Part shown: positions 1 through 64,000 of the stretch, piece by piece | Layout of the letters: the number at the start of each line of letters is the position of its first letter | Numbering within the stretch: the first letter of the stretch is position 1 | Assembly: GCA_021432605.1 (NCBI GenBank) | Contig: MU271147.1 | Span: 1,488,001 to 1,552,000, forward strand | Direction: 5' to 3' | Length of the DNA: 64,000 nt | Source of the DNA: Coniochaeta sp. PMI_546 | Taxonomy: Eukaryota; Ascomycota; Sordariomycetes; Coniochaetales; Coniochaetaceae | Translations under genes and position numbers: made by a program | Notes under the pieces: model-generated | What the model was told of the DNA's origin: nothing | The model's input: the letters and a program-made list of their open reading frames with translations, nothing else | Database searches by the model: none

Positions 1-237
1 CATTGTAGGACAGCACTCGGCCCATATGCTCGCGAAAATTCTCCAGCACGACTGACGTGACGTAAGAAAAGCAAGAATTTGCGTGCTGGAGCGGTATAAC
101 TTCATAGCGTCACTACAGTTGGGAAGTCGCCTTGATCCTCCGCATCCCACAGCAACCGAGACATTCGAGCATACTCAAACTCACAATTGCACTCCCTGCT
201 TTACACCTCTGCCCCATCTTGTGACTCTAAGTGTACA

Positions 238-1362
238 ATGGCTTCCACACTGGCAATCACCTTCGCGGAGCCCTCGTCCGATCCGTCAAACGTCATCCGT
301 TTCCACTACGACGCAACAGACACCGTCAAGCCTGGCCCCGGTCAGGTCCTCGTCTCCTATGTTGTGTCACCCATCAATCCGCAAGACAACCTCGTCATTG
401 CTGGCCGCTACCCCGTCAAGCCGCTCCACACCCACAACGGCGAGCCCGTCCCAGGCTATGACGGCGTTGCCCGAGTCCTCGCAGTAGGACCGTCCACTGA
501 CGGGGTTCTCCAGCCGGGTGACCTTGTCATCCCCCGCCGTCATGGGCTCGGCACATGGCGAAGCCGTGCCGTCCTCGAGTCCAAAGACGTCATCCGTCTG
601 GGGCCCACAACAGACCCGGTGGCAGCCTCTCTCTTCCGCATGGCCTTCCTGCCCGCCTACCTTCTGGTGGAGGACATGCGCTCCCTCAAGCCGGGTGACT
701 GGATCATCCAAAACGCCGCGTCTGGTACCATTGCCCAGCTGGTCGTCCAGTTCGCCCACCTCAAGGGCTGCCGCGTCGCTAGCGTGGTGCGTGATCGTGC
801 CGCTGCGCAAATGTCAACTCTGCAAACAGGTGCAGATGTCGTGATCACAGAGTCGGACCTCAAAGCCAAAGGTGCCGATGCACATCCCAACTTAGCTGAA
901 GCTGTCGCCCGCGGCCGAGTTGTCCTGGCCCTGGACGCCGTGTTTGGCGAGTCGGGCGAGCAGATTGCAAACCTGCTCGCAAAAGGCGGCACCTATGTCA
1001 ACTACGGCTCGCTCGGCGGCGCGAACGGCGTGATTCGTCTCACGCAGAAGCTCATCTTCTGGAACGAGATTGCATTCCGTAATTTCCGTCTTACGGCACA
1101 GCTGGGCTTGAGATCTCCGGCAGAGATAGAGACGTTGTTGGGATGGTTTGAGGAACTGGTTGCAAACAAGCAAGTGGTAGTGCCTGTTGTGGAGAAAATT
1201 AGTGTTCCACGTCCAGGAGAGGGGGTTGATGTTGTATCGCACTTTGAAGAATTGGTGCGGAAAGCACTTCGTCCGGGGGTTACAGTTGGTGCGAGGAAGC
1301 AGGTACTTGACTTTGGAGATGGGAGGGAGTACCTCAAAGACAAGGATGCGAAGCAAGATTAG
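238..1362 (+). CDS. MECR/ETR1-like trans-2-enoyl reductase (zinc-type alcohol dehydrogenase superfamily)
   Basis: A single exon encodes about 374 residues from the ATG at 238. An in-frame ATG at 187 would add 17 residues with no clear signal, so 238 is preferred. The N-terminal GroES-like part carries SPINPQDNLVIAGRYPVKP, which resembles the INPxDxNxIxGxYP signature of mitochondrial 2-enoyl thioester reductases. It is followed by the PGYDGVARV and LQPGDLVIP turns. The Rossmann part has QNAASGTIAQLVVQFA where this family keeps NxANSxVG. Family members reduce trans-2-enoyl-ACP or enoyl-CoA with NADPH, in mitochondrial fatty acid synthesis or, for cytosolic paralogues, in secondary metabolism. 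No strong mitochondrial presequence is visible. It lies 3.3 kb from the NRPS and on the same strand, so a tailoring role is possible but unproven. The superfamily call is firm; the substrate is not. Confidence 0.82.
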   Translation: MASTLAITFAEPSSDPSNVIRFHYDATDTVKPGPGQVLVSYVVSPINPQDNLVIAGRYPVKPLHTHNGEPVPGYDGVARVLAVGPSTDGVLQPGDLVIPRRHGLGTWRSRAVLESKDVIRLGPTTDPVAASLFRMAFLPAYLLVEDMRSLKPGDWIIQNAASGTIAQLVVQFAHLKGCRVASVVRDRAAAQMSTLQTGADVVITESDLKAKGADAHPNLAEAVARGRVVLALDAVFGESGEQIANLLAKGGTYVNYGSLGGANGVIRLTQKLIFWNEIAFRNFRLTAQLGLRSPAEIETLLGWFEELVANKQVVVPVVEKISVPRPGEGVDVVSHFEELVRKALRPGVTVGARKQVLDFGDGREYLKDKDAKQD

Positions 1363-1847
1363 TCACATCTAACCCAATAATATCGCGACCAACAATCACA
1401 TAACCTAGACCTAGGCTCAATCTAAACAGATCCTCTTAGTGACAGATTTTCTTATGAAGAAGAATTAATCTCATGTGCACAATGTTTTCTCTCCCAAAAT
1501 TTCTGCTATTTATCTTGCCAGAGTCCTCTTGATGTGTTTTTAAACTTTGTGTGCAGCTGTGCGACCAGTCTTGCATAGCAGCAACGTAACATTTCCGACC
1601 CATCATATTGTGTAAACCAACAACCAACAGCCAACAACCAACCTTAAAAAGACGTCTGGTGTTGCCGATCATCCGATAGGTGACGTATAACCTATAGACT
1701 TTATGTATACGAATTATAACATCGAGGGTAGCATAGGCTATAATACCCGGCACAATCTCAATATCTGTAAATATGAGGAGACTTAAAGATGAAGTATAAG
1801 CAATGGGATTGGGTGTAATTTATTTTATCATTGACGCTCCTCTACTA
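1363..1847. other. Intergenic, convergent 3' ends
   Basis: This AT-rich gap lies between the convergent enoyl reductase and AhpD-like genes. No coding, RNA or repeat signal was recognised. Confidence 0.6.
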
Positions 1848-2543
1848 TTAGTCGGTATACTGCTTCTCCTTCTCAATTGCCGCCGCATTATACTTCCTCA
1901 GCATATCCTCCAGGCCCGGAATAGGCGGATCATAGTCGATCCGGCAGCTATTCATCATCCGAGCCAGCAGACTATATACGCCATGCGTGTAGAACAACTC
2001 CATAATCTCTTCGTCACTGAACTTGGTCTTCAACGCCTCCATCGTCTTCAGATCCACCTTGTTCTTAGAGCTGAGCTGGTCGACAAACTGCCCAATCAGC
2101 CGCTGCCGCTCAGTGAAGAGGCTCTCAGGCAGTGGGTTCTTCACGTCACGGAGAGCAGCGAAATGTGCGTCGGTCATGCCGAAGATCTTCGCCACGGGCT
2201 CGTTGACGTCCCACTCGTAGGGCGCGTCGAGGGTCGCGGCTGTGCGGAGCACGGTGAGCTGCCATTCAGTCGAGCGGATCTTGCGGTCTTTGGCCCACAT
2301 TGTCGTTAGGAGGGCCATGAAGGGCTTGAAGGAGACGGTGCCATTTGCGAGGAGCTAGACTGTAAGCTCATTGCTTTACACACTTTAGCAGAATCGATGG
2401 CGGTAATTAGTCCTTACCTTGAAAACATTGCGCTCGAACGGCAGTGTTTGTAAGGCCGCCTTGATGTCTGGGGGCGCCGTGTTTGAATCCACATATGGGA
2501 GCAAGTGCTCGTTTGTCACGGTATGGTTATCCCAAGTCGCCAT
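1848..2543 (-). CDS. AhpD-fold / carboxymuconolactone decarboxylase-like protein
   Basis: Two exons, complement(1848..2354, 2418..2543), encode 210 residues. The 63-nt intron has a gtaagg donor and a ctag acceptor in phase 0. The protein starts MATWDNHTVTNEHLLPYVDS. Its core (MALLTTMWAKDRKIRSTEWQ, then APYEWDVNEP) matches the helical EWxxxxLRxAxLxxxxYEW pattern of fungal AhpD-like/carboxymuconolactone decarboxylase proteins. The CxxC pair of true AhpD peroxidases is absent, and Asn replaces the usual His after YEW, so peroxidase chemistry is unlikely. Such proteins often sit beside fungal secondary-metabolite genes. Here the gene runs away from the NRPS and shares a 2.1-kb divergent intergenic region with it. 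Function is unknown. Confidence 0.82.
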
Positions 2544-3995
2544 TTGTCCTCTGGTCTGTGTTGCGAGATGGAGTAGGTGTTTGAGAGTAGGGTTTTGAAT
2601 TGACAGCAGTGTTTATATAATCAGGCAGTAAGCAGCAATGTCTGGTTTCGTGTAACATGCTGGTATATGAGACCAAATGAAAACCGCACTTATGTAGTCT
2701 TGACAGGCACTGGAAGGGTTAGTCGTCGGAAGTTTTTCGATAGACTTTTCTTTCTAGAATTTTCTGAAGACGTCGATCAGCATGGACTGACGTATAGTTA
2801 TTCGAACGTCAAGAAAGGACGCAGTCGACTACATCTTTACCCATGGGAGACATCTGCAAAGCGGTGATCCTTTCTTTCTCAGCCGCTTCAAACTGCCGAA
2901 GTGACAAGGGTGTGAATCCTAAGTATACAGTATATCGGGTACGGTAGCCGCGTTGAAGAAAAATTTGAGATTCCAGATTATCGTGTGCGAGATGGGCAGA
3001 TGCAAGATTGTCGGCTGACGGAGTGGCGCCTGTGGTTGCAGCTTTGAATTCCCCCCGGTCAAGGCAGAGCGATGCATCTTTTTCTTATTTCTATTATCTA
3101 ACTCCGTCTCTCTTCATTGGAATAAAATGTACCATGACGTAGTTGAGCCTGACTTCGTTCGAATATTGGTACCTTTTTGGGGGCAGGGTCTCGGTGCCTC
3201 AGACTTGCAGCTGTTCGCCTGCATGATTCCTTCCCGAGGCAATTGCAAGGTGGCAACCACATTTCCTACACACCTTACTCAACGGATCCTAGTGTCCTGC
3301 GTAAGTGTACCATAGTACACTATAATACACTAGGTATACTACCTAGCAGCGAACCCCCACAGCATGTATACGTAAACGTGCACGTACATACAGACTGCAG
3401 CTTGCTAGCGTATTCGCTTACTAGCGCCCAGCTCTAGTGCCCTTTCTAGCGCAGCTCGGCCCGAGCCTAGAATGAGGTTAAGACTCTAGTGTAAATGTTT
3501 TGCAGTGCGGGAAATAAGCTCAAAGCTAGAATCGTCTCAACCATGCTGAATATCCTTTCGTCAAAATACAACATGCTAGGACTTTGAAAACCATCACTAC
3601 ACTCTCAGTCCTTCTCGTCAGTGATGCAAATCAGCCTTTGTCATGTGAGGTCACAAGGTGATCAGAAGAGCATGACGTGAACTCGGAAGCACAGAAAATG
3701 GCCACCAGCTGGGATGCGAATCCTTCCAGGATGACCTGCATACCTGTTTGCATAAGGGTGTGACACCCCATAATGGTGCCATAGCGACGAAAATTCTGAC
3801 ATGCAACACGTGTTTGCACCCAGGCTTGAATTTGACGCTGTCCATCGTATGTGGCTTTGTGCCTCATGTTGATGGTGGTTGGAGGGTTGCATCCACGTTC
3901 ACCCTCCTCCCGGGCAATATCTCCAGAAAAGTCAAGAACGACTTTGCAAAATCTGGACCGGCCCACGGAACCCCTTCCTCGTCGGCACTTCGTCT

Positions 3996-4151
3996 GCATT
4001 TCCGCGGTCCCTAGCATAAGGGCCGTCGTAAGAGGCGTTACGGAGAGCCTTCCGTGCTCACCATGATTGGTCCGCATTTCCGCAGCAGAGAGAGCAAGAT
4101 GCATATCCGGCTTCCAGGGTCCTACCGACGTCGTTCCCTCTGCACTTCCGC
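3996..4151. repeat. Three spaced copies of GCAYTTCCGC
   Basis: GCATTTCCGC occurs at 3996-4005 and 4074-4083, and GCACTTCCGC at 4142-4151, with start-to-start spacings of 78 and 68 bp. They lie 500-660 bp upstream of the NRPS ATG. They could be binding sites or the remains of a short tandem duplication. Confidence 0.5.
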
Positions 4152-4266
4152 ATCCTTTTGCAAGCGGAATTTCCTTGTTCGACAAAACCATCATCAAATT
4201 TTTCCTGTGATCTACATTTCCAGAAGCATGGCGTCCCATCTGGAAGACGGAATGAAGGAGGAATGG

Positions 4267-4295
4267 ATGAGGCTTCGCTGTTACCGAAGCCTCAT
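4267..4295. promoter_or_regulatory. Perfect 11-bp inverted repeat upstream of NRPS
   Basis: The arms ATGAGGCTTCG and CGAAGCCTCAT flank a 7-nt loop, CTGTTAC. The element lies about 360-390 bp upstream of the NRPS start. The symmetry is seen directly. A role as a dimeric-regulator site is inferred. Confidence 0.5.
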
Positions 4296-4382
4296 TCAGC
4301 CTGCGAATAGGGCAGGTCGCAAAGCTGGATGAGAGGTGGCATCAACCAAACACAATTTGATGTGATGTCAAACGGGGAAACC

Positions 4383-4406
4383 CGATGGCACGACACTGTG
4401 CCATCG
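4383..4406. promoter_or_regulatory. Perfect 9-bp inverted repeat upstream of NRPS
   Basis: The arms CGATGGCAC and GTGCCATCG flank a 6-nt spacer, GACACT. The element ends 34 bp before the TATA-like sequence and about 250 bp before the NRPS ATG. It is a candidate operator for a cluster regulator. Confidence 0.5.
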
Positions 4407-4439
4407 ATGCCTTCGCAATAGCTTCATACCCGTTGTGGA

Positions 4440-4446
4440 TATAAAG
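4440..4446 (+). promoter_or_regulatory. TATA-like box of the NRPS gene
   Basis: TATAAAG lies about 210 bp upstream of the NRPS ATG and just downstream of the two inverted repeats. That is consistent with a core promoter followed by a leader of roughly 170 nt. Confidence 0.4.
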
Positions 4447-4653
4447 TCGTTCATCCTCGCGACGTCGCCGACCGAGGTTCTAGTTTCATGGCCAAGTCCT
4501 GCTAGAGACGACATCAAACAGTCGAATATTACATCGCTGTTTACAATCAGCCCTACTGCTACTCTTCTGCGGAGCTAGACTCATCTCCACCCAGTCACAA
4601 ACATTCTTCACTACATCATCATACACTACAACTCGGAAGACACTCTAAACAAG

Positions 4654-7600
4654 ATGCGCTTCACCCACAACAGTGATCTACACCTCCCCTTGAACGACCT
4701 CCTCGACTTCAAGGTACCCCTCGATACGCCAACCCCGTGGGAGGAAACTGAAGAAAACCAGTTCTTCTCCCAGGCCGAGGACACCTATCCCGCCACCAGA
4801 ATCCAGTGCGAGATCGCACAAGAGCCGGTACAATGGGCCAAATCCGAGCTGAGTCTTGGGAGAGGCCGCTATACGGACCTCAGCCCCATCATCAATGCTT
4901 GGAGGGCTCTAGCGTCGTACCACTCATGCCTCCGTGCCACCCTTAGTCGGGATCCAGCCACCGCACAACTCAATGTGGTGGTCTACCGACGCATCGAGGA
5001 TATCGTCCCGCCTGGAAATCAGAACAAATACACGGATGACCGATTAGCACACCTCACTCTCGAGACCTCACCGAGAGGCAAGCTCAAGCTTTACCTCAAC
5101 TTCCGCCGGGCTCTCATCGACGGAACATCCCTCAAGCGGATCAGCCATGACTTTGGTCTTCTTCTCCGCGACCTCCCACCGCTTGAGCACACCGGGTTCG
5201 GCTCTTATCTCCGCTTCTTGTCGAACTTGAGGAATAGTGATGAGTCGCGAGAGTTCTGGGCAAAAACTCTTGGTGATGCTGTTCCTCGTCCCCTGTTCCC
5301 CCACAGTTCGGCGACCAAGCCAGCAGGTGGTGAGAAAGTTGGTACAAGGAAGTCCATCACCGAGATCGTTGACAACCTTGACCTACCTCGGGATATGCGC
5401 ATGAGTCGCCAGATGTTTTTCGAGCTTGTCTGGGCGCTCGTGCTCCGATCACATACCGGTTCTGACGATGTGATGTTTGGTGCCGTTCGACGAGATCCTT
5501 ATTTCGTCGGAGTCGAGAACTGCATCGGAAATCTTGATCAGACGTATCTTGTCAGGCTTGCCACGTCCAAGGACGATCTGATTAGGACCATCGCTACGAA
5601 GCTGCAGCAGTTCCATGACACTGGTGCAAGCCATGCATTCGTGGGCCTTGACGAGATCAGACGCCATCTGCCCACTGGCGTCAATGTGGAGTCGGTTGTC
5701 ACCTACTCCCAGATCGCTAGGTCACCACACATTGCACCAGGTCTGGTCAGCTTTCCTGTCGTCTTGAACATCTGCGATAGCCGCGTGCTTGCAGTTACGC
5801 TCACTCACTCCGATGAGATTGACTCATCCGCAGCCGAGGTTCTTCTGCAGCACTACGTCGCAGCCCTACGAAGTGCGGCTGTTGTTAAGAACCTAGAGAG
5901 CGCCCCCTGCACATCCATCAGCCTGATCTCAGATGCAGAGAGGTCCGAGCTTCTTTCTCGGGCAGGTACAGGCAAGTCGGCTGTGTCTGGCACTATCACA
6001 TCCCTTTTTGAAGAGGCCGTGGCCCTCAATGGCTCCAAGGTTGCAGTTGAGTTCGGAGGAGAGAAGAAGCTAACATTCGAGGAGCTCAACTCACTGGCGA
6101 ACTCTGTCGCCCACACCTTGAAACTTCCCAAGGGTGTCATTGTGCCTATTCTGATGGATCGTTCTTTGGAGCTTATCGTCTCCATCCTAGCCATCTTGAA
6201 ATCGGGTGCCGCCTACACTGTCCTGGATCCGGAAAGCCCAGCCACACGCCTCAAGCAGGTTGTCGATGACTGCTCACCTCCTGTTGTTATCGCTCACCGA
6301 AAGTACAGCCACATGTTCCCGCAAGCCAGATCTATCGAGGACATCCTTTCCGCGGCCCAGTCCAGCCCCAGCACCTACTCCAGCAGTCCAGATGTCGACA
6401 TCAGGCCTGAAGACAAGTGCTACATCATCTACACCTCCGGCAGCACAGGCAAGCCCAAGGGTGCTGTGCTCACACATGGAGCGGCCGCAAGTGGGATGGC
6501 CAACCACACCCTGAGCGGCCTGTCGCGGTGGCTGCTTTTCTACAATCCCTCCTTCTCGGCAGCCCAGCGAACCATGCTCTCCACCTTGGTTCACGGCGGT
6601 ACGCTCTTGATCGCCAGCAAAGACAAGATGGCTACCGATCTTGCCGGTGTCATCAATGGCCTCCAGGTTGACGCCTTGGGCATTACCCCGTCAGCTTTGT
6701 CCTTGCTCCGGCCCGCCGATGTACCAAATCTGAAGCAGGTGATTCTGGTGGGCGAAAGAATCCCAGAATCTCTCGTCGATACTTGGGCAAGTGCCAACGT
6801 CAAGGTGCGCAATACATATGGCCTGAGTGAGTGCACACAGCTCAACTTTGGCCGCCAACTCGAGCCAAAGGGCAATCCGAGGGTGGTCGGCAATCCGGCT
6901 GATACTACGTCGGCCTACATCATGCAGCCTGGAAGCCTAGAGCTGTGCCCGACAATGGTAGCTGGCGAGATATGTCTGGCTGGTCCTCAGCTGGCGTCTG
7001 GCTACCTGAATCAGCCAGAGCTGACTCGGAAGGTCTTTGTCGACAATCCCTTCGGGCCTGGCAAACTCTATCGGACGGGTGACATGGCGCGTAGACTTCC
7101 CGACTTCCAAGTCGAGATTCTGGGACGGCTTGACCTTCAAGTCAAGATCAATGGACAGAAGGTGGAGCCGGCAGAGATCGACCGCTGCTTGTTGGAGCAT
7201 GAGGCAGTGTCTGCTTGCGCCTCTGTTGCAGCTGAGATGGACGATGGCCATGTCGTTCTTGTAGCAGCCTTAGTCCTAGCTAAGGGTCGCAGTCTGGATG
7301 CCGAGCTACCCTCGATCCGACAACATATACGCTCGAGGGTTCCAGGCTATATGGTCCCTAGTTATTGGCTGCCACTTGACGACATCCCGAAGAATGCAAA
7401 TGGGAAGACAGACTATCAGAAGCTCAAGACAATGGTCCGAGAACTGGGGATCTCTGGTCTTGCTCGCCTCCTGGCGACCGGAAACGACCAAAGCGCTCCT
7501 CTGAGCGAGGCCGAGGTCAAACTCGCCAAGGTATGGGCGTCCGTCCTCGGCATCGACTTGTCGGTGATAGGCCGTCAGAGTTCCTTCCTGGCTCTGGGAG

Positions 7601-9501
7601 GCAACTCTCTTCAAGCGATCAGGGCCGTCTCGGAGCTCCGTCGGGTTGGTCTTGTCGTCGATTTTGCCTCTATCCTCAGCGACGAACCCTTGGAGAGGGT
7701 TGCCGCGGCGTCTCAGCCATCAAAGGGTGAAGAAGATCAAGAGGTTCCGCCATTCTCCCTACTGGGCGACTCCGAAAGTGCCTCGCGGCTCTCAAAGACG
7801 CCCGGGGTGGTGGATGCTTACCCGGCCACGCCATTCCAGGCTGGTCTGCTCACGTCGATTGACAGCGACTCGGATCCTTACACGTATCAGCGCGTCTGGG
7901 ACATCCAAGGTCTAGATATCGGCAGGCTCCGGGACAGCTTTGAGCAAGTCTTCCATGCGCGGGAGATTCTACGGACAGGATTCATCCCTCACGGAAAGAC
8001 ACTCTTGCAGGTCGTCAAGAACGACTGGACCTTGCCGTGGCAGGAGACACAATCCTTTCTCGAAGAATACGTGGCACAGGACAAGAAGCAAAAGCTTTCT
8101 CTATCGGGACCTCTCCTCCGCATCGCTGTTGTGTCTCAGAAGTACCTCGTTGTCACCATGCACCACTCCCTCTTCGACTTCTGGTCTCACAGCTTCTTGT
8201 ACGAAGACGTTGCTGCCGTCTACCAGGGCAAGGAGATTCCACACCGCCCGAAGTTCCAGAAGTTTGTCCAGCATCTTCTCAACCAAAACAAGTCTGAGAG
8301 CCTCAAGTTCTGGAAAGAGTATCTTCAAGATGCGTCTCCGTCCTGCCTGAACTATGCTCCGGTGCTTTCGCGCGGTCGGGTCCAGACACAGCTCAAGGTT
8401 GCTCTGACCGAAGAAGCACGGGCATTGGGACTTAGTGCGGGTGCAGTTATCTACGCGGCTTGGGCGACCTTGCTGTCCCGACACCTTGGCACGCAGGACG
8501 TTGTTTTCGGCACAACACTATCCGGAAGGGAGGCGCCAGTCTTGGACATCCAGAAGATGGACGGTCCGACCATGACCACCGTGCCACAACGGATCAAGGT
8601 GGACCCTGATATGTCTTTGGTCCAGTTAACAAAGGCCGTCCAGTCTCAGTTCCCCAGTGTCGTCAAACATTCTCAGGTCGGCTTGCAGGAGGCCCTTCGT
8701 TCGGCGAATGCTCAACCTGGGCTGTTCGACACCCTTGTGAATATTCTGGTGAAGAACGAAGACGCTGGGGGGAATGTGCAGACGATCTTCAGGCGTCATG
8801 GGAAGCGTCAATTCTGGGACTCCGAGTTCGTTGTCCTCGAGGTGGAAGAGTCACGGGGTGAAGGAAGCACTCAAGTACGGCTCGCTGGTGATATGGAGCA
8901 GCACAGGCTCGAGTTCCTGACCCAGTCGTTCTCAGCCATCGTCCAAGCGATTCTCCACAGCCCTGACAAGAAGACTGGTGAGCTCGATATCATGGGCGCG
9001 TCTGAACGGACTTACCTGGCCGACGTGCTCTCCAACCGTGCCACGCTACATGCCCCTGCTCCAGAGCTCCTGCACGCCGCTTTTGAGAGATGGGCTCAGG
9101 AGAGCCCAGCCACGGTGGCGATCGACTGGGAAGGGGTACGACAGGTTAGCTACAGCGAGCTCAACAGCCTCGCCAACCAGGTCGCTCATGCGCTCGTCGA
9201 GCGTGGTGTCAAGCCGGGAGACAATGTGCCATTGATGCTGCGCAAATCTGTCGACACCATGGTCAGCCTTCTCGGAGTGATGAAAGCTGGGGCCGCCTAC
9301 GTTCCGTTGAACCCTGACAATCCAGTGCAGCGGAACAGCTTCATTGTCGAGGACACCTCTGCGAAGCTCATCATCATCCACAAAGAGTACGTCGACTTCG
9401 TAGGCTCGGTCCCCGGCCTCAAGGCCTTAGTCATCGACGACGTCTCCCTCACCTCGCTGCCCACCCACCCTCCAAGCGTCCCTGTCTCGCCCGACCATCT
9501 T

Positions 9502-9533
<32 letters not shown>

Positions 9534-12204
9534 ACAACCAAAAGGCGTCAAAGTCCCCCACCGGTCCGCGGCCGCCGCCGTGACCAGCATGGCAACCGTC
9601 GAAGGCCGTTATATCGGCACCTGGCGCACCCTGCAATTCGCCAACTACGTCTTCGATGCCTCGGTGCAAGACTTCTTCAACACGCTCTCCACGGGCGGTA
9701 CGCTCTGCATGGCGCCCACCGAGCGTCTCCTCTCTGACATCGTGGGCTGCATCAACGCCATGGACGTCAAACAGGCTATCATCACGCCCACCGTTGCACG
9801 GCTGTTTAAGCCCGCTGATGTGCCCGGGTTCGAGAAGCTGATTGTCGGGGGCGAGCCGCTCACTCACGATGTTGTGGAGATGTGGAAGCCGAGATGCCAG
9901 ATACTCAATGTCTATGGGCCGACTGAGACGAGTATGGTCGTAACCACCAAGGACGTGCAGCGTGGTGGTCGGATTGGAAATATCGGTGCGCCATTCCCGA
10001 CCGTGATGGCGTTCATCCTTGCGCCCGATGGGCAGAAGTTGGTGCCGTACGGTGCGGTGGGCGAGCTGTGCATCGGCGGGCCGCAGGTCACAGCCGGGTA
10101 CGTGAACCGGGACGATCTGACCAACGCCGCGTATGTGTCAAACGATGAGCTCGGACTGCGGCTCTATCGAACTGGTGATCTCGCTCGCTGGCTACCGGGC
10201 GGCGAGATCGAGTGTCTGGGGAGGAAAGATAACCAGGTCAAGATCCACGGACACAGAATCGAGTTGGGCGAGGTCGAGAGCGCAATCCGGAAGACCGGCC
10301 TGGTCAAAGATGTGGTCGCGCTGGTCTCCAAGCTTGACAACAACCCGCGGCTTGTCGCTTTCTGCATCTTCCGCGAGGAGGAGGGTTCGAGTTTCCAGGA
10401 CGTAGGGGAGCATATTGACTCCTTCGCCGCCCTGAGGGAAGGGCTCGGCTCCCTGGCCACATACATGGTGCCTAAGTTCGTCATCCCCATGGGCTCATTC
10501 CCGAAACTACCCTCACGGAAAGTGGACAGGAAGGCCTTGCAGAAGAAGCTTGAAGAGCTTGGTTCGGTGGAGCTTGGCCGCTACGTGCTTGAAACAGTGA
10601 CCGATAGCCACGAGGTGGTACCCACGGAGACACCCGCCGAGGAAGCACTGGAGCGCATGTGGTCTGAGCTGTTCAGCATTCCCGCCAGTCAGATCGGACG
10701 GGAAGCCAACTTCCTCACGCTTGGGGGCGACTCCATCTATGCCATCAGCCTGGCCAGCATGGCGCGCCAGGTAGGGTATACCCTGAGCGTGCCGAATATT
10801 CTACGGTTCCCGAAGCTGAAGGATCTGGCTGCGACAATGCAGCAGGTGGCGGGAGGTAGCGCAGCTGAGAGCCGCGTCTTCGAGATCTCACCGGCGGTAC
10901 AAGAGAGCCTGGACGCTGCCGAGATGAAGCTAGGTGAAGATATCGAATACGTCTACCCTTGCCCGCCAGGGCAAACTGAGTTCCTCACCCAAGGCAGCCG
11001 CCTAGACCAGATGTGGGTTCTCCAGACCATCAGGCGGATGCCCGCATCGGCAGATCCGGAGCGTTGGCTGGCAGCGACTCGTGCCCTCACAAAAGCCAAC
11101 GACATCCTGCGCACGACCTGGCTCCAGGACTCCACAGGCGAATGGGTCGGCTGTGTCCTCCGCAACACCAACCCAGACGTGGTCAAAGTCCCATGCCGCG
11201 ACGACACAGACGCCACTGTCGTCGCGGAGCGCATCTGGGCTGAGCGCTTCGCCTTCCCCAATTCCTTCATCCGGTATGCCATCTTCACCTATCCGAGCGG
11301 CGAGTGGGATATCCTCATCAAGATGGACCACGCGGTCTACGACGGGACACTTCTCCGCGTCTTTGACGCCCACTTCGCCGCCATCCTGGCAGGTCAGCCC
11401 ATCCCGCCGCACACCGAGTTCAAGGACTTCACCACCTTCGCCTACCAGGCGCCCAAGGCGGAGTCTCTCCGACACTGGACCGCTACGCTCCAGGGCAAGA
11501 CACCCGACAAGCTCCTGGCCCGCAACCCCACCCCCAAGATCACACAGTTCGTCAAGGAGGTGATCCCCACCCCCGGCATCGACGAAGCAGCCAGCGCCCT
11601 GGGCGTGACGTCCTCCGTCCTCTTCCAAGGCGCCTTCGAGCTCTGGATGTCGCGCTTCAGCACCTCGACCGACGTCAACTTCGACTACCTCATCTCCGGG
11701 CGCAACGTGTCCCTGCCGGACCCGCAGTCCATCAACGGCACGCTGGCGACGTTCCTCCCCGTCCGCTCGCGGCTCGACAGGGCGCAGACGCTGCCGCAGT
11801 TCCTGGGCCGGGTGCAGGACGACTTCTGGGACATGACGGAGCACGCGGACGTCGGTCTCGACGAGATCTACCGGGCTTCCGGGCTGAGCAGGGAGGTCTA
11901 CGGGAACTCGGTGCTGTTCCTGTTCCAGCCTTTCGACCCCGCGGCGGAGGCGCAGAGCAAGCCGGAGGACCGGTGGCTTGTCATGGCTAAGAGCAAGGTG
12001 CGGATGTTCCAGCCTTACGCGCTGGTTGTCGAGGTGGCCAAGGCGGTGGGGAAGGCCCACGTGTTGAAGGTGATGTATGACCCTGGTATGTTTGATCGGG
12101 AATTTGTCGGGAGGATTGTGAGGGAAATTGATCAGATTGTTAAGAAAATGATTGAGAATGTTGAGAAGGGCGAGCAAGGAAGGGTTGAGGAGCTTTTGGA
12201 CTAG
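4654..12204 (+). CDS. Bimodular nonribosomal peptide synthetase, C*-A1-T1-C2-A2-T2-C(terminal)
   Basis: One uninterrupted exon encodes 2,516 residues. An N-terminal C domain (about 45-440) has Arg151-Arg152 where HH is required (RRALIDG) and looks inactive. A1 (about 450-935) has YTSGSTGKPKG near 592. Ser635 aligns with the Asp235 that binds the alpha-amino group, and its A5 motif is NTYGLSE. T1 has LGGNS with Ser985. C2 keeps HHSLFDF (His1170-His1171, Asp1175). A2 (about 1455-1960) has Asp1668, YGPTE and the A10 Lys near 1956. T2 has LGGDS with Ser2027. The last C domain has DHAVYDG (2225-2231), like fungal cyclising terminal C domains. By alignment to GrsA I read rough codes S-A-R-G-I-V-T-Q-L-K for A1 and D-A-Q-I-I-G-V-M-V-K for A2. 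The layout recalls fungal anthranilate-using synthetases (AnaPS and TqaA types). I infer that A1 loads a non-alpha-amino acid and that a cyclic dipeptide such as a benzodiazepinedione is released. There is no TE or reductase domain. The product is unknown. Confidence 0.95.
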
Positions 12205-12324
12205 ATTGATCAACTTGGCACAATGGTTGGGACAGCTAAAACGGATCTTATGGTAGTCACGCAGGTTACTTATTCTCGGAACTTTCTTCGGCAGTTTTAT
12301 TATTACAGAGTTTTTATAGAGTTC

Positions 12325-13770
12325 TCAATGGAAGATACGCTTTGAATCCTTAGGCTCCTTATGGAGGCGCGTGTGCCCGGAGTCATCTTCAGTCGTCAAT
12401 ATCTTGTGGCCTGCAATCTTCTGCACAGAGGTCTCTGGTAAATCTGGCAAGGGTTTCGAGGTAGGATCAGATGGGTCATGGTGTACTGGACCGTTCTTTA
12501 CCCGATACGGGTCCAACAAGCCTGGACTCAGCTGATTACCCTTCGTCTGATGTTCGGTCCTCTGATGTGCCTCCACCGGATGTTGGTCGGCGGGTTGCCG
12601 ACTAGCTCGGTGAACATGGCTGTCATCCGCTTGCCCTTGGTGAACCGAATGGTGGTGTCCCTGGCGGATGCCCCGTTCATTATAGGACTGCCCTTGATTT
12701 GACTGGTCTTTCTGGACTTGTGTATTGTGTAGCTGCCCCTGGCTTCCTTCATTCCAGTTCGCCAAGGAATGGTCGTGGCCTTGGTTTGCCTGGTATTTGT
12801 TGTTCTCATGCGCGGCTGCCAGGTGTCGATGTTCCTCAACCTGGCCCTGGCGTATCTGGTTCGCATGGTTCGAGCTCGCCTCATTCTCATTGACCGCATA
12901 GTGGTCGGCTGTGTGTTGGTTTACCAAGGGGGTTATGTAGCCTTGGGAATGGCCTTGATCGATGGGTTTTCGGGGGATCTGATGATGATCCGCGTCTTGT
13001 TGGTGCACATGGCTTTGGTGCACGTGGCCAGGGCTAACCTCACGATGGCTGACCAAGACTGGGTTGGACGAGGTATGGCTACCATGACTGATCTGGTCTT
13101 GCTCCACCTGTCCTACACTTACATACCGTTGGTCCAATTCAGGTTGGTGCACCTGGGTTTGGTAGACCTGCTTCACTTGAGCTGGAATCACCTTGGGTTG
13201 GTTGATCGAGGTGTGTTTGACGGTGTCCGCGAACTGGGTGGACGAGCTTTCCCGGGGTTGATCCACGGTGCCGTGATTCATGTGCTCCAGATTCGCCTGC
13301 TGGGTCTGGGTGAATCCGGCTGTGCTCGCCTGCCCCTGACTCCACGCAGCGCCGCTGTAGACATCTTTCTCGTCGACCTGTATGAGGCGGCCGTCGGGAC
13401 CGGGCACCCAGTGCCGCGCAGGCAGGACCTCAACATCTCGAACGGGCAGAATTTTGGTGTAAACGTCGTGTGTGTGAGTTTCGCGTGTGATGTGTTCCTC
13501 GATCTGTTCGTGTACGACCGGCTTGACTACCTCCTTGGTAACGGCTACGCAGGTAAATCGATGTCAGTCAGACATGTCTATTTGTCAAAGTGAGCAGAGG
13601 TCACACGACTTACCCGGAGCGTATGTTGTCTTCCGATCTACATCCTCCGTATTGTTTAGATCTAGTGCACCATCCAACTCTTTCGCTAATTTCGCTACCA
13701 TACTGGAGGTCTTCTCATCACGAGCCTCGTGTCCGCGTGTCGTCGACGACGCATCGTTATTAGAAGACAT
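12325..13770 (-). CDS. Hydrophilic 'allergen-like' protein with long Gln/His/Asn-rich tail
   Basis: Two exons, complement(12325..13544, 13614..13770), encode 458 residues. The intron is 69 nt (gtaagt donor, cgtag acceptor, phase 1). The N terminus is MSSNNDASSTTRGHEARDEK. The second exon opens with VTKEVVKPVVHEQIEEHITR and continues VYTKILPVRDVEVLPARHW. This matches the repeated H/E/V-rich core of fungal proteins annotated as 'allergen', and the neighbour at 15307 has the same core. After about residue 110 the chain becomes low complexity, with many QGH, NQG and HxVHQ units (for example IRQGHHHSVHQGQ), and it ends in a basic segment before FH. No signal peptide, membrane segment or enzyme motif is visible. 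It is probably a disordered, heat-soluble, stress- or spore-related protein by analogy. That role is inferred. Confidence 0.75.
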
Positions 13771-15306
13771 GTTTTGGGATTAAAAGCAGCTTTGAGTTTA
13801 CTTTAACTTTGGCTTGTTGTTCATCTAACCGTCCATACAAGGATCGAACTGGTTTGCTTTGATTTTGAGTTGAGAGGAAGAGTGTAGTTGGTCCTGGGCC
13901 TTCCACTACAATAGGTCCACTGAGCAGGTCTAGGCCAGGTACAACGTCATCATGTCTTAGCGGCACGACTTCCTGGTGACGGATGATTCCCTCATTCTTG
14001 GTGGCCCAGCGGCAAGGCCACATAGCTGACCTCCGCTTCGAAGCTAGCTGTCCAGCACTTCTGGGAACCAGAACCTTGTTTCCAGTACTCCATGAGGCAA
14101 TAAGGATATACTGACGACAATGTCATGCCGACCACGTATACTGTTCCCAGTGGGGAACCTTTAGATATTCAGACGAGTGAATACATAGTACGCGCGAGAG
14201 GTGTGGGGGGGCGGGCTTCTGGTCGTGCGGCTCACACAGTTTCCGGTCGGGAACCAGCCAATGAGTAGCGTACGGCGCACACTGGTGGCCGCACCGGCTG
14301 CAGTCAATCAGATCACCAAAGCTCCGATGCTGTCCAGATCTTGGCAGGGATAGGATCGATGTTCACTGGAGTGGTCCGGACTATTTTGGACGGGCGCTCG
14401 AGATTGGCGTTGGTCTGGACAGGCCGATTTGAATGACCCACAATAAAACGTCATGTCTCCTCAGACGATTCCAGCCATTCAAGGAACTTCATTCCACTGC
14501 CGTCAATCCAATCAGCTTGGCACAGCTTTCACTGGTTCTGGGGAACCAAGGTAGGTGGTCTATAACGCTATTCCCAGGCACATTATGCAAGCGTCACCAA
14601 CAGCAGCTCACCCCATTCTTTGTTTCCTTTTAGTGTTACACTGCTGTTACCGTGCATTTGTAGCAATAGAGTGACGTTGTGGCTAGAGGAGGCATGAGCC
14701 TCAAACAGGGTTGTAGCTCCAAGCTAACAGGCGATCGAGAGATCCATTACGACACTGGGTCCATTTTAGATGCTTTCAGCTCCTCGGCCTCTCTCCTGAG
14801 GTAGCAAAGCTGTGATAGCTCCGTAAGTATGCTCCGGGTGCTTAGCGTGCGCAGCGGGCTCCGGGTGGAGTGATTTTCGTGGGGTTGCTGTTGTGCTTTC
14901 CATGGTCCCTGCAATGGCCTCAATCCACCAGCAGACTTGGTAAGGAATGCATAGTCCGCCGATTGTAACTATGTGAACGACCACTATGCTATGTCACCAC
15001 TGCTGGTTAGCTATTACCCTGCCAATTATGAGCTTACTGAAAGCGGGCAGGCCGCTCCACCATGTGCGTCAAGGCGCCGCTGACGATTGTACTTGTCGTC
15101 ATGCATGCGATGACGAAACCACGTCTGATGTCTCCTTGGAGAAGATATATTGTCTTGAGTTCATCTTCACCAGCACTTGGTCTCTCCTCCATCTCATCCT
15201 CATAATACTCAATTCATCAAATAATCTACACACGCTCGCAGCTCACATCTCACAACTCTCTCCACCTTGACCCTTCTTGCCAGACTACCACAACTCACAC
15301 ATCAAA
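13771..15306. promoter_or_regulatory. Divergent promoter of the two allergen-like genes with repeated GGGAACC
   Basis: This 1.5-kb region separates two diverging genes of the same family. GGGAACC occurs at 14063-14069, 14153-14159, 14249-14255 and 14541-14547. The second is part of the near-palindrome TTCCCAGTGGGGAA (14144-14157). No coding signal is seen. Shared regulation of the pair through this motif is an inference. Confidence 0.4.
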
Positions 15307-16230
15307 ATGGACAAGACCAAGCAAGCAGTTAAGGACTTCATGTCCAAGGCCGGTCATCACGACACCACTGTCCACGAGCAAGTCGCTCCAGCAGTCAAGC
15401 ACGAGACAGTCAAGCCCACTAGACACGAGGAAGTCACCACCGCCGTCGACAAGGAGGTTCACCAGGACCACTATCACCGTCAGATCCAGCCCGTCCATGA
15501 TCGCGAGGTTCTTCCGGAACAACACAAGCACAACGTCGGCGGCGTGATCAACCGCGAGTTCGACCACCGCAACCACGACGAGACCGAGCGCGCCCTCAAG
15601 GCAGAGGAGGCGAAGCTGAGGGATGAGCGCGTGGTCCACGAGACCAAGCACACCCAGAGCCGTGCTCCCGTTGTCGAAGGCGAGCATGTGCACCAGTGAG
15701 TTTATACCCGTGACGACCCCTTGGTTGACAGTAGTAAATACTAACTCCACTTTACCAGCCACGTTCACGAGACCATCCAGCCTGTCATCCAGAAGGAGGT
15801 CATCCAACCTGAAGTCGTCCACACCACCGTGCCCGTTCACGAAGTCCACCACAATTCTGCACAGCACCACGGCACCACAACCCTTCCTCCTGTTCACATC
15901 GACGAGTTCAAGAAGCAGGGTGGTGTCCTGACCGGCCGCCAGGAGCGCAGAAGCGAGTTCGAGGGTTGCCCGGAGGGAGTACACCACGACGGCAAGTGCC
16001 CAGAGGGTGCTCACCCTGGACACACGGCCGGTCACACATCCACACACTCTGGTCTCCACACCCGTGACAACACCACCACTGGCGTCAACCAGTCTGTCGG
16101 CGCCGGCCACACCGCCGATACCCACCATACCCACGGCACCACGGAAACGGGGAAGAAGCCCAGCCTGCTGGACAGGTTGAACCCGATGAAGGATGCTGAT
16201 CATGATGGAAAGAAGGGACTGATGGACTAA
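15307..16230 (+). CDS. Hydrophilic 'allergen-like' protein, His-rich
   Basis: Two exons, join(15307..15695, 15759..16230), encode 286 residues. The 63-nt intron has a gtgagt donor, a ctaac branch site and a ccag acceptor. The protein begins MDKTKQAVKDFMSKAGHHD. It has the family core VHEQVAPAVKHETVKPTRHE followed by HRQIQPVHDREVLPEQHKH, and then HETIQPVIQKEVIQPEVVHT. It ends in a Gly/Thr/His-rich region and the tail KPSLLDRLNPMKDADHDGKK. The conserved HEQVAP...REVLPEQH pattern defines a widespread fungal family named from allergen screens. Its cellular role is unsettled; a LEA-like desiccation or stress function is often suspected. It is divergently paired with the related gene at 12325-13770. 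A 377-codon open frame on the other strand is a shadow of its biased codons. Confidence 0.85.
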
Positions 16231-18577
16231 ATGTTCCCATATGATGGTTTTGTAATAGATATATAATCGAGATAGTAGCTCACATGGTTGCAGCAATACC
16301 GTGTTCTGGTTTCTTTTTTCGTTAACCAGAGAATTCAGAACAAGCAATACGAGTCTCAAGTAAAGTGTATACTCAGTCCGCAAAGCGCTCAAACATGTAC
16401 ATTTTGACATTAGCAGATGTGATGTCATTGTCGAGTAATTATCATCCTCATCGGCTTGATCAAGACAAGTCGGCCATTCAATTCACGACACCAGCTGACT
16501 GCCTTCACAATCATGGCTCAACCCGAGGAATTGAACCTATCGGATCCGAAAAGAAAAAAAAGAAAAAAAGGTCCAACGAACGGTTATGGATCGCATTGCA
16601 CCTTAAGTAACCAAGGTGATGCGATGTGCTTACTTGGGATTTAACAGACCTCCTTCATGCCAAAGTATTAAATATACAGTATGTATCGCAGTAGCGTCGA
16701 TTATCATCGCGCATAGTCTATCACAAGACTTTGCAATGAAATATATCTTTCTCGAAGTTTGAGCAGATTGCGTTGCAAGTGTAGCTTCAATCTGGAGCAT
16801 CATGAGCATTCGGGATGGACCGTGAAACAGCCAGTCACATGTATGGCAGTATACTGAGAGAAAATTGTCCCTTGTTCCTGAACGGGACTTGGTCTGCCAA
16901 ATTTGGTAGAAGCCTTTAGCCTACGAAACCCAATATAGATAGTCCTCATGGAGGAAGCTAGGGCTAAGAGCGGCCATTTCAGATCGCGCGGGAAGCCGGT
17001 GGCATACGCAACTTTGCCTTCTTAAACATTTATCGTGAGGCCTGACTATTATAAGCTAGCTGTTTTATACGCAGCAAACGGACCGTAGCAACAACGCAAA
17101 AGACACCCTTGGTGAATCGACAGTCTAAAGGCCCCTTGTTTCTGCTATCACTACCTAGAACTCGCAGCTACCTACCGATACGGATTTCTGCTCTTCTAAC
17201 GGCAATCTAGGAGCAAACGTCACGCTAGTCGATACACAAGAACCCTAGAATACGGTTCCAGCCTTGACAAAACGTTACGGTGCGCCGGATGTGACGTGCA
17301 TCAACTCTAATGGGAAGTCGTGCCTCTAGTATGGCAACAATCACCCTAGGATTACCATTGAAAACATAGTTGCCCAGACGGTGGCTGCTGCTCTGAAGGG
17401 GTCGTTGTTCTAGCGGGAACAACCACAATAGAAATTGTTTAACTCATGGGACTTTAACATCTCGTAGAAATCTTGAGGTTCCATGGGTTTGGCATCCGTT
17501 AGCGTGTCATTGCCGTTTGCTGGAGCTTGGGGTTCGACTGTTATACTATTGTATGGGCACATTTTCACAATATACCGAGGCTACCAATCTCGGTACGCAA
17601 TAGGTATGACACTCCGGGGTGACCCTTTTCCTCAATCATGGCTAGCAATACATGCCGCTTGCTGCACGCACTTCGGCAAGCTTGGAAGGTTAGTCTCCGA
17701 TGTAGCCTCGTTACATTACATGTAGTTGTGTCGTGTTGAGTTGCGTAAGCGTCCAAACGGCAGTACTTAAACCTACCTCAGACTCTTGCCCTCATTCTTA
17801 ACTCACCGATCAACCACGAGCGCTACACTATAGTTCAATTGAGACCAAATCAAGTTCAGCTGCCAACAGATGGCACACATAAATAATTGATAAGGTATGA
17901 GTCGAAATGAAGTGACTAGTTGCATCAGTGTTCAACTAGACGGAAGAAGTTGTGAAAGCAAATTGAGCAAGCATGCAAGTCCAAAAAGTGAATATGGGAG
18001 CCAACAGACAGATCAATGGGAAAAGTTAGAGAAAAGCTACCAAGATTTACACACACCGTCATCCACAAACCAAGGGAAGGCTCCAGGACCAGAACATGAC
18101 CAGGATTATGAGAAGACAAGAAGTGAGTAGCCGGTCCTGAGTTGAGTGTACTTCCAATTGAGACTGAACTTCAACGACAGATAGAATAAGAAAGTAGACC
18201 GACGACAGATAGGATAACTTAAAGAATGACAAGAGAAACTAAGCAGAAAACACCCCATACGCATAACACCCCTGAAAAACGGCTGAACCTGCCAAGCCGA
18301 TGATGATTCACTGTCGGCCAATGTCCAGCATTGACCAAAGGTCACCAGACAGCAATTCAGTTCTGCCCTACCCGGAAGGGCAGGTAAATGGTCTCCGGTC
18401 TCCGCACGGAAACGGCTGGACCAACCAAGTCGATATTTTATCTCCCGGTCTAATCAATGCCAGCACTGACCAGAATGCCACACCGGAATCCAGACTATGC
18501 CCGCCATGTCCCATTAAGTCAAAGCCAAAGCAAAGGGGACTACCCAATCGGTCTCACTAGGTCAGTAGCGAGACCTA
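16231..18577. other. Intergenic, 2.3 kb, no gene recognised
   Basis: There is an A-rich tract near 16550-16570 (AAAAGAAAAAAAAGAAAA type). The right end has a diverged direct repeat, listed separately. No protein family was recognised in any frame. Confidence 0.55.
18275..18545. repeat. Diverged direct repeat, about 133-bp period
   Basis: The segment starting AACGGCTGAACC near 18278, with CCAAGCCGAT and then CCAGCATTGACCA, recurs at 18411 as AACGGCTGGACC, with CCAAGTCGAT and then CCAGCACTGACCA. Both copies end near a TGCCC. The offset is about 133 bp. It lies just 3' of the Cys-rich gene and may be part of its 3' region. Confidence 0.45.
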
Positions 18578-19183
18578 TCAGCCGTAGTACCCTTCCGTGG
18601 CGCTGGAGCCGCCCCTGCCCCCGCTGCCTTGATAACCTCGTTCGTTCGCGTACCGCGGGTCGCGATACTCTCCGATCCGAGGCATCCTATGACGCCGTGA
18701 TCGGTGACCGTCATGCTGGCCGCTGGGCTCCTGGGGCTCCGGCCTACGCCAGGCCCCACTCTGGTCAAGCCGCCAGCCCGCCGCGAGAAGTTCCCTCCCG
18801 CATATGCAAAGCCCGCAAGGCTCGTGGCGGCAAGTATGCGGGTTCCCCCCCGGGCGGCGGGACGCTACCTGGCCGCGGCACTCCGATCTGCCGGCGGTGT
18901 TGATGAATTGGCAGTGGCAGCACCTCCACCCGTTATTATCGGTCCGACAGGCGTGACTGTTTATGCATTCCCATCTATCACAGGTCCCGGCAACCACTTG
19001 GGTTGCTGTCTGGAGGCTCCTGTTTCCGCTCGGGCTGCGTTGGCAGCGCAGCAGTTTGCCTGTCCTTGCGTTGCGCCGGTTTGCTTGCAAGGCCTGCGGG
19101 CAGCGATGGGGATCAACAGGATGGAACCACGTGTTGCCAGTCTTGTGGCCGCAGATATACTTCTGTACATGTTTTATGCACAT
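18578..19183 (-). CDS. Small Cys-rich putative zinc-binding protein, unrecognised
   Basis: A single exon encodes 201 residues, starting MCIKHVQKYICGHKTGNTWF. Cysteines and histidines come in clusters: C-x-H plus YICGH with HRC; then CDRWECINSHAC and WRCCHCQFINTAGRSEC; then HTCRHEPCGLCIC. This suggests two or three small zinc-binding knuckles. The C-terminal 40 residues are Arg/Gly/Tyr-rich (YQGSGGRGGSSATEGYYG), as in nucleic-acid-binding or disordered tails. There is no signal peptide. The patterned Cys spacing and the WxCxxC element make chance unlikely, but I cannot name a family. A longer gene with unseen upstream exons is possible. Confidence 0.6.
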   Translation of the reverse strand: MCIKHVQKYICGHKTGNTWFHPVDPHRCPQALQANRRNARTGKLLRCQRSPSGNRSLQTATQVVAGTCDRWECINSHACRTDNNGWRCCHCQFINTAGRSECRGQVASRRPGGNPHTCRHEPCGLCICGRELLAAGWRLDQSGAWRRPEPQEPSGQHDGHRSRRHRMPRIGEYRDPRYANERGYQGSGGRGGSSATEGYYG

Positions 19184-20565
19184 GTTTTCGAGGGCGACTT
19201 GGTATACACTAATTATATAGGTCGAAATGAGCTTTGAAGAGAGAGTGCTCGAATAACGAGTTCGGTACCGACTATCTCAATCCTATCTAAGACATAGCGA
19301 CACCATACGTGCTATTATATACTCTCAAAATTTGGAGCATGCATCAGCTTAGCAGCTCTACGATGGCAGAAAACAGCTGGGAAGGTACTGTTTCGACCCA
19401 AAGGAGAACCACGCCTCCCCATCGTCGAGGCCGCGAGCATTGTTGTTGGCCACGGCCCGTGTGAGGAGGCTGATGATACCGTCTCGGATTTTGAGAGGCT
19501 TGTCAGAGACTTGATGGTACCCGCTCGCCTTGAGACTCGCTATGAAGTCTGCGTTCCGTTAGGTATCCCAGTGCTGAGCCGCGAATGAAAGGTTAAAGAC
19601 TCCGGATGTAGGGCTACGGAAAGTCCGCTTACTGGGGAGAGCACATTGCGAAGTAGTATAGTCTTAGTAGCGAAGCTGAAGCGGAGTTTCAACCAGTAGC
19701 AACTAAAGCACTGCTATTCTGATCACAGGGGAAGGCCCCGCAAGTGGCTGACGTATGTGGAAATGGCCAAAGACTTTATGCAGAGGTGCATGAGAATAGC
19801 AACCTTGGTAAGGTCTGGCATGGCTTGCAACGTGGCAACCCAGGTCGTTGGAGGCACGGGTCCTCCCTATTTTGGGCAATAACGGCAGGAGATCCGGAGC
19901 CTTTGATTCAGAATAGGCCAGCGGTGTTCTAAACCACCAAGAACACTACATCCAACGGCCCGAGCCGTCGTCAGGCCCGGGCCATGGCCTCAACCTCATG
20001 CGGCGTAGAAGTAGCTGTTTCTGGCAAACTTGATACATATCAAAATAGCGAGGCTAACCAACCGTCGCTCCATACATAGAGCGGAGGTCGGCCGACAACG
20101 TGTACGGCATGACTTGAAACCAACATCGCCGCAACATGCCTTGTCCGAACCAAGGACTTTTCATTGGCCACACCATGTCTCCCCCCACTTTCGCTAGTGG
20201 GACAGCGCCACATTCGAGTGAGCCCACATATTTCTTGAAATGCTACCCGTTCGTACGGCACGGGCATTCATGATACAGTGCTGGCCAATTAACTGGATAT
20301 AGCATTTGCTGCAGCGCCAAAGACTCGGGCCAATAGGCCCACCCAACCACCTACTCACATACCAAATATATCTCTTGACTTGACCACCTTTCGCAAACAT
20401 CAGGTTTGATCAAGCATTTAAAAAGAAACGCACGCGCTATTTCGTAGGCAGGTCACGTTGCTTGGCAATACAGGTCTTGCAAGTTACAAACCCTTGTATA
20501 TTTCTTGTCTCCAGATACCAGTTACCAAAGGTAGGCACTTACTTTGGCACAACTAGGCGGTCCAA
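19184..20565. other. Intergenic, 1.4 kb, no gene recognised
   Basis: Only short, patternless frames are present. It may contain the 5' leader of the kinase-like gene at its right end. Confidence 0.5.
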
Positions 20566-21651
20566 GTGCTAACGTCCGATGAAGCCAGAGAGATTAAACG
20601 GGCCGCCATGGCAATGTGTCCGAACTTCGACATGAGCGATACATGCGTGCATGACACGAAGGTGGACCTGGACTTCACCATCCGCACGAACAACGGATGG
20701 CTTTTCGACTGTAGGCTCGACCCTACGCATTTCATTCGGTCTCCGAGGTTCACCAAGGAGTATATGAAGGTCATCAATGTCCTTCGGTCGGACGACGGCG
20801 TGGACGACGGCGGCGACTATTATGAGGAAGATGCCTATGTCTTTCTCAAAGAACCCTTTGGGCCGTTGATAGCCAAGTTGGCGCCCGGCACACTTCCTCT
20901 GCCGCCCCATGGCCGCCCAAGCCTATCACAGTACCTGTTCCCGGCACGCGTCTGCTGCACCCTCGATGTTATTGACGATAAAGCACGGCCGCGGCAGACC
21001 GAAATGCGCCACAACCGCTGGGGCGAGCCAGGCCTGCGAATGCATGAGAACTTCCTAAGAGAGCTGCGGCAGTGGCAAGGGACAAACCTCATCAATCCAA
21101 ACAGCGTCCAAATAAAGTACGACGACCCAAAAGAGATCCTCATTGCTCCGCCGCGGCAAGTCGTCGTCCCTGGTCCTGAGGGCACCGAGCAGACATACTA
21201 CTACAAGCCGTTCCGCAGAGCTCACGGCACATTAGCCGTCGAGCATGAACTCAGAGCCCTCAGCAAGATCACCACAGCCGGGATATCTCGCTCCAAGGCT
21301 TTGATATGCCATCTACATGGCGTCGTCGCAGACGGCATCATGTTCTTCGGCATGCTACTCACCTGGATCGATGCTAAAACAGTTCTCAGCAGCCCACTCG
21401 CAGAAATCACACCGGTTAATATTAGGAACCGATGGGCAACGCAGATCAGCGAATCTTTGCACGAGCTGCACAAGCGAGGCCTTGTATGGGGGGACGTCAA
21501 GGCTGAGAACGTCCTCATCGACAAGGAGGACAATGCCTGGCTTACGGACTTTGGGCCTGGTTACACCGAGGGTTGGGTTGATAAGCACAAGGTCGGGACT
21601 GTGGAAGGTGATTTGCAGGGTCTGGCTAAGATAATGGCGATGCTTCGCTGA
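20566..21651 (+). CDS. Fungal protein kinase-like protein (copy 1 of tandem pair, catalytic motifs kept)
   Basis: A single exon encodes 361 residues. The ATG at 20608 sits in GCCGCCATGG, an excellent fungal initiation context, and fits the N terminus of the downstream paralogue better, so the true protein may be 347 residues. The N-terminal 170 residues (FTIRTNNGWLFDCRLDP onward) are shared with the neighbour but not recognised. The C-terminal part is a compact kinase-like lobe: YYYKPF may hold the ATP lysine, ISESLHELHKRGLVWGDVK carries the catalytic loop with Asp310 and Asn315, and TDFGPG (328-330) is the DFG motif. The pattern W/H-GDvkaeNvLid-DnaWltDFG is common in expanded fungal kinase-like families related to aminoglycoside phosphotransferases. 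The substrate is unknown. Confidence 0.78.
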   Translation: MLTSDEAREIKRAAMAMCPNFDMSDTCVHDTKVDLDFTIRTNNGWLFDCRLDPTHFIRSPRFTKEYMKVINVLRSDDGVDDGGDYYEEDAYVFLKEPFGPLIAKLAPGTLPLPPHGRPSLSQYLFPARVCCTLDVIDDKARPRQTEMRHNRWGEPGLRMHENFLRELRQWQGTNLINPNSVQIKYDDPKEILIAPPRQVVVPGPEGTEQTYYYKPFRRAHGTLAVEHELRALSKITTAGISRSKALICHLHGVVADGIMFFGMLLTWIDAKTVLSSPLAEITPVNIRNRWATQISESLHELHKRGLVWGDVKAENVLIDKEDNAWLTDFGPGYTEGWVDKHKVGTVEGDLQGLAKIMAMLR

Positions 21652-22403
21652 ATGTTTGTTGCGGACAATCTACCTAGATAATTAGATCTACATGGTATGC
21701 AGGTGTTTGGCGATGAGTGCTGATGTCCTCTAGACCTATCTACATTTTGACCAGATCAGATAGTGCTTCCAATAGTCTTTTATACTTTGCCGGATGTCTA
21801 CGACCATACGTAGTCCTTAGCAGCCGTACTGCGCTAAGGTTGTAAGACTGGTAATTTAGAACTTTTACGTTAAGGTATGTACCAATCCAAGATCTAGTAC
21901 GTTGAATAGATAAAACCTTTATACGCTGACAGTTCCACCCCATATAATACCACTGACACAAAGACTAGCAATCTTGATGGTGAATCACTCAGACACAAAC
22001 AGTGGCCAAGAAAGGTACGTACCTGCTGTCACGGCGCTGAGACTCCAGCTGCTTGGGTCACGTGGCGGGCCTAGCACAGGCTATCCTGTTATGTAGCTCT
22101 TTGAGCTACGTCCTATCATTGAGCCTGCCTAAAACTACCTCATGCAGTAGGATTTGTTCAGCCCTCCCCCGTTTTTTACCCAACATCCCCGCGATACCCT
22201 GTACATGATAGATTAAAACAAGAGAGGGTAGGATTAGCGGATGGCTGCAGCCTGCACCAGTTAGCGTTTGAACCTTATGCGTTAGTGTTACCAGAACCAA
22301 CAGACCACAACACACCGCCTTCTCCGAGTCTCGCATCTGTAATTGTGTTCTTCTCGAACTTTCTCCTCGTTGAAAACATAGAAACTGACCCTCAACCCAA
22401 AAG
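21652..22403. other. Spacer between tandem kinase-like genes
   Basis: AT-rich intergenic DNA of 752 bp. It holds the 3' end of copy 1 and the promoter of copy 2. Nothing else was recognised. Confidence 0.5.
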
Positions 22404-23480
22404 ATGTCGATCAAACCGGCGTGGGGCCTTGAAGAATATCGCGTGCACGAAACGGACCTTGACATTGATTTCCTTGTCCGAACAAGTAACGGACGTATTT
22501 TCGACTGCAGAGTCGACCCCAAGTATTTCCTTCGGTCCCAAAGTTTCAACAAGGAATATCTCAAGTGTTTGTATGTTCTCCGCGGAGACGAGGACGAAAG
22601 TGTGAATTACGCCGAATCCGATGCCGAAGAGTTCTTGGAGGGTCTATTCAAGACTATCATTACCGAGCGTGCATCGCAACCCCTTCCACTACCATCATGC
22701 GGCCGCCCAAGTCTGGCCCAGTATATCTTTGCTCCTCGCTTTTACTACGCCCTTGACGTCGTGGACGACGTTACCCAACCTCGCGAGATTATGAACCCGA
22801 GTATCAGATGGCGGTACGGCACTCGCGTCAGTGAACGATTCATGGACGAGCTACGACGGTGGACTAGAATTACTCATCCTGCCGACGTTCAAATCTGCTA
22901 CGATAAACCCGGGGATTTTCTGATCAAGCCGCCAAAGCGAGTCATCATAGCCGGTGCTGACGGTGGCCCAACGATCTACTTCTTCAAGCGAATCTGCTTT
23001 TCGTGGGAATGGAAAACGGTAAAAGCCCAGTTGCGAAGGCTCGAGAAGGTCACTGCTGCGAATGTTTCGCCCGACGGCGCTCGACTGTGTCGTGTGCACC
23101 GTGTTGTCGCAGATGGCCGCGTCATCCACGGGGTACTGATGGATTGGATTGAAAAGAAAACGGACCTGTGCGACTATCGCTGCTCGATGTGGCGGCCGGA
23201 CTGGCGACCAGCCAGGAACAGACACCTCTGGGCTGTTCAGGTAGAGAAGACTCTGGAGTATCTTCACCATCTGGGCGTTGTATGGGTCGATGCGGCACCG
23301 CGGAACGTCATCATAGACCGTGATGACAATGCCTGGATCACGGGATTTGAGTCTCCTCACTATGCTCATGGTTATATCGATGAGCCCAACATCGGTACGA
23401 TCGAGGGCGACAGGCAATGCCTGGCTAAGATGAAGAAGTTTCTTCGCATAGAGGAACGGGTCGACACGGTAGAGTCTTAG
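22404..23480 (+). CDS. Kinase-like paralogue with degraded catalytic motifs (probable pseudokinase, copy 2)
   Basis: A single exon encodes 358 residues, beginning MSIKPAWGLEEYRVHETDLD. It aligns along its length with the preceding gene: FLVRTSNGRIFDCRVDPKYF against FTIRTNNGWLFDCRLDP, and GRPSLAQYIF against GRPSLSQYLF. The catalytic loop reads VVWVDAAPRNVIID, keeping Asp296 and Asn301. The DFG motif is replaced by GFE (314-316), so the metal-binding Asp is missing. The reading frame is intact over 1.07 kb. This argues for a maintained pseudokinase or a very young loss rather than an old pseudogene. The gene arose by tandem duplication and the two copies have diverged strongly. Confidence 0.75.
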   Translation: MSIKPAWGLEEYRVHETDLDIDFLVRTSNGRIFDCRVDPKYFLRSQSFNKEYLKCLYVLRGDEDESVNYAESDAEEFLEGLFKTIITERASQPLPLPSCGRPSLAQYIFAPRFYYALDVVDDVTQPREIMNPSIRWRYGTRVSERFMDELRRWTRITHPADVQICYDKPGDFLIKPPKRVIIAGADGGPTIYFFKRICFSWEWKTVKAQLRRLEKVTAANVSPDGARLCRVHRVVADGRVIHGVLMDWIEKKTDLCDYRCSMWRPDWRPARNRHLWAVQVEKTLEYLHHLGVVWVDAAPRNVIIDRDDNAWITGFESPHYAHGYIDEPNIGTIEGDRQCLAKMKKFLRIEERVDTVES

Positions 23481-23654
23481 GGTTATCATGATCGATGATG
23501 GTGTACGTTGCCAATCCATTCAAGTCTGATAGTCTTACTGGAATCATTTCGCCACTTGCCCTGTGAGCCACGTCAAGGGCCGAGTCTTTGAGCGCATCGC
23601 GATTATCTAGCTCGAGTACACGACTACGAGCTCGCCGCCGGCGAACACAACCCA

Positions 23655-24150
23655 CCATGCCTGGCTGAGAAGGGTCTCAAGCTAAGCAGTCACTTTGCTG
23701 TCACCTATCCGAGCGGGTGCAGCTCCGTGGCGGTATGTCTGCACGCACCGTTTTTCATACTGGACTATAGTCTGGACTAACCTGGCGCACATTCTATCGG
23801 CGTAGTCTACTTTGACATGAACAACAACGACTTCAACTTCATCGACGCCAACGCGTCTACGGTCATTGATCTACTAGAGGCCAAGGGTAACAGTTGGTGC
23901 GAGTACCACGAGAACCAGCCGTACTCGGGCTTCGAGGGCTTAGCCAAGGTCAACCATGAGAACCAGAAGAACGCATACGTACGCAAGCACAACCAGGTCA
24001 TCATCTACAACAGTGTCTTATGGCACAACAACCGCATCGTCAAGGCCAAGAACCTGACTACGTTCTACACCGATCTAGAGGCCGACGCGTTGCCGTAGTG
24101 AATGTTCAGCACGCTCGACATCAAGCGCAGGTACCTGCTGGGCTAAACCA
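23655..24150 (+). pseudogene. Remnant of a phosphoesterase-family (acid phosphatase-like) gene
   Basis: An open stretch at 23817-24098 encodes 93 residues, including FIDANASTVIDLLEAKGNSW, PYSGFEGLAKVN, YVRKHNQVIIYNS and KNLTTFYTDLEADALP. These match the middle of fungal secreted acid phosphatases/phosphoesterases (NVSTVVDLLexkgisWxeYqedmPYsGFeG...YVRKHNP...IKNxtxFyxDL). Just upstream, SSHFAVTYPSG resembles the conserved YFAVTHPS segment in a disrupted context. After LP the family has QW, whereas here TAG TGA follows, so both codons appear mutated to stops, and MFSTLDI continues. The N-terminal secretion signal, the remainder of the catalytic domain and the C-terminal half are not found. It is a decayed host gene fragment. 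Confidence 0.7.
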
Positions 24151-24825
24151 TCCTACTAGGTTTTCTCTGCCGTTATAAGGTAACACAGCTAAAGGCTCGT
24201 TACGCTATAAAGAACACAGTACACATCGAGCGAGGAAGATAGTGTAGTCATGAACAGTAGCTTAGGTCTCACATGTTCGACTAGACGTGAGGTTCAGACT
24301 TGCCGTCGCTGTTTCAGTTGGCAACGGTTTTGTATATCCGTGTTTTTGATTGAGGTGGGACAGTTGGAGTGGTGGTAGTGGGTCAAAAGGTACCTTACAT
24401 GGCGAAATAGCGCACAGCCACACTGGCCTGAGCATCTGAGATCACCACCATTGTGGAGCAGCACTACCGATCCCTGCCCCCCAGCTCGCTAGATCTTAGT
24501 CTCATCAAGATCGGATCACCATCCCGCAGATCTCAGCCTAACCCTGTCCGAGATAGATGGTGTGCATGACGTTATGTGCCCTATCGTCTTCTTGAAAATG
24601 TATGATGTCTACACTACAAGTGCACAATTGAGGTTGTGATGATGTGGGTAACAGGTGAGTAGTCCACCACACGAGTGTCATAACGAGTGCCATACACGGT
24701 TTGTAAAGACAGACAACGCCCTGTATTCCAGAGCACTGGTCCAAACCCTCCACTTGTGTAAGCACACAGGTCACAGACTTCCTAATCCCTCACTCCCTCT
24801 CTCTGGTCACCGTAATTCATCAACG
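24151..24825. other. Intergenic, promoter of SDR gene
   Basis: No gene was recognised. An in-frame ATG at 24655 would extend the SDR by 57 residues without family resemblance, so that stretch is treated as leader. Confidence 0.5.
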
Positions 24826-25677
24826 ATGTCCCGCCCTTGGATCCTCCTCTGCCCCTCAACTCGCGGTCTTGGGCACGCCTTGACAAAACACCTCCTCCGG
24901 ACCACCAGCCTCCCCATCCTGGCAACAGCCAGATCGGACCCCCGTGAAGCCAAAGATGCCCTTCTCTCAAGCCTCGGAAACGACAAGAGCAACGCCTCCT
25001 CCCGCCTGCACGTGGCCCGCGTGGACGTGACCTCGGAGGACTCCGTCCGGCTCGCCTCAGAATACGCCGCCGACCTCTTTCCCAAGGACAAGTACCACCT
25101 GCACCTCGGCTTCGCTCTACCAGGCGTGCTGTACCCGGAAAAATCTCCGGCTCAGGTAGACTACGACCACGCGCTCGAGACGTTCAAGGTCAACACCCTA
25201 GGACCCTTGATGCTGATGAAATGGTTCCACGACTTCCTCCCCCGCAAGTCGACGAGCATGACCCTCCTGTCAGACGAGGACCTCAACACCGACTCGGGCT
25301 CGCAGGGAATGGGCGGCAGCACCAAGCTGCCCCCGCACGCAGTCTGGGTCAACATGTCCGCGCGCGTCGGCTCCGTGTCGGACAACAGACTCGGGGGTTG
25401 GTACAGCTACCGCTCGAGCAAGGCGGCGGTGAACAGCCTGACAAAGAGTTTTGACCATCAGCTGGTCACGAGGAGCGGCGGTAAGGCCATGGCGATGGGT
25501 TATCACCCGGGCACGGTGAAGACGGATTTGAGCAAGGATTACTGGGAGACCACGCCGCAGGACAGGCTGCTTGCGCCCGAGGACGCGGCGAGGATGATGG
25601 CGGATGTGGTGGGCAAGATTGGGGTTGGGGAACGGGGTCGGTGTTGGGATTATAAGGGAACAGAGGTGCCGCCTTGA
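24826..25677 (+). CDS. Short-chain dehydrogenase/reductase (C-factor-like)
   Basis: A single exon encodes 283 residues from the ATG at 24826. The Rossmann turn is the atypical STRGLGHAL at the N terminus, close to the SxxGLGxA form of C-factor/CsgA-like SDRs. The second-strand acidic position is in VARVDVTSEDSV. The helix 4 segment is FKVNTLGPLMLMKWF. The catalytic serine lies in VNMSARVGSVSDN and the YxxxK pair in YSYRSSKAAVNSL. GYHPGTVKTDLSK is the usual PGxVxTD region. The enzyme should be an NAD(P)-dependent oxidoreductase in the cytosol or mitochondrion with unknown substrate. It is convergent with the Chs5 gene and shows no obvious pathway partner here. Confidence 0.88.
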   Translation: MSRPWILLCPSTRGLGHALTKHLLRTTSLPILATARSDPREAKDALLSSLGNDKSNASSRLHVARVDVTSEDSVRLASEYAADLFPKDKYHLHLGFALPGVLYPEKSPAQVDYDHALETFKVNTLGPLMLMKWFHDFLPRKSTSMTLLSDEDLNTDSGSQGMGGSTKLPPHAVWVNMSARVGSVSDNRLGGWYSYRSSKAAVNSLTKSFDHQLVTRSGGKAMAMGYHPGTVKTDLSKDYWETTPQDRLLAPEDAARMMADVVGKIGVGERGRCWDYKGTEVPP

Positions 25678-26351
25678 CCGTAACGGCAGATCTTGGAGAT
25701 AGGGTGTGGTGAAAAGGTCAAAAGGTTTATCTTATCAGGCGATGGTGTGGTTGGCCCGTAGAGGCAGGTCACCTGCAGTGGTGGTTCAGAGCCACATGTA
25801 TTTGAATTAACGACTTGATTATTGTACCGTGGCAGGGTGTATGGCGTACTGGTTGAGGGACCGGAACACAGAAACTTGCCCGAGGGTGTCCCTCCACCTG
25901 GAAAGCGGTACCTCTTCAACCCAGCGATCATCCTGAACTGGACGTGTTCGATCTGGTATACCAACTTTTTTTTTTTTTGTCTCTTCTTTTTGGTAAACTT
26001 TGTGACTTTTTTTTGCTTTGCCTAAGTTGTTACCTCTTACTTATTTTCGGGTTAAGAGGCCTTGAGGGATGTTCCATATGTTCTTGATTTCTTGCACTTT
26101 TCCTCCCATTTCCGTTCCGGTCAGTCAGTCTTGGTAAACAGAACGCAAAGCTGGACTTGTGGTGGTTGTGAGCAATCATGAAGGTATCCTCAGCCCAGCT
26201 TGAGCTCTGACATTGCTGAATCTAAGGGTCATACTAACAAGACCTGGTCATCGCTCGGTAAGTCTATGATAACGCTTCCAACGCCGCAAACATGTATCCT
26301 TCGAGGCTTGATCGCATCCATAACAGCTAAGTAACCTCAAAGCTTGACCGA
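25678..26351. other. Intergenic, convergent 3' regions with poly(T)
   Basis: Contains a T13 run at 25966-25978 followed by T-rich sequence. No gene was recognised between the SDR stop and the coiled-coil open stretch at 26352. Confidence 0.5.
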
Positions 26352-26516
26352 TCACCCTTTCTTCAGTAAGTTCCTCCTCACTCTGTTCACCTGAGCAAGT
26401 TCCTCGGCGAGTTTCTCAAAATTTGTCATTGCTGCGTCCACGGCTCTTTGTATCGCGAGTGTCTCAGCTTCCGCCCTCTCGAGTCTGTCGGCCGTTACCC
26501 TCTGCTGCTCTGATAC
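26352..26516 (-). other. In-frame coiled-coil open stretch immediately after the Chs5 stop codon
   Basis: Directly after the TAA of the Chs5 frame, 54 sense codons follow in the same frame to a TGA at 26352-26354. They include VTADRLERAEAETLAIQ, NFEKLAEELAQVNRV and RRNLLKKG. The heptad-like E/A/R/L composition looks coding. A 42-nt intron ending at TATCAG, with the donor inside the GGT codon near 26558, would skip the stop and fuse this tail in frame. Readthrough or a separate 3' exon are the alternatives. Confidence 0.4.
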
Positions 26517-27755
26517 TTAGAGAGCAACATCCTGGAACGACGCGCCGTCACCGGGTGACTTGGCCCCCTTCTCGGCTGACGGAGGCTTGTCTGACTCCTC
26601 CTCGTCATCTTCCTCATCGTCGTCCTCAACAGTAGGCTTCGGCCGTATCGCCAAGTTCTGCGCATCCCGATCCTCAGCCCTGACCTTCTGCTCCTCCACA
26701 CTCCCGCTCCGCACCTTCTCCGTCTCGGTTTCTGTTTCCTCCTCCTCCTCGCTCGAACTAGACTCCTCATCCTCCTCGCCCTGACCACCTTCCTCTTTCC
26801 TCTGCGCCCCGGCGGACGCCTCATCACCCTGGGGAGCAGCACCAGCAGAGCTCTCGGCAACAGGCTCCTCAACCTTGGGCGCCTCAGGCAAGTCCTTCTG
26901 CGTCTGCGACACCGGCGCCGTCCTCTCCTCCACCGGCGGGCGGACAGCATCAAGATAGAATTTGGTGACACCTAAGATGCGTCCGTTCTTCTCGCACGCC
27001 TCGACCCACTCCGGTCTCACCACGGGAATATTCATCTCGACCGCCTTCTCCCACTGCACGCCCCTCCCCTCCGTAGTGACGAAATGCGTAGTGTCGATCC
27101 TCACACCCTCCACAATCTTAGCCCCGATCCGCTCCACCGCGTGCGCCAGCGCCTCCTTCGTGGCACTCGGCATGATGCCCGTCGTGATGGTTATGCCGGA
27201 GAGGTCCGTCATCTTGTGCGTCCTGACCGCGACCTTCTCGCTCGTGTAGGTCCCCGCCGTGGTCCTGAGGACGAGGTGGAAGACGTACTCGGTATCGACC
27301 GCCAAGCCGGAGATCTTGGTGCTGTGCATCGCCAGCGGGCGCGGGATGTTGCCTGCCTTCTGCCCGTTGCGGAAGAGGGCCAGCCCGACGAGATCGGCCG
27401 TCGCTAGGTGGATGGGGTCCCATTCCAGGACCACTGAGGTCTGGGTCGCGTTGCGGCATCGCAGCTGGGGCGCGGAGGGCGACTCGGCGCCGAAGGAGGC
27501 GTAGATCTGGTCCTGTAGCCGGCGGAAGGCGAGCTCGGCTGCGGTCTCGGAGGCGGTGTTGCGGCTGACGGTGATGTCCACTATTGAGCCTGAGGAGATG
27601 TCGGGAGGGAGGAGGATGGATGGGAATTCGATCTGTGCCTCTGGGTTAGTCGGTAAGAGTGGGAGAGCGAAAGGCAGACTTGCCAGTCGTTTGTCGGGGG
27701 TTAAGAGGACTGTGACGCCAGCGTCGACCTTGCCGACTGTGAGGGAGACAAGCAT
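26517..27755 (-). CDS. CHS5: Chs5-like exomer component (FN3-BRCT protein)
   Basis: The N terminus MLVSLTVGKVDAGVTVLLT, then IEFPSILLPP and GSIVDITVSRN, is the hallmark of Chs5, the scaffold of the exomer that carries chitin synthases and other cargo from the trans-Golgi to the plasma membrane. Residues after about 75 form an FN3 domain (VVLEWDPIHLATADLVGLAL). A BRCT domain follows (ATKEALAHAVERIGAKIVEG to RPEWVEACEKNGRILG), then an acidic and Lys-rich tail ending FQDVAL. A 51-nt intron at 27633-27683 with GCAAGT donor and CACAG acceptor joins DKRL to IEFPS; unspliced it is in frame and inserts 17 residues. The start at 27755 matches the family. An upstream in-frame ATG at 27782 would add nine residues. 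The exons are then about 26517..27632 and 27684..27755. Confidence 0.9.
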   Translation of the reverse strand: MLVSLTVGKVDAGVTVLLTPDKRLASLPFALPLLPTNPEAQIEFPSILLPPDISSGSIVDITVSRNTASETAAELAFRRLQDQIYASFGAESPSAPQLRCRNATQTSVVLEWDPIHLATADLVGLALFRNGQKAGNIPRPLAMHSTKISGLAVDTEYVFHLVLRTTAGTYTSEKVAVRTHKMTDLSGITITTGIMPSATKEALAHAVERIGAKIVEGVRIDTTHFVTTEGRGVQWEKAVEMNIPVVRPEWVEACEKNGRILGVTKFYLDAVRPPVEERTAPVSQTQKDLPEAPKVEEPVAESSAGAAPQGDEASAGAQRKEEGGQGEEDEESSSSEEEEETETETEKVRSGSVEEQKVRAEDRDAQNLAIRPKPTVEDDDEEDDEEESDKPPSAEKGAKSPGDGASFQDVAL

Positions 27756-27782
27756 GGTTGCGAAGTCGCTGACGACAGGCAA

Positions 27783-28115
27783 GGGCAGGTAGGTGGACTG
27801 GCGAGCGAAATGCCCTGGTGTGGCAATTGGGCAAATAAGTATGTGCTACTGCGAGAGGGCCGCAATGGTTCTGTTTGCGCTGATGTTAAAGTTGGAGGTT
27901 GGAGCTTTGACAGCTGTCCGCGTTTGGGGTCAATTGCGATTGACAGGGGATACGCTAGATAGACGTGACGAATCGGGCTAACCGGATTGGCTCACCTTGT
28001 CCTTGTGCTACACCGAAACTTCAACATCGAGCATTTATTTCCAAAGATTGTAGGGGTATCTTCTAGTTTTGTTATGTTAAGGTATTCTAAAGTAGGCGAT
28101 TGTACATGTCCGAGA
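27783..28115. other. Intergenic, Chs5 promoter
   Basis: A short spacer between two genes on the same strand. No other feature was recognised. Confidence 0.5.
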
Positions 28116-29258
28116 TCAAATGAAAGAGACTTTCTTAGGTCGCACCTGACGGCTCGGCCTTGCTGGTCGAGGTGCCTCAGACCTGGTTTCCGCGCCTGAT
28201 GAGCTTCCGTCCTTCGTCTGCGAAAGTCTATCACGGCCTCGTCCGATTCCGCTCGGCACTCCTTGATTGTGGGTGCTAATACCTTCCGTAGCCATTCTCT
28301 TGTGTTGGTAACCTCTCCTTGAGTCGGTGTTAGGTGTCGTCTTACCACCTCCACTTGCGGTTCTCCGAACCACGATCTCCCCATCCTGCCCTGCTCGAGC
28401 ATCGAGCTGGTTCCGTATCCTCTCAGCGATGTGACGCTCCCAAAATTCCACCACCTCAGCATAAGGTATACTGCAGAACTTCTTCAGGTCGAATAGTCTG
28501 ACCCTCACAGTCCCATACAGCCCTGCCGAAGCCGGCTTCGTCCCCGCCTGCTGAGCCTCCTTCTCGCTGGACGGGTTGCCGTACCGATCATAGCCGTTCC
28601 TCCTCAACGCCTCAGCAAAGGCATGTTTAGCTCTCTTGACGCCCCTCGTCTTGACAACGGGCTTGACCTTCTTGCCGCCCAGCTCTATCACGTTCAGCCA
28701 CAGCGGCTCCTTCTCGTGCCTCGCTATGTGGACGTCCAGGGCCCAGTCCTGGAAGGGAGACAGCGAGTCGACAATGTCGCGCACGTGGTAGTCGTGGAAG
28801 CAGTGCTTCCTGCTGAGTGTGAACTCGAGCGCCATTCTCCGCTCGAAGAAGTCGCGCTTTGTGTGGGGCATGGACAAGCCGACCTTATGGCAGAGCTCTG
28901 CGACCTTGGGAGGCATCGATGACCGCGTGTAGTCCATGAGGGGTGCATCCTCGGCTTTGGCGACCTTCAAGTTCACTATGGCCTGCTGGAGCGCTGTATC
29001 AAGGTCCACGCCGATGTCCGGAGGCGGAGGAGAGGGCGTCCGGCGGACGGGTGTCTCGACATCGCGGAACTGCCACGGTTTCTGAGGGAGCTGGCGCTGG
29101 CGGACGTGTGGCTGTGGTTTCTGTGGTTCATCTCGCACCGTCGTTCCTGCATTGTGAACGCAGCGATGGCTCCACTGAAGAGACCATACTTGGAGACGGA
29201 AACTCGGAGGGCGATGAGCTGCCACACGAAAGGGGACTGCGGGCAGCTTCATCATCAC
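28116..29258 (-). CDS. Conserved-looking protein of unknown function, probable mitochondrial presequence
   Basis: A single exon encodes 380 residues. The first 40 residues (MMMKLPAVPFRVAAHRPPSF onward) are rich in Arg, Ser and hydrophobics with almost no acidic residues, as in mitochondrial targeting peptides. A proline-rich linker (RRTPSPPPPDIG) follows. The folded part (about 85-290) includes FFERRMALEFTLSRKHCFHD, DIVDSLSPFQDWALDVHIA and FDLKKFCSIPYAEVVEFWER. The C-terminal 90 residues are polar, basic and low complexity. I do not recognise a family. A mitochondrial translation or assembly factor would fit the basic composition, but that is only a guess. It is divergent from the eIF1A gene. 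The tail after about residue 300 could change if a short intron near 28345 is spliced. Confidence 0.65.
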   Translation of the reverse strand: MMMKLPAVPFRVAAHRPPSFRLQVWSLQWSHRCVHNAGTTVRDEPQKPQPHVRQRQLPQKPWQFRDVETPVRRTPSPPPPDIGVDLDTALQQAIVNLKVAKAEDAPLMDYTRSSMPPKVAELCHKVGLSMPHTKRDFFERRMALEFTLSRKHCFHDYHVRDIVDSLSPFQDWALDVHIARHEKEPLWLNVIELGGKKVKPVVKTRGVKRAKHAFAEALRRNGYDRYGNPSSEKEAQQAGTKPASAGLYGTVRVRLFDLKKFCSIPYAEVVEFWERHIAERIRNQLDARAGQDGEIVVRRTASGGGKTTPNTDSRRGYQHKRMATEGISTHNQGVPSGIGRGRDRLSQTKDGSSSGAETRSEAPRPARPSRQVRPKKVSFI

Positions 29259-29786
29259 CTAAACGTTTCACATCGGCGGCTTCACCAACAAACTCGCACT
29301 CATGTTGTTTTCTCCCCCTCTGAACTTGAAGAATGGGTATTCCGAGTAGATATCCCTTTTCACTCGGTCGTAGAATTGGTTGATGATGCAAGGAACAGTT
29401 GTGAGTTGTGAGAATCCTGACCAATCAGAGCCTCAATCCTTGAGTTGGTCATACCTACCACAATAAACGTGCATCAAACCATGCAAAAAATAGTAAGTCT
29501 CCGGTCTTTATCCGAGACAAAGGCGAATGAGTCGAAAAAAACACTTGATTCCGGTACGAATTCGCACCGCCACTCTGAGCAGCCGCTCACAAAATGCACG
29601 AAAAAGCGGCGCCCCGCCAGCGTCACCCACTTTGAGTTTAACCCACATCAGACCAATCTTCTACCCAAACAACGACTCTTTTGCGATAACGACATCGCAA
29701 CGACCTCTCTCGCATCACACGGCAGAGAAGTAAAGTGCACATTCTAGCCGATTTCTAGTACGAGGTAGATAACCCGAAACGACAAT
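29259..29786. promoter_or_regulatory. Divergent promoter region of the unknown protein and eIF1A genes
   Basis: A 528-bp spacer between head-to-head genes. It should contain both promoters. No specific motif is convincing. Confidence 0.45.
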
Positions 29787-30465
29787 ATGCCTAAGAACAA
29801 GGGAAAGGTTAGTTGTTATTGTCCCATCACAGAAACTACCCCGCCAAACCACGGCGGCTACAGGTCGCACAATGCTAACACCAAGTTTGAATAACAGGGT
29901 GGTAAAAACAGGAGAAGGGGCAAGAACGAGTCCGACAAGGAGAAACGCGAGCTGACGTTTAAGGAAGAAGGCCAAGGTACGTTGTTGTCCCACTCTCACA
30001 CACCCCTTCACCCGTATAAATTCCCTATAAACGTACCAATCGCTAACATCTATTTTCTTTCTCTCTCTTTCTCTAGAATACGCCCAAGTCATCAAGATGC
30101 TCGGCAACGGCCGCCTGGAATCCATGTGCTTCGACGGCGTCAAGCGCCTGGCCCACATCCGCGGCAAGCTGCGCAAGAAGGTGTGGATCAACCAGGGCGA
30201 CATCATCCTGCTCTCCCTCCGCGACTACCAGGACGAGAAGGGCGACGTCATCCTCAAGTACACCGCCGACGAGGCCCGCTCCCTCAAGGCCTACGGCGAG
30301 CTGCCCGAGAGCGCAAAGATCAACGAGACGGACACGTACGGCGCCGACGGCGACGGCGACTGCGGCTTCGAGTTCGACGAGGACCGCGACTCGGACGAGG
30401 AGAGCGCCGACGAGGGCGGTGCTGCCGGCGGCGGCGGCAAGGACATCGAGATTGATGATATCTAA
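29787..30465 (+). CDS. Translation initiation factor eIF1A
   Basis: Three exons, join(29787..29807, 29898..29976, 30077..30465), encode 162 residues. The first exon is only seven codons (MPKNKGK), followed by [19 protein letters not shown], the basic tail of eIF1A. The OB fold is unmistakable: [20 protein letters not shown], then [20 protein letters not shown] and [18 protein letters not shown]. The acidic C-terminal tail ends DIEIDDI, the eIF5B-contacting motif. eIF1A binds the A site of the 40S subunit and promotes scanning and start-codon selection. Introns are 90 and 100 nt. Position-by-position agreement with the family makes this call secure. Confidence 0.97.
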
Positions 30466-31247
30466 GAAAAGCCTTTCTTAGGTTTAAAATACAAAAAGGT
30501 GTCGGCGTTTGGTCTCGGGTGTGTCCCTTCCCAGATCTTCGATAGTCCCAGCGAGTCTGGACTCGGGAAGAAACAAAAAACTGTCTTCTCTCTCAAATCC
30601 CTGCGGTCGTGCTTACCACATGGACTGCTCGGCATTCCCCGACAGTTGGCACATTCGTCCGTCGATGCTATTTAGGGGAAGAGAGGGGTTGAGGCGGGCC
30701 ATGGTGGGAGAGACGTCATGGCTTGTTTATCCTCTAGATGGTGTCTACTTTTTTTTCTTTTTCCCCCCTCCCCAAACGAAGCGAAATCAGGCAGGGCATC
30801 ATTAGCATTCTGTTGTTTGTTATACGATTCGATAAATAGACGAGGGATGGTCACAAATACATGCCTGCGTGCTTCGCCGCCCTATAATACCGTACCTCCA
30901 GTCCGACCGTCTGTGACCCTCTGTTAACGCGAATAAGACAGCAAGATGGCGTGTTGTATGATCATGGTAAGCTGAACTGTAAAATTTCTCCCTAATGGTG
31001 GTGAGGCAGCTGGTTCACGAGGAATCAGTCTGTCTATTTGAAGAATACACCAGTAGCCCTCGCCCTGCTATCCAACTTGTCCAATCCAATCTGCTGATCA
31101 TGCAGCCTCCGCCTCGAATCCAGGCATTGCCACCGTGTCAGGCCAGCAAATCTACCTAGAACCGATTCCATGACTCTGTGTCGTGGTGTTGAAGCATCTG
31201 CAACGAGAAAGAAACAGGGTAGACTCAACCTAAAAGGTTCCATTCTT
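30466..31247. other. Intergenic, convergent 3' ends of eIF1A and WASP genes
   Basis: Contains a T/C-rich tract near 30750-30772. No gene was recognised. The ends of both 3' untranslated regions are expected here. Confidence 0.55.
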
Positions 31248-33318
31248 CTACCAATCATCATCGTCATCCTCATCATCTGTACGGCAGTTAGCATTACCCT
31301 CATTCCCTCTTAAGTGACCACCGTGTAAGGGGGGTTAACTCACCACTTCGGCTAACTTTCTCCTTCCTCTTCTGCAACGCCAGCGCCAGCGCGTCCGCCA
31401 TCCCGCCGCCGCCGCCACTGACACCAGCAGGCGGCAGCCCGCTTCCATGCGGGCCCGTATCCCCGGAAGAGCCGCCGACCTGCGCCTCGCTGCGATCGCG
31501 GATCTTGGTCCTGTCCACTTTCTTGAGCGCCGCGATGCCCCCTGCCCCCTTGATGCTGTCCAGCACGGCTGAGCGCGTGGGATCCGGGGTCGGGATCGAG
31601 GCTGCCGCAGCAGGTACGCCGGATGCGTAGCCGGAGTCGCGGTTGGCGCTGGGAGGCAATGGGGGAGGTGGTGGCGGCATGCCGAGACCACCTGGTGGTG
31701 GTGGTGGCGGAGGAGGAGGAGGAGGTGCCCCGCCTGTGCTTGGTGGTGGGAGGGGCGGTGCTGGAGGTGGTGCAGGCGGTGCGTGGGACTGTGGTAGTGG
31801 AGGCGGCGCTGGCGCGTTGCTCGGCGCCCGAGCTCTAGACGGAAGCACCGGGGGAAGAGCCGGAGGAAGTGTCGGAGGGGGCCGCGAGCTTGCAGGTGGA
31901 AGAGGAGGTGCTTGAGGAGGTCCCGATATGCCCTGGGGTCCCGACTTGGGTGGCAATGGCGGAGGTATGCCGGCCGGTGCTGGGTGCGTATCTCGCGGGG
32001 GTGGTGGAGGAGGCACCGCTCCGCGGCTTGGTGGAGCGGGCGGAACATTCCTTTGGCCGGCGAAGGGTGGCGGAACGCGGAATGCGTGTGATGGGGCATC
32101 CGAGGATTCTTCGATCGGCGTCTTCGGCGGCCTTGGAGGCGGTGGTGGGCCCTGTGTTGACGGAGATGGCCTTCCTGGAGGATCTGCACGTGCGTATCTC
32201 CCAGCGTCCTGTATGGGGGGCGGCACAGCAAACCGTGGCCTTGGCGGTGACGGATCGCGGGGCGGAGTCGGTTCTCGTTGGACATTCATTTCCGATTTGG
32301 CTGACCTGCGCGGCGCTGGTGGAGGAGGCGGTGCTCCTCCCCTTCGTGGAGCCGGCGGCGGCGGGGCTTCCGACTGTGATCGTTGTGGTCCAGCGGGAGG
32401 AGGCGGCGGCGGTGCTCGCAGACCTGCCCCTGAGCCGTTAACGGGTGCCGATGGCGGTGGCGGCGGCGGCGGGGCATGAGCTGCCGGCCTGTTCTGCTGT
32501 TCCTGCTGCTCCTGTTTCAGAAAGTCGACAATAAAGTCTTGATTATCCCGAATGAAGTCGTCCGTCAAGCCTTTGGATTTCAAGTCGTCTCCAAAATGTT
32601 CTCTCCACTCTGGGTCGAAAGCTTCCAGGGTCGCAAATTCAGACGACGGCTTGTACCCATTCGTGCCATTGCTAACACTTCCTGACGAAGGCCTCGAATA
32701 GTGCTGATATGCGTTCGGGGGAGGTGGAGGAAGGTTGGTGCGTGGCGACTCTGGCGGAGTAGGGGCGGAAGAGTGCCTATGTCCTCCAAATATGCCTCCG
32801 AAGAGACCGTGCTTGTGGTGACCGCCGGGGTGCTGTGTCGACCCGCCAAACGGTGTGCTTTTCGTCGATTTACTTGCGTTCTTCTCCCTGTCGTTCATCT
32901 TCTTCAGAAACTGCTTCGCCTCCTTCTCGTCGACAAAGGATAAGCCGGCCAGGCATTCTTCAAGCTCGAAGGTGTGGAAGAAGACTCGGTCTTGGTTGTA
33001 GTTCCAGGTATCGAACAGCTCCTGATCCCATATGACTCCCCTATTTCCCGACTATACTCGTATTAGCATCAAGGGGGGGGGACAGCTCCAGATCCCATCC
33101 CGACTCACCGATATATCCACCATCTTTAACCAGTAGGTGTTGCCCACAAGGTCGTTGGCGAGCACAACGGCACCCTGCAGGCCAGTATACGTCCATTTCG
33201 AGCGATTAGGATAGGCCACATATAGCCTCGCAACAGCTACTGCTTGAATTTTGTTGGTCTGCTTGGGCACATGACGTTTGACAGTCTCCTTGTCGTCTTC
33301 GCTGAGAATCGACGGCAT
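31248..33318 (-). CDS. LAS17: WASP/Las17 actin nucleation-promoting factor
   Basis: Three exons, complement(31248..31276, 31344..33051, 33109..33318), encode 648 residues. The WH1/EVH1 domain starts MPSILSEDDKETVKRHVPKQ and continues WTYTGLQGAVVLANDLVGNT and DRVFFHTFELEECLAGLSF. A GBD-like region is not evident, as in yeast Las17. The middle 300 residues are runs of PPPPPP with short linkers for SH3 and profilin binding. The WH2 segment (VLDSIKGAGGIAALKKVDR) is followed by a connector (MADALALALQKRKEKV). The last exon is a 29-nt microexon giving the acidic DDEDDDDDW end that binds Arp2/3. The protein drives branched actin at endocytic sites. All splice joins keep frame. The microexon was chosen because it supplies the obligatory acidic tryptophan. 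Confidence 0.95.
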
Positions 33319-34147
33319 GCTTGTCGGGGGCCTCCGGTATGCTCGAGTCGGCTTCAGTCGTTCCTTTGCTTTCGATACGTGTCCTTATGGCTTTTTCTTT
33401 CCTCAACGATGTCGCATGTGAAGTCAAAGGAGCTGATGGCGTAGCTCTGCGAAGGCCGTATCTGCGGTGGGCGAGGGTCAACGTCGGAAATCGTCAGTGG
33501 GCGACGCGGCAGCTCAGGCAGGCGCTTAAAGGTGCGTCCGTGTCAATTTCGTGGAAAGGCTCTCGAGCCGAGTTTCGCGGAAGCGGTGGAATAATAATGA
33601 GATTATCTCCGCTCCACGACGAGCTCAATCAAGATTTTACGTTGACAAAGGGCAGCTCTGAGTAGGGACGTTTCATTGAAGCTGTAGACTTGCATCACCG
33701 GCCGATTGCCAGTTGGTGAAGCGATCCAAGTCCGTGCTGGGGATGGCCAATTTCCGGGAAAGAGCCACACGACTGTGGGGTAGGTAATGGGTAACAGTAC
33801 GTACCCAAAGCTGAACGCACAGCCACACTGGTTCGTCAACGAGAAATGGAAGCTGTTGGAACTTGGAAACCATCAATACGGTACGCGTCCAGCCACAACT
33901 GTGGGCATTGTCTCCTGTGAGGCTCGGTGCCTCACTGCTATACTTCAGGTTGGCTGCTTCTTTGTTCACGATGAGAGTCACAAGTGGTATCTTCAGGGTA
34001 TTTTTGTTTGATCTTTGTGCTAAAGCTAGCGGAGGTCCTTATCCCGTTTCCAAACGCCTACCCGTCCCAAGTCAATAGAACGAATGGCGACAGCCTTGTC
34101 TTCACTCCCGTCATCAAGCGTTACTCATACATGGAGGCCTGCTCAGC
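33319..34147. other. Intergenic, WASP promoter and 3' flank of the small gene
   Basis: 829 bp without a recognisable gene in any frame. Confidence 0.5.
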
Positions 34148-34406
34148 TTATTTGTTCAGCTCCTTAGCCTTGGCCAGGCGCTCTTCCTTAGTGCCCTCTT
34201 GAGCAACATTGAACTCCTTGGGCACCGCCGGGCCGGGGTTCGCCTTGTGGTGCTCAAAGGTAGCCTTGACAGAGTCCTTGGCAGAGTCCACAACACCCTA
34301 TGATTGTGCCACAGCCGTTAGGACAGTTAAGTTGGTTGACGGCAGTGAGGTAGCGTACCTTGTTGTCCTTCTGCTCGTGCTGCTGCGTGTCCTTGACGGG
34401 ATCCAT
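34148..34406 (-). CDS. Small hydrophilic protein, 65 residues
   Basis: Two exons, complement(34148..34297, 34359..34406), separated by a 61-nt intron (gtacgc donor, catag acceptor, phase 0). Exon 1 gives MDPVKDTQQHEQKDNK. Exon 2 gives GVVDSAKDSVKATFEHH, then PGPAVPKEFNVAQEGT and KEERLAKAKELNK. The protein is highly charged, lacks Cys and has no signal or membrane segment. The VxDSAKDSVK helix resembles LEA/hydrophilin-type amphipathic repeats, so a stress role is a reasonable guess. The conserved splice signals and coherent composition support a real gene even though neither exon is long enough for routine frame scanning. Confidence 0.75.
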
Positions 34407-34850
34407 TTTGTGACTTGGTAAGTGGTTGTTGGTGGAGTATGAATGTGTTGTAAAGGGTCTCAATAGCTGGAAGTGATGGGTAAGGGAGAGACTTGGATTC
34501 AATAAGAGCCTAAGACTAGGTCTTATAAGCATGCCATTCAAGCACATTCGTACGCGCTCTCTCAACTTGAAATCAGCCGATGACGTTGCAGTCATGCGGT
34601 GCGGATTGCTGCGGATCTAGTCGGCCTTCACCACTAGCACAGTTGCAAAGCACAGTGCAAAATGCTTGGGGTGTCGGACTTCTCACGGCTCTTAGCTAAT
34701 GGACGAGTTCACATCTTATGCACCATTACTTGCAGCAAACAAGCTTCACAACTAGCCACCACATGGTTTTGATCCCCTCGGCATGCGATATTATGAGTCT
34801 CTTGATCATGCCATCTCTTTTCTGATGCAGACCCGACTGCCCTGCCCCCC
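34407..34850. promoter_or_regulatory. Divergent promoter region, small protein and XPF genes
   Basis: 444 bp between head-to-head genes. No specific motif was recognised. Confidence 0.45.
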
Positions 34851-37712
34851 ATGTCGGCGGTCACCGCGCCTCAGCCGGTGAAGCTCTCGCTCCCTCTCGT
34901 GAGTCTCCAGGGCTGGTATCCATGAAAATGCCCACTCATTAATGCACCCTAGGAATACCAACAACATCTCTTCCAAGAACTCAGAAGTGAAGATGAGCTC
35001 GTCATTCTTGCCCGCGGCCTGGGCCTCATGCGACTCATCACCAACCTGCTTCACTCGTATGACGCAGCCGGCGACAACCTCATAGTAGTGGTGAACGCCG
35101 AGGACAGGGAGAACGGATGGATTGGCGAAGCTCTTGCAGAACATGCTGCTATCAGCGTCGCTCCGAAGGCCAGGGGCCTGACCGTCGTCAATACCGACTT
35201 CACCAGTGTCGGCATGAGAGAGAAGATGTACGCACGTGGTGGCATCTTCAGCATCACGTCACGCATACTGGTCGTCGACCTTCTCACCAACTTGCTCGCT
35301 CCGGAGACTATTACCGGTATCGTGGTACTACACGCCGACAAGATCATTGCTACGTCGCTCGAGGCATTTATTCTCAGAATATACCGGCAGAAAAATAAGG
35401 TCGGCTTTCTGAAGGCCTTTTCGGACAACCCGGACCCCTTTACTATCGGCTTCGCCCCTCTGGCCAGCATGATGAGGAATCTCTTCCTCAGAAAAGTGTC
35501 GCTATGGCCACGCTTCCACATGACTGTTGCGCAGTCCTTGGAAGGCAAGAAGAAGGCCGAAGTCATCGAACTCGAAGTGCCTATGACGGATGCCATGAAG
35601 GAGATCCAGAACGCGATCATGGAATGTGTCGAGATTAGCATCCACGAACTCAAGAAGGGCAATACAGGTCTGGAAATGGAGGACTGGAATCTCGATAGCG
35701 CCCTGACGAAGAACTTCGACGTGATTGTTCGCAGACAGCTGGAGCCCAACTGGCACCGTGTCAGCTGGAAGACCAAGCAGATCGTCAATGATCTGACGGT
35801 ACTAAGAGGCATGCTGCAGTCGGTGGTCTCGTTAGATGCAGTCTCATTCCTCCAGCATCTGGACACCATCCATGCCGCGCACTCGCCACCTCCCGGTTCA
35901 ACTAGACAGAGCCAGTCACCTTGGCTGTTCCTCGACGCAGCCCAGACGATCTTCGACACAGCAAAGCAGCGGGTATACACGGGGAGACAAAAGGCCGGTG
36001 CGGAGGCTAACATAGATACCCTTAAGCCCGTTCTCGAAGAACAACCGAAGTGGGAGGTATTGGCAGAGGCACTAGAGGAGATCGACCGCGATCTCTATTT
36101 CGAGCCTGCAGCTCGCGGCGACTCCAACGGCACCATTCTCATAATGTGTGCCGACACAAACACATGTCGCCAGCTCCGTGACTATCTGCAGACCATGCAC
36201 GTGAAGCCCAGGGTGGAGAAGAAGGTCGAAGAGGTGTACGACCCAGATGAGGACAAACCTTCTGCGGCCTTCATGATGCGGAGGAAGCTGCGCAACTACT
36301 TGAAATGGAAGAGGGAGTTTGCCCAGGTCAGTGCCACGCTATTTGCGGAGAACCAGAAAGCGCTCAGCGGCGCCGTCGATCCGCGGACGAAGAGCAGGGC
36401 GCCGGCAAACAAGAGGCGACGTATGAGAGGTGGCATGTCCATGGGTGCCAGCGCTGGGCGGTTGGAAAACGGCAGTATCGCGCAGTACTTCGAGAAGCCC
36501 AACGAAGTGGCCGAACTGATGGCCGAGGTGCAGATTACCGAGGAAGAGGCCAAGCAGAATCCCGATATCACTTACGATCCGCTTGATGATATGGAGGATT
36601 TCTATCAGATGTTCGATATGCAAGACCTCGTCGTCATCCACGCATATGACGGTGACCAGGACGAGCACGTGCTTGAAGAGGTCAAGCCGAGATACATCAT
36701 CATGTACGAGCCGGAGGCATCGTTTATTCGGCGGGTCGAGGTCTACCGATCATCGCACAACGATCGCAACGTCAGGTGCTACTTCATGTACTATGGCGGC
36801 TCCGTCGAGGAGCAACATTACCTGTATACCGTCCGGCGCGAAAAGGACGCCTTCACCAGGCTGATCAAGGAACGCGCCGGCATGTCCATCGTGATGACGA
36901 CCGACGCCCACGGCATCGAGGACCCGCAGGAGGCCTTTCTCCGCACGATCAACACGCGTATCGCCGGTGGTGGTCGTCTAGCGGCAACGGCCCAACCTCC
37001 ACGGGTCGTGGTCGATGTCCGCGAGTTCCGCTCCTCTCTCCCCTCACTGCTACACGGTCGTTCCATGGTCATCGTGCCCTGCATGTTGACGGTGGGCGAC
37101 TACGTGCTCAGCCCCAACATCGTGGTGGAGCGCAAATCGGTCGGCGACCTGATCAGCTCCTTCAAAGACGGGCGACTATACAACCAGTGCGAGACCATGT
37201 TCGCGCACTACAAGAGCCCCATGCTGCTCATCGAGTTCGACCAGAACAAATCTTTTACTCTAGAACCCTTCGCCGACCTCTCCGGCTCCGTCAGCAGCGT
37301 CAGCGCCACCAACGCCGGTGCGTCAGACTTGCAGAGCAAGATCGTGCTTCTGACCTTGGCCTTCCCGAAGCTGCGCATCATCTGGTCCAGCTCGCCGTAC
37401 GAGACGGCAGAGATCTTTGAGCGGCTCAAGGCGCAGGAGGACGAGCCGGACCCGATAGCGGCTGTGCAGGCCGGGCTGGACAGGGAGAACATGGGGGCGG
37501 AGGAGCAGGCGTTTAATACAGAGCCGCAGGAGATGCTGGCTGTCGTTCCGGGGATCACCCCAAAAAATATCACGAATTTGACACTGGAAACCGAGAATAT
37601 CAGGGAGGTGGCTAACATGACGGTTGAAGAGCTGGAGCCCCTTGTTGGACGGGAGGCGGCGAGGCAGATTCATGGGTTCTTTAATAGGGATCTCATTGAG
37701 GACGATGACTAG
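34851..37712 (+). CDS. XPF/Rad1 structure-specific DNA repair endonuclease subunit
   Basis: Two exons, join(34851..34898, 34953..37712), encode 935 residues. The 54-nt intron has a gtgagt donor and a ccctag acceptor. The short first exon reads MSAVTAPQPVKLSLPL, followed by EYQQHLFQELRSEDELVILA. The large N-terminal region is the degenerate SF2 helicase-like part of XPF (VVVNAEDRENGWIGEALAEH, GGIFSITSRILVVDLL). The ERCC4 nuclease domain near residues 705-830 carries VERKSVGDLISSFKDGRLYN, the GDx(n)ERKx3D catalytic motif. A C-terminal helix-hairpin-helix pair (VVPGITPKNITNLTLETEN, MTVEELEPLVGREAARQIHG) mediates pairing with ERCC1/Rad10. The complex cuts on the 5' side of bulky lesions in nucleotide excision repair. 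Length fits fungal Rad1/MUS-38 proteins. Confidence 0.97.
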
Positions 37713-38508
37713 CTGCGTCCTTGGGGACTCTTTGTCACACTCGCCTCGGACGGGAATATATATCCTCCTATAGTTTTAAGAAGTTCGCGTTGTTCTATTG
37801 CCGGCCTCACATCGTATTCCACGCTTGTATCAAACCTTTGTCAGTGGACGTAGACTGTGGCGGCAGCTTCAAAAGAGGCAATTTAGAAGGCTCAAAAGAA
37901 CGAATATACGAAGCGCAAAGCTGAAAGCCTAGAGTGGTATGGACAGAACGTAGTCCGAGACGAAAGTGCTGTGACGTCTTCCTAGGAGCACGAAACATTG
38001 AAGATCTGCACCCATGCAGGTGGCGTACGAGAACCAAGTGAACCAATGGGGCGTGGATTCGAAAATCCGGCAAGCGGCAATGGGCGACAGACGAAGAAAG
38101 AACTTGGGAGTCCCTCACTTCGTCATTCATGTCTTGCCTCAGGCTGAAATGATTGCGTCTCAGCGGTTTGTCAACGCAGTAGAAGCATTGATACATCCAA
38201 CATTCTTAGTAAACAAAAGGGCACTTGTAATCAAGGGACAGCAAGGAGCTTGCGTCTCTATTGCATTTCAAAGGTAGGTATCATTAATGCTAAAACCATT
38301 CTCATCCCCTCCTCTCCTCATGTGGTATCGAATGGGTATCTCAATGCTCGTAGCAAAAGCTGTTTCGTCCAGTCTCCTCCATCTCCAATCCTCGTACTAA
38401 CACAAAACAAAACCCAGTCAGAAATCTAATCAGGCTAACCCGTCGCGTGAAAAACATCGGTCCATAAGTTCCATCACTCATGCGTTAAGTCGTCTGACTC
38501 GAGACGGC
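37713..38508. other. Intergenic, convergent 3' ends
   Basis: About 0.8 kb between the XPF stop and the small membrane protein stop. No gene was recognised. Confidence 0.55.
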
Positions 38509-38796
38509 TCATATACGACTTGTCGTGGTGGTATGGTGATGCCGTCCTGTCGAAGCGTGGCCGCGCCTCCGCCCGCCGCAGTAGCCGCAGGTGAGGAACG
38601 AGACGATAATGCCGATGAAGGACACGATGCCGTTGATAATGGCAGTCAGGATGTTGCCGATGCCTGAGACAACGGCCATGATGCAGTTTCCGATCGTGCG
38701 GAAGAGGTTTTGAATCTGCGTCCAAGGTTAGACGTTGTCAAGCCATAACAGTTGAGGGAAGAGTCAAGCACTTACGCAAGATACGACGGCACCCAT
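38509..38796 (-). CDS. Small membrane protein, 75 residues
   Basis: Two exons, complement(38509..38715, 38776..38796). The first exon is only seven codons (MGAVVSC). The 60-nt intron has a gtaagt donor and a gcag acceptor. Exon 2 continues IQNLFRTIGNCIMAVVSGIG, then NILTAIINGIVSFIGIIVSF and LTCGYCGG, and ends in a His/Thr/Arg-rich tail. About 45 residues are strongly hydrophobic with glycine spacing, which suggests one hairpin or two membrane segments. The MGAVVSCI start, with its Gly2 and nearby cysteine, might accept lipid. I recall this MGAVVSCIxxxFRxIG type as a common uncharacterised fungal small protein. Function is unknown. Confidence 0.82.
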
Positions 38797-40451
38797 TTTT
38801 GCGGCTGTGGTGGTTTGTTTTGTTGTGGTAGGTTATTGATTTTTGGCGTGGTAGTGATAGGTCTTGGTTGTGACTCTTGAGGTTTGAAGATTGTTGTTGA
38901 TGAGGAATATCAGAAAAGGATGTGGCATACACAGCCGGGCAGAGTTCTTAAATATGTACTGGACGGCAGGTCTGGTTGGTGCTCGAAGACTCACGATAAG
39001 AAAGATCAACACTGCAGCAATTCCTGTATATGGTCACTGACGTCAGGCCCCGCCCACAACAGGCCAACACGAGACCCATGACATCGACGCCTCAACCAAG
39101 CCAAGCAAATCAAAGCCTGCCTTTTGTGCCCCAGTCAGCCACACGGCTTCCCAAATGAGCTTCATCGGAAATTTCTTTCCATGCCACATTTGCGTGTGAC
39201 CGGTCAGGTTTGCCTTTTCTGCCTTTGAAAGTCTCGCGCTTGCATCATAGCGGCGCAATGACGTAGCACGCCGGTGATTTGTGGCTTGTGAGGTAGTTGC
39301 GGAAGGGTAAATGTGGGGCCGCAGGTTGTTTTAAGCTGTCAGATATTGCCAAGGCGGTTGAGGCTCATCAGCCTTACTATGTAACACTTCGAATATCGTC
39401 ACGGCTTTGCCTTGGTGCAAAATGACGCCCGCCTCGGCGTTCACTACTATGTTACACTGGTTACCACAGTAGCGCCTGATAAGAGCCCGGGCCTTACCAC
39501 TTGGCTTCGACTGAAAACTCTACTGCAAACGCTTGAGTTTGCATGTCTCTACATAGCTCACGGTGTATGTTCGATACTTTCATTTTCCAACCTTTTGCTA
39601 CGTCATTCAGCCTTGAGTTAGCTCGTAATCGTGGCTTCAGCTGTTACCCCAAGGGATTCCCACGCTCCCTCACGTACCATCCGTTTCAGCCAAATTGTGA
39701 GGTCAAGATCGGGCAAAGCCCTCATAAAGGTATGAAGGTGTCCAGGAATCCTGGATCTACAAATCGGTCACTTAGTGCAGCCGGCTACGTGACCGATTTG
39801 TTGCCGGTTACGGCTGATAGTTCAGACACGATACCACAGTACAATACACGTGTACACGTGTATATGTATACCTCGACTGTCCACTGCATGCCCAAGGTCC
39901 TCACTCCGGCGCCAGTCCAGCTATGGAGGAAACTTGGAATCCGGCTTCCCTGTGATTTTGCCGATACCATATCAATTCTGGACAATGGCAACTTTATCGA
40001 CAAACATGACAGGACGTTATGCAAGCACTCTTAGAATACAAGCTCCGATCATGGACAAGCCGCGTACGTCGTTTTCCTCTCTACATAAGCCTCAGTCCCA
40101 TATAATAAATCGGTAGCATTTTGAGGTGGTGATAAGTATTGTTGCTTCAGTTCAAGGGCACATCCCGTACCTTAGATTCTAATTGCAGAGGACGCCTATG
40201 AAGTTTGCTTTCCTACCCTATTGGATAACTCGATATTCTTATACCCGTGACCGATCCTTGGCTGGCAGCACGGACCTCCGCACATCTGACCGTGTCACCT
40301 TTCGGTATCCTTACATTGCATTTCCACACTGCTTGTCAGAAGAAGCTGCTGATCTTGGACCTGCCCCTTATCTGTGGTTGAACCTGACTGGCTGTTGCTG
40401 GTCTGGTTTTGCTTGGACGCCAGTGTCTTAGTCGTGTCTGATATTCCCGCA
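38797..40451. other. Intergenic, 1.65 kb, PPTase promoter at right
   Basis: No gene was recognised. A run of ACACGTGTACACGTGTATA lies near 39847-39865, with two overlapping CACGTG cores. Confidence 0.5.
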
Positions 40452-41480
40452 ATGGCGGATACTCCCGCCTCCCCTCAGGTCGTCCAATGGATTTTGGACA
40501 CTAGAGACCTCTGGCCTGGAGCTAGACAGTCGATGGAGCTGGAAACACATGTGAGCCCCTTGAACAATGAGATAGCCAAAGATGTTCTGGTGCTCGGGTT
40601 TAACTGGAAGCATTAGGCATCCAGAGCACTCGCACTACTTGACAATGAAGACAAGGAGAAAGTCTTCCGCAACTACCACGTGCGAGACGCAAAGATGGTC
40701 CTCGGCTCTCATCTCTTGAAGCATTACCTCATCGCCAGATTCTGCGGCGTCCCATGGTGGCAGATCAAACTCGGCAGAGACGAGCACAAGAAGCCTATCT
40801 ACCGGGACCCGGTCACCGGTAGACTCCCAGTCTCCTTCAACGTCAGCCACCAGGCTGGCCTGGTGGCGCTCGCCGCCGTCTACGGCTACGGCCAAGGTCA
40901 GGTAGACCTTGGCGTCGACGTGGTGTGCACGAGTGAGCGTCGCGACCGCGACCTCAAGAGCATCGAGAAGGACGGTTGGCCGAGCTTCATAGACGTGTAC
41001 GCCGACGTCTTTGCGCGCTCCGAGGTCAACTACCTGAAATACCAGATCCTCAGTTCCGTTCCCGGTGCACCGAGGGGACCGGGGACAACACAGGAGCAGA
41101 TTGTGGATTTCAAGCTCCGCTGCTTCTATACCATTTGGTGTCTGCGGGAGGCGTATGTCAAGATGACGGCCGAGGCTCTCATGGCGGACTGGCTGGGCGC
41201 TCTCGAGTTTCGAAACTTTGTTCCGCCGGCGCCGACACCGGCGTTTGATGTCCCCGCTGACGAAGACGGACCGCAGGTCTTGAGGAGCCACGACATCTTC
41301 TTCCGCGGACAGAAGGTTGATGATGCTAATGTCTGTCTCCGAGCTCTTGGACCGGATTACATGTTAGCCACTGCTGTCAGGACGTCTCCCGCCAAGGAAG
41401 ACGGACTGGCGTTCAAGCTTGGTCCTTTCGAGATGCTGTCCATCGACGATATCTTGAGTTTCGCAGAATCGCGGCTCTGA
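40452..41480 (+). CDS. 4'-phosphopantetheinyl transferase (Sfp/NpgA type)
   Basis: Two exons, join(40452..40550, 40617..41480), encode 320 residues. The 66-nt intron has a gtgagc donor and a cattag acceptor, phase 0. Exon 1 (VVQWILDTRDLWPGARQ) matches the WilDtRxLWP opening of NpgA. Exon 2 continues LALLDNEDKEKVFRNYHVRD and DAKMVLGSHLLKHYLIARFC. The catalytic motifs are present: GRLPVSFNVSHQAGLVAL, LGVDVVCTSER (Mg-binding Asp) and FYTIWCLREAYVKMTAEAL, the fungal form of WxxKEAxxK. The enzyme moves phosphopantetheine from CoA to the serine of carrier domains in PKS, NRPS and alpha-aminoadipate reductase. In this window the NRPS carriers (Ser985, Ser2027) would be its targets. It is convergent with phytoene desaturase, with only 163 bp between stop codons. 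Confidence 0.95.
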
Positions 41481-41643
41481 AGGAGGCTGGGCTGGTTTGC
41501 TTGAGAGGAGCTTCTCTTCACATTACGTCTGTTCATATGTGGCTATATATCGGACTCCGCGACAAGAGTTGCTCATTTGCATCAAGCACGCCGGAACGCC
41601 GGAAACAGGCAACGGCAATGCAGAACACAACACGGCCGAACTG

Positions 41644-43499
41644 TCAAAGCCTCAAATCCCCTTTATTCCAGGCATACTGTCCAACCAGGCGGGTATCCAG
41701 TCTCAAAAGCAAACCCAACAACAAAACAAGGAACGAAATGACCACACCAACTACTAGGTTGAAATCCGAGCTCCAAAGAGGAGGCGCAAGTTTATCCATA
41801 GGGCTGGTAGTGCGAGTCTGCGGCACACCCGTGTTAGCCACGGCCGGCTCCTTGCCCTTCCATGGGATAGGGATCCCCTTCTCCTCAAGAATCTGCTCAG
41901 TCGTGATCCTCGCTCCGGCAAGGACGATCGGCACACCGGTGCCGGGGTGTGTGCTCGCACCGACAAAGTACGCGTTCTTCACGCCCTTGGCCTTGGTCTG
42001 CGGCCGGAAGGCGAGCACGTTCATGAAGTTGTGGCTCAGCCCGAGGATGGCGCCCTTGTCGAGGTTGAACTTCTCCTCCCAGACGGACGGGGTGTTGACG
42101 ATCTCGTGGGTGATCAGGTTGTTGAGGCGCTCGCAGCCCGTGCGCGCGCTAATGGTCCTAAGCACCGTCTCGCGGGCCTTGGCCACTAGGAAGGGCCAAT
42201 CCTGGTCTTTTAGTGAGGGGGCGACGGCGTCAGAGTCCTTGCCGCGGGACTTGAGGAGGTGGCCGACCGGCACGAGGGCGATGATCGCGTCGCGGCCTTC
42301 GGGGGCAGCGGTGGGGTCGATACGGCTGGGGACGTTGATGTAGAAGCTGGGATCGTGGGGGAGGGATTGGTCTTTGAAGATTGCATCGAATGACTCTTTG
42401 TAGTCGTCGGCAAGAAAGATGTTGTGCGTGCCGAGCTCCGGGATCTTTTTCGACACGCTCCAGTAGAAGGAGATGGAGCTGCAGGAGGCGTCCTTCTGGC
42501 GGAGCTTGCGGCTGTAGTCGGATATCTCGTTGGAGTCGGGGAAGAGGTTGCTGTAGGAGTACACCAAGTCTGCGTTCACGACGACGATGTCGGCGCTCAA
42601 CCTCTCGCCATTCTCGAGCTCGACGCCATTCGCCGTCTTGCCATCGGCAGTGGTCAGGATCTTGCGAACCGGCGCGCGCATTCGGTACTCGACACCGAGA
42701 CTTTGGCCGATCTTCACTAGCGCGGCGAGGATGGTTTGGAAGCCGCCCTTGGGGTACCAGATACCCTCTGCCAGTTCGGTGTACTGCAGCAGACTGTACG
42801 TGCTCGGCGCATCAAACGGGCTCATGCCCATGTACATGGTCGCAAATGTGAAAACCCGCCTCAGGCGCTCAGTCCAGAAATACCTTGTCGTGCGACTCCA
42901 GATACTCTCGAGCGGATGCAGCCTCACACCATGCCAGACGAACTTGGGGCCGGCCAGCTGCCAGATGCTCGTAAAGTTGCGCCGCAGCACACGCGCCAGG
43001 CTGATCTCGTAGTGGTCGTGCGCCTCGGCCTTCCACTGCAAGTAGCGCCGGAAGCCGTCTTTGCCTTCCCAGCGCTCGATCTCGCGCTTCATGACGGCCT
43101 CGTCGGGGGTGCTGCGGAAGCGCTCGCCGTCGGCGAAGAAGATGTCGTAGTTGGTCGGGCACCGCAGAAGCTCGACGCCCGCGGCCTCGAGGCTGCTGTC
43201 GAGCTCGTGGAATGTCTCGCGGAAGAGATTGGGAAGGAGGAGAAGGGAGGGCCCTTGATCGAAGCGGTACCCGTCTGAGGTGTGCATTAGGCTGCAGCGG
43301 CCGCCGGCGAAGTCGTTCTTTTCGAGGACGGTGACCTCGAGTCCGGCTTTGGCGAGGCGTGCGGCTGCGGCTATGCCGCCTGCTCCAGCTCCTGCGATGA
43401 TAGGGCGGTTAGCGCTGTGCTTGACGGTAGGGGAAATGTGCGATGGCAGGAATGTTTACCTATGACGATGGCCGTCAGAGGCTTCGTCTTATTGTCCAT
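41644..43499 (-). CDS. Phytoene desaturase (AL-1/CarB type)
   Basis: Two exons, complement(41644..43391, 43460..43499), encode 595 residues, the same length as typical fungal AL-1 proteins. The 68-nt intron splits the dinucleotide-binding motif: MDNKTKPLTAIVI joins GAGAGGIAAAARLAKAGLEV and then LEKNDFAGGRCSL. Further family blocks are YRFDQGPSLLLLPNLFRETF, WYPKGGFQTILAALVKIGQS and FVGASTHPGTGVPIVLAGAR. A C-terminal membrane anchor lies at LVVGVVISFLVLLLGLLL. The enzyme introduces four or five double bases' worth of desaturation (double bonds) into phytoene to give lycopene or 3,4-didehydrolycopene, using FAD at membranes. It is followed on the same strand by the phytoene synthase/lycopene cyclase gene, 1.1 kb upstream, as in Fusarium and Mucorales clusters. 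Confidence 0.96.
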
Positions 43500-44600
43500 G
43501 ATGAGTGAGGTTGTTGTTTTCAGTGGACCAGCAGTGAAGGAATTTGGTGATGCGCTCTCTAAATGCCTAGCAGCAAGAGGCCTGATAGTGAGAAGATGTC
43601 TGATGAGATCTGCAAGCAGGCGGAGGTGAATTTTGAGGCAGAATAGAATCGTCCCAAGCAGCTTCACATATGTAGCTCGTCGATATTATGAAGGGATCTA
43701 GAATTTAGTTGATGATGCACACAAGCACATGTCAAGTGTCGACGAGCTCGAGCTTTAAGGCGTGCACGTGGAAAGGATGGGTGTTTACGGGTCCTCCTCT
43801 TTGTTGTCTTACCGATGTCTCAAGCTCCAGGTACGGAGGTTCACTCTAGCTTCGATGTCTACCAAACACCACATTCACTAAGACGTACGAACCCGACATC
43901 GAATGAAGTACCTGTACATCACCAACAGGCCAAGAAACGCTAAGGCAGTGTGCCCCGTCCTCCAGCCTGATAACATGTCGAATCCTTTGCCATGTGGCTG
44001 GCTTTTCGGACTCGCATTCTGAACCGAGCCTCCGCAGGTTGCGAATGCGATGTGGTGTAAGCGTAGTTGAAGCCGGATCCATGACGGCATCGATCCGAGG
44101 CGCCAGGGGAGTGTCGAATCCTTCTCCAAAGCTACCCCAATTTGGTAGCTCCTGTCCCTTGCTGTTGCATGTGGATATTTTCAGATCTTTGATCGACGCT
44201 AAAAGGCGGGCTGGCGATGCTAGGTTTGGATGACAATCCGTCTGAATCGAATTGCTCGCTTACACGTCTGGTAGAATATTCGAAGAACAGAAACACGCAA
44301 AGCAGGCGACAGAGCACTCAGATGAGCCGTGTAATTTCGGTTCGACCGCAGTGCATATGGGATACATTGGTGATTTTGCAGGTCGAATGAGGGGTGCTTG
44401 ATTATCTCTTGAACGTAGTCTACACAATATGCAATATATACATTCTATTGAAAGTGTTGAACCGAGAGTAGCCTCCTAAGCGCCGCAGAACATGCGAGTT
44501 CCATCATCAGGACGTGCAGAGAAATTAAGAAAAACTAGATCTCAAGGAATAGTCGACATGCTATTCATTATCCGTTCCTCGCACCGTAAGAGCCTCAGCT
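43500..44600. promoter_or_regulatory. Phytoene desaturase promoter and 3' flank of the cyclase/synthase gene
   Basis: A 1.1-kb region with no gene recognised. By analogy with known carotenoid clusters, light-response elements are expected upstream of 43499. I could not assign one with confidence. Confidence 0.45.
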
Positions 44601-46512
44601 TCAGGAGCTCATCAGTGCTTGCGCCGCAACCCAGAGTCTCCGCTTGGCTGGAACGGTCGCCCTGCGCGAGTCCCTCACCTCGAGGAAGTCCCGTTCCCGC
44701 AACACGCGCCCAATCTCCATGTAGTTCTCGACAGCGACGATCATGGGGCCGCGCGCCTGTTGAGGGATCAATTGCATGAGAGGGCGCGAGTGTCTGTACA
44801 TCGCGAAAGCCTCACTCAGCAGCTTCTCTTGCAGCCGGGCAATCTCAGGACGGAAAGTACTCTCAATGACCATTTCTGGCGTCACGCCTTCTTCTTTAAG
44901 CCAAGATGTGGGCAGATACACGCGGTTGATATTGGCGTCGGTGGTGATGTCGCGTGCGATGTTGACGTATTGAAGGGCAATCCCCATCTCTCGGGAGGAG
45001 TCGAGGAGGTCGTTGATCTGCTTGGAGGTGAGGTGGGCTCCGCAGTGGTGTACGATGAGGGCGACACAGAGCTCTCCAACTGTTCCAGCAACACGGCGAG
45101 CGTATGCGACGAGATCATTCTCGTCTTGTATAGGGAACCTCTCCTCGCGTTCGACGTTGAACTGCGAGTCCATCCGAAACCCGTCAATCAGTAGGTAGAG
45201 AGGTTCGCCGGGGAGGATGTGAGTTGGAAGGAGCGTCAGAGCTGATCTCGCTGACGCGGGAAACTCTTGTTCAATAAACTGCGTCAGCCTGGCATGGTCG
45301 ACATTCTGTCGATGCACAGGGTTTTGAGCTTCCTTGTCATAGACATAGTGAAAATCGAGGTACTGGATCAGTTTCGCTACCCAGGCCTTGATCTCCTGCT
45401 CAGTCGTCGCGTTGTCGATCAGATCATCAGCCATGCGGCAAAAGGAGTACCTATCAGCATGTTAGGGACATGAGTCGTGCGTAGAGAAGCGCAGGCAACG
45501 TACAGGAGAACAAGGTCGATGCGCAGCCGACCGGTGAAGGCGGAACTTGCGAGGTAGAAGCTACGGCTCTTAGCCTTCAGACGCTTCACAGCCTCTTGAA
45601 TCCCTTCGATCCTCTCCATGTCGTACTCTTTAGTACCGGTGAACCGGCCCTGAAGCAGCATTAAAGGAGTCGGCGATTGGGGTACTTCCGGGAAAAGGTG
45701 CGGAAAGGCGTAAATAACAGCCAGATATTGGTCGAAAGTGGCCAGTCCGAAGACAATAAGCGTATTGGTGACGAGGAAGAAGGTCGCTTCTTCGATCTCG
45801 AGGACGCCAAACAGACATAGGCCGAGCTTCGTCCCGCTCTCTATTGACCAAGTACCCCTTCCCAAAGCGAGTTCGTCTACCAACCAGAGATAGACTGTCG
45901 GAAGGAGGATGGGGAGAGCAGTACAGGCGAGCGGAAGGCTTATGATGAAACGGCCGGCCATTGTCCATGTTATCAGAGCAAATGGACACGCCCATACGAG
46001 AATGAGTCCAATATACGTGTACTCGCGGCCAACGTTGACGCAATAAGCGCCATACAGAGTGATTCCAGCCAGGAACAGCTGGCCGACGAGCTTTGTTACG
46101 GCAATCCATTTCGCAGCGTCGCGCTGACTTCTGAGGTATTTGGCGTGCAGCAGGGGCTTATTGAATAGAATGTAGATGAGCGAAGTGATGTAAGTCTGGA
46201 TGATGAAGAAGAAGAGCTCCTCGTATGGGATGCCCATCCACTTTGGACCGATAATGACTTCAGGCGGATAAGTCCATACACCAGTTTGTATCAAGTAAGA
46301 GTCCCATGGAAGAGTGGCCGAAAACGCGAGGATGATGAGGGCCGCGATTTGGAATAGATGTATGCGGGTGAGAATCGGGTAGGATATTAGTGTCAAGAAT
46401 ACTGCAAGAGGTATCGTGAATTTCAGGTGCCTAGAGAATCATGTTAGCCACCAGTCAAGACACGTGGAATAGCAGAAAGGAAACCTTACACGATGGCATA
46501 GTCGAACGCCAT
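44601..46512 (-). CDS. Bifunctional lycopene cyclase/phytoene synthase (AL-2/CarRA type)
   Basis: Three exons, complement(44601..45450, 45504..46430, 46490..46512), encode 599 residues. Introns are 59 and 53 nt. The first exon (MAFDYAIV) leads into [20 protein letters not shown]. The N-terminal half is the membrane-bound R-type lycopene cyclase with [20 protein letters not shown] and [18 protein letters not shown], two EExxFF-like motifs among about six or seven hydrophobic segments. The C-terminal half is phytoene synthase: [14 protein letters not shown] spans the second intron, and [18 protein letters not shown] is the second Asp-rich motif. It condenses two geranylgeranyl diphosphates to phytoene, and the cyclase half closes beta-ionone rings after desaturation. 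With the neighbouring desaturase it is enough to make beta-carotene or torulene. Confidence 0.96.
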
Positions 46513-47740
46513 GATGCCGGGCTTGGGAGGGTGTTTGTTGATCTACAGAGTCGACCGTCTGAACCCTTGATAACGCGGTGTTAGTTGAGCCCAAACAAAA
46601 TATTGTTGATGCGATTGCAGTTGCTAGGAAGAAGCTTGGCCTTCTTGACTCGTTATGATACACGCCGAACAAGGTGAAGTACGTGCGGAACCTGCACACT
46701 TACCTCTGATAAGGACCGTCAACTGACGCACTGATACAGCGAGCACAACAGCACCCGTACAAGCCTATGTTGACAACGCAGGGAGGGCAAATGGTGGCGG
46801 GAATGTGACGAATATTATGTTATTTGGCGTAAAGGCAGAAAAGAGACACGTTCTTGTTCGAATTCTACACGAGCTTGCCAGGCGGAATGTGCCACATCTC
46901 CAGCAGGAGCGTTGAGGGAAGACGGGCCAACATGCCAGATGGAACGACCCCTGAAGCTAGAGACCATAGAAGACTTCCCTCGCAGACCGCCGTTCACCAG
47001 AAAGGAACAATCATCAGGCCGAACCAGCCACCCGCTCGGAGCGATCATGAAGCAACATGCCCACTTGGGCATAGACTGTCAACATCGTAGTGTCACCGAA
47101 TCCCTTAACAACTTGAAACGATTGACTGGAAGCGAAGTCGACGTTGGAATGGTGATGTCATCGACTTTTGACAGAAAGGTACCAGGACTTGGGGCCGAAG
47201 TACACGCGCGGACAAGGACGAAGGAGGGGCGATAGGCAAATCCTAGGCAGTCAGTCCAATGCAGGTTGGCCGCTAGGCGTTTTACACGTGTAGATCACGC
47301 AAGGGGAGCGGCTGGAGGCATGTTGAACCTTTCACGTACTATGTACACATAAAGTGCACGTGTAGAAGGTCGCTTGATTGTAGGACAGAACATTCGATCT
47401 CTGCTTCGAATCAAGGGACTATTGGATCGAATTTCCCAATCGCAGGCATTGTCGATCAATAGATCGCACTAGAACGAAGATGGACTAGCGTCTTTTGCTC
47501 CAAACACAGCACAGACCTTCTCCAACCGTGGTACCCAGCTGTGGCACCAACTGGCGGTACGTACCCCTGTAGATCCTGGAAATGAGGCTCACGATGTGAT
47601 TGGTCGATTGTTTCCTGTCAACTTTCACGCCCCTGCATTTGGAAGTTGCGAACGACTTCAGTGACAGCCTCGGCTCCACGATTTTGACTTCAGTGACTGC
47701 AAGGTTTTGCACGCACCACTACGAAGCCCGCGCAACAGCA
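46513..47740. promoter_or_regulatory. Divergent promoter of the cyclase/synthase and thioesterase-like genes
   Basis: 1.2 kb with no gene recognised. CACGTGTAGA occurs twice, at 47285-47294 and 47357-47366, offset by 72 bp. This could be an E-box-type regulatory repeat. Confidence 0.45.
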
Positions 47741-48811
47741 ATGGCACTACATATGCCGTTACGGCGGCAGCACCATCTGCTACAGCTTGCCCCTACCGTA
47801 TGGCGACAACCACCCGAACTGACACGGATACCTAGTTGGTGCCGTGCGATACATCAAGCACAACAACAACCATCATCGCAATGGCTTCACCGGCACCATA
47901 ACTTCTCGACATCCTCCCCCCGTCGACAACAACAATCATCCCAAGAACCCTTCCCAACCTACTTCCAAGACGCACCTCTACCAACACCAACTTCGCCTCC
48001 TCCGCCTCCTCCTCCTCCGCCGCCCGCCCCAAAACCAAAACGCAGCGTCTTCCGGCGCGTCCTCTTCGCTACCGCCTTCCTCGCCCTAGGCAACCTAGCC
48101 GGCGGCGTCCTCGAGCGCTTCGCCAACCCCGCTCCCCCCGTCCCGAAGGACAGCCACCTCGACGACCTCCAGCGGCAGCAGATCCACCACCTCGCCTCGA
48201 AGCTCGACGTGGTGCAAGCCCTCGAGGAAGACCCGACCTGGGTGTCCTGGGACGCCTACGCCTCCTTCCCGCCCGAACAGCGCAGGACCCACATCGTCGC
48301 CTCATCCCTCTCCAGCTCGTCCGCTCTGGGCGCCTACCAGCGCGTCTTCCAGAACACGGAGACGGGCGAGGTCCTGGTCCTGATCTACTTCGGCCGCGGC
48401 GTGACGGGCTGGCCGACCGTCGTGCACGGCGGGGCGCTGGCGACTGTGCTCGACGAGACGTGCGGGCGAGCCGCCTTCGCCCGGCTGGGGCAGAGCGGGG
48501 GGGAGAAGAAGAGGCCCATCGTCACGGCTTGGCTGAAGCTGGATTACCTGGCCATGACGCAGGAGCGCGAGTTTTACCTCGTCGGGGCGAGGGTCAAGGA
48601 GGATGAGGAGTTGGAGGAGGCGGAGAGGGGGAAGAGGGACTACAAGGCATATGTGCAGGGCTGGGTGGAGAGCGTGCGTACTGGGCAGGAGACTGTCGTT
48701 GCTGAGGCCTTGTTTGTTGGGCCGAAGCCGAAGAAGGGGGAGAAAGTTGCGCTTGGGGCGGAGGTTGGGACGGGTAGGCCGCCGATTCTCCCGCCTGATC
48801 AGCGGTGGTAA
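47741..48811 (+). CDS. Mitochondrial hotdog-fold thioesterase-like protein
   Basis: A single exon encodes 356 residues from the ATG at 47741. An in-frame ATG at 47600 would add 47 residues, but the sequence after 47741 (MALHMPLRRQHHLLQLAPTV) has the Arg-rich, acid-poor profile of a mitochondrial presequence. A PTSPPPPPPPPPP stretch and a single membrane segment (VFRRVLFATAFLALGNLAGG) follow. The hotdog core has FGRGVTGWPTVVHGGALATV with the HGG of thioesterase helix 1, followed by LDETCGRAAF. The pattern resembles fungal UPF0644/Fmp10-like proteins and the THEM4/PaaI group. It may hydrolyse acyl-CoA at the inner membrane, although the catalytic acid was not confirmed. It is convergent with CRY-DASH. 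Confidence 0.83.
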   Translation: MALHMPLRRQHHLLQLAPTVWRQPPELTRIPSWCRAIHQAQQQPSSQWLHRHHNFSTSSPRRQQQSSQEPFPTYFQDAPLPTPTSPPPPPPPPPPAPKPKRSVFRRVLFATAFLALGNLAGGVLERFANPAPPVPKDSHLDDLQRQQIHHLASKLDVVQALEEDPTWVSWDAYASFPPEQRRTHIVASSLSSSSALGAYQRVFQNTETGEVLVLIYFGRGVTGWPTVVHGGALATVLDETCGRAAFARLGQSGGEKKRPIVTAWLKLDYLAMTQEREFYLVGARVKEDEELEEAERGKRDYKAYVQGWVESVRTGQETVVAEALFVGPKPKKGEKVALGAEVGTGRPPILPPDQRW

Positions 48812-49269
48812 GATACGGGCTTGGGTGTGTTTGGTACGTGGTGGCATTGAATTTGCGGAGCGTCGTATAGACTGGCGTGGACGGCGTTGACCTGCATAAT
48901 AGAGGGACAAGAGAAGCACCTGGTATCCATGGAGAATTCAAGCGTGGCACTGCTTTTCTGGTATCCATGTATATCAAGTCCAAAACATATCCTAGACAAA
49001 CTAAGAGGCTGAGACCTCGACAAGTGTAAGTCAGGCGATGTTGCTCTTGATAATGTCATGTGGTGGATGTGTATCAAACTGCTCCAGATGCCGACGAAAC
49101 AGATGCGAAGGCCGACGGCCGCAAAAGAAGGATGTCAGTTTAGCCCAGGTTATGGGGAAAAAAGCAAAGTGATTTTTGTAAGCAATGCTGAGAAGCGCGC
49201 AGATCTATTGATTGTTGTCCCACAGTCGTTCCCTACAAGAAAATGCCCCCGGGGTCGAATGCGGTCTCG
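48812..49269. other. Intergenic, convergent 3' ends
   Basis: 458 bp between thioesterase-like and CRY-DASH stop codons. Nothing was recognised. Confidence 0.55.
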
Positions 49270-51558
49270 CTATGACGCGCTCGACACCTCAGGTTGAGCG
49301 GGTGCCTGATTCGGACGAGACGTCATTCCGTGGTGCTCGATCGGCCTGCCAGTAGCGGGTCTATACCCTCTGCCATTGTGGCTAGGAGCAACATAGCCAC
49401 GGTTACCACCGCGGAAGAACCCGCCTCTGCCTCCTCGACCGCCGCGGTTCGCTGGGAAGCGGTGGCTGTTGTCGTTGTTTATGCTGGGACCGGTAGGCGG
49501 AGCTGGTTTCGGGTGGCTCGCAACAACCAGCGGGCCTTCTAGTTTGCGTATGTCGGTTGATCCCTGGCTCTTGGTGGAGTTTGTTGGGTGGTGTTGACCT
49601 CTCCAGCCCTGATTCAGATCCCTTTGGCCAGTCAAAATGCCCTCAGCATCACCAGCGTCGTCCCCACCGTCATGCTGGCCCTCCACCTTGTCACTATTAT
49701 CGCCACCGGCCTGCTTTCCCCGCCCTTTTCGTCTCAAGTACGAACGCTTGTTGGTCCTAGGCTTACCTTCAACGCTGAACTCGATCTTCTTGATCGGATC
49801 TGTAACCATGGGATTACCCTCGAGCCCTGCCTCCTTGATATCTTCCTCCGATGCTGTGCACGCCTGGAAGACGTTCTCGAGCTTATGCAGCTTGCTGACT
49901 TCAGGGACCCAGGTGCGAACATAGGTGCCGTCCTTGTCGTAGTCGAAGGCCTGCTTGATCGGATTAAAAAGCCGGCTCTCGCTTCTGGGATCATTTCCCA
50001 CCCCGGCCACGTACTGCCAGTTGGCCCAGTTGGACGAAACATCGTAGTCGATAAGGAGCATCTCATACCATTCCGCTCCGTACCTCCAGTCGATGCCGAG
50101 GTGTTTAGCCAAGAAGTTTGCCACGTTCTGCCTGGCTCGGTTGGAGGTGTAGCCGGTGTGCATCAGCTCTCGCTGAGAAGCGTCGATAAGTCCCATGCCT
50201 GTGTTTCCGGCGTTGAACCTCTCAATGATCTTTCCGATAGTAGCAGGGTCTGGATTCTGATCAGCCACCGCTGTGTTTTCATCTGCCGTTTTCCACTTGA
50301 TCATCTTCTCGCCTCCTTCCTGGTACTCAGGTTTGTCGGCCTTAAGCCCGTGTGCTTGGAACAGTTTGTTGCCGAATCTTTTGTGATACAGGCGCATGTA
50401 GTCCCTCCAGAGGAGCTCGTTTCGCACCGCCTTGGTGCCGTCGTTCTCCCCCTGTCCGAAACCTGCCGCATCCTGGTACCTCGCCACGGTACCGTCCTCG
50501 TATCCGAGCAAAGCCTCGTGGATCTGACGAGCCGTCAGAGACCCCTGGGCGAGATATGCGGAGAACTTCGTGCTGAAATCTGCGCCGATAAGTCCATTGC
50601 GCGTGGCTTTGTAGTTCTTAGCCACATCCGCACGCACGACGTATTCGAGTCTTTCACGGGCAGCCTCTTCTCCTCCCTTGAAGGGGTGAGCAGATTTCGC
50701 CTCTTTCGGGAATGAAGGTATGTTGCCAAGGAACATCTTCACCGGTCGCACCAATACTTCCTCCAGATCCTCGTACTTATCAGGAATAACAAAAGGCGTT
50801 GCCTGCGGTGCAATGGTCGATATGTCGGGGAACGACGGAAGCGATGACTTGGCTGGTGTCGGTAGAACGCTACGAGGTTTCTCGCGCAGCGGTTCGACAG
50901 ATCTGAGATACGTGGTGAATATAGTGGGCAGTTCCTCTGGAGTGCTGAAGTTAAGATCTCGACTACCGGTTTGTGTCAGTCTGGTGTAGTAGTACAGTGT
51001 AACCGCAATGGCAAATACAGAACGAGGACAGAAAAGCGATACTCACTCATCGATGAAATATTTCTCGTCGGGCCAAATCTTGAAGGCCACATCCTGATCT
51101 CTGCACACAGCGGCGACAACGCCTTCCTGATCGGTTTCTTCCGAGCCCACAAGCCCGGTTGTCCACACAGCACCAACTTGGAGCTGGTGCTTCCTGAAGC
51201 CATCAACAAGACTCTTCACGACTTTGCCGTGGTCACCCGCACGCAGGATAAGACCGCTACCGAGAGCCTCAAGCGAACTCTTCAAGTTCCAGACTGTCTC
51301 GGCGATGAACTTGGCCCTATGGGGGCCACATCTGGCGAAGTGACCCACACGGCTCCTGCAGGACATGCCAACATACTGGTCCGTATCATCATCACTGACA
51401 AGGCCCGAGAGATCCATTTGGGTATGTGGAAAAACATAGACGGGCAACAGGTGCGTGAATCCATGATTAGGACTCGATGAAAGATAGTGGAATATGGGAT
51501 TATCTGCGACTCTCAAATCCTTACGCAACAGGTAAATAAGGATATTCGTGTTCGCCAT
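49270..51558 (-). CDS. Cryptochrome DASH with RGG-rich C-terminal tail
   Basis: Two exons, complement(49270..50962, 51047..51558), encode 734 residues. The 84-nt intron has a gtgagt donor and a ggtag acceptor. The photolyase N-terminal domain begins MANTNILIYLLRKDLRVADN. The FAD domain shows RNELLWRDYMRLYHKRFGN, GNTGMGLIDASQRELMHTGY, TSNRARQNVANFLAKHLGID and DYDVSSNWANWQYVAGVGND, which are diagnostic of CRY-DASH. The last 130 residues are not photolyase: after an acidic linker come GGRGGRGGFFRGGNRGY and other Arg/Gly repeats, as in the Neurospora-type CRY-DASH. CRY-DASH binds FAD and methenyltetrahydrofolate and acts as a blue-light receptor or single-stranded-DNA photolyase. The RGG tail suggests RNA or ssDNA contact. 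The carotenoid genes lie 2.8-7.6 kb downstream of its 3' end. Confidence 0.96.
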
Positions 51559-54500
51559 TTTGTCGCCTGAGTTTGATCGAAGAGTTGAAATGTGTGAGTG
51601 AAACAGGTTTGTTGGTGGTGATACGGCTTCCAAAGGTTTTCTCAACACTGATGTTAAGGAGGCGGTGGTGAGTAGTGAAGATGCGTTACCGGTAATCGCA
51701 GGTTAACACGGATGGTACTCTCGAGCTTCAAGTTAAGCGGTTGGAGAGTGTTATTGTTGATCAGTGGTTGATGGGAACGTTCCATCTGTTGGCCAACGAA
51801 GGGAGGCGAAGGCTTCAAATAGAAGCGAAAGGGTGGTCGAGGTCCAGTCTCAAGAGAGCAGTGTTACTGTCGAAGTATGGGACGCTGTCCCAAGTGAGAG
51901 GCAATATGGGCCACACTCGTCGAGGATGAGGAGTGACCTTCACTGGATTGGGCGATCCGCACGATTCGGAGCTTGTCAGTGACTGCCACGTATCTTGGAC
52001 TGATCTCTAGCCAACTCCGACTTATTGGCGGACCGGCTCGAAAGGACCTGGGGATCAGGGGGTTTGGTGAACCTTGCCGCGCCGGTAGATGAGAAGTACC
52101 TCTCTGTACCTACTGAACGTCTAGGAACGTCTGGGCACACGAGCCACACGTGTTGTCTGGCGTTTGCCGTTGCCGCTTGTCACACGCAGATACTTTTTGA
52201 ATCCGTGTTAAGGAACCGAAGTGGCCACAGAGAACAATGTCACACCCCTCTGATGACTTTTCGATCCCAACGTCCGACGTTTTTGGTATCGTTCCAAACA
52301 AGGTAGATGATGGCGAAGTCTACAGGTACTCGACGTGTCGGGGCAGCATGTAAAGTTGCAGACTCTTGCGTTGAGAAAGGTCCAGACTTCTGCTACTCTT
52401 CACACTAGCTGACTCTCGAGGTATATGTAACTCTGGACAATGTATCAATGCTATGACGAAACTGGCAATGCGGACAAAGGGGAGGATGACGGGGGAAAGA
52501 GATTGAACCAGGACAGCTGGGAGCAATGACGAAAAGAAAACCCATATCGCCAGTAGTCTCATGGTTCTGGCCCCTAAGGGCCATACCGACAAGTTCAGCG
52601 GCATCATCCTGGGTCATTGCTAAGCATCGATTTGCCTTGATGGTAGGGTCGCTAAGGGTCGTTTGTTGAGATCTTCTGGCGACTAGATGGCCTAGTGTCC
52701 AAACACAGTTTAGCGTCTGTCAAGATCTGGGACCGTGCAACCGATGTGCATTACCGCCCAGGGATCGTTAAGATCGGACAAGGATTGAGGAGAGGCTAGA
52801 CGTGGAATAGGTTTAGCCCTTTCCCAAGCACCCGGTTTCCAGGCTAGCACTCGATTTCTCCATAGAAGGCCGGGAAGCCCTGTGGACTTCTTGGTTGGCT
52901 GGAAAGTCACGACAACTGTATGGAAAAGGGAAAGCATCGCCGCGGGGGTAGCGGAAGGTGCGCCGGATCGTCGTTGAATCTTGTCACCACTCCTGCAAAA
53001 GCAACATGCCGCCTAACAGGGCTATCGATTCCCCCTACTGTACCAACACTTCACAATTGCCGATCAATTGGGTTGATAGCCTGATAGACCTGGTAGACCT
53101 ACCTGGTAAAGGGTAAATGGCAACCACTTTTGCCTTCGCTGCTGCTGAATCATAGCCCTGAGAGCAACCATCATGTCCACGCATCAACATCCTGGCAGGC
53201 CAGGATTCCACGCCTCATTATTTCAGAGATCGATTATACTGACTTCCATCCATTGGCATCTTGCCCCTGCAGCCCCGTTGCAAGTTGAAATCCGCTCAAT
53301 TTTGTGGATTGACGTTAGGAAGGACGGTAGAGGTAGTAATCATCGAAATGAGGCTCTTCGGATGCTGATCACTGCGAGGCGTTTTCGAACGGTCTAAATC
53401 CACGTTGGCCCGAGTCTGAACGACCCAACACACGAGGCCTCAACGTGGAAGCCCCAGACATGGTTCGTTCAAGAGACGCCACACTGAAACGTTCTCAGAC
53501 GCCCCAATACAGCCTCAAACGTGTTTGGATGAGAAGAGGTCGTGAGAGCCACGCTTTCGTGTCACCAACTCACCTCTGACAATAGCCTATTCAGTACACT
53601 ATAGACTTAAACTTCGGTCTTTCTGCCATGCTCCTCTTGATGACTTCGACCACGACCATCCAATCACTCGGGCTAGGGTGGCAGAGCGTGCCACTCTCAG
53701 ATACTGCCAGGGTTGTTTTGGACACGCGTTTTTGACTCCTGTTGCTTCTGACCAACCGCTTTTCTGGTAGGTTGCATGCGCGATCAGCGCACAAGGCGGT
53801 CACGTCCGGCATCGACCTAGTGCCGATCTGACTGGTGGTCAGCCAGTACCAAGATGTAGTGTACGGTCGATCTTAACACTCGCACTGAAGATTTGATATC
53901 CATGGTTACCATCCTGTGTTACCAGCCTCCATCGCAGAACTGGGCTGCATGTTCACGCTGCAGGTTGTGGAAGCGCGTACCCTGGTTCTCGTGCAGGATG
54001 CGGCATACTCTATTTCACTCTCAGCTTCTGAATGGTCGGGTTCACATCCCACCGATCGCCATACCAGGGCAGCTGCAGGCACCGATCAAGGTCCATCTCC
54101 TGAAGCGGTCATCTTGCGATCTGCATGGCACTTACTCATTGTTACTTCAGACGCTTGTCAAGACCGCGGACCGTTCTTTTTGCCCTTCTTGGTTGTTACA
54201 CACGCAGACAGCGCACCGCTCTGTGCCACTGTGTTACTCGACTTTCCCTAGTGGGAACATGGAGAGACATCGATGTGCTTACAGCTCTGACCCTGCCCCG
54301 GGTCCGTCTCGAGACGAAACAAGTCAGACAAGCCGGCTACACTTGACTGCAGTCGCTGTGCGACCAGGTGTCATGGCCTAATACTGTTAGGGCTGTTGAC
54401 GCTAGGGAGAAAGAACTTAAGTTGTCCAATCATCTTGATGCCCTTAACCGTTTGATGGGGGTTAGAATGGCAGCCTTGGCTGTGTTCATCTTCCAGAAGG

Positions 54501-55475
54501 GGGTTTGACGAGTGTCATTGTACAGGTAACACCGCCCATTATTGCCTCTTCAGTAGCTAGCTACGACGACCTCTGGTCTATACTGCACGCCGCCCTGATG
54601 CTCGACTCGGACATTTTCACGACGCGTCTCTGTTCCATGTATACAGCCGCATCCTATATCGCCGACGCTCGGAAAATATGTGGTTCTACATTTGTCTATC
54701 CAGGCCCGGATTATACCACTTCTTCCACAGCACTTCTGTATCACTACAATCTAAATCAAGTATCACCCGTTCGCACGCCATGTCTCTTTTCCTGTGCCAA
54801 CCGGTGGAAGTACGGGTTTTTTCTATTTAGCACGCGCGGGTGTTCAGCCACGCTGTCCACTTTGGAGGGCGCTTAATCCTGCCTCTTGTTTGCCTACCAT
54901 CGGCCTAGCTCCCAGCAGACTCAGTCCATTTTTTGCTTATTCATTCTTCAGAGTATCCTCCCCTGTGGTCCTGGAAGTTTCAGGCTTTACATTGCTTGTG
55001 CGCTTTTTGCCGCCAGCTAGAGTGTGCTGCATATGCCATGTTGGCATACGCCTCTTCCCCATCTGGTAGGAGATATCACTACGTGCCACTCGGAGTTTGC
55101 TCGATTTGTGCGTGTCTTGCGTGACAGACATACCCTCCGACGCTTCAAAAAAAACAGGCCTGATGACAAGCAATCCATCAAGACTCTTTCCAGTTCTACA
55201 TGCCTTGAGGGACACGTTGCGGTGAGTATGGAACCCGTGTCTCGCTCTACGCTCACGTGGCACAGTTAGCTCCAATCGAGCAATCAACAAGTTTGCTGTT
55301 GCTATTTTCCCACATGGCAACTAGTCCGGAATCGAGCAAGCCGCATCTAAAGTATTCGATCCGGCCGCCAACGCCCGTAGCTCGTGGCCTAAAGTGCGTC
55401 ATCCCTTGGCCCTGTGGCTATCACGCATTTTGCTTTTCATACATCCCATGATTCAGACGTTTCTTCCGGATCTCC

Positions 55476-55505
55476 CAGATCGTCGAGCATCAGATCGTCG
55501 AGTAT
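55476..55505. repeat. 15-bp tandem duplication
   Basis: CAGATCGTCGAGCAT is followed directly by CAGATCGTCGAGTAT, with a further partial CCAGATCAT. Confidence 0.55.
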
Positions 55506-55727
55506 GCCAGATCATCAACTGAGACCCCTTTCAACACCCTTCTACAACACGGCTTGAGTTGCCGAGTCGGGGCCTCACAACAACTCCGGACACGCGAGGG
55601 TCACGACGTGGCAGTGTCCGACCAGTAAGTTGTTGTGTGGCTTACTCTACCAAAAACGCTATCCAAAACATCTGACCGTTCTAGGTCATTCCAATGTCAA
55701 CACGAGGTACACTGACGGTTACTTCCT

Positions 55728-55754
55728 AACCTCGCAACGGGCCGTTGTGAGGTT
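55728..55754. repeat. Near-perfect 12-bp inverted repeat (hairpin)
   Basis: AACCTCGCAACG and CGTTGTGAGGTT flank a 3-nt loop (GGC) with one mismatch. It stands alone in the gene desert. Confidence 0.5.
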
Positions 55755-56856
55755 GGTTATGACCGGTTGGAGCCAGGCTTCTGGGCAGTGATTCCCTCCA
55801 GCCGACTCGATCTTAACACCCGGCAGCAGGACGGGCGATCACAGGCCCCCACCCAAGATCTACCTTTGTACAGGTCATCAATTAGTAGTGCCAGCATTGC
55901 TTCTCTTCTGCTCGGTCAGCTATTACAGATGTCTTCTAGATACGTCGACATGGCGGATCGTGGTCTAGGTCATCATTCTACCACCGTGGGCGAGAATATA
56001 TCGGGACACTTTGACGCGTCCTTCATATAGGTGTGGCAAACAAGATTTCGGGACATGCTGACATGTAAAAGCACAAAGATCACAGCACTACCTAAACTGC
56101 AACAAGGCCTCTGCCCGTATGCGTGCTGAATGCATGGTCTCTGGGAAACTGGCGGTATATGCCTGGACTTGATCCGCAACAGAACTCACCCCCTGAGTGA
56201 CATGTGCTAGACCATGCAATTTTTTAACCCCTGAGGTTACCTTTCGGCCGTGAGAAGATCGAATACCAACTCAAATCACCATTCACCGGCGGCTGTAAGT
56301 GCTTACAGTCCTAATTCAGACACGACGCTGAACCGTCAGTTGATCTCGAGGTCGCCATTTCGGTCCGCATGCAGTTCAGAAAACTTCGTCATACCACACG
56401 TAACCATACCAAACCTGGAGTGGACGATGGTGTGCAGTAGCTCCCACACGGCAATCGAGGTTAGGGCCTGGACTTACGACATAATCTCTCGGTGTACTTG
56501 CAACTGACGGTCACCGAGGCCTCCTGGTAGTAAGGGGAGCAGTAAGGTAGTTTGCTTACCCATTGATATATCATAAAGGAACAATGCTCTGCCAACCCAT
56601 ATATTTTCTACGAAAATCGAAGAAAGCTAGCGAAATGCCTTGTGATATCTGCTAATACGGTACAACCCTATCGACAGCAGCTTATTGCTCTCCGGATTGT
56701 CAGATCATCAATGTCCATATGCTTTCCGTGATGCCCATGATGCTGTGGAAAGAGTAGACAAGACTCCCAAATTTCAATTACCCGAGCTGCTCTCCTTCAC
56801 ATTGATCATACATGTGTCCACAACCGACGTCTCTTCCTGCCATCGAAGCTTCACAC

Positions 56857-59458
56857 TCAGTCATCATCAAATATCTGGTACGTGTTCTGCAATATTGTCT
56901 CGACAACCTTGGACTGGAATCCGGAATCGGCGAGGTTCGAATCCGTGCCCATGAGCGTCGGGCCGAAGACAATGGCCAGGTTCTGCGTGCTCATGCGGTT
57001 GACGCTCGAGTTCTCAATGACGCGGTGCAGATGCAGCGTCAGCGCGCGCAGCGTCGCGTAGTTGGGGTCTGGAAGGTCGTTGATGATGGCATGCAGCGAG
57101 TCACGGCGGAGAACTTCGTCTTCGTTTTCTAGACAGTCATGTCAGTATGTGTGACACTCTCCATTCTCTCTCTTTAACATGACAACTTACTTGCTGCCTC
57201 GATGAACGAGTGGTAGTGCTCCCTTGTCAGTAGTGGATCCGGCAGGTCTCGGAAGAACTGCTTGAGGAGCCCGGCGACGCTGTTCACGTCGTGGAAGAAG
57301 TTCTCTGGGTTCCTGAAGTCGAGGCTAGGAGAGCTGGAGTCTAGAAGGATAAGCATGTCAGTATGGGCTCAGTGTGGTGCAAATTGCGGTTTGAGGATGC
57401 GAGATGCTCACCATGATCAAACATAGCTTTCAGCTTGTTAACATGTGGCAGTGATCCAGACAACCGGTATATGCCCTCGACTCCCAGGCCATAGAGGTCT
57501 ACAGCTTGGATGCACTGGTACACAACCATTGGAACGGCCAGCTGGTCTCGCTCGTACAGCTCTGAAAGCGTGACGCGGAATACGGGCCGGGTCGGGGGAT
57601 CAGACCGCGGCGGTGTTTGCTGGCGTGCCGGGGCATATCCGGGGCGGGGCATACCTGACCCCTGCTGACTAGGTGCCGAGGGGTTCTGTTGGAGAGGGTT
57701 GAGCGGTACGCCTAATGGCTGGGGATGAGGCGGGGCCTGTTGCTGCTGCTGTTGGAACTGGGGAGGTGGCTGTTGCGGCTGCTGCTGCTGGAACTGAGGC
57801 GGTTGCTGCTGGGCTTGTTGATGCGGTGGTGGTTGCGCGGACGGCTGGAATGGTAGTGCTCCAAGCTGAGGCGGTCCCCCGCTTCCTTGTCCATTGAACC
57901 TTGAGCTCGGAACCGGCTGTTGTGGGCCCATAGAATTGCGGGGTTGGAACTGCTGTGAAGGCGGTGGGTTATTGTTGTGACGAGACGTTAGGCTCCCGAT
58001 GCTAAAGCTCCTTTCATGCCTCTCAAGCTGCGGCTGCGAGCCTGGTCGCTGTGCTCCCGGCATCATACTTATTGAACCGGCACTCGGATGATAGCCGTGA
58101 CCTGCAGGCCCTTGTGGTGACGTTGGGGACTCGGCGTAGTTGCCTGGCCCTGCTCTACTGATCGAAGGTGGCTGGGACATAGGCTGGGACATTGACTGGA
58201 ACGAACCTTGCCCCGGCGGTCCTGTCGGCGAGATAGGCTGCTGCGCATCGAGCACCCGGTTACGCTCGTACTTGGGCTCTGCCGACTTTGGCGGCAGTTG
58301 CTTATGGTACGCACTCAGGAACTCGTTCAAGTCCTTCTCGTTGTCGATGGCCGCGATACATTCTCTAAGGCTCCGCGCCTCACCCGGCTGACCCTTGAGG
58401 GGGCTGATGCTAAGGCCGTTGCTCAGGAGGAGCTTTTCGTTGAATGATGCTACGCTTCATGTCAGGCGACCGATTCAGCGACAGTCCAAAGATAGTTGCA
58501 GTACTTACCAAACTTCTGCATCTGGAGTACCATTCCAGAGTCGCACTCTCTGACAATATCCTGCAATGCCTTGACAGTTTCTGGCCGTATCCTGTTATGT
58601 AGCTCTCCACGCTCGCTCTGATATGTCTGGACCTTGCCGTAGTAGTCCTGGTCAGCGGTTTGGACCTTCCGGAGTAGGTCCTGCTCGTGCTGCTCGGCCG
58701 ACTTGGGACCCCTGATACCGAACACCTTGCCCTTTGCTCCTCCGACGTCGCCTGTCCGCACACGTTCATATTCTTCGGCCAGCGAGTCGTATTTTGCCTT
58801 AGACTTCCGCATCGCCGTCTCCAGATCGACGACTCTTTGTTCGGCAGCCAAGCCGCTCTGTTTCCAGCCCTTCCGCGACTTCTCGGCCATGGCGGCTAGC
58901 TCTACCAGGTCCTCGTGCATCTGCATCAGAGACGTGGAGAACTGCATACCGTTTTCCGCCATTCGCTCGTGTATCGCCATCATGTCTTCGTATGCCTTTG
59001 CGAAGGACCCGCCGCGGTGCTCGGCTCGGTGTATGCTGTCCTGTGACATGCGGCACAGCTTCCTGAGGCCTTGGGCATGTTCGTCTTCGAGGAGTGCGCG
59101 TCTTTTCAGGAACAGGGCGAACTCCTAGAATCCATAAGTGTTAGCGCGCAAGTATATTTTTTTTTGGTTACAGGAAGGACACGAGGTGACAGCTGTTTCA
59201 TACCTTTGCCGAGGCGATGCTCTGCTTTAGACGGTTGAGCATGGTAGATATGCCAATCTGCACTAAGTGTGAGCTCCCAGTAATGCTGCTTGCGACACAA
59301 TGTTACGAAGCCATCCGATCAAGGCTTCATACCTCTGATGACAGCACATCTTGAACTGCTCGAGTATCCTCTCCGCCTGCCTGGTACGTCAACCCTAGGT
59401 GGTTGCCGTTGGTCGGTGCCGCCGCGCCATTCTCGGTCAATGTGTCTCCGAGCGACAT
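56857..59458 (-). CDS. F-BAR and RhoGAP domain protein (Rgd1-like)
   Basis: Six exons, complement(56857..57128, 57191..57340, 57412..58449, 58509..59124, 59204..59257, 59333..59458), encode 751 residues. All five introns (59-79 nt) keep frame. The N terminus ([20 protein letters not shown]) leads to an F-BAR domain: [40 protein letters not shown] and [21 protein letters not shown] Gln/Pro-rich linker of about 200 residues follows. The RhoGAP domain has [20 protein letters not shown] with the arginine finger, [20 protein letters not shown] and [20 protein letters not shown]. It should bind curved plasma membrane and switch off Rho3/Rho4-type GTPases at growth sites. The order F-BAR, linker, RhoGAP is that of yeast Rgd1. 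The 3' end FDDD is supported by the domain boundary. Confidence 0.95.
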
Positions 59459-62400
59459 TGTCGGCGTCGTAGGTGCACTCGTGCACTGTTTGGGCGTTAT
59501 TTAATACCTAGGCCTAGATATCGGAGATTGAGAAGCAACAAAGAAAGAAGATCAGATCAGGCCGATTGTGGCAGATTGGTGAGGCCTGAAGAATGAGCTC
59601 GTAAAGCATGCATATCGTTATGCGACGTCAAGTGCTCGTCCCTGGTTCCGAGTAACAATGTAGGTAGACAGCCTACTTTGGGGTTACGTCTCACCTCTCC
59701 ACTTCGCGCGACGACAAACGACAACGGCCCGCAGATGTAACAAACCGTCCACAGGGCTGTGAAACGCGAACATTTATTCGTTTAAGCGATATGTTAGATC
59801 ACCCAACTTCAATGTTAGCTCTCGGGCAGCTATCATCCATGCTCTAGAGGTTCGTTTTGTCAATAGGAGGCTTTGTCCCTATTACATTTAACCCAAACGA
59901 TCTATCCAAGTTGGGAATTTCTACCAAGTCCTCGTATCCAAAAGTCTTTCTCAAGTCCTTCCGCTGATGATGTCACTCGGCACTACCGTACCTCTTTCTC
60001 GTCTTTCAGGCATGTGAGAAAAAGCTTTGACGGTATCCGATGTTCAGCCAAAGTATCGTTCAGCAAACTGCGGTGTCTACATGTGTGTAGACAGGACCAT
60101 TCCAGTTACTATCCCAGTCGTTACAATTTCGGATCGCATGAATGTAGCAAGTTTCAACCCCGTGGCTTGAGCGCCCAAAGCAGTCGTTGTTGCAGAGATC
60201 AATCGATTATCTTTCCACCCATATCCCTGGCGGCGATCAGTCACCCAAGCAGCAATCCAGATAACCAGACAGTTCTGCCCTGTTGGGTATCATACTTGAA
60301 CTAGGCCCTGCCGTGTCCCGAATATTCGTTCCTGGGCTGTTAGCTCAAGAGAGGAACTTTTGAAGTAAAGTATCTTCAGTGTGTTGGCTACTAGATATCC
60401 AGGTCGCAGCTTCGGATACCTACCGCTCATGCTCATCCGTTTCACTAGCTTCGGCTGAAGAGCATCATCACGGTCGGTGCGCCTCAAACGATGCATCGAT
60501 CCGTAAGATATCGTCACCCCGTCCCTTCCCGTCAGAACATCAAAGGGACAAACACGAGTCGGCCGGACCCCTGCATCGGATAGTCCGCCCGAGGGATGAA
60601 GATCTGGGCGATCATGTGTTTAGACTCCAATAAAGTCTCCGGCGACGGGAGCATGCGCACGCAAGGGACGCACGGCTCGGCCTGGCCGATTATCATGGCG
60701 AATTCCTTCTTTTTTTAGCCATTTCAGTTTGAAGCATGACTTGCCTGTCATAGCTGGTGGGTAAGACGTAGCTCGGCTATCTGGCTCAACTTGAACTTGA
60801 AGCCAACACCCAGCCACCTCGGTTCAAAACTCGATTGTCAAGATATTGGCTGCGACTCGAGCCTTCCTTGTATGAGCACGACGGTAACATCCATTCCGTA
60901 CGACTCTGAGGATCTCATATCATGCCAAGCGAGCAGCCACGACGTCAGGATGCAAATCCCTGGTCCTGAGTTCCTCAACTCTCCTAATACAGTACTTGCG
61001 CGAGTTCAAAACCCTTGCCCCATGGGATCCCAGCTTTTTACGGCTAAGGCTTCCCGTGAGCCACGCTTGCTTCCCAAGGGGACCAAACTGGCCTCTGGGA
61101 GGTGGCTTCCCCGAGCGGCTAAGTAAGGCACCTTGTCTGTAGTCAAGAATGCTACAGGCCGCGTTGGGGATCGCACATGATTCCCAAGTATGATGCGGGC
61201 TCAGCGATGTTTCCGCGTCTTCTGGTACGAACCACGGCGGCGGTCCTCTGCAGCATGCCTCGCGGTGGCTACGTGGTGTTGAAGATCGGTTGTGTGTAGA
61301 AGATCGGTTGCGGGTCAACGCTAAGGAAGCAAATACATGACCCTGACTATTGCTTTCTGTGGCTCGTACGTGTCAATGGTCCATCATCAGGGTTGAGCAG
61401 AGGATTTCACGTTGGCGGAGGCATGACAGCGTGAAGCACGGGAGAACATCATCAAGAGAGGAAGCAGTTAGGTATCAGAATCATGCATTGATAACACCTC
61501 TAAAATTGCGCTGACCATGAAGCAGATCCCAATCAGCATCAGAATGATTGTCTAACACCCTGGGACGTCGTAACCACCGCTCAGCATGAGGGGCCACAGC
61601 CCGATATAGTCCCAGAATGCGTGAGAAAAGAGCACATTATAGGTATACGGCAACTAGATTGCGCCGCCCCTTATCAAACATCGCTGACTCCCTGCTCGCA
61701 TCCCATGCCGCTTCTGCAAAGTCCTCCGTCTGAAAGCAAAACACCAAGGCATAACCAACCCAAAAGATCGTAATTTATCGTCGCAACCAAGGAGAGAATG
61801 AGGCACCGGTGGCAGGTAATGTGTGATAGGCCGCCACCAAAATCCGGAACGACTTCAACCACTGTACCAGCCCGTTGGTATGTTGAACACAAGACAACCC
61901 AATGCTGATGATGATACGAGCCATGTCTGCGGTGCACACAGTTTGCCTTTATAGAAGAGAGCAAAGAAAAGATGAAAAGAAACAAGCAAGCATATCCATC
62001 CCGTTTCCTGGGCCCTCGTCTTTTACCTCCACGCCGCTTGTGCTCCCGTCCATGCGATGATGCCCTGTTTTCTCTTCCGGTGTTTTTGTTTTGGTGAGCA
62101 TGGTCCTTTCCCTCCCCACTTTACTAGACTTATAACGTAGATTGCTTTTCCTCCGGTCGCTGCTCTGTGACATGTGACGAAAGTATTGGTGCACAGCTTG
62201 TTCGGTTCTGGTTGCCCAGCTCCGCCCGAATCCACGTCCTCTGGGTTTCCGAGAACATGTAAAAAGATACGCCTGAACTCCCCCAGGCAGCTCCGTGGGG
62301 ATGTGTGCTGCCTCTCTCCTCGTTGGCAGCCAAACGTGTCATTACAAGCCAACAAAAACGCATTCCCTGCCCCTTGCCCCTATTGTGCGCCTTGTTTGCT

Positions 62401-62904
62401 GCCATGGGTTGTCGTGCCCGATCGCACGGCGGTCGAGGAGTCGCGATACCACGCTCTGCTCTCGGGGAATATCAAGATGACGCAGCCCTGAATGCTATGC
62501 AGCCAAGGCGACGGGTATAGATCCATAGAAAACTCCCTCGCCCAACCAGAATAAAACCGTAATGACGCGAATTATCGCCGTTTCCGACGGGGGAAAAAAA
62601 AGCAGAAAATCCCAGTGCGCAAAAATGGAAACGCTTCCCAAATATCAAGCCGGCGCCGTGCTCTGTGTTGTGGCGTCGATGCGTAGTCGAACCCAAATGT
62701 CGCCAACCGATGCGGTGGAGACAACAGAAATCTGCATGTCCGACTCACAGGGGGACTCATCGAACCAAGGAAAATGTAAGCATAACCCAAGAGATAGTCA
62801 CAAGAACGCCGATAACCAGTAGGAAATAAAGCAACCCTGTTCAACATCACTCCAAGACTTTCTTTGGAGTCGAAAACTCCGGACCTCAAAGCTCCAGAAA
62901 GACT
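59459..62904. other. Intergenic, 3.4 kb
   Basis: No gene was recognised. The right part is likely the 3' untranslated region of the Whi3-like gene. Short frames show no family resemblance or codon pattern. Confidence 0.5.
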
Positions 62905-64000
62905 TCACGGACCGTACATCTGGGCATTGTAGCCGGAGGAACCGCGACTTGGGCCTCCGGCCGCCATCGCGCTGGATCCGTTCCAGGCATTGCTCGATGC
63001 GCCAGGGAATTGCGCAGACATATATGGATTAGAAGCTAACGAAGGCGTTGCGGAGAGGCCGGTGAAGCCCCTGTGAATACCGCCGAAGCCCGGCGGGCCA
63101 CTGATACCGGGTGGAGGTCCGGTTGCGGCTGCGTAGCCGTTGGCTGTCCCGGACATCATGCCGTTCATGCCGGGCATAGCGCCGACCCCGCTTTGATTCG
63201 GGTTCTGGCCCGAGCGAACTCCGAGTGGGTTCTTGGAGAAGCTCAAGCGGATGCCACCCTTGACGCTGTTGTGAAGCGGGTGGCCATACAGCTCGTTCAA
63301 CGCCTTTGTCGCAAAGGATACGTCCTCGAACTCGACAAAGCACATGGGTCCGTTCTGCTTGGTCCTGAAGCAGAGGCGCTTGTAGCCGCGCTGTTTCGAG
63401 AACATGGCCTTGAGCTCCTCCTCGGATGTGTTAGCTGGCAGGTTGCCGACGTACAACGTGTTGCATGGTGGATTCTGGTCGGCTGGATTGACCGGCGGGA
63501 ACTGATGGTTCCGGTAATTCTGATTGAACTGCGCATGGGATCCCGAACCCGTCATTGCCGTTGGAGACATGGTGGCATGACCAAAGTGGGCGAGACCACC
63601 CTGTCCGTATGGAGGCATGGAGGACGGTCCAATGTCCATGTTTGTGTTGAGCGAAAGGTTCCTCAGTTGGGAGACGGGTAGTTGCGGAGCCGTCGAGCGA
63701 CGCTGGGAAGCCATGTTATGCTCACTATACCCGACAGGGTCCTTCGATGGGTGCAGGTCGCTCAGAAGCTGCGAGGTCTCATCATCATCTGCGGTATCGT
63801 TCTTGATGAGAGCCTTGCCGGAATCTACTCCAGGGCGGCGATGATTTCCAATTGGAGATTGAGTGTTGTACATGGTCGCATAATGGCCATTCTCAGCGCT
63901 CGGCTGGTTGTTTTCGTAATATCCGTTTATCGGCGCAGATAGATTCTCCAGAGGTTGAAAAAGCACATTAAATCGCGAGCCTTGCCTGACAGAAGAGCTG
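62905..64000 (-). CDS. Whi3-like RNA-binding protein, 5' part outside the window
   Basis: The reading frame is open from the stop at 62905 to the window edge, about 365 residues. The edge starts SSVRQGSRFNVLFQPLENLS, matching the SSRFNxxFQPLExLSPP linker of fungal Whi3/Whi4 homologues. One RRM is complete: NTLYVGNLPANTSEEELKAM contains RNP2, GPMCFVEFEDVSFATKALNE contains RNP1, and it closes GGIRLSFSKNPLGVRSGQNP. Gly/Met/Asn-rich low-complexity sequence flanks it and ends SSGYNAQMYGP. Whi3 binds cyclin and polarity mRNAs and forms condensates through such regions. An N-terminal RRM-like domain is expected beyond the edge. The apparent starts inside the window are not real starts. Confidence 0.9.
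   Translation of the reverse strand, partial: SSSVRQGSRFNVLFQPLENLSAPINGYYENNQPSAENGHYATMYNTQSPIGNHRRPGVDSGKALIKNDTADDDETSQLLSDLHPSKDPVGYSEHNMASQRRSTAPQLPVSQLRNLSLNTNMDIGPSSMPPYGQGGLAHFGHATMSPTAMTGSGSHAQFNQNYRNHQFPPVNPADQNPPCNTLYVGNLPANTSEEELKAMFSKQRGYKRLCFRTKQNGPMCFVEFEDVSFATKALNELYGHPLHNSVKGGIRLSFSKNPLGVRSGQNPNQSGVGAMPGMNGMMSGTANGYAAATGPPPGISGPPGFGGIHRGFTGLSATPSLASNPYMSAQFPGASSNAWNGSSAMAAGGPSRGSSGYNAQMYGP

Follow-up and report, generated by a model that had tools for sequence, protein, structure and literature searches.

Organization of the NRPS locus

The window analysed here, a 64,000-nucleotide stretch of DNA to which all positions below refer, is part of a 33.5-Mb fungal genome in 24 contigs. 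It contains an NRPS gene read as one intron-free open frame of 2,516 aa. Pfam assigned three Condensation, two AMP-binding and two PP-binding (carrier) stretches to the protein, and the order C-A-T-C-A-T-C was recovered by Pfam together with our own HMM, with the motifs placed. Pfam gave no match to a methyltransferase or a ketoreductase within the NRPS protein, and the carrier stretches were two only. The features are listed below, with the supporting evidence in brackets.

136..1362, + strand: medium-chain dehydrogenase/reductase ORF upstream of the NRPS gene, a putative pathway link (Pfam, NCBIfam)
1848..2354, − strand: carboxymuconolactone-decarboxylase-like ORF upstream of the NRPS gene, weak (21.9 bits, below the cut-off of 23), a putative link (Pfam)
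4654..12204, + strand: NRPS gene, C1-A1-T1-C2-A2-T2-C3 (ORF and Pfam)
4786..5943, ends approximate, + strand: C1, N-terminal condensation domain, divergent (Pfam, motif scan)
5989..7428, ends approximate, + strand: A1, adenylation domain with Ser replacing Asp235, code SARGIVTQL (alignments, AlphaFold model)
6556..6558, + strand: Ser635 codon, equivalent of GrsA Asp235 (phmmer, MAFFT, AlphaFold model)
6568..6570, + strand: Arg639 codon, equivalent of GrsA position 239, a proposed contact of the distal carboxylate (alignments)
6811..6831, + strand: A5 motif NTYGLSE, the usual Pro being Leu724 (codon 6823-6825) (motif, alignment)
7516..7713, ends approximate, + strand: T1, carrier domain, LGGNSL (Pfam, motif)
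7813..9012, + strand: C2, condensation domain, HHSLFDF, second His present (Pfam, motif)
9079..10548, ends approximate, + strand: A2, adenylation domain with Asp1668, code DAQIIGVMV, YGPTE (motif, alignment)
10645..10833, + strand: T2, carrier domain, LGGDSI (Pfam, motif)
10972..12165, + strand: C3, terminal condensation-like domain, DHAVYDG, second His present (structure-sequence matches, motif)

An MFS transporter and SEN1 are located farther upstream, beyond the window. Downstream of the NRPS gene there are repetitive hydrophilic ORFs, followed by a kinase, the chitin-synthesis protein CHS5, ERCC4 and other ORFs. The two hydrophilic ORFs just 3' of the NRPS gene (12325-13563, − strand, and 15271-16230, + strand) are His/Gln-rich and similar in style, and the parts that were scanned had no Pfam match. 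Among the flanking ORFs, in which introns may hide genes, there was no family match to supply genes for anthranilate, a hydroxy acid or fumarate.

The first adenylation domain carries Ser at position 235

The first-pass annotation had placed Ser635 of A1 opposite Asp1668 of A2, and both residues are as it described; phmmer, an alignment of 36 domains and the AlphaFold model agree on the assignment. The stretch FYNPSFSAAQ begins at position 6538, three bases ahead of the position quoted earlier. phmmer paired Ser635 with the Asp of the two LgrA A domains of known structure. The own-genome set comprised A1, A2 and 34 other A domains (the best 36 of 51 matches), and in its MAFFT alignment Asp was kept in 34 of the 36, the exceptions being A1 (Ser) and L040 (Asn). 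With a mean pLDDT of 94.7, the AlphaFold model of A1 is confident, and Ser635 is the first residue of its helix 635-646, as D235 of GrsA is described to start helix 2 (D235-L245; PMC2644324). Neither the alignment to solved A domains nor the AlphaFold model placed an Asp at position 235 of A1. The reported A5 motif NTYGLSE in place of YGPTE is likewise real (6811-6831). Two alignments, the linked A5 change and the helix position together indicate that Ser635 is more than a chance substitution or a misalignment. The motifs YTSGSTG, YRTGD, KINGQK and NANGKTD are all retained in A1, and since these other motifs are intact, the domain looks active.

Loss of the A5 proline is linked to loss of Asp235

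The A5 proline was absent from A1 alone among the 36 own-genome A domains. For a broader comparison, 231 A-type stretches were aligned, of which 213 were readable at both positions (211 bacterial ones plus A1 and A2); the bacterial loci were the best 80 of 501 confirmed candidates, picked by similarity to A1 and not at random. Asp235 was present in 204 of the 213 readable rows and absent from nine, including A1. The A5 proline was found in none of the nine rows without Asp and in 178 of the 204 rows with it (Fisher p = 2e-7 when A1 is left out). Four of the nine rows lacking Asp had the variant YG[ML]SE; it was absent from all 204 Asp rows, one of which had WGMSE. Three non-Asp rows (L085, L105 and L111) lie in short frames that lack a carrier motif and another (L092) is cut by the end of its locus, so that part of the correlation reflects a general acyl-ligase motif.

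Apart from A1, the YG[ML]SE rows were L057, L102 and L126, each of which opens a long frame. L102 and L126 are NRPSs by Pfam and have no ketoreductase, and L057 has none by motif scan only. Because YG[ML]SE is also present in bacterial starter A domains without a ketoreductase, we set aside a keto-acid reading based on A5 alone; the motif marks non-amino acids in general. The L102 and L126 domains (L102:3552-4973 and L126:7079-8419) come from uncultured Clostridia and Lachnospiraceae, open NRPS frames and lack Asp235. They carry YGLSE or YGMSE and also KINGQRVE, much like A1, and are likely to activate non-amino-acid starters.

In characterized enzymes, hydroxy-acid A domains are reported to have Ala or Gly at position 235, and the keto-acid domain of StsA to lack the Asp as well as the A5 proline, its M415P mutant showing no activity (PMC11253843). 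The linkage of the two changes and these precedents make it likely that the A1 starter lacks an alpha-amino group, which supports the general claim made earlier for the first substrate. The loss of Asp235 is no absolute sign of a non-amino substrate, since McyG has Val at this position and yet activates Phe (PMC11253843).

The A1 pocket shares residues with a diacid-activating domain

The residues of the A1 pocket at positions 235, 236, 239, 278, 299, 301, 322, 330 and 331 are S-A-R-G-I-V-T-Q-L. Arg at position 239 was found in only 3 of 215 rows, A1 among them, and Lys in six, three of which had the code DAKDIGVVD or DAKDLGVVD; we take these to be glutamate codes. The own-genome Lys2 (contig C8), found by TIGR03443, reads HDPIQRDIF in this region, and the joint alignment showed that it shares Gln238, Arg239, Val301 and the missing A5 proline with A1. 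Lys2 activates alpha-aminoadipate, a diacid, at its far carboxylate, and the alpha-aminoadipate domain of ACV synthetase also carries Arg at 239. The likeness may be due to convergence; Lys2 differs in keeping Asp235 and in being followed by a reductase, as opposed to the C-A-T-C order of this NRPS. Judged by these residues, Arg639 would hold a distal carboxylate, so the acid activated by A1 would be a diacid. The literature drawn on here names no pocket code for diacids.

The closest chains in a fold search with A1 were NRPS A domains. The top three (Z = 53.3, 52.6 and 52.5, with GrsA at 51.3) were TycA variants engineered for one hydroxy acid and for beta-amino acids; they were tied, and the search was uninformative on the substrate. 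In NCBIfam (25 of 104 families listed), acyl-CoA ligase models fell partly on A1 and partly on A2 and were similarly uninformative. The A2 code DAQIIGVMV gave no amino acid assignment.

The condensation domains and a possible depsipeptide route

In C1, the HHxxxDG motif reads RRALIDG (5104-5124), with both His residues lost. The motif was readable in 245 of 266 aligned C stretches and its second His was present in 230 of these 245, C1 being the only domain with Arg at that place. C1 matched only two solved sequences, both weakly, and is probably non-catalytic, as predicted from its motif. The enzyme may still function with a dead C1, since the C1 of fungal cyclodepsipeptide synthetases was deletable with only a loss of yield (PMC5674221). 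The decay of C1 would fit an amine-free starter, as such a starter would make C1 pointless.

These observations also bear on the very unlikely case that A1 activates an ordinary alpha-amino acid despite the lost Asp, as McyG does. Apart from that precedent, such a role would agree with the presence of the other A1 motifs that were checked. It is opposed by the concomitant loss of the A5 proline and by the degenerate state of C1, as if the first residue needed no upstream partner.

A depsipeptide route, in which A1 activates a monocarboxylic acid of the alpha-hydroxy or alpha-keto type and C3 either closes a morpholinedione or oligomerises the units in the manner of enniatin and beauvericin, is unlikely on balance. 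The fungal cyclodepsipeptide synthetases (enniatin, beauvericin, bassianolide) do share several traits with this NRPS: the enniatin/beauvericin type also has an N-terminal C1, which cyclisation there does not require, and a terminal C3, which cyclises in those enzymes (PMC5674221), and the A1 of EnSyn lacks Asp235, with Gly at this position as opposed to Ser here (PMC11253843). In the keto-acid A domain of StsA, Asp235 and the A5 Pro are both replaced, as they are in A1 (Ser635, Leu724), and the best structural match of A1, although tied, was the engineered hydroxy-acid TycA. Against this route, the cyclodepsipeptide synthetases have a tandem T2 (T2a-T2b) and an N-methyltransferase in module 2 and an StsA-type keto-acid module is expected to have a ketoreductase, whereas the present protein had only two carrier stretches and no Pfam match to either enzyme. 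The A1 code is also unlike the five keto-acid codes tabulated in PMC5238615, and a branched aliphatic acid would leave Arg239 without an explanation.

The best solved relatives of C3 were the structures of the terminal C domain of TqaA (5dlk; E = 3e-13, 52.8 bits), closely followed by bacitracin synthase 3 (50.2 bits) and surfactin synthetase (48.9 bits). In view of this small margin, the type assigned to C3 rests mainly on its terminal place. The cyclising terminal C domain suggested in the first-pass annotation is accordingly plausible from its position; the lead of the TqaA domain over ordinary C domains is narrow.

Phylogenetic placement of A1 and A2

Two trees were calculated for the A domains. 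The careful tree combined 16 of the 36 own-genome A domains with a sample of 20 bacterial ones and left out L040, the L057, L102 and L126 starters and L085. In this tree, which had no true SidE rows, A1 and A2 were sisters (89/84, not starred). They were located within the fungus-only (SID+EAS) group (97/88, starred), adjoined the SidC-type A domains at weak support (63/59) and were outside the clade of peptaibol-plus-NPS6 (EAS) domains (100/100, starred). A placement with EAS was not rejected (p-AU = 0.336 for A1 and 0.378 for A1 and A2 together). The quick tree of 81 rows (all 36 own A domains and 45 bacterial ones) recovered the fungus-only group at 99 and the peptaibol-plus-NPS6 clade at 100, with A1, A2 and one SidC domain having no resolved place. 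The SidC and NPS6 labels in both trees are putative and derive from frame size and domain spacing.

Two giant frames of 12,134 and 19,785 aa (G000:C20:316943-429967) had 11 and 18 A-domain matches, their closest A domains lying roughly 21 kb apart; judging by size and module number, they are probably peptaibol-type synthetases.

In published trees, module 1 of SidE was sister to the ferrichrome synthetases and module 2 grouped with other NRPSs in PMC2644324, SidE homologues grouped with SID in PMC2823734, and both sidE A domains clustered with intracellular-siderophore A domains in PMC6737921. The sister relation of A1 and A2 observed here differs from the first of these reports, in which the two SidE modules are not sisters.

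A SidE-type NRPS is the favoured reading

We consider it somewhat more likely than not that the gene encodes a SidE-type bimodular NRPS, the A1 of which would take a diacid without an alpha-amino group, most likely fumarate. The layout matches that of SidE exactly and the tree agrees in part. The SidE clade (A. fumigatus SidE, which makes fumarylalanine, and A. lentulus AlSidE) shares with the present NRPS two modules and a terminal C domain, more weakly the location of the A domains near the SidC group, and, as is likely here, a first substrate without an alpha-amino group. The layout of the clade is given as C-A-T-C-A-T-C, from which the A. fumigatus proteins Afu3g03350 and Afu3g15270 differ only by lacking the N-terminal C domain; other members carry it (PMC2644324), as does this NRPS. 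AlSidE and the A. fumigatus SidE, in contrast, are without it. The comparison with the clade covers the published domain layout and tree placement. Among the literature matches listed, none described a SidE-type enzyme of this fungus.

The enzyme could operate as follows, by analogy with the known members of the clade. A1 would adenylate a dicarboxylic acid, probably fumarate, and load it onto T1. Within its pocket, Ser635 would take away the anchor of the amino group and Arg639 would bind the distal carboxylate, while an A5 loop free of proline would change the shape of the pocket at its carboxyl end. C1 would have no role in joining, as the starter offers no amine, and perhaps only supports A1. 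A2 would load an alpha-amino acid onto T2 (alanine in the known enzymes), and C2 would join the acid to it, forming an amide. C3 would then release the chain, by analogy as an azlactone, through attack of the amide oxygen on the thioester, and the azlactone would hydrolyse to an N-acyl amino acid. The sequence, the domain order, the state of the motifs and the tree placement are observed here; the substrates, the chemistry and the product are inferred.

The product proposed in the first-pass annotation, a benzodiazepinedione or a quinazoline-like compound made from anthranilate or another aryl-acid starter, finds no support here and appears highly improbable. TqaA and AnaPS share the loss of Asp235, and among solved structures the terminal C domain of TqaA comes narrowly first as a match to C3. 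Neither TqaA nor AnaPS is known to have an N-terminal C domain, which this NRPS has. The residue associated with anthranilate at position 235 in one source (PMC5238615) is Gly and not Ser, and Arg239 and Gln330 make the A1 pocket polar. The presence of an N-terminal C domain and the branching outside EAS fit SidE better, even though EAS was not rejected. The flanking ORFs that were scanned, in which introns may hide genes, gave no family match to an anthranilate-making enzyme, and the proposal was left with neither a matching pocket nor supply genes there. A terminal domain of the CT type does not imply a benzodiazepine, because AlSidE, with the layout A-T-C-A-T-CT, makes a fumaryl azlactone and racemic fumarylalanine (PMC11101550).

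A variant of the SidE-type reading, which we regard as decidedly unlikely, is that A1 takes another diacid (malate, 2-oxoglutarate or epoxysuccinate) and A2 an amino acid other than alanine, with C3 releasing the resulting azlactone; Ser235, Arg239 and the proline-free A5 would then form a diacid-starter code. If true, a two-module enzyme would yield a new reactive electrophile.

The SidE-type NRPS is a known kind of enzyme, and the part worth testing is the pocket pattern of A1. Fungal A-domain codes predict poorly, and if A1 takes fumarate, the combination of Ser235, Arg239 and a proline-free A5 would give a testable rule for azlactone-making synthetases, whose products are reactive and easily overlooked. 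It would also correct the habit of reading the absence of Asp235 together with a terminal C domain as anthranilate or benzodiazepine chemistry.

Sorbicillactone is described as derived from sorbicillinol, alanine and fumaric acid (PMC10894215). In an exon-wise search of the genome, which is no proof of absence, no pair of PKSs was evident in which an aromatic one with a terminal reductase stood next to another.

Other loci

The second own-genome A domain without Asp235 (L040, G000:C16:183061-184860) has Asn at this position and the code NHDKFGSIS. It lies with a reductase domain within one frame of 984 aa, about 9 kb from a ketosynthase, and is probably part of a PKS-NRPS hybrid. Elsewhere in the window, the − strand between 41644 and 51648 carries amine-oxidase (phytoene-desaturase-like), squalene/phytoene-synthase and weak lycopene-cyclase ORFs near photolyase/cryptochrome ORFs, a set that looks like a fungal carotenoid gene group.
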